NCBI GenBank assembly: GCA_947585605.1
Contig: CANPXC010000003.1
Location: 1-38,790 of the forward strand
Source: Candidatus Gastranaerophilales bacterium
Lineage (GTDB): Bacteria; Cyanobacteriota; Vampirovibrionia; Gastranaerophilales; Gastranaerophilaceae
Direction of reading: 5' to 3'
DNA length: 38,790 nucleotides
A model generated the notes under the pieces. It had not been told where the DNA came from, did not search any database, and saw only the letters and a list, made by a program, of their open reading frames with translations. The position numbers were made by a program, and so were the translations under genes. This document shows, in pieces, positions 1 to 38,790 of the stretch (the stretch's first letter is position 1; every line of letters begins with the position of its first letter).

Positions 1-243
1 ATCAATAGGGTGTTTATATTCTTCTAAATTATAATCTTCTTTTTGATTGTTATTTTTACTTAATCTATGTTCTAATTCCTTAATTTTACTTATTAAATCA
101 TTATTAACAATCTGCAAGCTAAATTTTTCATTAGTTAAATAAAAAATTTTCTTGTCATCAACTGATTTTTTAACATAAAAACCCAGAGCGAAAGATGATA
201 ACAATAAAAATATTGAAATTAATAGAACAACAAATTTTTTCAT
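1..243 (-). CDS. N-terminal part of an anchored coiled-coil protein (cut by window edge)
   Basis: From an ATG at 243 the minus strand is open for 81 codons and runs off the left edge, so only the N-terminus is visible. Residues 1-21 are two lysines followed by a hydrophobic stretch ending LSSFALG, a signal peptide or single membrane anchor. Residues 42-62 have a heptad-like spacing of I and L with charged residues between (DLISKIKELEHRL), so a coiled coil follows the anchor. There is no Shine-Dalgarno in front of the ATG, but a consensus promoter lies immediately upstream (251-279), suggesting a leaderless start. No family is recognised; the function is unknown. Confidence 0.7.
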   Translation of the reverse strand, partial: MKKFVVLLISIFLLLSSFALGFYVKKSVDDKKIFYLTNEKFSLQIVNNDLISKIKELEHRLSKNNNQKEDYNLEEYKHPID

Positions 244-250
244 AAAATTA

Positions 251-279
251 ATTATAATAATTCAAGAACAAAAAAACAA
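251..279 (-). promoter_or_regulatory. Promoter of the truncated left-edge gene
   Basis: Reading the minus strand, a -35 box TTGTTT (279-274), a 17-base spacer and a perfect -10 TATAAT (256-251) are seen. The ATG of the gene lies only 7 bases after the -10, where transcription would begin, so the mRNA would have essentially no leader. Seen in sequence; activity is inferred. Confidence 0.6.
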
Positions 280-302
280 TGATTATAAACTACTTCTCTT
301 TC

Positions 303-325
303 GGGGGGGGGGTATATGCTATAAT
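303..325 (+). promoter_or_regulatory. Extended -10 promoter with G10 run in its spacer
   Basis: A perfect extended -10 element (TG at 317-318, one base, TATAAT at 320-325) precedes the membrane/TPR gene starting at 353. Directly upstream, where the spacer lies, is a run of ten G (303-312). No good -35 is visible; the pyrimidine-rich stretch 291-302 would occupy that position, and its distance to the -10 depends on the length of the G run. Such a tract between -35 and -10 is the known arrangement for phase-variable promoters such as Neisseria porA. The switching role here is inference. Confidence 0.6.
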
Positions 326-352
326 CAAAACGTTACTTATCGGAGAATAGTT

Positions 353-1441
353 ATGAACTTTGATATTGAAACATTTATAATCTCTTATTTACCCGTATTC
401 GTGTTTCCTATAATTGCAATTCCTTTCCTTATTGTTGCAAAAATATTTAAAGGTAGTTTAAAAAATAAATTGTTTTATATAACGTTATCCATACTGCTTT
501 TATATACTTTTTTGTTTATAACTGCGCTTTACAAGATGGGTTATGATACCATCGCTCCATATTATGAAACCTCTTTTACAGAACGCTTTTTGTATGGATT
601 GTCAGGTATATCAATTTATTTTTTCAGTTACTATAATTACCTTGCAATTATTGCGATAATCGCTTTAGTAATAATTTACCGTATAAAAAAAGATAAAACG
701 GTTTTAAAAAAGACTTTAATATCAATATTAATTTTGGGAACGATATTATTATCAGGACTCGGGGCATTTGTCGCTCCTCTTTTTTCTACATGGGATTTAT
801 TTACACCCGAAAATAAGGAATATAACATAGAAAAAGAATTTCAAAAATATAAATCAGCTGCCGATATTACAATTTTTTATCCGTTAAAAGGACTTTATTC
901 CGAATTGGCTTCTTTAGATTTTAATGTATATTATGACCTCAGCAATAACAGTTCACAAAATAAAGAATTATTGGAAACCGGTAAAAAATATTTTTTACAA
1001 TCCGTTGATAAGTCCTCAAATTACTACCGATTAATGAATTTTTATATAAAAATTAAAGAGTATGATGAAGCCTTAAACTGCACGGAGAAAATTAAATTTA
1101 AAGATAAAAGTCAAAAGTGGCAATGGCAGGCAAATATATTTGTTCAAAAACGTGAGTATAACAAGGCTATTGAATGTGCAATTCGGGAAAAAGAGGGTAA
1201 TACAAAGTTCTTTCATCTGACAGATGCATATATAGGTCTCAATGACCTTGATAAAGCACAGGAATATTCGGAAAAAATCAGTAATAAGTCAACCAGTGCA
1301 TATTTTCGACGTAAATTATTGATATTAGAGAAAAAAGGTGATATTCAACAAGCGAAAAAAGAATATGAAAAATGTCGCTATTCAAAAGATAAAACATACG
1401 ATGAATTTCTTTTCGCATACAGAGAAAGTTTTTCAAAATAA
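353..1441 (+). CDS. Integral membrane protein with C-terminal TPR-like repeats
   Basis: A 362-residue protein starting at ATG 353, with GGAG at 342-345 seven bases upstream. The N-terminal half has four hydrophobic segments (about 9-32, 42-61, 82-107 and 119-143). The C-terminal part (about 200-362) is soluble and carries four helix pairs of about 34 residues with the TPR look (for example YDEALNCTEKI, YNKAIECAIRE, LDKAQEYSEKI), a fold that normally mediates protein contacts. It stands alone, convergent with the next gene. Its promoter spacer holds a G10 run, so expression may switch on and off by slippage. No specific family is recognised; a membrane scaffold or assembly factor is plausible but unproven. 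Confidence 0.75.
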   Translation: MNFDIETFIISYLPVFVFPIIAIPFLIVAKIFKGSLKNKLFYITLSILLLYTFLFITALYKMGYDTIAPYYETSFTERFLYGLSGISIYFFSYYNYLAIIAIIALVIIYRIKKDKTVLKKTLISILILGTILLSGLGAFVAPLFSTWDLFTPENKEYNIEKEFQKYKSAADITIFYPLKGLYSELASLDFNVYYDLSNNSSQNKELLETGKKYFLQSVDKSSNYYRLMNFYIKIKEYDEALNCTEKIKFKDKSQKWQWQANIFVQKREYNKAIECAIREKEGNTKFFHLTDAYIGLNDLDKAQEYSEKISNKSTSAYFRRKLLILEKKGDIQQAKKEYEKCRYSKDKTYDEFLFAYRESFSK

Positions 1442-1508
1442 AAACAGAAAACTGTTACAAAATAAGCCCCGTTAATGCAAAGAGCGTAAATGGAAACGGC
1501 ATTATAAT

Positions 1509-2930
1509 TTAATAATCTATATTTATCTTCAGGCTTGAATATGGCATTATTAACCAAAGCGGATACAGTATTAAAGAACTTATAAACCACGGCAGAGATT
1601 GTATTGCCTCTTTTCGGTTCCGTCTTTGCATTTCCTTTTGCATTGTTATTCCCATTTGCGATTTTACCGCGTTTAAATCGTTGTCTTCGGAATACTTAAC
1701 ATATTCAAACGGCACAAGGATTTCATTATTATCATTTATAACTCCGTATTTTTTACCTTTTCTCGCAATATATATTTGATTGGAATTTTCCTGCCCGATA
1801 TAATTTAATTCAAGCTTTTGAGCATTAATATCGTCGATATTTGATATATTTTCTTCAATATTGACATTTTGAGGCAAAATTTCATCATAAACAAAAGGAA
1901 TTTTTGTTTCTCTCAGAGAATTTACACTGCCCCACTTACCGCTGCGTTCAGCAATAATATTATCATCAGCTTGAAATGATAAGTTCATCCCCGTTAATCT
2001 GTTAATATATAAATCGTTTCCTTGCAGTTTAAAATCGTCATAAATACCGTTTAAGCGCTCCATTTGCCCGTTTTTGAACAAATATAATCTGTTAGCTATT
2101 TTCATCATTCCTTCCGCAGGATAATTATTTAATTGAAAAGCGGTATTTGTATTTATAAAATCATACAAACTCTTTAGCGAGTCAATAACAGGCATTTGAG
2201 TTATTTTAGATAAATTTATATTTTTATATTCAATCTTGTTAAAAGTTTTCAAATTATATAAATTAATATTTTCTCCGGAAAGCGTTATAGCATAATCACT
2301 ATGGGGGAAAGTTATTTGCTCATAAACCACATAAAGATTGTTATTTTCAATTCTTATATTTTCTTTAACCTGCGCCGGATTTAAATAAACATACCCTTTA
2401 TGATAAGCAAAAGGGCTTTCATAAAACAGCATTTTTGCACTTTGATATAAATATTCGTTTCCGCGGTTTGCCCTTGGGTATTTTGCATATAAAATAATGC
2501 TTTCTAACGGTGCAAAAGACACATTTAACATCTTTGCAGATATTGAATTTTCATCAGCAAACTCTACTTTTTCAAACACAGGCTTTGTTATATGAATAAA
2601 ATTATTTTGAACGTATATTATGCCGTATTTTCCGCCTTGTTTATATCTTATAACACCTTCTGCAGGATAGTTTTCAAACTTTATATTCTGCAATTTATTA
2701 TTTTGAGTATAATAAGTCCGCATAAAATCATCATAAAGCCCGTCAGGACTGTATAAGGAAATAAAAGCCGTATTTTCTCCCGCATAAGCAATTTTTTTAT
2801 CCGCTTTAATTTTTCTTATACGCTCATACTTAAAGGGCAGAATTTTTTTAACCTCATCTTTTTCTTTTGAAGCGTAAGCTAAGGGCGAAAGAATTATAAT
2901 ACATATAAAACACACTAAAATCTTTTTCAT
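1509..2930 (-). CDS. Secreted WG-repeat-like protein with C-terminal membrane segment
   Basis: A 473-residue protein. Residues 1-20 (MKKILVCFICIIILSPLAYA) are a classic signal peptide with an AYA cleavage site. The mature part contains units of the form GKYGII, GKWGSV and KKYGVIND followed by a hydrophobic turn and PFxY, resembling WG-containing repeats (PF14903), and the YPAEG motif recurs twice. A hydrophobic stretch near residues 449-467 (FISSLILYPLWLIM) may anchor the C-terminus. WG-repeat proteins are generally exported with poorly known roles. The start has no Shine-Dalgarno, and a TATAAT lies only 6 bases before the ATG, so it may be leaderless. An exported beta-rich repeat protein is well supported; the function is unknown. 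Confidence 0.75.
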   Translation of the reverse strand: MKKILVCFICIIILSPLAYASKEKDEVKKILPFKYERIRKIKADKKIAYAGENTAFISLYSPDGLYDDFMRTYYTQNNKLQNIKFENYPAEGVIRYKQGGKYGIIYVQNNFIHITKPVFEKVEFADENSISAKMLNVSFAPLESIILYAKYPRANRGNEYLYQSAKMLFYESPFAYHKGYVYLNPAQVKENIRIENNNLYVVYEQITFPHSDYAITLSGENINLYNLKTFNKIEYKNINLSKITQMPVIDSLKSLYDFINTNTAFQLNNYPAEGMMKIANRLYLFKNGQMERLNGIYDDFKLQGNDLYINRLTGMNLSFQADDNIIAERSGKWGSVNSLRETKIPFVYDEILPQNVNIEENISNIDDINAQKLELNYIGQENSNQIYIARKGKKYGVINDNNEILVPFEYVKYSEDNDLNAVKSQMGITMQKEMQRRNRKEAIQSLPWFISSLILYPLWLIMPYSSLKINIDY

Positions 2931-2936
2931 TCTATA

Positions 2937-2942
2937 ATTATA
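2937..2942 (-). promoter_or_regulatory. -10 box of the WG-repeat gene
   Basis: TATAAT on the minus strand at 2942-2937, 6 bases before the ATG at 2930. No convincing -35 at 16-18 bases. Position and lack of a Shine-Dalgarno suggest a leaderless transcript. Confidence 0.4.
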
Positions 2943-2985
2943 TCAAAGCAAATATAAAAAATTATGCAATATTTATTTTTTGTTT

Positions 2986-2991
2986 TATAAT
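2986..2991 (+). promoter_or_regulatory. -10 box upstream of uppS
   Basis: A TATAAT at 2986-2991 would start transcription about 17 bases before the uppS ATG, leaving room for the GAGAG ribosome-binding site at 3002-3006. The -35 is poor (TTATGC, 18-base spacer). Confidence 0.4.
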
Positions 2992-3014
2992 TTCGTTAAC
3001 CGAGAGAAAAATAT

Positions 3015-3758
3015 ATGTTAAATCTTCTTTCAGAAACAGATAAAATAAAAGAAATTGTAAAAAATACAAATTTACAGCATATAGCAATAATCATGGACGG
3101 AAACAGACGCTGGGCGAAGTCTAAATTCTTGCCGTCCGCAGCAGGACATAAAAAGGGAGTTGAAGCATTAAGGGCGACTCTTAAAGCATGCGCAAAATTC
3201 AACGTTAAATACTTAACGGTATATGCGTTTTCAACCGAAAATTGGAACAGACCAAAAGAAGAAGTCGAATTCTTAATGTCGCTTTTAGCTAATACAATTA
3301 AAGCAGAAGTCCCTGAATTTATTGAAAACGATATAAAATTAACCTTTATAGGCGACAGAAGCTCTTTAAACAAAGACTTAATTAAAGTTCTTGAATACGG
3401 AGAAGAACAAACAAATAATTGTAAAACATTAAATCTTCAAATTGCATTCAATTACGGTTCAAGGATGGAATTAACAAATGCCGTTAAACAAATATGCGAA
3501 AAGATTAAAAACGGCGAACTTACGGCGCAAGATATTACGGAAAAAACAATAAGCGAAAATTTATATACCTCAAACATCCCCGACCCTGATTTATTAATCA
3601 GAACGGGCGGAGAAAAAAGAATAAGCAATTATCTTTTATGGCAGTGTGCATATACTGAAATATATGTTACAGATACTTTCTGGCCGGAATTTGATGAAAA
3701 CGCGCTCGCCATAGCTATTACAGAGTTTAATAAACGTTCCCGCAGATTTGGAAAATAA
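3015..3758 (+). CDS. uppS: Isoprenyl (undecaprenyl) diphosphate synthase
   Basis: A cis-prenyltransferase that extends farnesyl diphosphate with isopentenyl diphosphate to the C55 lipid carrier of peptidoglycan and O-antigen synthesis. The 247 residues match the family length. Signature motifs are visible: HIAIIMDGNRRWA (residues 22-34, with catalytic Asp28 and the diphosphate-binding Gly/Asn/Arg), the AFSTENW segment near 76-82, and near the C-terminus RTGGEKRISNYLLWQ followed by the E-x-Y-V-T-D-T-F-W-P end motif. GAGAG at 3002-3006 is the ribosome-binding site. rdgB follows after three bases, so the two are co-transcribed. The identification is very firm. Confidence 0.95.
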   Translation: MLNLLSETDKIKEIVKNTNLQHIAIIMDGNRRWAKSKFLPSAAGHKKGVEALRATLKACAKFNVKYLTVYAFSTENWNRPKEEVEFLMSLLANTIKAEVPEFIENDIKLTFIGDRSSLNKDLIKVLEYGEEQTNNCKTLNLQIAFNYGSRMELTNAVKQICEKIKNGELTAQDITEKTISENLYTSNIPDPDLLIRTGGEKRISNYLLWQCAYTEIYVTDTFWPEFDENALAIAITEFNKRSRRFGK

Positions 3759-3761
3759 CAA

Positions 3762-4340
3762 ATGAAAAGAATTATTCTTGCAACTTCAAATCCGCATAAA
3801 CTGGAGGAAATTAATTCAATAAATAAATCTTCCGATATAATTTTTGATGTGGTAAAAGGTGATTTCACCCCTGAAGAAACAGGTAAAACTTTTACGGAAA
3901 ATGCGATAATTAAAGCTCAAGAGGCTTCAAGAATAATGAAAACATATTGTTTGGCTGATGATTCGGGATTATGCGTAGACATTTTAAACGGGCGCCCCGG
4001 AATATACTCCGCCAGATACGCACCAACTCAAAAAGAAAAAATAGAAAAACTTTTAAATGAAATAAAACAAGTACCGAATGAAAAAAGGCAAGCCCATTTT
4101 ACCTGCGCAATGGTTCTTGTTAATGCTCAAGGGGATATAATCCGTACACAAGAAGGAAGAGTAGACGGATATATAGCAAATGAAGCCCGAGGAACAAACG
4201 GTTTTGGGTTTGACCCCGTTTTTTACCTGCCGAAATATGATAAAACAGTAGCTCAACTTCCGGAAGAAATAAAAAATACAATATCACACAGAGCAAATGC
4301 ACTAATACCAATGATTAAATGGATTGAAAATAACATTTAA
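3762..4340 (+). CDS. rdgB: XTP/dITP (non-canonical purine NTP) pyrophosphatase
   Basis: Hydrolyses ITP, dITP and XTP to monophosphates plus PPi, keeping deaminated purines out of DNA and RNA; cytosolic and Mg-dependent. The 192 residues fit the HAM1/RdgB family. Visible motifs are ILATSNPHKLEEI (5-17, nucleotide-binding SNxxK), ENAIIKA (46-52), the catalytic LADDSGL (64-70, Asp66/Asp67), YSARYA, NGFGFDPVFY and the terminal SHRANAL. It starts three bases after uppS, which makes a two-gene operon. Ends 36 bases before a convergent gene, with no strong terminator in between. Confidence 0.95.
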   Translation: MKRIILATSNPHKLEEINSINKSSDIIFDVVKGDFTPEETGKTFTENAIIKAQEASRIMKTYCLADDSGLCVDILNGRPGIYSARYAPTQKEKIEKLLNEIKQVPNEKRQAHFTCAMVLVNAQGDIIRTQEGRVDGYIANEARGTNGFGFDPVFYLPKYDKTVAQLPEEIKNTISHRANALIPMIKWIENNI

Positions 4341-4375
4341 TCTAGTGTCGCAACCTTCCGCTTGCAATTAAAATT

Positions 4376-5956
4376 CTAGTTTTCGGTTTTCTTGTTTTCA
4401 ACGGTTTGATATTCCCGTAAGCCCGGTGCTGCATTCGAGCCTGTTCTGCGTGCCGTCATGGCATATTGAAGTTTTGGTATCGCAATACCTAATGCCAGTG
4501 CCGAGCATATCATTGCCGCAGCTCTAAACATTGAAGACATCATAAAACTTTGTTTGTTGATTTTATCCAGCAGTTTTTTATCGACAATTCCGTTATTTGT
4601 TTTAATTGCTTTATCAACAACTGCTTGTACAAAGTTTTCAATATTATCCCTAAATGATGTTATTTTTTTCATCGGAATATATCTTGATTTATCAGTTAAA
4701 GCCTTGCCGAATTTTTCACCAAATATCTCCTGCATAAATTTAGCCGAAGTAACAGAACCGTCCTTCAATACATCTTGTACCTGCTGTCTTGTCAATACTC
4801 TGCCTATACCTGCTTGAGGCGGCTGCAATTTCGCCATTTCTTTTGCTTTTGATATAAGGTTTTCATCAGTTAAATGATTAATTACATTTTCTAAAGATAT
4901 TACATCCGAATTAAATTCAAGGCTTGATATCAACGACTGAGCGCCGTCATCTAACACACCAAGAGTCTTTTTAGCGAAATCCTTCGCATTCATTGAGATA
5001 TAACCGCCATCTGTATTTCTAATGTTGGCGAGCATATTTTCATATAACTGCTTTGCAGCAACAGGGTCAATATTCGTTTGTTTTTTAGTTCCCGTTAATT
5101 TTTGAAGCAGTCCGTATATTAATGGTGTACTTGCATAATAAAAGAATGACGACAAACTGTCACGCAAAAGATACTCTTTACCTTCATCAACATTTCTTGC
5201 GGTTTTAAACCTGCCTGTTAATATTCCGACATCACAAGTCAGTAACTTACATATTTTATTATTTTCTAAATAATGCGCCACCGTCGTCATTACGGAAGAC
5301 ATTGAACCTTTAAATGCCGTTGTGGAATTTTTTGAAATCTTTCTGTCAAATGCTTCAAAACTATTCTGTTTTATTAATTCATCATTAAATGTTTGTTTTT
5401 GTTCGGCATTTTTATTTGAAGCCCTTCTTTTTGCTCTCATCATTCCCTTTGTAATAGCTTGATTTATTTTCGGAAGACAAAATCCTACAAAGGCGGTAGC
5501 TAAAATTGTAGACAAAAGAATTTTAGTAAATTTAAATGCAGCAAGCTTTTTTTCAAGTGATTTTACTGTTTTTTCATCTTGTATTGTTTCTCTAAGCTCC
5601 TGAATAACATTATTAAAAGGAGTTCTTAATGCGTCTTTCCCGACATCAAATTCTGTAGTAGGCAATTTTAAAACTTTTTCACCAAACTTGTTCCCCAGAT
5701 TATTAAATATATCAACACCCTTCATCCAAAATAATGCTGATACAACATCATCGGTAAACCTTTCCCTAAATTCGGGAAATCCACCGCGTTTATAGGCCTG
5801 AAATCCCCTTCCGCTTGTTACTGCACCTTCCAATAAAATAGTGGAAGTTAAGGCATCAGCATTTGCCAAAGTTCTCACAAAACTTCTTCCGCCTTTTAAA
5901 CTTATATTATTTTCGGCTGTTTTTTGCCTTGATATAGGGCCGTTTGTTATTTGCAT
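4376..5956 (-). CDS. Large lineage-specific membrane-associated protein, unknown function
   Basis: A 526-residue protein read from ATG 5956. It has no signal peptide. One hydrophobic segment lies near 146-167 (LLSTILATAFVGFCLPKI), a weaker one near 270-290 (SFFYYASTPLIYGLL), and one near 484-504 (AAMICSALALGIAIPKL). Both strong segments end in a similar PK(I/L) turn, which hints at an internal duplication. Between them are long amphipathic, lysine- and asparagine-rich helices and a KNAEQKQ-type linker. The N-terminus (residues 1-60) is polar with several G/R motifs. I recognise no known domain; it looks like a family restricted to Gastranaerophilales-type genomes. Monocistronic, convergent with rdgB and divergent from rpsT. 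Confidence 0.7.
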   Translation of the reverse strand: MQITNGPISRQKTAENNISLKGGRSFVRTLANADALTSTILLEGAVTSGRGFQAYKRGGFPEFRERFTDDVVSALFWMKGVDIFNNLGNKFGEKVLKLPTTEFDVGKDALRTPFNNVIQELRETIQDEKTVKSLEKKLAAFKFTKILLSTILATAFVGFCLPKINQAITKGMMRAKRRASNKNAEQKQTFNDELIKQNSFEAFDRKISKNSTTAFKGSMSSVMTTVAHYLENNKICKLLTCDVGILTGRFKTARNVDEGKEYLLRDSLSSFFYYASTPLIYGLLQKLTGTKKQTNIDPVAAKQLYENMLANIRNTDGGYISMNAKDFAKKTLGVLDDGAQSLISSLEFNSDVISLENVINHLTDENLISKAKEMAKLQPPQAGIGRVLTRQQVQDVLKDGSVTSAKFMQEIFGEKFGKALTDKSRYIPMKKITSFRDNIENFVQAVVDKAIKTNNGIVDKKLLDKINKQSFMMSSMFRAAAMICSALALGIAIPKLQYAMTARRTGSNAAPGLREYQTVENKKTEN

Positions 5957-6070
5957 TTGAATTTACTTTTAATTCTGTATTATCCGATATGAAAATTTAC
6001 TCGGACATTATCTTTTAAAACATAAAAACAGTTTTTTTTTGCTAATTTTTCACAATTTTTAATATTTTTG

Positions 6071-6098
6071 TTTACTTTATTTTTTTAAATTATATAAT
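6071..6098 (+). promoter_or_regulatory. Promoter of rpsT
   Basis: TTTACT (6071-6076), a 16-base spacer and a perfect TATAAT (6093-6098). Transcription would start about 6105, giving a leader of roughly 60 bases before rpsT. The surrounding region 5957-6134 is extremely AT-rich, which suits a strong ribosomal-protein promoter. Confidence 0.6.
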
Positions 6099-6167
6099 AA
6101 ATTTACTCACTAATCCTCTAAGCAGATTGTTACATTGACAATACTGACATTAGAAAGGAAATTAATT

Positions 6168-6440
6168 ATGGCAAATATTAAATCGGCTAAAAAAAGAATT
6201 TTAACAGCTCAAAGAAATTATGAAAGAAATGTTGCATTTAAATCTTCCATAAAAACCGCTGTTAAAAAAGTCGTTGTTTTAGCTCAAGCCAAAGAAAAAG
6301 ACCAAGAAGCTATTAAATCAGCATTATCTCAAGCATACAAACTTTGCGATAAGGCTGTTTCCAAAGGTATTTTACACAAAAATACAGCTTCCAGAAAAAA
6401 ATCAAGATTAACTAAAGCTATTAACAAATTAATGGCTTAA
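6168..6440 (+). CDS. rpsT: 30S ribosomal protein S20
   Basis: A 90-residue, strongly basic, all-helical protein that binds 16S rRNA early in 30S assembly. The start MANIKSAKKRILTAQRN is the S20 signature, as are the later AIKSALSQAYKLCDKA-type helix and the SRKKSRLTKAINKL end. The frame is open 11 codons further upstream, but AGAAAGGA at 6152-6159, eight bases before ATG 6168, and family alignment fix this start. Own promoter at 6071-6098 and a strong terminator at 6454-6486, so it is monocistronic. Many S20 genes are autoregulated through the leader; nothing here proves that. Confidence 0.97.
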   Translation: MANIKSAKKRILTAQRNYERNVAFKSSIKTAVKKVVVLAQAKEKDQEAIKSALSQAYKLCDKAVSKGILHKNTASRKKSRLTKAINKLMA

Positions 6441-6453
6441 TTGATTTTAGGTT

Positions 6454-6486
6454 AAAAAAAGCTCCTGACATTGAGGAGCTTTTTTT
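6454..6486 (+). terminator. Bidirectional rho-independent terminator after rpsT
   Basis: Stem AAAAAAGCTCCT pairing with AGGAGCTTTTTT around a 7-base loop (GACATTG), flanked by an A run on the left and a T run on the right. It ends rpsT on the plus strand and can also end the convergent rpoZ-like gene. Confidence 0.9.
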
Positions 6487-6506
6487 GTTATCTGTATTTT
6501 TTATTT

Positions 6507-6749
6507 TTATCCTACTAAACCGGAATCATCATATTCAGAAGCTTTTACCATTATTGCGTGTTCAACAGGATTTTCTTTTTTTATTGAATTATCAAAAGGA
6601 ACTTCATCAAAACTATATTCTTCTTTAACACGTTTTAATTGATTTTCATCAACAAGCTTTTTAGCAAGTTCCGCAATTTCATAAACAAGTTGATATCTGT
6701 TTTCTGTAGTTTCATTTAAGTCCCAGGCTATTTTTATAATTTGGTTCAT
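6507..6749 (-). CDS. rpoZ: Probable RNA polymerase omega subunit
   Basis: An 80-residue acidic protein. The segment NRYQLVYEIAELAKKLVDE matches the conserved omega helix pattern (NR[YF]xLVxxxAxxAKxL), and near the C-terminus NPVEHAIMVKASEYDD recalls the KPVxxAIxE stretch that ends in acidic residues in cyanobacterial omega. Omega clamps the beta-prime subunit and helps assembly of core polymerase. The start is ATG 6749: GGAGGA lies just before it and would be inside the coding region if the upstream TTG at 6761 were used. A very good promoter sits at 6773-6801. The sequence is divergent, so an unrelated small helical protein is not excluded. Confidence 0.6.
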   Translation of the reverse strand: MNQIIKIAWDLNETTENRYQLVYEIAELAKKLVDENQLKRVKEEYSFDEVPFDNSIKKENPVEHAIMVKASEYDDSGLVG

Positions 6750-6772
6750 ATTTTCCTCCAATTTATAAATAA

Positions 6773-6801
6773 ATCATACTATGCTCATTTTTTAATATCA
6801 A
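6773..6801 (-). promoter_or_regulatory. Promoter of the rpoZ-like gene
   Basis: Reading the minus strand: -35 TTGATA (6801-6796), 17-base spacer, -10 TATGAT (6778-6773). The predicted start site is some 15-20 bases ahead of the ATG at 6749, with the strong GGAGGA in between. Confidence 0.65.
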
Positions 6802-6847
6802 GCAAGCCCAAAAAGTTTTTTGTTAAGTTTTGTAATCCGGTCAAAAA

Positions 6848-6956
6848 CCATGCAGCATCATGCTTTTCATATTTGCCGATTAAATCCGCATAGAATGTTA
6901 AAAAATGTTAATTCGAATTTTATTCATGTAAATCCATGCCTCATCATGCTTTCCAT
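6848..6956 (+). repeat. Pair of imperfect 23-base direct repeats
   Basis: Copies at 6848-6870 and 6934-6956 start CCATGC, share CATCATGCTTT and end CAT, agreeing at 20 of 23 positions; start-to-start distance is 86 bases. Each contains an ATGC/GCAT-rich core. Only two copies, so not a CRISPR; a regulator-binding or dispersed repeat is possible. Confidence 0.5.
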
Positions 6957-7049
6957 GATTTTATGTTTCTAACTGCCCAAAATAGCGCTGGACTCAATCA
7001 TGCGGGAAATTTTATTATTTAATTAACGGCAGTCAATGAATAATTTAAT

Positions 7050-7625
7050 ATGCAAAACACAAATAAAACAGTTTATATAAATAAATTCGGAATTATAAAT
7101 ATTAAATCCGAAATACTATACAGAGAAGCGGAAGATGATTTGTTTTTCTTTAACAAATTAAATTCGGCACAAAAAAAACTGGAACAAGCCATAAAATTAA
7201 CACCCCGGCATTTAAAAAGTATTATTATGTGCGGTGATATTTATTTTCTCCAAGGGAAAATTAAAAAAGCGCTTGATTTATATTTAAAAGCTTCAAGTAT
7301 CAAAACCAATGCAAAAATATATGCTTCAATAGCGAATTGTTACAAGTCATTAAATCAGTACAAATTAGCCGTTAAATATTGTGATGAAGCTTTAAAACAA
7401 TTATCGTATGATAATTTAAGCTTTTTTTCTCAAGTTACAGAGCTAAAAATAGACTCTTTATTGAACTTGGGGCAATTTAACCGCGCGTATTTGACTTTTA
7501 TTCAAGCAAAAAATATTTTAAATTCTCTTTCAATAAATATCATTAACAATTTAAATTATGATATTTTGCGTGAAAAAATACAAAAAAGAAAAAAATTACA
7601 CAATTCCAAACTCCGTATAGTATAA
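7050..7625 (+). CDS. Small TPR-repeat protein
   Basis: A 191-residue soluble protein. Residues about 38-145 form three TPR-like helix pairs: the first contains AIKLTPRHLKSIIMCGDIYFLQGKIKKALDLY-type spacing, followed by IYASIANCYKSLNQYKLAVKY and LKIDSLLNLGQFNRAYLTF, with the usual A/G/Y positions. The basic C-terminus (KIQKRKKLHNSK) ends the chain. There is no signal peptide, so it is probably cytoplasmic. No good Shine-Dalgarno lies before ATG 7050, so the start is uncertain. The flippase-like gene begins 56 bases downstream and may share its transcript. TPR proteins serve as adaptors; the partner is unknown. Confidence 0.7.
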   Translation: MQNTNKTVYINKFGIINIKSEILYREAEDDLFFFNKLNSAQKKLEQAIKLTPRHLKSIIMCGDIYFLQGKIKKALDLYLKASSIKTNAKIYASIANCYKSLNQYKLAVKYCDEALKQLSYDNLSFFSQVTELKIDSLLNLGQFNRAYLTFIQAKNILNSLSINIINNLNYDILREKIQKRKKLHNSKLRIV

Positions 7626-7681
7626 TATAATTATATTTTTTCAAAACAGCTGAAAACAATGCTTTATGGAGTATGAAATTA

Positions 7682-8713
7682 ATGAGAAATCATATAAAAA
7701 GGCTTATACTTGTTTTTATAACCATTGTCTTTTTATACTTTGTTCTTTCAAATTTAAATATTAAAGAATTTATTATTGTTCTGAAAGGTTTTAACTTTAA
7801 ATTCATACCTTTGTTGATAATTTGTATAATTCTGTCAATGAGTTCAAGGGCATTAACTTTTAAAATGTTAATTTCCACAACAATAAAAAAAATATCAATG
7901 AGCGAATTAATTAATTTATGCCTTTCTTGTGCTTCATTAAATATTGTATTACCCGCAAGAGCAGGCGATATATACAGAGCTTTTTACGTGGGAGAAAAAT
8001 ATAAAGCGGATAAATTAAAACTTTTCGGAACAATTATGCTGGAAAGAATTTTTGACGGAATAGTCATACTTTCTATTTTACTTTTGGCAATATTTAAATA
8101 TCAAAGAAATCCCATAGCGCAAAAACTTTGCATAATAGGCGGTTTGGTGTTTATAGGCAGTTTTATTCTTGCCGCAGCAGCATTTAAACACAATAAGACC
8201 GATAAAATCTGCAGCTATTTTGAGAATAAAACAGAAATGCTGCCGGAAAAATTTCACAATATTTTCATATCAATAATTCATTTTATACGGCATAAATGCA
8301 ACTCTTTTTTGGAAGGATTTGAAATATTTAATTATCCGAAAAAGATTTTACCTATTTTAATAACATCCTTCGGAATTTGGTTTTTTGAATGTTTGAACTA
8401 TTTTATAGTAATAACGGGGTTTAATATTGATATAAATTGGTCTGTTGTAATGTTTATAATACCATTTACGGCTTTAGCGTGTATGATACCTTCTACATCA
8501 ATATATATAGGTCCTTACCAATTTGCTGTTATTGCGGCATTTGCGATGTATGGAGTCACAAAAGAATCAGCCTTAGCCATTTCACTTTTACAACAAGCAA
8601 TTGTTACTATAACTACTTCGTGTATCGCAGTATTATTCTTCCTTAAGCATAATATAGGCTTCAAGGATATTCAAAAAAATATTGAAACGGAAAATAAAAA
8701 TATTCAAAATTAA
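7682..8713 (+). CDS. Flippase-like integral membrane protein (LPG-synthase TM / UPF0104 family)
   Basis: A 343-residue polytopic protein with about eight hydrophobic helices. It matches the AglD/MprF-flippase-like family (PF03706): an N-terminal helix ending LSNLNIKEF, the SSRALTFKML segment, the conserved LPARAGDIYRAFYV motif (near residues 92-105), the ERIFDGIVIL segment and a late PSTSIYIGPYQFA re-entrant-like stretch. Members move or modify lipid-linked compounds in the inner membrane; the substrate here is unknown. GGAG at 7668-7671 is ten bases before ATG 7682 but only one base before the in-frame ATG at 7673, so the inner start is chosen. A strong terminator follows at 8712-8743. Confidence 0.85.
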   Translation: MRNHIKRLILVFITIVFLYFVLSNLNIKEFIIVLKGFNFKFIPLLIICIILSMSSRALTFKMLISTTIKKISMSELINLCLSCASLNIVLPARAGDIYRAFYVGEKYKADKLKLFGTIMLERIFDGIVILSILLLAIFKYQRNPIAQKLCIIGGLVFIGSFILAAAAFKHNKTDKICSYFENKTEMLPEKFHNIFISIIHFIRHKCNSFLEGFEIFNYPKKILPILITSFGIWFFECLNYFIVITGFNIDINWSVVMFIIPFTALACMIPSTSIYIGPYQFAVIAAFAMYGVTKESALAISLLQQAIVTITTSCIAVLFFLKHNIGFKDIQKNIETENKNIQN

Positions 8714-8743
8714 AAAACTGCCTTCTCGAAAAGGCAGTTTTTT
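8712..8743 (+). terminator. Bidirectional rho-independent terminator
   Basis: Stem AAAAAACTGCCTT / AAGGCAGTTTTTT around a short CTCGA-type loop. It lies between convergent genes and can stop both the flippase-like gene (+) and gltD (-). Confidence 0.9.
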
Positions 8744-8768
8744 ATAAATTATATTAAATATTTATTTT

Positions 8769-10139
8769 TTATTTTGCAAGATATTCATTAATAGCCTTAG
8801 CGGCACGTTTACCTGCGCCCATAGCATTAATTGCAGTGGATGAACCTGTAGGAGCTACATCTCCGCCCGCATAAATGCCGTCAATCGATGTTTCTCCGGT
8901 TTCTGCGTTTATAATAATATAACCTTTGGGATTTGTTTCAAGATTCATATTATCCCTAAGCATTGAAGATTGAATTGTGGGGTTAGGGCCTGTACCTAAA
9001 GCAACAACAACCGTATCTACGTCTAAATCAACAGTTTTACCGGTAGGCATTGGTTTTCTTCTGCCTGATTCATCAGGTTCGCCTAATTCCATAATTTCAA
9101 AGCGCATGCCTGCTACATAACCGTCTTTGTTGTATATTTCCTGAGGTGCATGAAGGAATTTAAATACAACTCCTTCTTCTTTGGCGTGACGGATTTCTTC
9201 CAAGCGGGCAGGGAGTTCTGCTTCAGTTCTTCTGTAAACGATATAAACTTCTTTAAAGCCTATTCTGACAGCTACTCTTGCCGCGTCCATAGCAACATTA
9301 CCGCCGCCTATTATTGCAGCTTTTTCTCCTACTCTAATCGGTGTGGGAGTTTCTTCGAGATTAGCCTGCATTAAATTAACTCTTGTTAAGAATTCATTTG
9401 CGCTGTAGACCCCGTTCAAGTTTTCACCGGGGATACCCATCATTTTAGGAAGTCCTGCGCCCGAGCCGATAACTATAGCATCAAATCCGTCATCTTTTAA
9501 TTGTTTTACGGTAATTGATTTACCGACAACAACGTTAGTAACGAATTTAACGCCCATTGCTTTTAAGTTAGATATTTCTTTATCCAAGAATGTTCTCGGA
9601 AGTCTGAACGGCGGAATTCCATATCTTAAAACGCCGCCGAGTTTGTGGAGTGCTTCAAATACAACTACTTCATGACCTGCTTTTCTCAAGTCAGCTGCAG
9701 CTGTAATACCTGCGCAGCCCGAGCCTATAATAGCGACTTTTTTACCTGTTTCTTTAATTTCACCGATTTTAACATTGGTGGAATCACCTACATATCTTTC
9801 TAAAGCACCTATTGATATAGGTTCTGATTTAATACCTAATACGCATTTTCCTTCACATTGGCGTTCTTGAGGGCATACTCTGCCGCATACCGAAGGAAGG
9901 AGGCTTGAATCTCTGATAACTTCTCCTGCTTTTTCAAGATTTCCTTCTTTTATTTCATGTATGAAAGCCGGAATATTAATATTTACCGGACAACCTTCCA
10001 CACATTTGGGTTTTTTACAATTTAAACAGCGGCTTGCTTCTAATTTTGCCTGTTCGTCAGTCAAGTTTGATTCTACCGCATCAAAATTTGTTCTTCTTAC
10101 CATAGGGTCTTGTTCATGTTGTCTTTGTCTTACTGCCAT
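8769..10139 (-). CDS. gltD: NADPH-dependent glutamate synthase small-subunit-type oxidoreductase
   Basis: A 456-residue flavin/iron-sulfur protein of the GltD/NfnB/PreT group. The N-terminal domain has two cysteine sets for 4Fe-4S clusters (C38, C41, C46, C50 and C85, C89, C95, C99). An FAD-binding GSGCAGITAA motif is near 139-148, an NAD(P)H-binding IIGGGNVAMDAARVA motif near 275-290, and the closing FAD motif GIYAGGDVAPTGSSTAINAMGAGKRAA is near the C-terminus. As GltD it passes electrons from NADPH to the large glutamate synthase subunit, but no gltB is adjacent. Without nfnA or gltB nearby, a stand-alone homotetramer or an electron-bifurcating partner elsewhere are alternatives. AGGGAAG precedes ATG 10139. 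Monocistronic, divergent from dapL. Confidence 0.88.
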   Translation of the reverse strand: MAVRQRQHEQDPMVRRTNFDAVESNLTDEQAKLEASRCLNCKKPKCVEGCPVNINIPAFIHEIKEGNLEKAGEVIRDSSLLPSVCGRVCPQERQCEGKCVLGIKSEPISIGALERYVGDSTNVKIGEIKETGKKVAIIGSGCAGITAAADLRKAGHEVVVFEALHKLGGVLRYGIPPFRLPRTFLDKEISNLKAMGVKFVTNVVVGKSITVKQLKDDGFDAIVIGSGAGLPKMMGIPGENLNGVYSANEFLTRVNLMQANLEETPTPIRVGEKAAIIGGGNVAMDAARVAVRIGFKEVYIVYRRTEAELPARLEEIRHAKEEGVVFKFLHAPQEIYNKDGYVAGMRFEIMELGEPDESGRRKPMPTGKTVDLDVDTVVVALGTGPNPTIQSSMLRDNMNLETNPKGYIIINAETGETSIDGIYAGGDVAPTGSSTAINAMGAGKRAAKAINEYLAK

Positions 10140-10176
10140 TTTATCTTCCCTTATATTTCTACCAACATATAGCTAC

Positions 10177-10182
10177 ATTATA
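10177..10182 (-). promoter_or_regulatory. -10 box upstream of gltD
   Basis: TATAAT on the minus strand at 10182-10177 with a weak -35 (ATACAA, 17-base spacer). It would give a leader of about 30 bases before ATG 10139. Confidence 0.4.
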
Positions 10183-10199
10183 CTATAAGCATTTTTATT

Positions 10200-10227
10200 T
10201 TGTATGAAAAATATTTCTTAGTATAAT
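10200..10227 (+). promoter_or_regulatory. Promoter of dapL
   Basis: TTGTAT (10200-10205), a 16-base spacer and TATAAT (10222-10227), followed by the GGAG ribosome-binding site at 10250-10253 and ATG 10259. It shares the 119-base divergent region with the gltD promoter. Confidence 0.55.
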
Positions 10228-10258
10228 TATTTTTGTACAGTTTACTTTTGGAGAGAAC

Positions 10259-11437
10259 ATGAACATTAATCAAAATTACTTAAATTTGGAAGACAGTTAT
10301 TTATTTTCAAATATTGCAAAAAAAGTTTCACAATTTGCAAAAGAACATCCCGAAAAAAATATAATTAGATTAGGGATAGGAGATGTTACACTTCCGTTAG
10401 CACCCGTTGTTGTTGAAGCTATAAAGAAAGCAGCGGATGAAATGGGAGTGCAAAGCACATTTAAAGGCTACGGTCCCGAACAAGGTTACGGATTTTTACG
10501 CGAAGCAATTAAAGATTATTATAAGAGTAAATTAGTAGAAATAGATGCGGATGAGATATTTATCTCCGACGGAGCTAAAAGTGATTTGGGGACCATTTTA
10601 GATATTTTCGGACTGGATAACACGGTACTTGTTCCCGACCCTGTTTATCCCGTTTATGTTGATACAAATATAATGGCAGGAAGAAAAATAATATATGCAA
10701 ATGCTAATGAAGAAAACGGATTTTTGCCCTTGCCCGACAATAATGTAAAATGCGATATTATATATATTTGTTCGCCGAATAATCCTACAGGCGCTGTTTA
10801 TAATAAAGAAGGATTAAAAAAATGGGTGGATTATGCACTTCAAAACGAAGCAATAATCTTATATGACGCTGCCTATGAATGTTTTATCAAATCAAAAGAA
10901 CTGCCGAGCAGTATTTATCAAATTGAAGGCGCAAAAAAATGTGCAATAGAATTTTGTTCATTTTCTAAAACTGCAGGATTTACGGGGACCAGATGCGGTT
11001 ATACCGTTGTTCCGAAAAACATTGAAAAACAAGGAGCTTCTTTAAACAAATTCTGGTTAAGACGGCAAACGACAAAATTTAACGGTGTTCCCTATATTGT
11101 TCAAAAAGCTGCAGAAGCAATTTTTACACCGAAAGGTCAGGAACAAATAAAAGAAAATATTAATTACTACAGCGAAAATGCAAAAATCATATCCGATACA
11201 ATGGATAAAAAAGGCATTTGGTATACGGGAGGAAAGCATTCTCCTTATATTTGGCTAAAATGTCCGAATAATATGACATCTTGGAATTTCTTTGACTTCT
11301 TACTTAACAATATTGCGGTAGTAGGAACACCGGGAAGCGGATTTGGCAGAAACGGAGAAGGATACTTTAGGCTTACTTCGTTCGGCGACAGACAAAAAAC
11401 GATTGAAGCTATGGAAAGATTTTCTGAATTAATATAA
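10259..11437 (+). CDS. dapL: LL-diaminopimelate aminotransferase
   Basis: A PLP enzyme that converts tetrahydrodipicolinate directly to LL-diaminopimelate using glutamate, the short DAP route found in cyanobacteria, plants and Chlamydia; it supplies lysine and peptidoglycan. The 392 residues are close to the usual length of about 410. Family motifs are visible: the N-terminal NYLNLEDSYLFSNIAKKV, IIRLGIGDVTLPL (35-47), YGPEQGYGFLREAI, the SPNNPTGA loop (172-179), Asp203 and Tyr206 near the cofactor, and the SKTAGFTGTRCGY lysine loop with Lys237 as Schiff-base residue. Clear ribosome-binding site at 10250. Monocistronic, with a terminator at 11464-11504. Confidence 0.93.
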   Translation: MNINQNYLNLEDSYLFSNIAKKVSQFAKEHPEKNIIRLGIGDVTLPLAPVVVEAIKKAADEMGVQSTFKGYGPEQGYGFLREAIKDYYKSKLVEIDADEIFISDGAKSDLGTILDIFGLDNTVLVPDPVYPVYVDTNIMAGRKIIYANANEENGFLPLPDNNVKCDIIYICSPNNPTGAVYNKEGLKKWVDYALQNEAIILYDAAYECFIKSKELPSSIYQIEGAKKCAIEFCSFSKTAGFTGTRCGYTVVPKNIEKQGASLNKFWLRRQTTKFNGVPYIVQKAAEAIFTPKGQEQIKENINYYSENAKIISDTMDKKGIWYTGGKHSPYIWLKCPNNMTSWNFFDFLLNNIAVVGTPGSGFGRNGEGYFRLTSFGDRQKTIEAMERFSELI

Positions 11438-11463
11438 ACCTTTTCAAGGCTAAAACAAACTTT

Positions 11464-11504
11464 AAAGGAAATAAGTGATTTGAAAACCGCTTATTTCCTT
11501 TTTT
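11464..11504 (+). terminator. Terminator of dapL, overlapping the end of the convergent gene
   Basis: Stem AAAGGAAATAAG / CTTATTTCCTTT around a 14-base loop, then a T run. The right arm coincides with the last codons and the stop of the minus-strand gene that ends at 11491. Confidence 0.75.
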
Positions 11505-11808
11505 CTTGAATATAATTTTTTATATCTCTATTAATCGTTGACATTAAAAACCAATCACGAATATAATGTTCAAGCCCGAAACAACTTCCTTTTTCTCTTA
11601 AACCGGATTGAGCATTAAATACAGCCTCACACATACCGATTTGTACCGAGAACAAAGCGGTTTTAGAATCAATACCCGTTATATTAAACGTTAAAGAACG
11701 TAAACGCCTGACACCGCCCGTAATTTTTGAATCAATATCTTTTTTATTCATTAAAAATTGTATTAATGAATTCTCCAATTTTATAATTTCACTATCTTTA
11801 TCCGGCAT
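11491..11808 (-). CDS. Small conserved-looking protein in the serine dehydratase operon, unknown function
   Basis: A 105-residue soluble protein with no signal peptide or membrane segment. Residues 1-24 are acidic and helical, a central basic patch reads GGVRRLRSL, and the middle alternates polar and hydrophobic residues (LTFNITGI, ALFSVQIGM) as in beta strands. Cys59 and Cys76 are present but form no metal motif. It begins two bases after sdaAA ends, with an AAGGA ribosome-binding site inside the sdaAA tail, so it is translated with the serine dehydratase subunits. A role in that enzyme's assembly or control is a guess from context. Its last codons double as a terminator arm. Confidence 0.65.
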   Translation of the reverse strand: MPDKDSEIIKLENSLIQFLMNKKDIDSKITGGVRRLRSLTFNITGIDSKTALFSVQIGMCEAVFNAQSGLREKGSCFGLEHYIRDWFLMSTINRDIKNYIQEKRK

Positions 11809-11810
11809 AT

Positions 11811-12695
11811 CTAATTCCTTTTATTTAACTCCTTACTAATTATAATACCACTTTTTGTAACGGCTAAACCTCCTTGTGAAGTTTCTTTTAACAATGGCGA
11901 CATTAACTGTCCCGTCTGAAGCATTGCGTCAACGACTTCATCGGGAGGAATTTTACTTGTAATCCCCGCCAGAGAAAGTTCAGCCGCAGTTATTGCATGT
12001 ATGGCAAGAAAAACATTACGCTTTACACAAGGAATTTCAACCAATCCGGCAACAGGGTCACAAGTGAGTCCGAGAATATTTTTTAAAGCAAGCGCGGCGG
12101 CATTAATAATTTGCTTTTCATTTCCGCCCAATGCCTGCACGGCTGCCGCCGCGCTCATTGCGGAAGCCACTCCGCATTCGGCTTGACATCCCGCCACAGC
12201 TCCCGCCATTGCTACTTTTGATGAAATTATATAACCGATTGTTCCCGCCGTTATAAGCAAATTAATTTGTTCTTCCTCCGATATATTTTTTTCTTCCGAA
12301 AGCGCAATAATTACCGAAGGAACAATTGCGCATGAACCTGCAGTCGGGCAGGCTACTATTTTGTTCATTCTTAAGTTTTCTTCCATTGTAGCAAGTGCAT
12401 ACAATGTTATTTTTTCATAAAGACTCCCGAATAATGCTTTATTTTTCTTATATTTTTCTTTTAATTTCAGACAATCATCACCGCACAAACCGCTTAAAGA
12501 CTTTTCATCTGAATTTAAACCTTGTTTTACAGCACTTTTCATTGCATTGATGTTTCTTAAAACTTTATTTCTTACGGTGTTAATATCAAGCTCAAAGTCG
12601 CAAGCTTCTTTTTCCTGCATTACTTCATATATTTTTTTATTTTCACTACCGCAGATATCCAGCAATTTATCAAACGTATTAAAAGTATATTCCAA
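11811..12695 (-). CDS. sdaAA: L-serine dehydratase, iron-sulfur type, alpha subunit
   Basis: Catalytic subunit of the oxygen-sensitive 4Fe-4S enzyme that deaminates L-serine to pyruvate and ammonia. The 294 residues match the two-subunit form. Cluster-ligand-type cysteines lie in conserved blocks: VACPTAGSC (C116, C122), AGCQAECGVASAM (C170, C174) and GLTCDPVAGLVEIPCVKRN (C212, C223). The start is a TTG at 12695, one base after the sdaAB stop. An AGAGGA ribosome-binding site lies across the last sdaAB codons, five bases ahead, and no ATG fits. Translational coupling with sdaAB is likely and would keep the subunits equimolar. Anaerobic life style is consistent with this enzyme. Confidence 0.93.
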   Translation of the reverse strand: MEYTFNTFDKLLDICGSENKKIYEVMQEKEACDFELDINTVRNKVLRNINAMKSAVKQGLNSDEKSLSGLCGDDCLKLKEKYKKNKALFGSLYEKITLYALATMEENLRMNKIVACPTAGSCAIVPSVIIALSEEKNISEEEQINLLITAGTIGYIISSKVAMAGAVAGCQAECGVASAMSAAAAVQALGGNEKQIINAAALALKNILGLTCDPVAGLVEIPCVKRNVFLAIHAITAAELSLAGITSKIPPDEVVDAMLQTGQLMSPLLKETSQGGLAVTKSGIIISKELNKRN

Positions 12696-12696
12696 T

Positions 12697-13365
12697 TTAA
12701 TCCTCTAATTTTTTTATATTTCTTACAAAATAAACATCATCTATGTTTTGAATATTATTTATAATGCTTTGCGGAATTTGTCCGTCAACGCAAATACACA
12801 TGGAAGCAATCTTGCCTTTTGCGTTTCTGTCGCACTCCAGTGAAGCAATATTAATATTTTCATTTTGAATAAACGTCGAAACTTTTGATATCATGCCGGG
12901 TTTATCTTTATAAAATAAGATTATTGCATTATATTCGCCTGAAATTTTAACTGCGAAATCATCAATTTTAGTAATTTCCACATTCCCCGCGCCGACTGAA
13001 TTACCGCTGACAATCATATTTCTTTCACCTTCAAGAATAAAATCAACCGCATTAGGATGACGGTCAAGATTTTGTTCAAATTCAAAAGAATATTTAATAT
13101 CTTGAGAGGCGGGAAGATTAAAAATATTTTTTATATCGGGGCTGTCAACTTTACAGCCTAAAAGTCCCGCCAAAAGCGCCTTATCACTCCCATGCCCTTT
13201 CCCCGCGGAAGCATAAGAATTGTAAAGTTTGAATACAACATTGCGCACTCTGCCGGCATATATATTTCTGACAAGCATACCCAATCTGACGGCACCTGCC
13301 GTATGGGAGCTTGAGGGGCCTGTCATTATAGGTGATATAACATCAAATAAAGAACGCTGTTTCAT
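12697..13365 (-). CDS. sdaAB: L-serine dehydratase, iron-sulfur type, beta subunit
   Basis: Partner subunit of SdaAA, 222 residues. Residues 1-130 are the serine dehydratase beta domain, opening with SLFDVISPIMTGPSSSHTAGAVRLG (given here by its key part, GPSSSHTAG at 16-24) and continuing with GHGSDKALLAGLLG. Residues about 145-222 are an ACT domain, which usually binds the amino acid for regulation (KPGMISKVSTFIQNENINIAS). It leads the operon sdaAB-sdaAA-unknown. There is no Shine-Dalgarno before ATG 13365, and a consensus promoter ends 7 bases upstream, so a leaderless mRNA is predicted. Divergent from a CstA-type transporter. Confidence 0.93.
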   Translation of the reverse strand: MKQRSLFDVISPIMTGPSSSHTAGAVRLGMLVRNIYAGRVRNVVFKLYNSYASAGKGHGSDKALLAGLLGCKVDSPDIKNIFNLPASQDIKYSFEFEQNLDRHPNAVDFILEGERNMIVSGNSVGAGNVEITKIDDFAVKISGEYNAIILFYKDKPGMISKVSTFIQNENINIASLECDRNAKGKIASMCICVDGQIPQSIINNIQNIDDVYFVRNIKKLED

Positions 13366-13372
13366 AATTTCA

Positions 13373-13401
13373 ATTATATTACATCGTCATTTTTCAGACA
13401 A
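13373..13401 (-). promoter_or_regulatory. Promoter of the sdaAB operon (predicted leaderless)
   Basis: Minus strand: -35 TTGTCT (13401-13396), 17-base spacer, -10 TATAAT (13378-13373), then exactly 7 bases to ATG 13365. Transcription should therefore begin at or next to the start codon. Confidence 0.65.
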
Positions 13402-13430
13402 AAATCTTACACTTCTTTATAAAATAGTGT

Positions 13431-13436
13431 TATAAT
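13431..13436 (+). promoter_or_regulatory. -10 box of the cstA-like gene (predicted leaderless)
   Basis: TATAAT at 13431-13436 followed by 7 bases and ATG 13444. The -35 is weak (TTACAC at 13407-13412, 18-base spacer). No ribosome-binding site is visible before the ATG, mirroring the divergent sdaAB promoter. Confidence 0.45.
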
Positions 13437-13443
13437 TTTGTTG

Positions 13444-14880
13444 ATGATTACTTTTATAGCTGGATTATTAATATTATTTTTCGGGTATATTTTCTATTCA
13501 AGATATACCGAAAAGCAGTTTGGAATAAGCGAAGAACAAACTCCGGCGGAAAAAATTAACGACGGCGTTGATTTTGTACCGTTGAGCAAAAATAAAAATA
13601 TGCTTATTCACCTTTTAAATATTGCAGGTTTAGGCCCGATTTTAGGTGCAATACAAGGGATTTTATTCGGCCCCGCCGCTTTTTTAATAATTCCCGCAGG
13701 CTGCATTTTAATGGGCGGAGTTCATGATTACTTCAGCGGAATGCTTTCCGTAAGAAATAACGGCGCTCAAATAACTGAACTTATAAAAAAATATCTGGGC
13801 GGCAATTATTACAAATTTTTTATAGTCATTGTTTCGATAATGCTTCTGCTGCTTGCTTCGGTATTTGTTTATACGGCGGGCGACTTAATGGCGGAAAGAT
13901 TTTTCAAACAAACCGATTTTTCGCTTAATAATCCGATAATCCTCACAATCTATGCGTTGATTGCATTCTACTATGTCGCTGCAACTTTGTTTCCGATAGA
14001 TAAAATTATCGGCAGATTTTATCCGCTATTCGGCTTACTGCTCCTGACAGGAACAGGGCTTGTCGTAATCGGATTTTTTACAAATGGAGTTCATCTTGAA
14101 AATATTGATTTCGCACATATAAATCAACATCCTTTAAAATCTCACATTTTACCCGTATTTTTTATGACAGTCAGCTGCGGTCTACTTTCAGGATTTCATT
14201 CCACACAATCAACAATTATATCAAGAACTCTAAAAAGTGAAAAAGAAGGCAGACAGGTATTTTACGGAATGATGTGTTTAGAATCTCTTATAGCAATGAT
14301 ATGGGCAGCAGGCGCTATGCATGTTTATTCGTTAAATCTTGTTCCCTCAAATTTGATAGGCAGCGTAAACGTTATAAATAGTATTGCAGATGTATTTGTA
14401 ATACCTGCACTTACCTGCGTAGTTACAATAGCGGTTGTTGTTCTTCCAATCACTTCGGGCGATACAGCCCTTAGAGGATTAAGAATGATTTTAGGCGAGG
14501 CTTTTAACCTTAATCAAACAAAAATTAAAAACAGGCTCATTATTATTATTCCTATTGCCGTTATAATTATATCGGTTATTTTATGGGCTAAATCCAACGC
14601 CGGAAGCTTTACTATAGTTTGGAGATATTTTAATTTTGTAAATCAACTCATTGCAATACCTACATTTTTATATGCTGCCGTTTATTTATACAAAAACGGT
14701 AAAAATTACTATATGGCGCTTATCCCAGGATTATTTTACATATTTATTACGACATTTTTTATCTTGAATTCAAAAATCGGATTTAATATTAATTATTCTT
14801 TATCAAAAACACTTGCAATAGGCATAATGGTTTTTTATTGTATAATATTAAAGTCAAAAATAAAAGGAAGTTCAAAATGA
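13444..14880 (+). CDS. cstA: CstA-family carbon-starvation / pyruvate or peptide transporter
   Basis: A 478-residue inner-membrane protein with about 12-13 hydrophobic helices. The start FFGYIFYSRYTEKQFG and the conserved block HLLNIAGLGPILGAIQG with FGPAAFLIIPAGCILMGGVHDYFSGM are diagnostic of CstA; later blocks SGFHSTQSTIISRTLKSE and ITSGDTALRGLRM also fit. Known members import peptides (CstA) or pyruvate with protons (BtsT). It is shorter than the E. coli forms of about 700 residues, resembling compact versions in anaerobes. Two TTG codons precede ATG 13444 in frame, but the -10 box at 13431 makes ATG the sensible start. It lies divergent from serine dehydratase, so uptake of peptides or movement of pyruvate linked to serine breakdown is plausible. 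Confidence 0.88.
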   Translation: MITFIAGLLILFFGYIFYSRYTEKQFGISEEQTPAEKINDGVDFVPLSKNKNMLIHLLNIAGLGPILGAIQGILFGPAAFLIIPAGCILMGGVHDYFSGMLSVRNNGAQITELIKKYLGGNYYKFFIVIVSIMLLLLASVFVYTAGDLMAERFFKQTDFSLNNPIILTIYALIAFYYVAATLFPIDKIIGRFYPLFGLLLLTGTGLVVIGFFTNGVHLENIDFAHINQHPLKSHILPVFFMTVSCGLLSGFHSTQSTIISRTLKSEKEGRQVFYGMMCLESLIAMIWAAGAMHVYSLNLVPSNLIGSVNVINSIADVFVIPALTCVVTIAVVVLPITSGDTALRGLRMILGEAFNLNQTKIKNRLIIIIPIAVIIISVILWAKSNAGSFTIVWRYFNFVNQLIAIPTFLYAAVYLYKNGKNYYMALIPGLFYIFITTFFILNSKIGFNINYSLSKTLAIGIMVFYCIILKSKIKGSSK

Positions 14881-15926
14881 AAAAGCTGACGGCATTTTTA
14901 ATAATTTTTACATATATGACTATATGTGTAAATCCTTGTTTTGCGTTAACAAAACTGTATTATTTGCATAACGCCGACAAAACAACCGTTTCCTCAAGAA
15001 TAGAAAAAATAATAACGGATAAAGACTATACAATAAAAAAAACAAACCCGTTTTATGCCGTATCAAATGACGAACCGCAAAATTATTCAGTCATATTCCT
15101 TCAACAAGAAGGAAACAACCTTTATTACTTTTATGACTCAAATAATAAAAGTAAAAAGATAAATAAAGCTGTTTTAAAAAACTTAAAAGAATATAACATT
15201 GAATATGAAGAACGAGTCAGTACTTCCTTAATAGATACTTTCACCCAAACAACACAGAGAGCATTAAGCGGAGAAAAGAAAAAATACACTTTTGAAGAGC
15301 CGAACAGCACCTATACAACAAAAACTAATACAAAAAATATAAACACGCCGCCGACCACATTAAAAGGTTTTGCAGGCAAAATCGGCAAAGGCGATGAATT
15401 AAATGTATATCTGCAAAATGCAATTAATACCTCTACGGCGGATATAGGTGATAATGTTACGGGAGTATTAAAAACAGACTGGCTGACATCTGATAACCAC
15501 GTTATAGCCGAAAAAGGAAGCTTATTATACGGCGAAGTTACAAAAGCTCACAGCGCACAATATGGAATGAGAAACGGGTTTGTGCGAATTTCATTTTATA
15601 AAATGGAAACTCCGAGCGGAAAAACATACAACATATCAACAAAAAACATCGATTTTAATGTATCAAATGACGGTGTAGTTATGAATACCGTAGGGAAAGC
15701 AGTATCGGCAACAATTGCGGGAGCGGCAGTCGGCGCATTAGTTTCATTAATAAGCGGCGGCAATGGTTCCGATGTATTAAAAGGAGTAGCTATAGGCGCA
15801 GGAATAGGCGGTGCCGGTTCTCTTGTAACATCGGGAGTAGAAAAAGGTATCGACGCCGAAATCCCTGCTTATACCGATATTGAAGTTGTTTTGCTGAAAG
15901 ATGTTGATGTGGTTATTAATTATTAA
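14877..15926 (+). CDS. Exported protein with beta-rich domain and glycine-zipper segment
   Basis: A 349-residue protein starting at ATG 14877, whose ATGA overlaps the cstA stop; AAGGAAG at 14864-14870 is its ribosome-binding site. Residues 1-24 are a signal peptide ending NPCFA. Residues about 25-115 form a small alpha/beta region (LYYLHNADKTT, YSVIFLQQEGN), followed by a threonine/asparagine linker. Residues about 155-265 (GDELNVYLQNAINTSTADIGD, VIAEKGSLLYGEVTKA) have the pattern of TrbI/VirB10-like beta domains with 'low-cost, limit-setting' hydrophobic strands, a distant resemblance only. Residues about 275-325 are glycine- and alanine-rich (glycine zipper), able to insert in or pack at membranes. 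It opens the envelope cluster that continues to 19362. Confidence 0.7.
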   Translation: MKKLTAFLIIFTYMTICVNPCFALTKLYYLHNADKTTVSSRIEKIITDKDYTIKKTNPFYAVSNDEPQNYSVIFLQQEGNNLYYFYDSNNKSKKINKAVLKNLKEYNIEYEERVSTSLIDTFTQTTQRALSGEKKKYTFEEPNSTYTTKTNTKNINTPPTTLKGFAGKIGKGDELNVYLQNAINTSTADIGDNVTGVLKTDWLTSDNHVIAEKGSLLYGEVTKAHSAQYGMRNGFVRISFYKMETPSGKTYNISTKNIDFNVSNDGVVMNTVGKAVSATIAGAAVGALVSLISGGNGSDVLKGVAIGAGIGGAGSLVTSGVEKGIDAEIPAYTDIEVVLLKDVDVVINY

Positions 15927-15941
15927 AGAAAGAGATATTAA

Positions 15942-17537
15942 ATGACATTTTCCATAATAACAAAAGGAAATGAAAAAACCTTTAAAGATAAAGAATTGGT
16001 CAACATTTCGTCTAAAGAAGGTTATGATTATTATGTAAATTTCGGATTTGATTTTTTATTAACCGTAAAATATGATAATAAAAGCAATAAGTGTACTATT
16101 TTAAATCAATTTAACTGCGATAAGATACTTTTTAAAGGGGAAACACTTCCTCAAACACTTGAAGTCGATAAAACATGCCGGCTTATAGTTAAAGACAGCG
16201 ATGAATACATTCAAATAAAAATCAACGGGCCGTCTGTCAGCTCCGCAATATCAACAGAAAAACTTACAGAGGCTGACGTAAAAGATTTTTACGGCGAAAA
16301 AGTTAATGCCTCAGCGAAATTAAAGCTTGAAAAAAGAAAAGCAGAACTTGAAGAAGCACGTATTTCAATAATAAAACAAGTGTATTACTCTATAAATGAT
16401 TTAACACATAAGCTTTCAATGAATTCTAAAACGGGCATTTTACTTCACATTGTCTTATTTTTCGCTTCGTTACTGCTTTCATTCGGTATTTCAAATTACT
16501 TTACGGGGTTAGACTTGAAAGAAGCGGGAAATATAATCCAAATGCCCGTAAATATAAGAATTTTAATTGTTTTCACCTTTATAACATATTCAATCGGGCT
16601 TGTATTTAAGCAGGGGATTTTTTTATTTTTCCAAAATCGAAATAACAACGCAAATACCACAAGCATAATAGGTGAGAAATTAATGCTTGTATTCTCTGTC
16701 GTATTTTATTCAGGAGTATACTTAGTTAATTTATTGTATTACCTTTCACCGGGGACAATGCCGTTTTTTGCGGTATTTATGTCTTTATTCTTTACATTAA
16801 TATGTATGACACTGGCTTTGGGCTGCGGATACTTTAAACATAACAATGTTGAAATTTCAAAAGAGCTTAATAAATACGAATACAGGGAAGATTTTGAATT
16901 TGTTATGCGGGAATATCAGCAATGGATTGAAAGATACATAAATAATTCAAGCAAAACAAAAATAAATACAATAAAAGATAAACTTTTTAATTTACATTTA
17001 AAATCGGCAGGAGAACTGGTTCTTGGGATATTAACATCTCCGTTTTTGGCATACGGAGTATCAAACACACTGGCAATGTGTTTTCCTGAAGCAGCAGGCT
17101 GGATACGAATTTCGGCTTTGAGGTTTTCTCCGGTATTCCTGGTACTTGCTTCCTTAATGATTGTTTTTGCATTTTTATCTTTTGTAAATGCTTTTTATTG
17201 CAATAAACAAATACAAGCGTCTAATGTTATAAAAAATGACGGCTTTAGCAACTGGGAATCACACGGAGTAGAAATATTCGGGCTTCAAGGTATAAAAAGA
17301 CTTGATATGGATATGAGAAGGTCTTTTATAATCGGATTATGCGTCATATTTATTGAATTTACAATGAATATATCCTACTTTATGCAGGAAATGGGCGAAG
17401 ATATAAACGGTATGGTTTTAAGTTTCTTAGGGGCATTAGTTCCTACGGCGCTTCTTATAGCTGAAACTTATATGATGAGCCAAACTAAATTTGAAATACA
17501 CGCAGCAGAAACATTAATTTCCGGAATTGAAAGATAA
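15942..17537 (+). CDS. Polytopic membrane protein with soluble N-terminal domain
   Basis: A 531-residue protein. Residues 1-98 are beta-rich without a signal peptide (VNFGFDFLLTVKY, RLIVKDSDEYIQIKI), perhaps FHA-like in topology, hence cytoplasmic. Residues 105-148 are a charged helix likely to form a coiled coil (KLKLEKRKAELEEARISI). Seven or eight membrane helices follow, roughly at 165-185, 204-230, 246-267, 272-295, 357-377, 393-419, 460-481 and 489-510, with a long cytoplasmic-looking loop at 300-350. It begins 15 bases after the exported glycine-zipper gene and is followed after 11 bases by a TonB-like gene, so it is part of one transcript. No known family is recognised; the context suggests an envelope complex. 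Confidence 0.72.
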   Translation: MTFSIITKGNEKTFKDKELVNISSKEGYDYYVNFGFDFLLTVKYDNKSNKCTILNQFNCDKILFKGETLPQTLEVDKTCRLIVKDSDEYIQIKINGPSVSSAISTEKLTEADVKDFYGEKVNASAKLKLEKRKAELEEARISIIKQVYYSINDLTHKLSMNSKTGILLHIVLFFASLLLSFGISNYFTGLDLKEAGNIIQMPVNIRILIVFTFITYSIGLVFKQGIFLFFQNRNNNANTTSIIGEKLMLVFSVVFYSGVYLVNLLYYLSPGTMPFFAVFMSLFFTLICMTLALGCGYFKHNNVEISKELNKYEYREDFEFVMREYQQWIERYINNSSKTKINTIKDKLFNLHLKSAGELVLGILTSPFLAYGVSNTLAMCFPEAAGWIRISALRFSPVFLVLASLMIVFAFLSFVNAFYCNKQIQASNVIKNDGFSNWESHGVEIFGLQGIKRLDMDMRRSFIIGLCVIFIEFTMNISYFMQEMGEDINGMVLSFLGALVPTALLIAETYMMSQTKFEIHAAETLISGIER

Positions 17538-17548
17538 AGGACACAATT

Positions 17549-18397
17549 TTGTACAGAATATTTTTAAGTTTCATAATAGCAGTATTATTTCTTCTTACAA
17601 TAATTTTTTGTATGCTGCCGCCTTCAATGCACAAAAAACTATTTGTATATAACTCTGACTTTCAAATTGTTGATCAAAATCCTGATGTAAAAGAAGAAAA
17701 ACAAGATATTCCCACTCAGGTTAACACACCAAAAAAAGAACAAATAATTCAGGAAGATAAGTATATTATTAACAAAGAAACCATTATAAATACGGCAAAA
17801 AAAACTGTTCCTGCAAAGACTGCCGAACAAAAAAATACCTCCGTTAATACCGTAAAACCAAAAGTAATTGAACAAAAAACAGTTTCTAAAAATAAAAATA
17901 TTCAAAAACAGGAAATTACAAAACAAGTTCCGCAGGTAACTGTAAAAGAAACGATTAAACAGCCTTCAAAGGTTGTAAAAAACGAAAATCAAACAATTCA
18001 AAAGCCGGTCTTGGAGCAAAATAACGAATTAGCACCGGAAGAAGAATTAATATTATGGAATAAATGGCGTTCCGATTTACAAAATAAAATCATGCAAGAT
18101 GTAAAATTACCGATAATACAAGAAGGTATTGTGTTTAAATTTTCATTTGACGTTGATAAATACGGTAAAATAACAAACATAAAAACGTGGTCAACAACAA
18201 CGGAATACACTCCGTATGCGATACAATATATAGCGCCTGTCATAAGGAGTTATCAAGGTAAAGATATTTTAAACTTCCCTGCGGGGTCAAAGAGATTTTC
18301 CACAACGGCGCAAGGCGCTTGGAAAATATCTAAATCCGTAAAATATTCTACACCCCAAGATTACAGTGATACAGAAAAAATAACGGGGAACAAATAA
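17549..18397 (+). CDS. TonB/TolA-like periplasmic-spanning protein
   Basis: A 282-residue protein with the TonB plan: a membrane helix at 4-21, a long K/Q/T/P-rich linker (about 40-158) that could cross the periplasm, and a compact C-terminal domain (about 163-262) with the TonB/TolA pattern (WRSDLQNKIMQDVKLP, FKFSFDVDKYGKITNIK, ending with an FPAGSKRF-type strand). TonB proteins carry inner-membrane energy to outer-membrane receptors; no ExbB/ExbD or receptor genes are nearby, so energy transfer is unproven. The start is a TTG at 17549 with AAAGGA at 17536-17541 seven bases upstream; starting at the next ATG would delete the membrane helix. Its stop shares one base with the following ATG. 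Confidence 0.75.
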   Translation: MYRIFLSFIIAVLFLLTIIFCMLPPSMHKKLFVYNSDFQIVDQNPDVKEEKQDIPTQVNTPKKEQIIQEDKYIINKETIINTAKKTVPAKTAEQKNTSVNTVKPKVIEQKTVSKNKNIQKQEITKQVPQVTVKETIKQPSKVVKNENQTIQKPVLEQNNELAPEEELILWNKWRSDLQNKIMQDVKLPIIQEGIVFKFSFDVDKYGKITNIKTWSTTTEYTPYAIQYIAPVIRSYQGKDILNFPAGSKRFSTTAQGAWKISKSVKYSTPQDYSDTEKITGNK

Positions 18398-19362
18398 TGT
18401 ATAAATGCAACGATTGCGGAAAAGAATACAGCCAAAAGCCTCAATATTGTGATTGCGGGAATACCGAATTTACGGAAACCGGCATAATTCCGGTAAATAA
18501 CAATGATAATACGAATAAAGAGAAATTATATAACAATATTTCCGTCGGGATTGTTATATTTTGCCTGATTATATTATTTGTATCGCTTATATTTATAAAA
18601 ACTCAAAAGCCTCAAGAGCAGGAAAAACAGATAAAACAAGAAACACAAGCCCAAGAAGTTACAAAAGAAGAAGAAAAACCTGCTTTGGAAAAGGAACAAA
18701 CAAATAAAAAAGAAACAATAAAGGAATTTATTCCGCTTCCGTTCCCTTCCGTACAGCCAAAAAAAGAACAGCCCAAACAAGAACAGCCTAAGAAAGAAAC
18801 AAAGAATACAGCAGCGAAACAGAATACATCTGCAAATAAACAGCAAAAAGATACCAAAAAACCGGCTCAGCAAACTAAAACGGTTCAAAATCCCGCTCAA
18901 CAGAAACAAATACAACAGCAAAAGCAAGTTTCTTCAAACAATACGCAAAAAAATCAAGTGCAGCAGGGAACATCAGCTCAAAGCACACCTCAAAAAACAA
19001 TGCCGCTGATAAAGTTAAATCCGATTGTTCCGCCGACTACACCAAAAGTAAATAACGCGGAATTAAAAAAAGAACTATTAAAATATAAAATTGATTTAAG
19101 AAACAGAATTTCCAATGATATTAACTTTTCTCAAATTATCGGCGACGGAAGCTGTATAATAACATTTAAAATCAATAAGGACGGTAAATTAACCAATCGC
19201 GCATTTAGCAAACAATCGGATAATGACAGTTTAAATGATGCTGTATATGCTGCAGTGATGAAAAATCCGGTATTCAATCCTCCGCCGGAAGGCTATAAAA
19301 ATGAAACATTAAAATTAACCGTAAAAATTTACGGAAGAAATTTTGAAGTAGATTTAAATTAA
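18397..19362 (+). CDS. Zinc-ribbon membrane protein with TonB/TolA-like C-terminal domain
   Basis: A 321-residue protein in three parts. Residues 1-25 hold a zinc-ribbon pattern, with Cys4, Cys7, Cys18 and Cys20 (CNDC and CDC). A single membrane helix lies at 48-68. Residues 70-218 are a Q/K/P/T low-complexity linker with repeated PKKEQPKQEQ-type units. Residues 220-321 form a TonB/TolA-like domain (LKYKIDLRNRISNDI, CIITFKINKDGKLTNR, NPVFNPPPEGYKNETLKLTVKI). The ribbon would be cytoplasmic and the C-domain periplasmic. It overlaps the preceding TonB-like gene by one base, so both are co-translated and may form a hetero-complex. Its stop interlocks with that of the VWA gene on the other strand. 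Exact function is unknown. Confidence 0.75.
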   Translation: MYKCNDCGKEYSQKPQYCDCGNTEFTETGIIPVNNNDNTNKEKLYNNISVGIVIFCLIILFVSLIFIKTQKPQEQEKQIKQETQAQEVTKEEEKPALEKEQTNKKETIKEFIPLPFPSVQPKKEQPKQEQPKKETKNTAAKQNTSANKQQKDTKKPAQQTKTVQNPAQQKQIQQQKQVSSNNTQKNQVQQGTSAQSTPQKTMPLIKLNPIVPPTTPKVNNAELKKELLKYKIDLRNRISNDINFSQIIGDGSCIITFKINKDGKLTNRAFSKQSDNDSLNDAVYAAVMKNPVFNPPPEGYKNETLKLTVKIYGRNFEVDLN

Positions 19363-20276
19363 TCCTTTACAAATTCATATTGCTGCTTAGGTTCTTCAGG
19401 CTTTTGAGGCTGAACTGCAGGAATATTGTCATTCCCCTCCATCGAATTTTGAATAACATCAACAAATCCGGGAACATCAATAGGATTATAAAATTTCCCT
19501 TTTGTAATATCAGACAAACATTTTAATTCTCTTGAATTTGAAGAAACAAGAACCACGTCAATAATAATATCATTTCTTTTTTTAACCAAATTTTTGGCAA
19601 AAGCACAAGGGTCACCGCCGCAATTTTCACCGCCGTCGGTTATCAAAATAATTTTTTTGGGATAATCTTGCGACATAAGGGCGAAATCCATATTGACGGC
19701 CTGTTCAAGGGCAAGTGTTAAGGGGGTTGAACCTCCGATTTTTATGGAATTCATACTACCTGCGAGTGTTTGGGCATTGCCTTGCGCGACCTTTGCAATT
19801 TGTGAAGTAGCGGAACAAGAGCCGGAGGTTGATCCCAAATACGATTCATTACCTGCTTTCACTTTGTATTTGCCGTTTTTTTGAACAATACTTTTAACTT
19901 TTCCCAAAACAGGTGTATATGGATTATTACCTCTGTCATTTCCAAATACTCTGAAGCCTACTTTTGTAGTTGCAGGAAGCTGAGAAATAATAGCGCTCAT
20001 ATAGCGTTTTGCAGCGTCAATCCATACAGACATACTGCCGGAGTAGTCCATAACAATATCTATTGTACCAATCCCGTTCTTAATCGCTTGATGAGCAGCA
20101 ATATATGGCTGTGCCTGATAATTATTATAAAGATTTTGAGTGCTTGTTTGAAGTGAACTTTGAACTTTTTTTCCCGAAGATGTAACGGTTCCGCTTGTAT
20201 TTACTTTATATTTAGCCGCAAATGCACTTAAACTAATAAATGACATTAATACAACAGCCCATAAAATTTTTTTCAT
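19359..20276 (-). CDS. Secreted von Willebrand factor type A domain protein
   Basis: A 305-residue protein with a signal peptide at 1-21 (ends SAFAAK). Residues about 70-280 are a VWA domain with a complete metal-ion-dependent adhesion site: D77-x-S79-x-S81 in IDIVMDYSGSMS, Thr184 in GGSTPL and Asp214 in LITDGGENCGG. The extra cysteines (C154, C219, C224, C253) may form disulfides. The tail 287-305 is proline/glutamine-rich. VWA domains bind partner proteins through Mg2+, so an exported or periplasmic adaptor is expected. It is convergent with the TonB-like pair and sits 8 bases after the glycosyltransferase gene, which lies upstream in the same operon. Ribosome-binding site AGAGGT. Confidence 0.85.
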   Translation of the reverse strand: MKKILWAVVLMSFISLSAFAAKYKVNTSGTVTSSGKKVQSSLQTSTQNLYNNYQAQPYIAAHQAIKNGIGTIDIVMDYSGSMSVWIDAAKRYMSAIISQLPATTKVGFRVFGNDRGNNPYTPVLGKVKSIVQKNGKYKVKAGNESYLGSTSGSCSATSQIAKVAQGNAQTLAGSMNSIKIGGSTPLTLALEQAVNMDFALMSQDYPKKIILITDGGENCGGDPCAFAKNLVKKRNDIIIDVVLVSSNSRELKCLSDITKGKFYNPIDVPGFVDVIQNSMEGNDNIPAVQPQKPEEPKQQYEFVKD

Positions 20277-20284
20277 GCCGACCT

Positions 20285-20977
20285 CTAATCCGTAAATCTG
20301 TATTTAATAAGTGTAAATATAGCGTGAATTCCGTCTTTCCAGTTGATTTTTTTGCCTTCTTCATGTCCTCTGCCCAGATAAGAAATAGGAACTTCAACCA
20401 GTTTTGCTTTCTTTTTCATAACTTTAGCGGTTATTTCAGGCTCAAAATCAAACCTGTCCGATTTAATATTAATACCTTGAATAAATTCTCTTTTAAAAGC
20501 TTTATAACAAGTTTCCATATCCGTAATTTCAGCGCCGTAAAGAACATTTGTTAATAAAGTAAGGAATTTATTGGCAATTTTATTTTTAAGTATAAAATTT
20601 TTCGTATTTTGATTATTTTTAAATCTGGAGCCGTAAACGACATCGGCTTGTCCGTTAATTAAAAGCGGGAGTAATTTATCATAGTCGGAAGGCGAATACT
20701 CCAAATCAGCGTCTTGAATAACAACATAATCACCCGTTGCGTGGCTTACAGCCGTTCTTATGGCAGCACCTTTTCCTTGATTTTTTTCATGATAGAAAAT
20801 TTTGTACTTATCCTCTAATTCTTTCATAATTTGTATTGTACCGTCGCAAGAGGCATCATCCACCAAAATTATTTCCTTATCCAGACCGGCAAAAGCTGCT
20901 TCTTCCACTTTATTTAATATTAATTTTAATGTATCCTTTTCATTATAAACAGGAATAATAACGGTAACTTTAGACAT
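20285..20977 (-). CDS. Family 2 glycosyltransferase (polyprenyl-phosphate mannose/glucose synthase-like)
   Basis: A 230-residue GT-A fold enzyme. The N-terminal nucleotide-sugar motif is VTVIIPVYNEKDTL (4-17), followed by EIILVDDASCDGT, the NQGKGAAIRTAV segment and the metal-binding DADLEY (near 94-99, QDADLEYSP), all typical of the DPM1/dolichol-phosphate mannose synthase branch. The later segment SDRFDFEPEITAKVMKKKAKLVEVPISY with GRGHEEGKKINWKDG is also characteristic of that branch. No membrane helices, so it works at the cytoplasmic face and probably makes a polyprenyl-phosphate sugar donor. It heads a two-gene operon with the VWA gene. Weak ribosome-binding site before ATG 20977. Confidence 0.9.
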   Translation of the reverse strand: MSKVTVIIPVYNEKDTLKLILNKVEEAAFAGLDKEIILVDDASCDGTIQIMKELEDKYKIFYHEKNQGKGAAIRTAVSHATGDYVVIQDADLEYSPSDYDKLLPLLINGQADVVYGSRFKNNQNTKNFILKNKIANKFLTLLTNVLYGAEITDMETCYKAFKREFIQGINIKSDRFDFEPEITAKVMKKKAKLVEVPISYLGRGHEEGKKINWKDGIHAIFTLIKYRFTD

Positions 20978-21014
20978 ATTTTTTTCTTTTCTGTATAAAA
21001 ACTATAAAATATTG

Positions 21015-21020
21015 TATAAT
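21015..21020 (+). promoter_or_regulatory. -10 box of the HD-GYP operon
   Basis: TATAAT at 21015-21020, about 27 bases before ATG 21048. No convincing -35 is visible. The divergent gap of 70 bases also has to hold the glycosyltransferase promoter. Confidence 0.4.
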
Positions 21021-21047
21021 GAAATAGATAGTTTGTTAAGAGTTAAA

Positions 21048-22946
21048 ATGGGTAAAAAACAAAATCAAAACATTGCAAATGAAACAATAGAAAGTGCTTA
21101 CACACTTTTAGAAAATGCAATTAATTATTACGGAGATGAGAATTATCAAAAAGCAGCAGAAAATTTTTCTACGGCTCATAAAATTTTTCTTGCGAACAAA
21201 GATATTGCAAATGTATCGTTATGCTTGTCATTACAGGCTCTTATAAAATATTTAAACGAAACCGAGAACTATTATAAATCATTATTATTGCTAGAAGATT
21301 CAAAATTTCTTGCCCAAAGCTGCGGCAATGAAAAAATAAACGCCGTAAATAAGTTTGCTTTCGGGCAAATTTATCTCTCGGAAAATAAATATGAAGAAGC
21401 ATTGTATTATCTGTCTAATGCTTGTAATGAAATTAATACGTTCCCCGTATTAAACGCAAAACTATATGAGCTGCTTGCTATAACAAACATAAAGCTTCAA
21501 AATACAAAAGGTGCGTATGAATGTATAGAAAAAGCACTTTCATTAATTAATGACAAAATACCGGAAAAACTAAAATTAAGAATAAAAGAATTGTCAGAAA
21601 CATTTATAAATATTAATTCCGCAACACAATTAAGCAAAGATAATATTTACAAACAAATAGGCAAAAAAGAACAAAAAACGACTCTGCTTCCCGCATTAAG
21701 CGAAATAGCACGCACAGTAAACGCTCAAGGGAATTTAGATAAACTGTTAATAACCATAGCGGAACAAATTAAACTGGTATTAAACGCAGACAGGTGCAGT
21801 GTTTTTCTCTATGATAAAGAGAAAAATGAATTATGGTCAAGAATAGCGCTCGGCATGGATAGTGAAGAAATAAGATTTTCAGCCGATAAAGGTTTTGCCG
21901 GCTACAGCGTAAAAACAGGGGAAATCATCAGAATAAAAGACGCATACAACGACAGCAGATTTAATAAAGATATAGATAAACACACAGGATATAAAACGTA
22001 CAATTTGTTATGTATGCCAATGCGTAACATAAAATATGAGATTATAGGTGTATTCCAAGTTTTAAATAAAAAAGACGGTGATTTTACCGATGATGATGAA
22101 AATATTTTGTTAGCAATCGGAACAAACGCAGGTATAGCAATAGAAAACAACCTACTGTTTAATATTCAGCAGAAAATGCTGGACGAACAAAAGAAACTGT
22201 TTGAAGGCTTTATTGATACGCTTGCAGCCTCAATAGATGCAAGGGATAAAATAACTTTAGGCCACTCAAGCAGAGTTAAAATGTACGCGGAACTCATATC
22301 AAAAAAAATGGATTTAAATCCCGACTTAACGGAAATTATTTCAAAAGCTGCAATGCTCCATGATATAGGTAAAATCGGAATAAGAGATGCTGTCTTACAA
22401 AAAAAAGGCTCATTAACAAAAGAAGAATACGAACATATCAAAGAACACGTGAAAATAACATACGATATACTTTGCAAAACAAACATTAATGCCTCGTTTT
22501 CGGAAATTACCGAAATAGCAGCTTCGCACCATGAAAAATATGACGGAACAGGTTATTTCAGAGGATTAAAGGGCGAACAAATACCTTTAGGCGGCAGAAT
22601 ACTTGCCGTCAGTGATGTATTTGACGCTATAACATCAGTACGTCATTACCGTGACAGAATGCCGATTAAAGACGCATTAAATATTATGCTGGACGGCAAA
22701 AACAAACATTTTGACGGCAAAATTATAGACGCATTTCTTTCTTTAAATTGCGATGTTATAACTGATGTTTTAATCAGTGAATACAATACAAAAATTAAAG
22801 AAAAAGACAGAAAAATTCTTGAGGGGGTTAATTTATCAGATTTTGCATTAATTCTTAACAAGCAAAACAACAATTCAAAAGAGAAAAAAATCATAGATAT
22901 ATTTAACTCCTACTATATCCGTTCAAAAACTACGGAAACCATTTGA
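21048..22946 (+). CDS. TPR-GAF-HD-GYP protein, probable cyclic-di-GMP phosphodiesterase
   Basis: A 632-residue cytoplasmic signalling protein. Residues about 15-190 are TPR-like helix pairs, 224-366 a GAF sensor domain (DRCSVFLYDKE, LLCMPMRN, IGVFQVLNKKDGDFTDDDE), then a short coil, and 388-570 an HD-GYP domain. The catalytic HD pair is H438-D439 in MLHDIGKIGI, followed by HIKEHV, the HH pair at 494-495 and DGTGYFRGLKGEQIPLGGRILAVSDVFDA. The name-giving GYP is GYF here (502-504). Such domains cut c-di-GMP to pGpG or GMP with two or three metals. ATG 21048 follows AAGAG at 21038-21042; the upstream in-frame TTG overlaps the -10 box and is rejected. A response regulator follows after six bases. 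Confidence 0.9.
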   Translation: MGKKQNQNIANETIESAYTLLENAINYYGDENYQKAAENFSTAHKIFLANKDIANVSLCLSLQALIKYLNETENYYKSLLLLEDSKFLAQSCGNEKINAVNKFAFGQIYLSENKYEEALYYLSNACNEINTFPVLNAKLYELLAITNIKLQNTKGAYECIEKALSLINDKIPEKLKLRIKELSETFININSATQLSKDNIYKQIGKKEQKTTLLPALSEIARTVNAQGNLDKLLITIAEQIKLVLNADRCSVFLYDKEKNELWSRIALGMDSEEIRFSADKGFAGYSVKTGEIIRIKDAYNDSRFNKDIDKHTGYKTYNLLCMPMRNIKYEIIGVFQVLNKKDGDFTDDDENILLAIGTNAGIAIENNLLFNIQQKMLDEQKKLFEGFIDTLAASIDARDKITLGHSSRVKMYAELISKKMDLNPDLTEIISKAAMLHDIGKIGIRDAVLQKKGSLTKEEYEHIKEHVKITYDILCKTNINASFSEITEIAASHHEKYDGTGYFRGLKGEQIPLGGRILAVSDVFDAITSVRHYRDRMPIKDALNIMLDGKNKHFDGKIIDAFLSLNCDVITDVLISEYNTKIKEKDRKILEGVNLSDFALILNKQNNNSKEKKIIDIFNSYYIRSKTTETI

Positions 22947-22952
22947 GGAAAT

Positions 22953-23606
22953 ATGTATAAAATATTAATCGCAGAAGACCACGCATTAATAAGATTCGGA
23001 TTAAAAACCGCATTTGAGGCTAAAAATTTTGCCGAGAAGATTTATGAAACTTCTAACGGGGAAGACGCCGTCAGTATTGTAAAAAACAACTCAATAGACG
23101 CAGTAATAATGGATTTAGGGCTGCCTTCAATGGACGGAATTGAAGCGGCAAAACAAATACATGAAATTAATAAAGATATAAAAATAATAATATTAACCTC
23201 TCACAGTTCGGAAAATGAAGTAATAAATTCAATAAAAGCAGGTGCAAGAGCATATTGTTCAAAAGATATAAATCCCGATAAACTTGCAGATGTTATTTTA
23301 TCGGTAATTGAAGGCGCTTTATGGTTTGATTCAAAAATTTCAGATGTTGTCCTAAAAGCAATCACGTCAGAAAATAAATCTTATAAGCTTGATATAGATG
23401 ATAATTATAACTTGACTGACAGGGAAAAAGAAGTTCTTGAATATATTTGTGACGGGCTTAATAACGGTGAAATATCAAAAATTCTTGACGTAAGTATAAA
23501 CACCGTGAAGGTTCATGTCAGCAGTATTATACAAAAATTAGGGGTTGAAGACAGAACTCAAGTTGTTGTAAAGGCATATAAAAATCTTATTTCTCCTAAA
23601 CCGTAG
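22953..23606 (+). CDS. NarL/FixJ-family response regulator
   Basis: A 217-residue transcription regulator with an N-terminal receiver domain (1-120) and a LuxR-type helix-turn-helix (about 150-215). Receiver residues are all present: acidic pair E8-D9, phospho-acceptor D54 in VIMDLGLPSMDG, T82 and K104. The DNA-binding part reads LTDREKEVLEYICDGLNNGEISKIL then SINTVKVHVSSIIQKLGV (diagnostic portion: TDREKEVLEYICDG). The gene starts 6 bases after the HD-GYP gene with GAGGAAA as ribosome-binding site. No histidine kinase is adjacent, so it may be phosphorylated by an unlinked kinase; the GAF/HD-GYP neighbour may sense the same condition. Confidence 0.92.
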   Translation: MYKILIAEDHALIRFGLKTAFEAKNFAEKIYETSNGEDAVSIVKNNSIDAVIMDLGLPSMDGIEAAKQIHEINKDIKIIILTSHSSENEVINSIKAGARAYCSKDINPDKLADVILSVIEGALWFDSKISDVVLKAITSENKSYKLDIDDNYNLTDREKEVLEYICDGLNNGEISKILDVSINTVKVHVSSIIQKLGVEDRTQVVVKAYKNLISPKP

Positions 23607-23614
23607 AAAGAAAA

Positions 23615-23962
23615 TTATTTTAACATTTCAAATAAATCTTTATTTCTTGCCCTTTGAACTTTATTCCAGTCCTGCGTACAAATTACGGCAGCCGAAATAA
23701 TTTGTTTAATGGAATAAGTCTTAATGCAATCCCACGATAAATTTATAAGTTCCTGTTTATTTGTATTTTTCTTAAGAGCGGCCATAAATTTATCTTTTTT
23801 TTCTTGTTCAATATCAAGTTTATCAATACTTTTTTGCATTTCCGTATAATACCCGTCCAAAAAAGCGTCATAAAACATTTGTTTATCGTTTTCGCTGTAT
23901 TTAAAAGCATAGGCGGGAAATGAAAACGCAATCATCAAAAATAAAGCAATACATACTTTCAT
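23615..23962 (-). CDS. Small exported helical protein, unknown
   Basis: A 115-residue protein with a signal peptide at 1-19 (MKVCIALFLMIAFSFPAYA). The mature part is charged and helical (MFYDAFLDGYYTEMQKSIDKL, KKDKFMAALKKN) and has two cysteines (near 82 and 98) that could form a disulfide. AAAGGA lies in front of ATG 23962. It stands alone, convergent with the response regulator; the 184-base region upstream contains two AAGGAG-like sites on the same strand. I recognise no family. Confidence 0.7.
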   Translation of the reverse strand: MKVCIALFLMIAFSFPAYAFKYSENDKQMFYDAFLDGYYTEMQKSIDKLDIEQEKKDKFMAALKKNTNKQELINLSWDCIKTYSIKQIISAAVICTQDWNKVQRARNKDLFEMLK

Positions 23963-24146
23963 AAACTGTCCTTTTTAAAAATTATTCATCATAACAGAAT
24001 AAAATTAATTCTCCTTATGGTTATCAATTGCGCTAATTTAATCATATACTCAGATTTATACCTCCTTATAGTGCAGTAAAGTTGCTCACACCATATTTTT
24101 TTATGATAGAATATTTTTGTATTGGTAAAAAGAATGGAGATAGTAT

Positions 24147-25826
24147 ATGAAAGAACTTTCATCACTTCAAGTCGAAAGATTAAAATATCAGCCCAAACTG
24201 CCTTCTTCATTGGCAGGCGGAATAAATAATCTTACGATGACGGAAGGAAATAAAACAGAATCCGTAAAAGACCAAGAACAAATAAAAGAATTATTTAAAA
24301 ACACCTACGGAAAACCTGTTGTCACATTTAATTCATCAAACAATAAAGAAGTCAGCAAAAAAAGAAACATTGGTGTAATATTATCGGGCGGACAAGCACC
24401 GGGAGGACACAATGTAATAGCAGGGCTTTATGACGCTTTAAAACAAGCAAACAGTGAAAATAAATTATACGGATTTTTAGGCGGCCCATCGGGTATTATT
24501 GACGGGAAATATATTGAATTTACGGACGAAAAAATCAACGCTTACCGTAATACCGGTGGTTTTGATATTATAGGTTCAGGCAGAACAAAGCTTGAAACGG
24601 AAGAACAATTCCAAAAAGCTTGGCAAGTATGCAAAAATTTAGGAATTACCGGTGTTGTTATCATCGGCGGTGACGATTCTAACACAAATGCAGCTATGCT
24701 GGCTGAATGGTTTGTTAACCATAATGCGGGAATTCAAGTTATCGGCTGCCCTAAAACAATAGACGGCGACCTCAAAAACGACCAAATTGAAATATCATTC
24801 GGTTTTGATACCGCAACAAAAACTTATGCTGAACTTGTAGGCAACATTTTAAGGGACGCAAACAGTGCTAAAAAATATTGGCATTTTATTAAATTAATGG
24901 GAAGAAGCGCTACTCATGTAGGTCTTGAAGTCGCACTTCAAACACAGCCTAATATTACTTTAATTTCTGAAGAAGTTGAACAAAAGAAAATGTCTTTAAA
25001 ACAAATCGTTGATAATATGACGGAAATTGTTGCAAAAAGAGCGCAAATGGGTAAAAACTTCGGTATTGCTTTAATACCTGAAGGCTTAATTGAATTTATA
25101 CCCGAAATAAAATCAATGATATCAAACTTAAACGACACTTTAGCCGCATTAGAAAATGATAATAATTATAAAAATGCCGAAGAAAATGCTAAATTCGAAA
25201 TTATTAAAGGGAAATTGAATTCAGCAGACAGTGCAGTATTCAGCTCACTGCCGACCATGATTAAACAGCAATTATTAATGGATAGAGATCCTCACGGCAA
25301 TGTACAAGTTTCTAAGATTGAAACTGAAAAGCTTTTAATTGAAATGGTGAGCGCAAAATTAGCTGAAATGAAGAAACAAGGCACATACAACGGCAAATTC
25401 TCGGCACAATGCCACTTCTTCGGTTACGAAGGAAGATGTGCATTCCCGTCAAACTTCGACGCTGATTATTGCTATTCATTAGGTTATAACGCATTTGCAT
25501 TATTAAAATTCGGTTTAACGGGATATTTATCATCAGTTAAAAACCTTTCTGCCCCCGCAAGTAAATGGGTGGCAGGCGGAGTTCCTTTAACAATGATGAT
25601 GAATATGGAAAAACGCCACGGCGAATTTAAACCGGTTATTAAAAAAGCATTAGTTGAATTAGACGGCCCCGTATTTAAAGAACTTGAAAAGAACAGAACA
25701 ACTTGGGCTTATGAAGATAAATACATATTCCCCGGTTCAATTCAATACTTTGGCCCGTCTGATGTTTGCGATATAACAACGGAAACACTAAAACTTGAAA
25801 ACTCAGCTAAATTAACAGCTGTATAA
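24147..25826 (+). CDS. pfp: Pyrophosphate-dependent 6-phosphofructokinase
   Basis: Converts fructose 6-phosphate and PPi to fructose 1,6-bisphosphate and Pi, reversibly; central glycolysis in the cytoplasm. At 559 residues it belongs to the long PFP group of plants, spirochaetes and Chlamydia. Motifs seen are [14 protein letters not shown] (76-89), [10 protein letters not shown] (174-183), where the second Asp is the PPi-type residue that blocks [14 protein letters not shown] (202-212), where Lys replaces the Gly of ATP enzymes, and [11 protein letters not shown] (251-261). GGAG precedes ATG 24147. It is single, followed by a strong terminator. Use of PPi saves ATP and is typical of fermenting anaerobes. 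Confidence 0.93.
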
Positions 25827-25841
25827 ATAATAAAACCATAA

Positions 25842-25873
25842 TAAAATCCCCGCTTTTTTGGGCGGGGATTTTA
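25842..25873 (+). terminator. Bidirectional rho-independent terminator after pfp
   Basis: Perfect 12-base stem TAAAATCCCCGC / GCGGGGATTTTA around an 8-base loop. It lies between pfp (+) and the FkbM gene (-), which ends at 25885, and can serve both. Confidence 0.88.
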
Positions 25874-25884
25874 TTTAATTTTCA

Positions 25885-27066
25885 TCAGATTTTTTCACAA
25901 ATTAATAAACATTCACTAATTGTACTGTTATATACAGGCTGATAAAAATCATATCTGTACTTATATTTTGAATTTTTCATAATTTCTTCAACCATAGGTT
26001 TTACTTTAAAGAAATCATGGCAATTATGGTAAATACTTAATAATAATACAGGTGCTTGAGTTTGCAATGTTTCTTTTGCGCCTTTTAAGAAATTAGGTTC
26101 AAATCCTTCTATATCAACTTTTACAAGCCCGACTTGCAAATTATTTTCTTTAACATAATTATCTAAAGTTGTCATTTCAATTTTTTCTTTTCCTTTATCA
26201 GAAATATATGAGCCGACGCCTAATGCACCAAAATAATCCATAGCGCAGGTTTCTTTTTTATCACCAAGCCCCATATTTTCAATAATTATGTTATTTGAAT
26301 TATTTAAAGAAATTGTCTTTTGGCAGATTTCATAATTTTTCTTAGTCGGTTCAAAACTTATTACTTTATTTTGCGGGAATTCTTTGCTGAAGACAAGCGC
26401 TGAATCTCCGATATTAGCGCCAGCATCTATTATTGCGCCTTGAATATTTTTATTTTTTAATGACTCAATACCGTGTTTATATAAAAATACGGAGGCTTCA
26501 AAAAAATTTACCGGTAAAATATAGTCTTTCCATTTGAAATAATCTTCATAAACTTCTATTTCTTTGTTAAATTGAGTTATTTTTTCAAGAGCTTCAAGTT
26601 CTTCTTTTGTATATATTTCTTGCGGAGCCGGATCACGATTTAAATCTTTTTTAAATTTTATTACCCGTGAATTACGTTTAATAATTTTATCCAAATTATT
26701 TTTTGCTTCGGAATCAAGGTTCTTATAAAGATTTTCCACCGTTAATTTATCATTAGGTTTATCGCTTTCTATAACTTCCTGAATTTCAGGCTTAGCAGCA
26801 ATATACCATTTTAATTTCAACAATTGCTCTATACTTGATATATGATTTAAAATATACTTTTCGTAAGGTGAACACTTAATTTTTTTATTTATTTTAAAGC
26901 CTAATATACAAATTTCTTTTTTAACTGATTTTAGAAAATCGAGTTTATCTGTTTCATACACATTTTTTACAGAAAATAAACTTTTCAGAAATTTTTTAGA
27001 ATTTAAAAATCCCCCCCCCGCGGCAGATTTACCGGATTTTTCATTTAAATTTATACTGTCATTCAT
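25885..27066 (-). CDS. FkbM-family methyltransferase with G9 run (candidate phase-variable gene)
   Basis: A 393-residue protein. Residues 1-190 are a lysine-rich helical region without known domain. Residues about 200-393 are an FkbM-type SAM methyltransferase: SAM loop IIDAGANIGDSALVF (212-226), SFEPTKKNYE (237-246), then LDNYVKEN, LVKVDIEGFEPNFLKGA and a hydrophobic strand. Such enzymes often O-methylate glycans or lipids. Codons 16-19 contain nine G in a row (27019-27011). Losing one G puts TAA at codon 21, gaining one puts TAA at codon 24, so slippage would turn the gene off. AGAGAGG lies before ATG 27066 and a strong promoter at 27094-27122. Confidence 0.85.
   Translation of the reverse strand: MNDSINLNEKSGKSAAGGGFLNSKKFLKSLFSVKNVYETDKLDFLKSVKKEICILGFKINKKIKCSPYEKYILNHISSIEQLLKLKWYIAAKPEIQEVIESDKPNDKLTVENLYKNLDSEAKNNLDKIIKRNSRVIKFKKDLNRDPAPQEIYTKEELEALEKITQFNKEIEVYEDYFKWKDYILPVNFFEASVFLYKHGIESLKNKNIQGAIIDAGANIGDSALVFSKEFPQNKVISFEPTKKNYEICQKTISLNNSNNIIIENMGLGDKKETCAMDYFGALGVGSYISDKGKEKIEMTTLDNYVKENNLQVGLVKVDIEGFEPNFLKGAKETLQTQAPVLLLSIYHNCHDFFKVKPMVEEIMKNSKYKYRYDFYQPVYNSTISECLLICEKI
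27011..27019 (-). repeat. G9 homopolymer in coding sequence (contingency tract)
   Basis: Nine C on the plus strand, read as nine G in codons 16-19 of the FkbM gene (AAGGG in protein). By eye it is one of only two G/C runs longer than five in the window. Both single-base length changes lead to early stops. Confidence 0.85.
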
Positions 27067-27093
27067 ATTCTTACCTCTCTGATAATAATTATA

Positions 27094-27122
27094 ATTATAT
27101 GTTACTAAAATTTTAAGTTCAA
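27094..27122 (-). promoter_or_regulatory. Promoter of the FkbM methyltransferase gene
   Basis: Minus strand: -35 TTGAAC (27122-27117), 17-base spacer, -10 TATAAT (27099-27094). The predicted leader is about 20 bases and includes AGAGAGG. It sits right behind the stop of the upstream gene. Confidence 0.65.
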
Positions 27123-27124
27123 GA

Positions 27125-27784
27125 TTATGTTCTGTTAATCGGAATTCCTAAATTTATTCCTATAGTTTTAAGTTCTTCAAACTCACCAATTATCTTGCAT
27201 TCAAATTCATTGTTTTCAAAAACTGTCATTTGAGCTAATATTGCGCCTAATAATGCTTCTAACTGAGCGACGGGGAGCATATTCACGGGAAGCTCGCGCA
27301 TATTATACTTAATTCTCAATGTATCCTGCAAAGCCTTACAGTCTGTCGGAGTCCTATCACGGTATGCATAGCAGTTTCCCATAATTTTTTTCATGTTATC
27401 CGTATCAAACCTAAAAATATCAATGCCATGTTTATTTAATTCTTTAAAATACTCGCTTCCGCGGGAAGAAAATCTGTTTGTCCAATCCTCGCGATTTATC
27501 ATTTTTTTATCAAAATTAACCAAATCATAAGTTCTGGAGTTATATTTCCATTTATGGTCAAGCATAACTTGATTTTCGGGAATGGAAACCATAATTACCG
27601 CATTTTGCTTTCCGGGGAAATTATCAAGAAAATACTTAACGTCATTCATTGAAAAAAGCTTATCCAGCGTGATTATATGTAAATTAGGGTCTAAAACGGC
27701 AACAGCAGATTCAATTGTACTTAAACCGCCCAGTGATATACCTATGAATGAAACCTTTGAATTTTTATCTTTTATTATATCCAT
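27125..27784 (-). CDS. Unknown protein, faintly RNase H-fold (DUF429)-like
   Basis: A 219-residue soluble protein from ATG 27784 (an in-frame TTG six bases earlier is the alternative). The opening KVSFIGISLGGLSTIESAVAVLD then HIITLDKLFS and QNAVIMVSIPE follow the strand order of DUF429/actin-like RNase H folds, but the expected first Asp is Ser (FIGISLGG), so activity of that type is doubtful. The middle has a DWTNRFSSRGSEYFKELNKHGIDIFRF stretch and later RTPTDCKALQDTLR and EALLGAILAQM helices. No signal peptide or membrane segment. It lies upstream of the FkbM gene, which has its own promoter, and is divergent from the heptose-kinase operon. Function unknown. Confidence 0.6.
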   Translation of the reverse strand: MDIIKDKNSKVSFIGISLGGLSTIESAVAVLDPNLHIITLDKLFSMNDVKYFLDNFPGKQNAVIMVSIPENQVMLDHKWKYNSRTYDLVNFDKKMINREDWTNRFSSRGSEYFKELNKHGIDIFRFDTDNMKKIMGNCYAYRDRTPTDCKALQDTLRIKYNMRELPVNMLPVAQLEALLGAILAQMTVFENNEFECKIIGEFEELKTIGINLGIPINRT

Positions 27785-27838
27785 AATCAAATCTTTTTTA
27801 TGATACTATTATAAAGGAATTATATCGGAGAGTAAAAT

Positions 27839-28873
27839 ATGTTTACGGTAGATAAAGAAGAAATTATAAAAGGACTTGATAATTTATCCAAACCGTCAGT
27901 ACTTGTAATAGGGGATATGGCGATAGATGAAATGGTCTACGGCACAACAGACCGTATGAGCAGAGAAGCGCCCGTGCTTATTTTACGCCATTATAATACA
28001 AAAGTAATCCTTGGTGCAGCTTCAAATGCCGCACACAATTTAGCAACATTAAACGGCGGAAAAGTCAGCGTTATAGGTTTATATGGGGACGATTACTATG
28101 CTCCAATCCTTTTAAATACTTTTAAAGAAGCAGGGATAAATACCGAATATATGATAAAAGATGATACAAGAGCAACTACGGTAAAAACCAGAATATCAGG
28201 TTCTTGTTCTCAATCAGTCACACAGCAAATCGTAAGAATTGACAGGGAAACAATTACTCCTTTAAGCATGGAAATTGAGAATAAAATTCTTTCACAAATG
28301 GAGCTTGCAATTCCTAAACACGATGCAGTTATTTTATCCGACTATAACATAGGTATACTAACCGAAAAAATTATTGCCAAAGCAATAGAGTTATGCAAAA
28401 AATATAACAAAATTATTGTTGTTGACTCTCAAAAGGATTTAAACAGATTTAACGGCGTAACATCAATGACTCCGAACCAGCCTGATACCGAAAAATATGT
28501 CGGATTTTTTATTAAAGATGAACAAACACTTAAACAAGCCGGAAAAGTCATGCTGGAAAAAACAAACGCAGACTCCGTTTTAATAACCCTCGGCGGTGAC
28601 GGAATGGCGCTGTTCGAAAAGAACGGAAATTATGAAAAAATTCCTGTTTTTAATAAAACTGATGTATTCGATGTTACCGGTGCCGGAGATACAGTTGTTG
28701 CCGCGTATACTTTGGGTATGGCAGCAGGTATGAGCAAAAAAAATGCCGCAATACTGGGTAATCTTGCCGCAAGTATTGTTATAAGGTCTTTTGGCTGCGC
28801 AACTACTACCGTTCCTGTGTTAAAATCAGTTTTAGACAAAATGGATATGGAAATTTTTAAAATTAAATTTTAG
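27839..28873 (+). CDS. rfaE1: D-glycero-beta-D-manno-heptose-7-phosphate kinase (PfkB family)
   Basis: A 344-residue sugar kinase equal to the N-terminal half of E. coli HldE; it phosphorylates heptose 7-phosphate at C1 on the way to ADP-heptose for the LPS core. Motifs are VLVIGDMAIDEMVYG (21-35, substrate Asp26/Asp30), SREAPVLI, GAASNAAHNLATLNG, VRIDRE, LSDYNIGIL, VVDSQKDLNRF, TPNQPD and the PfkB signature DVTGAGDTVVAAY (278-290, catalytic base Asp284). The nucleotidyltransferase half is absent, so RfaE2 must be encoded elsewhere. GGAGAG before the ATG. First gene of a five-gene tightly spaced operon; DUF4330 follows after 8 bases. Confidence 0.9.
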   Translation: MFTVDKEEIIKGLDNLSKPSVLVIGDMAIDEMVYGTTDRMSREAPVLILRHYNTKVILGAASNAAHNLATLNGGKVSVIGLYGDDYYAPILLNTFKEAGINTEYMIKDDTRATTVKTRISGSCSQSVTQQIVRIDRETITPLSMEIENKILSQMELAIPKHDAVILSDYNIGILTEKIIAKAIELCKKYNKIIVVDSQKDLNRFNGVTSMTPNQPDTEKYVGFFIKDEQTLKQAGKVMLEKTNADSVLITLGGDGMALFEKNGNYEKIPVFNKTDVFDVTGAGDTVVAAYTLGMAAGMSKKNAAILGNLAASIVIRSFGCATTTVPVLKSVLDKMDMEIFKIKF

Positions 28874-28881
28874 GAGATATT

Positions 28882-29400
28882 ATGAATATTTTTAAAAAAT
28901 TAAAATTAACCGATTATATAATTATTTTATCAGTTATTATACTAATTGCAGTCGGATTACTTGTTGTATTTAAGAAAAAGAACTTTTCAAATCTGCCTGT
29001 TGAAAAAGAAGCTAAAATTCAATTTGAAGTATTTTTTAGAGGTGTAACGATTTCTGATACGGTTGTTCCGTTTAAAGCAGGTGATGACGCTTTTATTACA
29101 ATAAGAAATGTACCTTATACAAAGCTCAAAATCGTTGCAATGGACGGCAGCCCGAGAATGACAATAGTAAAAGCCGATAACAAAAACGGATACGCAGTCA
29201 TTGAAGATGTTTCAACTCCTAAGTTATATGATTTTATTATAAGGCTTGAAGATACCGCAAAAAAAACATCGGACGGTTATGTCGCAGGCGGAAATAAAAT
29301 TAAAATGGGCATTCCCGTTGTTATTGAAGGCGAAAAATATAAATATTCCGGTACTATCTCCGCTATTTATGAGGTTGAAGAAACTCAAAATAAACAATGA
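28882..29400 (+). CDS. DUF4330 membrane-anchored protein
   Basis: A 172-residue protein with one membrane helix at about 12-29 and a beta-rich extracytoplasmic domain (40-165). The pattern FEVFFRGVTISDTV, GDDAFITIRNVPYTKLKI, NKIKMGIPVVIEGEKYKYSGTISAIYEVE fits DUF4330, a family of small anchored proteins in cyanobacteria, Firmicutes and relatives with unknown role. TAGGAG precedes ATG 28882, and the stop overlaps the next start (ATGA at 29397-29400), so it is translationally coupled to the O-antigen ligase. This suggests a role in envelope polysaccharide handling (inference). Confidence 0.8.
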   Translation: MNIFKKLKLTDYIIILSVIILIAVGLLVVFKKKNFSNLPVEKEAKIQFEVFFRGVTISDTVVPFKAGDDAFITIRNVPYTKLKIVAMDGSPRMTIVKADNKNGYAVIEDVSTPKLYDFIIRLEDTAKKTSDGYVAGGNKIKMGIPVVIEGEKYKYSGTISAIYEVEETQNKQ

Positions 29401-30728
29401 AAATATTAGACTCTAAAATTTTTGATTTTATTAATTTTTGCTTAGAAATAATACAAAACAAAACCGATAAACTAAGACAAAACAGCTTCTTATTGCAGGG
29501 ATTGGATTATTTTATAATGCTTGCAATTATATTAACATACGCAATTTCAACAATCGCTCAAACAGAAACTCTCGGCATTATTGCGGTTATTGTTCCGGTG
29601 TTGGTATTTTTCAAAGTTATGATTACAAAAGGAGAAAAAATAGAACTTGAAAAATGCAATTTCTATCTTATTATCTACCTTTTAATATGCTTAATTTCAA
29701 ATTTTACATCATCAATGCTTCATCAAAGCTTATACGGTTTTATGAAAACCGTTTTGTACTTTGGATTTTACTTCGCTTTATGCCAATTCATAAAAAATAA
29801 CAAAAAATTTATATCAATAATTTTTTTCACACTTGCAGTAATTGTCGGAACCGAAAACATTATAGGTCTTATACAAAATTCAATAGGAGTTGAAAATATA
29901 TCAACGTGGCAGGATACAAGCTATGTAAACCCTGAAGATGTATTATCAAGAGTATATGGAACTTTAAAGCCATATAATCCGAATTTATTCGGCGGATTTT
30001 TAGTCGCAGCATTTCCTTCGGTTATTGCAATGTTTGGGCTTTCTGTTAATAATAAAAAGACTGTAAGTTCAATAATTTGGGCAGTATGCTCACTAATTTG
30101 TGCTTATACAATATTTTTAACGGGATGTCGTGGAGCATATCTTGCTTTATTTACAATATTTATAGGAATTTTATTAATTACCTTCAATAAAATTAAAAAA
30201 TTTATTCCCGTTTTAATCGCAGCTGCTGCCGCTTTCATAGCAGTAAATCACGGGATTTTAAAACGTTTGATGTCAATATTTATAATGCGCGGTGATTCAT
30301 CTACATCTTTCAGGCTTAATGTTTATCACTCTGCATGGCAGATGTTAATTGATAATCCCGTATGCGGTATTGGGGTCGGTAACAAAGTATTCAGAGAAAT
30401 ATACGGGCTGTACATGTTATCGGGATTTGACGCTTTAAGCTGTTATTGCGTATTTTTGGAAATAGCGGTAGAAAGCGGTATTTTTGCACTTGCAGCTTAC
30501 ATCGCATTCCTCGCTTCTCTGATATCGGCAGGCATAAAAAAGCTTAAAACTAATATCGGAGGAAACGAAAAAATAATAATATTTTCAGCATTAACTGCTG
30601 TCATTGCGGTTATGGTTCACGGTTTATTTGATACAGTGTACTTTAGACCTCAAATCCAATTTGTATTTTGGACAATGGCTGCAATTTTAACGGTTTATTT
30701 AAGAGAAGAAACAACGGTCAAACAATGA
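29397..30728 (+). CDS. O-antigen ligase / polymerase family membrane protein
   Basis: A 443-residue polytopic protein with about ten to eleven hydrophobic helices. The family pattern of the Wzy_C/WaaL/IctB group is clear: GTLKPYNPNLFGGFLVAAFPS before a helix, LTGCRGAYLALFT, and the periplasmic-loop-to-helix block DSSTSFRLNVYHSAWQMLIDNPVCGIGVG with IAVESGIFALAAYIAFL, then HGLFDTVYF. Such proteins join O-antigen to lipid A-core or glycans to proteins; in cyanobacteria the same family includes IctB. It overlaps DUF4330 and, at ATGA 30725-30728, sucC. The exact acceptor cannot be told from sequence. Confidence 0.85.
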   Translation: MKILDSKIFDFINFCLEIIQNKTDKLRQNSFLLQGLDYFIMLAIILTYAISTIAQTETLGIIAVIVPVLVFFKVMITKGEKIELEKCNFYLIIYLLICLISNFTSSMLHQSLYGFMKTVLYFGFYFALCQFIKNNKKFISIIFFTLAVIVGTENIIGLIQNSIGVENISTWQDTSYVNPEDVLSRVYGTLKPYNPNLFGGFLVAAFPSVIAMFGLSVNNKKTVSSIIWAVCSLICAYTIFLTGCRGAYLALFTIFIGILLITFNKIKKFIPVLIAAAAAFIAVNHGILKRLMSIFIMRGDSSTSFRLNVYHSAWQMLIDNPVCGIGVGNKVFREIYGLYMLSGFDALSCYCVFLEIAVESGIFALAAYIAFLASLISAGIKKLKTNIGGNEKIIIFSALTAVIAVMVHGLFDTVYFRPQIQFVFWTMAAILTVYLREETTVKQ

Positions 30729-31855
30729 AAATACACGAATATCAAGCAAAAGAATTATTTAAACAATACGGGATAAAAGTTCCCGCTTCCGTTCTGTGCG
30801 AAAAAAAAGAAAATATAGAACAAACAATAAAAAATTTTACGTTTCCTTGCGTAATTAAAGCTCAAGTCCACTCCGGAGCGAGAGGAAAAGCAGGCGGGGT
30901 AAAACTTGCGGAAGATTATAACAGTGCAATTATTACTGCTGAAAAAATTCTGGGCATGGAGCTTACATCTAAACAAGCCGGAACAAAAAAAGTTAATAAA
31001 ATTTTAATTGAACAAGCCGTTAATATTGATAAAGAGCTTTATTTAAGTTTAACATTTGACAGGGCAAATGAAGCAATCGCTTTAATTATTTCCAATCAAG
31101 GCGGTATGGATATTGAGGAAACAGCAAAAATTTCGCCCGATAAAATTTATACTCAATTAATAACTGACAATTTTAATCCGGAGGAAACCGTCAAAAAACT
31201 TGGATTTAACAGTATTATAAATTGGCAAATTTGTTCAATCATAAATTCTTTATACAGATTGGTAAAAGAAAAAGATGCATTAATGGCAGAAATAAATCCG
31301 TTAGTCATAACCAAACACCACGAAGTAATTGCCCTTGACGCAAAAATAAACTTTGATGATAATGCCCTGTTCAGGCACGAAGATATTTTAGCGCTGAAAG
31401 ATGAGGCGGAAGAAAATCCCTGCGAACTTCAAGCCCAAAAAGAAGGCTTAAATTATATTAAATTAAACGGCACAATAGGCTGTATGGTTAACGGGGCAGG
31501 GCTGGCAATGGCTACAATGGACGTAATTCGATTGGCAGGAAAGGAAGCAGCTAATTTCCTTGATGTCGGCGGCGGAGCAAGCAGTGACAAAATTGAAAAA
31601 GCATTTAAGATTTTAATTTCGGATAAAAACTTAAAAGCCGTATTTATCAACATTTTTGGCGGAATTTTGCGCTGCGACTTCTTGGCGGAAGGGGTTAAAA
31701 ACGCCATTCAAAATTTAAACATTGATATTCCCGTCATAGTAAGAATGGAAGGTACAAACAAAAGCAAAGGCGCTGATATTCTTAATCATTCCGGATTGAA
31801 ATTCACTGTTGTAAATGATTTAAATGAAGCAATAGAGGTAATTAAAAATATATAA
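30725..31855 (+). CDS. sucC: Succinyl-CoA synthetase (ADP-forming) beta subunit
   Basis: A 376-residue ATP-grasp subunit. It starts at [17 protein letters not shown], the exact family N-terminus; the ATG at 30725 overlaps the preceding stop. [21 protein letters not shown], the nucleotide-binding [44 protein letters not shown] and the C-terminal GIxxG-type [16 protein letters not shown] all match. With SucD it forms succinate plus CoA plus ATP from succinyl-CoA, or the reverse. It is embedded in an operon whose upstream genes make surface sugars, an unusual neighbourhood. sucD begins on its last base. Confidence 0.95.
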
Positions 31856-32724
31856 TGTCAATATTTATCAATAAAAATACAAGACTCATAGTTCAAGGTA
31901 TTACGGGGAAAGAAGGTTCTTTTCACGCCCAAAGCTGTCAGGAATACGGAACAAATCTTGTCGGCGGAGTAACTCCTAAAAAAGGCGGAGAAAAAATCCT
32001 CGGGGTAAATGTATTTAACACGGTAAAAGAAGCCGTAAAAGAAGTAAATCCCGACACAAGTATGATATTTGTACCTGCAAGATTTGCCGCAAACGCAATA
32101 ACAGAAGCCGCAGAAGCAGGAATTAAATTAATCATCTGTATAACAGAAGGAATTCCTGTTTATGACATGCTGGAGGCAAAAAAAGCTGTAAAACTCAACG
32201 GAGCAAGGCTTATAGGGCCGAATTGCCCGGGACTTATCAGCCCCGGTGAATGTAAAGCAGGTATAATGCCCTCAGATATTCATAGAAAAGGCTCTGTCGG
32301 TGTTATTTCAAGAAGCGGAACATTAACTTATGAAGCTGTTTATCAATTGACACAGCTGGGTTTAGGTCAATCAACCTGTATAGGAATAGGCGGCGACCCC
32401 ATTATCGGAACAAGTTTTATTGATGTTCTTAAAGAATTTGAAAAAGATAAACAAACAAAAGCAATTTGTATGATAGGTGAAATCGGCGGAAGTGCTGAAG
32501 AAGAAGCGGCGGAATACATTCAGCATAATATTTCCAAACCTGTCATAAGCTTTATAGCAGGATTAACGGCCCCCGAAGGGAAAAGAATGGGTCATGCCGG
32601 CGCAATAATTTCAGGCGGTAAAGGCAGTGCTTCAAGCAAAATGGACGCCCTAACCAAAGCGGGAGTAACCGTTTGTAAAAATCCGGCAGAATTAGGAATT
32701 ACAATTAAAAATATTTTAATCTAA
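31855..32724 (+). CDS. sucD: Succinyl-CoA synthetase alpha subunit
   Basis: A 289-residue CoA-binding subunit. The N-terminal part has [42 protein letters not shown] and [19 protein letters not shown]; the C-terminal domain carries the transient phosphohistidine His247 in [15 protein letters not shown], the residue that shuttles phosphate to SucC. It overlaps sucC by one base and is the last gene of the 27839-32724 operon. No strong terminator follows; a small convergent gene ends 17 bases downstream. Length and motifs are complete, so the enzyme should work. Confidence 0.96.
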
Positions 32725-32741
32725 CGCTGAAGATTTTATCA

Positions 32742-32999
32742 TTAATCCGCTGTTCGGTTATTTTCTTTAATTAATTCCTGCGGATTAATCTTTTCACAAG
32801 CGTTTTGTTCACCTTCTAAATTATTTTGCGTATTATTTTTTACGGGTTTTATATTTTCGCTTTTAATATTGTTATCAGAAACACTTTTGTGCTGTTCTTC
32901 TCTGGCGTTTTTAATTACATCGGATAACTCAAGCCCCTGAGCATAAGTTTGCGCGCTAAAAGCACACATTAAAAGAATAGTGATTAAAAATTTCCCCAT
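32742..32999 (-). CDS. Small exported protein, unknown
   Basis: An 85-residue protein with a signal peptide at 1-20 (MGKFLITILLMCAFSAQTYA) and a short, very polar, asparagine/lysine/glutamate-rich mature part without recognisable fold, probably disordered. One cysteine lies near 68. The ribosome-binding site GGAGGA just before ATG 32999 is the strongest in the window, which supports it as a real gene. Situated between sucD (convergent) and nagZ, 43 bases downstream of the latter. Function unknown. Confidence 0.65.
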   Translation of the reverse strand: MGKFLITILLMCAFSAQTYAQGLELSDVIKNAREEQHKSVSDNNIKSENIKPVKNNTQNNLEGEQNACEKINPQELIKENNRTAD

Positions 33000-33042
33000 T
33001 TTTCCTCCGTTTTGTATTATTTTGAAAAAAATGCAGAAATTT

Positions 33043-34059
33043 TTACATAGCCTGTCGTATAATTCCGTATCGATATTTTAAATCAAAAATTTTAGAAACC
33101 GAGTTATTAATTTTTTCTTCGTCAATTAATTTATCGGCAACGGCTTTTTCAAGGTCTGATATTAAATCAATAATTTTTTTATCCGTATCGCGGAAGATAA
33201 ACATATTAACACCCGCATTTATTGCCCGCGTGCAAGCTTCAAATGGTGTAAATCCTTTTATTCCGTTCATTTCCATATCATCCGTAATAATAAGACCGTT
33301 GAATTTCAAAGAATTAATAAGTAAATCATTAATAATTTTTTTTGAAATTGAAGCGGGATAAACATCATCCAAAGCGGGATATAACACATGCGCCGCCATA
33401 ATTGCGGGGAGTGACGTTTTAATCATTTCATCAAAAGGTTTAATGTGGATATTATTTAATTCTTCAAATGATAAATCAATCACGGGTAAAGTTTTGTGAG
33501 AGTCGCCGCCAGCTGCGCCATGCCCGGGGAAATGTTTACCTGCGGTTATTATTCCGTATTTATCATATTCTCTAAAAACCACTTTTGCGGCGGCAATAAC
33601 ATCATCAGGTCTATTAGAGAAAGCTCTTTCGCCGATAATCGGATTTTCGGGATTTGTATTAACATCAAGAACAGGGACAAAATTCAGATTTATTCCGTAA
33701 TTTTTCAGTTCAAGTGCTATTTGTTTGGTTTGGTCTTGAAGATAAGAAAGACCCATTTCATAAGCGGATTTGGCACTCAAATACTTTTTTCCGCCATGGA
33801 TTTTTTCCGTTCTTTCGACCCTTCCGCCCTCCTGGTCAATACTGTAGAACATCGGAATAAAAGCTTCTTGGGTCAAGTTATATATTAAATCTTTAAATTG
33901 TTTTTCACTTTCTATATTGCATGAAAAAAATATTACTCCGCCCAGTCCTTCTTTTAACAGCTGCATAAAATATTTATTGGAAGCATATTTCGCGGAACTG
34001 AAGCCGCAAATAAACATTTGAGCTAATTTTTGTTTAACAGTTAAATCCGATAGTTTCAT
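33043..34059 (-). CDS. nagZ: Beta-N-acetylhexosaminidase, GH3 (peptidoglycan recycling)
   Basis: A 338-residue GH3 enzyme that removes N-acetylglucosamine from cell-wall fragments. It has the substrate-helix Asp-Glu-Gly-Gly-Arg (DQEGGRVER, 75-83), the NagZ signature KHFPGHGAAGGDSH (175-188) with His188 as general acid/base and Asp186, and the nucleophile Asp260 in IITDDMEMNGI. There is no signal peptide, so a cytoplasmic, recycling-type role is expected. It starts two bases after the GH13-like gene; the AAGAGA ribosome-binding site spans that stop codon. The length fits the short NagZ class. Confidence 0.93.
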   Translation of the reverse strand: MKLSDLTVKQKLAQMFICGFSSAKYASNKYFMQLLKEGLGGVIFFSCNIESEKQFKDLIYNLTQEAFIPMFYSIDQEGGRVERTEKIHGGKKYLSAKSAYEMGLSYLQDQTKQIALELKNYGINLNFVPVLDVNTNPENPIIGERAFSNRPDDVIAAAKVVFREYDKYGIITAGKHFPGHGAAGGDSHKTLPVIDLSFEELNNIHIKPFDEMIKTSLPAIMAAHVLYPALDDVYPASISKKIINDLLINSLKFNGLIITDDMEMNGIKGFTPFEACTRAINAGVNMFIFRDTDKKIIDLISDLEKAVADKLIDEEKINNSVSKIFDLKYRYGIIRQAM

Positions 34060-34061
34060 TT

Positions 34062-36353
34062 TTATCTCTTAATTTTATATATTTTGAACTCACACGGTTC
34101 AAGTTTATCTATTTCAATAGTTGTAACATTTGAAGGTGAATAATGCGGAACAAAGTCCTTTTTATCGGGTTCATATATATATTCACATTCAAGTGTGTAA
34201 TCAGACGGAATTTCAACCTTTTTATTTTCGACGGCGGAATTGGTTTTAATAGTATACTCCATGGTGCCGTCAGGGTTTTGTTTTAAAACTTTTTCATTTG
34301 AAGGAAGGTAATTTGCGGCTATTATGAGTGAATCTTTAACGGTTTCTTTTGAAATCATCCAGCTGACAAAACCGTTTTTATTTTGATTTATAATTTGAGC
34401 TTCACCATCAAGAGTAAGTTCATTTGTAAGTGCAAATCTTCTTATTGCATCAAACTTATCAAAAAATTCATCATCGCGTTCGCGTATTAAAGATACTTCT
34501 TCCTGTATTGTAGCTTCAATACCGTCTTTTGAGAACGATTCATCTCCGTCAACGTACAAACAAGGGCGCTGAGCCAGTTTTCCTCCCGGTAAAAATTTAA
34601 ATTTAAACCATTTAAATAACGCTTCATCGCGGTCCATTAATCCTATATATCTGTTAACTGTTCTGAATTCGCCGTCTTGATTGTTATATGATTTTAAAAT
34701 AGAAAGTAAAGAATTTTTGTAAACGGAAGCGTTGTAATCCTGCAATTCCCGATTATTTGTAATAACTTCGGAAGGAATTTTTTCATAATCCGTTTTGGTA
34801 TCATTGCCCCAAAGTATATCAAAATTCATATCCTGATGATATTCTTTAAAATATGAACCCCAAAGTCTGTATTCTGCCATTGAAGCGAAATAAGGGACTT
34901 TTTCCTTCAGGATATCATTTGCTTTTTTTAAAACAAATCTCGGAGCGCGGTAACTTATGGGACGCAAATCTTTTTCACTCATTTCATCAACAACGAAATC
35001 GGAATGAGTCATTCTAAATCCGTCAAAGTTATATTCTTCCTGCAAAGTCTGCAAATAATTCAAATAAAAATTAATAACCGGAAGGTTATACTCTCCGTTT
35101 TCCAAATAAACAAAATAATACGGAGTCTGGCAATCGGAATCGGCAAATTTAGAAACATCATGACCTTTGGAATTAAAATGTTTAAATATCGGATAAGCTC
35201 CGCCTTCAGACATTTTTTCAAAGACGGGAATACCGCTTGAACACCAAGCCCCGTCGGGTAAAGTCCAAAGTCCTTCTTCTATTAAAGCATTTATTATCTC
35301 TCCGCGCTTTGTTATATCCGTATCTTTTTGAAGTTTAGCGGATTTCACGCCTTCAATCCTGCAAACAATATCCCTTACGCGTTTTTGAAGCTTCTTTTGT
35401 TCTTCTTTTTTTGTCATGTATTTGGAAAGTTCTTTTTTCTTTTCCTCCAATTCTTCATTAAAACGATTGTAAATAGGCATAAATTCAGGTGTTAAATCCA
35501 CCGAACCGCTTTTTAATGTGGTTTGGTATATATTTTTTACTATACTTACGTCATCTTCATCAAATTCTTGAGAAATTTTTATAGCTGCAAAATTTAAAGA
35601 TTTTTTAATTTCTTCTGTTAAAAATTTAACATCAATCCACCTTACAAGTTCAGGGTGAACCATTACCGTTTTCGAATATCTGCCGTTTTGAGGGAAAACA
35701 TCATAAATAACGGGATGTCCTGCAAGCTGAGCCAATGTTATAAATATTTTTATCTGCTGTTTTGCCGTTAATCCTTTTGATTTTAAGCCGCTGTCACATA
35801 ACTTTTCACTAACTTCTTCCGTACTTGCGGTTAAATATGCATTCCCAAAATCTCTCGGATGAAAAGGAACCAAATATATTGTTGTTGATAATATTCCTTT
35901 TTCAATATTTCCGGCAGGCAAAATAACTATTTGTTTTAACCAATCAATAAATTTTGCGGGAGATAAATCCTTAACGCCGTCGCCTAATGCAGCCAGATTT
36001 ATTAATTTTATGTCATGCTGTTCTTTTTTTATCCAATCGGAATCCTTATATCCGTTCCTTTTAACGGGACTGATATACTCATCTTCAACCGTAAATTTAT
36101 TTTCTTTATAAGTTTCATTTATTTCGAGCTTCTTTTCAAGACAAAAAAATGTTTCCGCATTAGTTAATTCTTCTAAGGCGCGTGATTGGGAATACGGCAG
36201 ATAACCGTATTTTTCAATTAAATATGAAAGTTCCTTTTTTCTTTCCGCGCTGATATTGCCTTCACAATAGTGTTCTTTTATAAGAGCATAATTATTCTTT
36301 AATAAATCCGTCTTTTTTTCGGGTGCAGTTTTTTTAAAAAGAAACTCGAACAT
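34062..36353 (-). CDS. GH13/GH77-like alpha-glucan enzyme homologue lacking the usual nucleophile
   Basis: A 763-residue protein. The start is taken at ATG 36353, with GAGG six bases before it; an in-frame ATG lies at 36365. The N-terminal 130 residues are charged and helical. The centre resembles a TIM-barrel alpha-amylase/glucanotransferase: VIYDVFPQNGR, LWTLPDGAWC, SEGGAYPIFKHFN, and NFDGFRMTHSDFVVDEM (about residues 442-458) in the place of the nucleophile loop, where the expected Asp of RxD is Thr. PYFASMAEYRLWGSYF may carry the acid Glu. A beta-sandwich-like tail starts near 640. It may have a divergent activity or only bind glucans. It leads an operon with nagZ; no signal peptide. Confidence 0.65.
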   Translation of the reverse strand: MFEFLFKKTAPEKKTDLLKNNYALIKEHYCEGNISAERKKELSYLIEKYGYLPYSQSRALEELTNAETFFCLEKKLEINETYKENKFTVEDEYISPVKRNGYKDSDWIKKEQHDIKLINLAALGDGVKDLSPAKFIDWLKQIVILPAGNIEKGILSTTIYLVPFHPRDFGNAYLTASTEEVSEKLCDSGLKSKGLTAKQQIKIFITLAQLAGHPVIYDVFPQNGRYSKTVMVHPELVRWIDVKFLTEEIKKSLNFAAIKISQEFDEDDVSIVKNIYQTTLKSGSVDLTPEFMPIYNRFNEELEEKKKELSKYMTKKEEQKKLQKRVRDIVCRIEGVKSAKLQKDTDITKRGEIINALIEEGLWTLPDGAWCSSGIPVFEKMSEGGAYPIFKHFNSKGHDVSKFADSDCQTPYYFVYLENGEYNLPVINFYLNYLQTLQEEYNFDGFRMTHSDFVVDEMSEKDLRPISYRAPRFVLKKANDILKEKVPYFASMAEYRLWGSYFKEYHQDMNFDILWGNDTKTDYEKIPSEVITNNRELQDYNASVYKNSLLSILKSYNNQDGEFRTVNRYIGLMDRDEALFKWFKFKFLPGGKLAQRPCLYVDGDESFSKDGIEATIQEEVSLIRERDDEFFDKFDAIRRFALTNELTLDGEAQIINQNKNGFVSWMISKETVKDSLIIAANYLPSNEKVLKQNPDGTMEYTIKTNSAVENKKVEIPSDYTLECEYIYEPDKKDFVPHYSPSNVTTIEIDKLEPCEFKIYKIKR

Positions 36354-36383
36354 TTTTAACCTCATGCAGACTATCTTATTTAA

Positions 36384-36412
36384 AATATAGTATTATTTTT
36401 ATATTAACGCAA
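36384..36412 (-). promoter_or_regulatory. Promoter of the GH13-like/nagZ operon
   Basis: Minus strand: -35 TTGCGT (36412-36407), 17-base spacer, -10 TATATT (36389-36384). The leader to ATG 36353 would be about 24 bases. Confidence 0.6.
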
Positions 36413-36527
36413 GGAATGTAAATTAATCTAAAGATTTAGATAAAATTATAAACCGTTTGATTGATGTTTAGTTTTAAAAAAGTCTTTAAAATAATTTTAC
36501 AAGGGTAGTATAGTCGTTGGAGATTTG

Positions 36528-37250
36528 ATGAGTTCAAGGATTAAGTATAGTTTATCCGCTAAAATAGCTTTAGCCGCAATAACATTCATTTTTACGGCAA
36601 TAAGCTCTTTTGCTGCCGTTAATTCCATTTCCGGAATTGACGTTCAACAAGGTAAAGATTTATCCTACAACATTATGCTTAAACTGGATAAATCCGCTAA
36701 AGTTATAAAATCTTCAACAGAAAAAGATAACCTGACCCTCACGGTTAACTCAACACTCCCCGCGGACTCCATTGAAATAATTTATGACAATGCCGCAGAA
36801 CTTAATAACATTATCGTTCAAAAGAAAAATAAAGATAATACGGTTATTCTGCTTCAAGGTAAAAATATTGAAAATGCCGACATTTTTACCAAAGAAATCT
36901 CAACCGGTTTAATCCAAAAAGTTAACGATAATAAATTAAATATATTCTTTTTAAACAAAAAATATTCCGTTTTATCCGTTTCTGCAATGTTTTTTATGTT
37001 CTTCTTTATGCTGTTTTTCAGAAAACAAAATAAACATATTAATCACATAAATGAAACTGTTAACAAAAAAAGAAATAATAAAACAGCCGACACCCTAAGA
37101 CATAAGAATATTCCGCAATCAAGAACCGTACCTTCCATTAACTACAAGGTAACAGGAAGCTTTAATACTTCCAATATGTCCGTTCCCAAAGACTTTGTAA
37201 TCAATAATTACAATAATGAACACTTCGGGCAAATCAGAAAAGCAGGCTAA
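36528..37250 (+). CDS. Membrane-anchored protein with AMIN-like exported domain
   Basis: A 240-residue protein. Residues about 1-29 form a signal sequence (basic start, IALAAITFIFTAISSFAA). Residues 30-135 are beta-rich with the pattern of AMIN domains (ISGIDVQQGKDLSYNIMLKL, DNLTLTVNST, IIVQKKNKDNTVILLQGK), which bind peptidoglycan in cyanobacterial AmiC and PilQ proteins. Then a membrane helix at about 148-166 (VLSVSAMFFMFFFMLFF) and a basic, asparagine-rich cytoplasmic tail. TTGGAG at 36517-36522 lies five bases before ATG 36528; an in-frame TTG just ahead is not needed. The AMIN call is by pattern only. Confidence 0.65.
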   Translation: MSSRIKYSLSAKIALAAITFIFTAISSFAAVNSISGIDVQQGKDLSYNIMLKLDKSAKVIKSSTEKDNLTLTVNSTLPADSIEIIYDNAAELNNIIVQKKNKDNTVILLQGKNIENADIFTKEISTGLIQKVNDNKLNIFFLNKKYSVLSVSAMFFMFFFMLFFRKQNKHINHINETVNKKRNNKTADTLRHKNIPQSRTVPSINYKVTGSFNTSNMSVPKDFVINNYNNEHFGQIRKAG

Positions 37251-37314
37251 ATAACTTGCATTATTTTAAATATAATATTATTATAATAGTATTCAACAAA
37301 TAAATGAGTACATC

Positions 37315-37602
37315 ATGCAGATTTTAAAAGCGGCAGAATTATTTAAAAATATAAAAAATATTGATAATATTGAATTTGAAAAATCTAAAATTATTAATAT
37401 AGACTTTTCAAACATTGAAAACATTGATTTAAAAGCAATAAAAACACTTTTAAATTTACAAAAAATAGCCCTGTTAAATAATAAATCTCTTTCAATAAGC
37501 AATGTAAATCCGCAAGTAGGTAAATTGCTCGATGTAACAGGATTAAACAAAACATTTGCAAATGTTGCAACAAATCCTATAGCACAAAGAAAGGCTAAAT
37601 AA
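37315..37602 (+). CDS. STAS-domain protein without phospho-acceptor serine
   Basis: A 95-residue protein with the fold order of STAS/anti-sigma-factor antagonists: IINIDFSNIENIDLKAIKTLLNLQKIALLNNKSLSI then NVNPQVGKLLDVTGLNKTF. The usual D-S pair at the helix start is Ile-Asp-Leu (NIENIDLKA), so the phosphorylated Ser is missing. STAS domains bind partner kinases or nucleotides. It ends two bases before rsmI and shares its transcript; the rsmI ribosome-binding site (AAAGG) is in its tail. A TATAAT at 37282-37287 may be its -10. No cognate kinase is visible. Confidence 0.7.
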   Translation: MQILKAAELFKNIKNIDNIEFEKSKIINIDFSNIENIDLKAIKTLLNLQKIALLNNKSLSISNVNPQVGKLLDVTGLNKTFANVATNPIAQRKAK

Positions 37603-37604
37603 TA

Positions 37605-38414
37605 ATGGCGGGACAATTTTATATAATTGCTACGCCCATAGGAAACCTTACAGATATTACACTACGGGCAGTTGATGTTCTCAAAACTTGTACTTATATT
37701 GCTTGTGAAGATACCAGAGTTACTAAGATTCTTCTTGATAAATACTGTGTGAAAGCAAAATTATTTGATTGTCACAAATTTAATGAAAAAGAACGAAGCG
37801 AAAAAATTATTAACCTCCTCGAAGCAGGCGAAACAATCGCGCTTGTTTCTGACGCGGGAACACCTTTAATTTCTGACCCGGGAAGTGTGTTACTAGATAC
37901 TTTAAGAAATAAAGGAATTAATTATACTTCACTCCCGGGGGCTTGCGCCATTACAACTTTTTTAAGCCAAATCCCGCGCAAAAATGAAGAATTCGCTTTT
38001 ATCGGTTTTATTCCCAGAACAAAAAAACAACAAACAGAAATTTTAAATAAATATAAAAATACAAATTGTATTTTTTATGAATCCCCTAACAGACTGCTTG
38101 AAACACTCAAAAATATTTCGGATAATATCGGAGCTGAAACATATATCGCAATCGGCAGAGAATTAACAAAAGTATACGAAGAAATAAAAATTTCTACTGT
38201 TTCTCAGCTTATTAATTATTACGAAAATCATCCCTTAAAAGGCGAAATTATTGCAATGGTTTATGAAAGAAATTCTGACTTAAAAGAGGAGGAATTAAAA
38301 GAAAAAATTCAAATTTTGAAAGAAGACAATTTTTCGCCAAAAGATATTTCTAAAATCATTTCCAAATTATACGGCGAGAATAAAAACAAAATATATAAAT
38401 TAGCACTGGATTAG
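37605..38414 (+). CDS. rsmI: 16S rRNA (cytidine1402-2'-O)-methyltransferase
   Basis: A 269-residue tetrapyrrole-methylase-fold enzyme that 2'-O-methylates C1402 of 16S rRNA with SAM, tuning the decoding centre. Visible motifs are YIIATPIGNLTDITLRAVDVL (given by its core TPIGNLTDITLRA at 10-22), ACEDTRVT, VSDAGTPLISDPG, FESPNR-like YESPNRL and AIGRELTK, then a helical C-terminal tail. The length is typical. It starts two bases after the STAS gene, and its stop TAG interlocks with the stop of the convergent DNA glycosylase gene at 38411-38414. Confidence 0.95.
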   Translation: MAGQFYIIATPIGNLTDITLRAVDVLKTCTYIACEDTRVTKILLDKYCVKAKLFDCHKFNEKERSEKIINLLEAGETIALVSDAGTPLISDPGSVLLDTLRNKGINYTSLPGACAITTFLSQIPRKNEEFAFIGFIPRTKKQQTEILNKYKNTNCIFYESPNRLLETLKNISDNIGAETYIAIGRELTKVYEEIKISTVSQLINYYENHPLKGEIIAMVYERNSDLKEEELKEKIQILKEDNFSPKDISKIISKLYGENKNKIYKLALD

Positions 38415-38790
38415 TGTTTTGAAACGAATTTATTACCTTTAACAAAGAAACGCCAAGGCAAATCTGCCGCCAATTTTATACCTACTCTTGTTGTTTGAAT
38501 TATATTATCAACATCAATCGTTTCACCATATTCAATCCATATAGGAGATTTTTTAGAGCAAACATCAAACCCGTTAAATTCTTTATTAATATTAAGCGCT
38601 TTACATAATTTAGCAGGGCCGTTTGTATTAAATATTCCGTCTGAAATCGGTTCGATAGCTCTTATTAAAACGGCTGCACCGTAATCTTTTTTTTCAGTTG
38701 CTATATTTAAGCAAAAATGCATACCGTAAGTAAAATAGACATAACATGTACCGGCCTTTTCAAACATAGGAGAATTGCGTTTAGTTTTGC
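38411..38790 (-). CDS. mpg: 3-methyladenine DNA glycosylase, C-terminal part (cut by window edge)
   Basis: An Mpg/AAG-family base-excision enzyme that removes alkylated purines. About 126 codons are visible; the frame continues off the right edge. The edge reads KTKRNSPMFEKAG, whose RNSPMF is the family motif, so the Met at 38767 is internal and not the start. YVYFTYGMHFCLNIAT and AAVLIRAIEP are the next hallmarks, followed by GPAKLCKALNI and the late RVGI-type strand. The active-site Glu/Tyr of this part are present as far as the family pattern allows. About 70 N-terminal residues should lie outside the window. Confidence 0.9.
   Translation of the reverse strand, partial: KTKRNSPMFEKAGTCYVYFTYGMHFCLNIATEKKDYGAAVLIRAIEPISDGIFNTNGPAKLCKALNINKEFNGFDVCSKKSPIWIEYGETIDVDNIIQTTRVGIKLAADLPWRFFVKGNKFVSKH

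Follow-up and report, generated by a model that had tools for sequence, protein, structure and literature searches.

A poly-G tract as a proposed phase-variation switch of an FkbM-family methyltransferase gene in a gut Gastranaerophilales genome

Phase variation by poly-G tracts has been described most thoroughly in pathogens, among them Campylobacter, Helicobacter, and Neisseria. The gene ntHI0694 of Haemophilus influenzae 86-028NP encodes an FkbM-family methyltransferase and carries a (G)12 tract in its 5′ end (PMC2651432). The poly-G tracts of Campylobacter, surveyed with PhasomeIt, peak at 9 and 10 residues, and 77% of them lie in ORFs (PMC6321876). Homopolymeric tracts of Helicobacter canadensis include those of putative methyltransferases, and C-terminal switching has been proposed in this species (PMC2823697). 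The locus described here is similar to ntHI0694 in the enzyme family, in the position of the G run near the ORF start, and in the proposed outcome, which for ntHI0694 is a variable O-methylation of LPS. It belongs, however, to another phylum and to a genome with about 40 poly-G loci, whereas mononucleotide tracts are rare in H. influenzae, in which tetranucleotide repeats dominate.

The locus is located in a window of 38,790 nucleotides (positions 1–38,790 of contig CANPXC010000003.1) from the Candidatus Gastranaerophilales metagenome-assembled genome (MAG) GCA_947585605.1, which consists of 172 contigs with a total of 1.79 Mb and is 84% complete. The lineage belongs to the non-photosynthetic gut Cyanobacteriota. 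An earlier note, made on this DNA from its sequence alone, knew of no described case of a contingency gene in this lineage. No description of phase variation in Gastranaerophilales, Melainabacteria or Vampirovibrio was found in the open-access literature either; the sole match dealt with flagellins and was irrelevant. With G12 known from the FkbM gene of H. influenzae and poly-G tracts known from Campylobacter, the mechanism itself is not new. It is the lineage that appears to be new with respect to the open-access literature.

The methyltransferase gene (25885–27066, minus strand) encodes a protein of 393 amino acids. Its start codon (27064–27066) is preceded by GAGAGG, which resembles a Shine-Dalgarno (SD) sequence. 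The G9 homopolymer occupies positions 27011–27019 of the minus strand, where the first 20 codons of the ORF read ATG AAT GAC AGT ATA AAT TTA AAT GAA AAA TCC GGT AAA TCT GCC GCG GGG GGG GGA TTT, so that the run extends over codons 16–19. Its length exceeds the cut-off of 7 or more G for phase-variable genes (PMC6321876). The loss of one G places TAA at codon 21 and leaves a peptide of 20 residues, and the gain of one G places TAA at codon 24 and leaves 23 residues. The sequence is thus as the earlier note had read it, and the G+C content of about 30% given there is near the 32.8% measured for the window. The same note concluded that either slip abolishes the enzyme. This is certain for the loss of one G. 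For the gain it is too strict, because a second ATG (27042–27044, minus strand), 25 nt upstream of the tract, comes in frame with the methyltransferase at G10. This ATG has no SD sequence and is in frame only at G7 or G10, while the SD-preceded start is in frame at G9 or G12. The +1 state may therefore be leaky or weak and not strictly off.

The assignment of the product to the FkbM family is supported by profile searches, in which the ORF matched PF05050 with 53.7 bits (cut-off 22.7) and TIGR01444 with 110.9 bits (cut-off 37.7). The FkbM domain extends from amino acid 212 to 370 and is located entirely downstream of the tract, so that a change of the tract length shifts the frame before the domain. 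Inspection of the ORF sequence revealed no in-frame ATG between the tract and the domain. The putative enzyme has a conserved SAM-binding motif, the block D-A/V-GANIGDS, which is invariant or nearly so across the eight homologs described below. A search of viral contigs yielded no relatives of the protein.

Together with seven proteins of 53–64% identity, the window gene forms a group of eight close homologs within the genus. All eight carry a run of G8–G10 within the first 29–47 bases after the best start, although the residues flanking the run diverge in the alignment. The methyltransferase is in frame with the SD-preceded ATG in five of the eight (L031, L032, L035, L047, and L057) and out of frame in the remaining three (L033 with G10, L034 and L046 with G9 each), counts that rest on MAG assemblies, which may contain homopolymer errors. 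For L033 and L034, which have a secondary start in frame with the current tract, out of frame means off from the best start only. All of the out-of-frame copies retain about 380 open codons downstream. L033 (genome G032), L034 (genome G026), and the window gene all adjoin the same core gene. The first two each have a 38-nt leader, for which G8 and G11 are the calculated ON lengths; the actual tract is G10 in L033 and G9 in L034. This syntenic pair indicates that the tract has changed in length at one site between related genomes. The tract is thus variable among relatives, in a comparison between species, with lengths of G8, G9, and G10 and with both ON and OFF states. A second G9 run is located just 3′ of the FkbM gene in both L033 and L034, separating that gene from another ORF, at a conserved place.

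The glycine residues encoded by the run align in most of the homologs, which would be expected if the protein needed a Gly-Gly-Gly linker and the DNA run were incidental. The run consists, however, purely of G in all eight homologs, although GGG accounts for just 11% of the glycine codons, and it is read in different frames. The three homologs that are out of frame from the SD-preceded start already largely refute the linker. The nearest homologs outside the genus, in genus g12, have neither the G run nor any glycines at this place. In the homolog L184 of genome G092 (C22:7848–7911), 16 copies of a tetranucleotide directly follow the start codon at the position of the poly-G run, and the frame is open. 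Six or more copies of AAAC occur in only three places in the 191 genomes of the family, and the L184 site is the sole one in G092. A short GAAA series occupies the poly-G position in another homolog, L183. The g12 proteins show that no glycines are needed at this position and that a slip-prone repeat recurs there. Similar runs are also found between genes and in unrelated genes of the window genome. A required glycine linker is therefore a highly improbable explanation of the tract. That a tetranucleotide takes the position of the G run in a homologous gene is an unusually clean sign of selection for switching itself. Most of the more distant FkbM homologs in the family are without poly-G, and three show runs at different places. 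This implies that the switch at this site is characteristic of a single clade of the gene at genus level.

The abundance of long G/C runs in the genome is far above the chance expectation. The window contains no runs of 6, 7 or 8 residues, one of 9, and one of 10. Under a third-order Markov model, the expected number of runs of at least 9 is about 0.007 for the window and about 0.3 for the 1.79 Mb of the genome, in which at least 38 were observed. The run-length distribution was determined in 406 kb, which comprise nearly all tract-bearing stretches (all but one or two) and ten tract-free contig ends of 20 kb. It is bimodal, with 69 runs of 5, one of 6, none of 7, three of 8, 17 of 9, and 21 of 10; since selected regions are included, the counts at the low run lengths are a sample. 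In total, 41 runs of 8–10 were listed, and the 104 overlapping G8 matches in the whole genome imply one or two tracts beyond these. Homopolymers are error-prone in metagenome assemblies and the FkbM gene is accessory, so the tract might be an assembly or sequencing artefact, or the gene might be in neutral decay. Against this stand the recurrence of the tract in separately assembled genomes, the near absence of runs of 6–7 where runs of 9–10 are common, a spectrum that errors would not yield, and the intact downstream codons of the out-of-frame copies. We regard artefact or decay as very unlikely.

About 28 of the 41 tracts are located within ORFs and about 11 are intergenic. Many of the intragenic tracts are found in surface-glycan genes according to a Pfam tally of the marked ORFs. 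The products include two glycosyltransferases of family 2, a heptosyltransferase of family 9 (GT9), acyltransferase 3, an AlgX-like protein, a polysaccharide pyruvyl transferase with an FrhB-type neighbour, TupA-like ATP-grasp, WbqC, RgpF and WbsX proteins, methyltransferases, and two additional FkbM proteins. Some tracts are near the 3′ end of an ORF, for example at C21:7668 and C126:3373. At locus L076 (G000:C109), with tracts at 3144 and 4064, a G8 run is located where an FrhB/FdhB-type ORF meets one for a polysaccharide pyruvyl transferase, and one additional G would fuse both into a single frame of 745 codons.

This set of tracts resembles that of Campylobacter in the peak at 9–10 G, in the mostly intragenic location, and in the presence of both ON and OFF states. 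It differs in the share of intragenic tracts with C on the coding strand, about 30% here and 5% there (PMC6321876). The window genome shares with H. canadensis three sites of poly-G runs, namely methyltransferase genes, promoters, and the vicinity of 3′ ends. The tracts of H. canadensis are longer (G9–G16) and their variation was seen by sequencing of the population, whereas here it is seen by comparison of homologs.

The second tract of the window, a G10 run at 303–312 of the plus strand, is intergenic. It is located between divergent ORFs, upstream of the ORF at 353–1441, and is followed 7 nt later by TATAAT, which forms an extended −10 element (TATGCTATAAT). At least five intergenic tracts, including this one, have TATAAT 7–9 bases after the run. 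In contigs C71, C91, C125, and C156, the G run is followed by nine bases, mostly TAAAAGTGG, and then by TATAAT. The short distance of TATAAT from these tracts suggests promoter-spacer switching, and the run at 303–312 and the four others may represent a class of poly-G promoter-spacer switches.

The earlier note had derived a glycan role for the methyltransferase from adjacent heptose and O-antigen genes. This argument is weak. The FkbM gene and its tract occupy a segment of about 1.3 kb (25827–27124, minus strand) that is absent from genomes G037, G022, and G029. In these genomes, orf27125, which is present in 39 of the 41 genomes of the genus, directly adjoins the gene for a pyrophosphate-dependent phosphofructokinase (PFK), with no FkbM gene between them. 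The adjacency of the flanking genes in relatives without the FkbM gene shows that the gene and its tract are an accessory insertion between core genes. The heptose-7-phosphate kinase-like gene at 27839 belongs, like orf27125, to the core; its match to TIGR02198 (306 bits) is below the cut-off of 345. The gene at 29397, previously taken for an O-antigen gene, scored best with IctB, also below the cut-off. None of PFK, orf27125, and the TIGR02198-like kinase links the methyltransferase functionally to glycan biosynthesis, and since the neighbours adjoin each other without it, they lend no support to a glycan role. A surface glycan is nevertheless the likely substrate, judging from the enzyme family and the other tract-bearing genes.

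Long homopolymers can cause polymerase slippage. The tract might therefore act as a site of transcriptional or ribosomal slippage. In that case, every cell would make full-length and truncated product in constant proportions, and there would be no heritable switch in the DNA. The presence of both MutS1 and MutL in the window genome would favour such a reading, as mismatch repair would stabilize the DNA. The reading is hard to reconcile with the G9 and G10 tracts at the same locus in different homologs, with the tetranucleotide repeat of L184, which fits slippage at the DNA level, and with the tracts in promoter spacers, where there is no frame to slip. Slippage of RNA polymerase or of the ribosome is thus improbable, if slightly less so than the linker or an artefact.

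The presence of MutS1 and MutL sets the window genome apart from Campylobacter and Helicobacter. With both proteins present, slippage may be slower than in these two genera, of which Campylobacter is also unrelated in lineage to the Gastranaerophilales within the Cyanobacteriota. Across the sampled genera, genomes of g18 and g19 without G9 (for example, G131, G133, G149, G190, and G200) often are without MutL and have MutS1 below the cut-off, and tract-rich genera have both proteins. This is the opposite of what would be expected from mismatch-repair loss. It is a trend only, with exceptions (G175, G150, and G291) and few independent losses.

The earlier note compared the layout of the gene with that of contingency genes. 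This comparison is supported by the retention of the tract in all eight homologs despite their diverged flanks, by the mixed frames with intact ORFs, by the one-G difference of the syntenic pair, by the other repeat type in another genus, and by the tracts in glycan genes throughout the genome. We propose, with a probability of about 0.88, that G9 is a hypermutable tract through which the FkbM methyltransferase undergoes translational phase variation. The tract would gain or lose G residues by slipped-strand mispairing when the DNA is replicated. At G9, and likewise at G12, translation from the SD-preceded ATG would produce the enzyme (ON). At G8, the product would end after 20 codons (OFF). 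At G10, the product from this start would end after 23 codons while the second, SD-less ATG is in frame, and the state would be OFF or weak. The translation of the methyltransferase would thus be switched heritably and reversibly between ON and OFF, perhaps between ON, OFF, and weak. The accessory insertion would carry its own switch along; including this one, about 40 loci of the genome are marked by poly-G. As a likely outcome, methylation of a surface glycan would vary stochastically.

Runs of G9 or longer are present in 236 of the 286 sampled genomes of the order. The counts per genus are inflated for some genera, as overlapping matches within one long run are each counted (in genome G194, for instance, a single run at the end of a contig spans 48 bases), and high values are therefore not taken as numbers of tracts. 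In genus g3, ORFs of G194 (L217:19721, L220:13478, and L220:19681) share similar starts, ATGAAA followed by AACATGTATGCA or a close variant, which lead into G12–G13. These ORFs form a recurrent family whose members may be phase-variable.

The gut Gastranaerophilales probably possess a large poly-G phasome, in which tens of slip-prone tracts per genome mark glycan genes and promoter spacers across much of the family, alongside intact MutS/MutL. Accessory genes would move their own switches between genomes, and a tetranucleotide repeat would even take over the site of a poly-G run. If this is true, these uncultured and apparently commensal gut Cyanobacteriota would generate stochastic diversity of their surface, probably to counter phages, antibodies or a change of niche. 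Glycan genes that appear frameshifted in Gastranaerophilales MAGs should then not be dismissed as pseudogenes.
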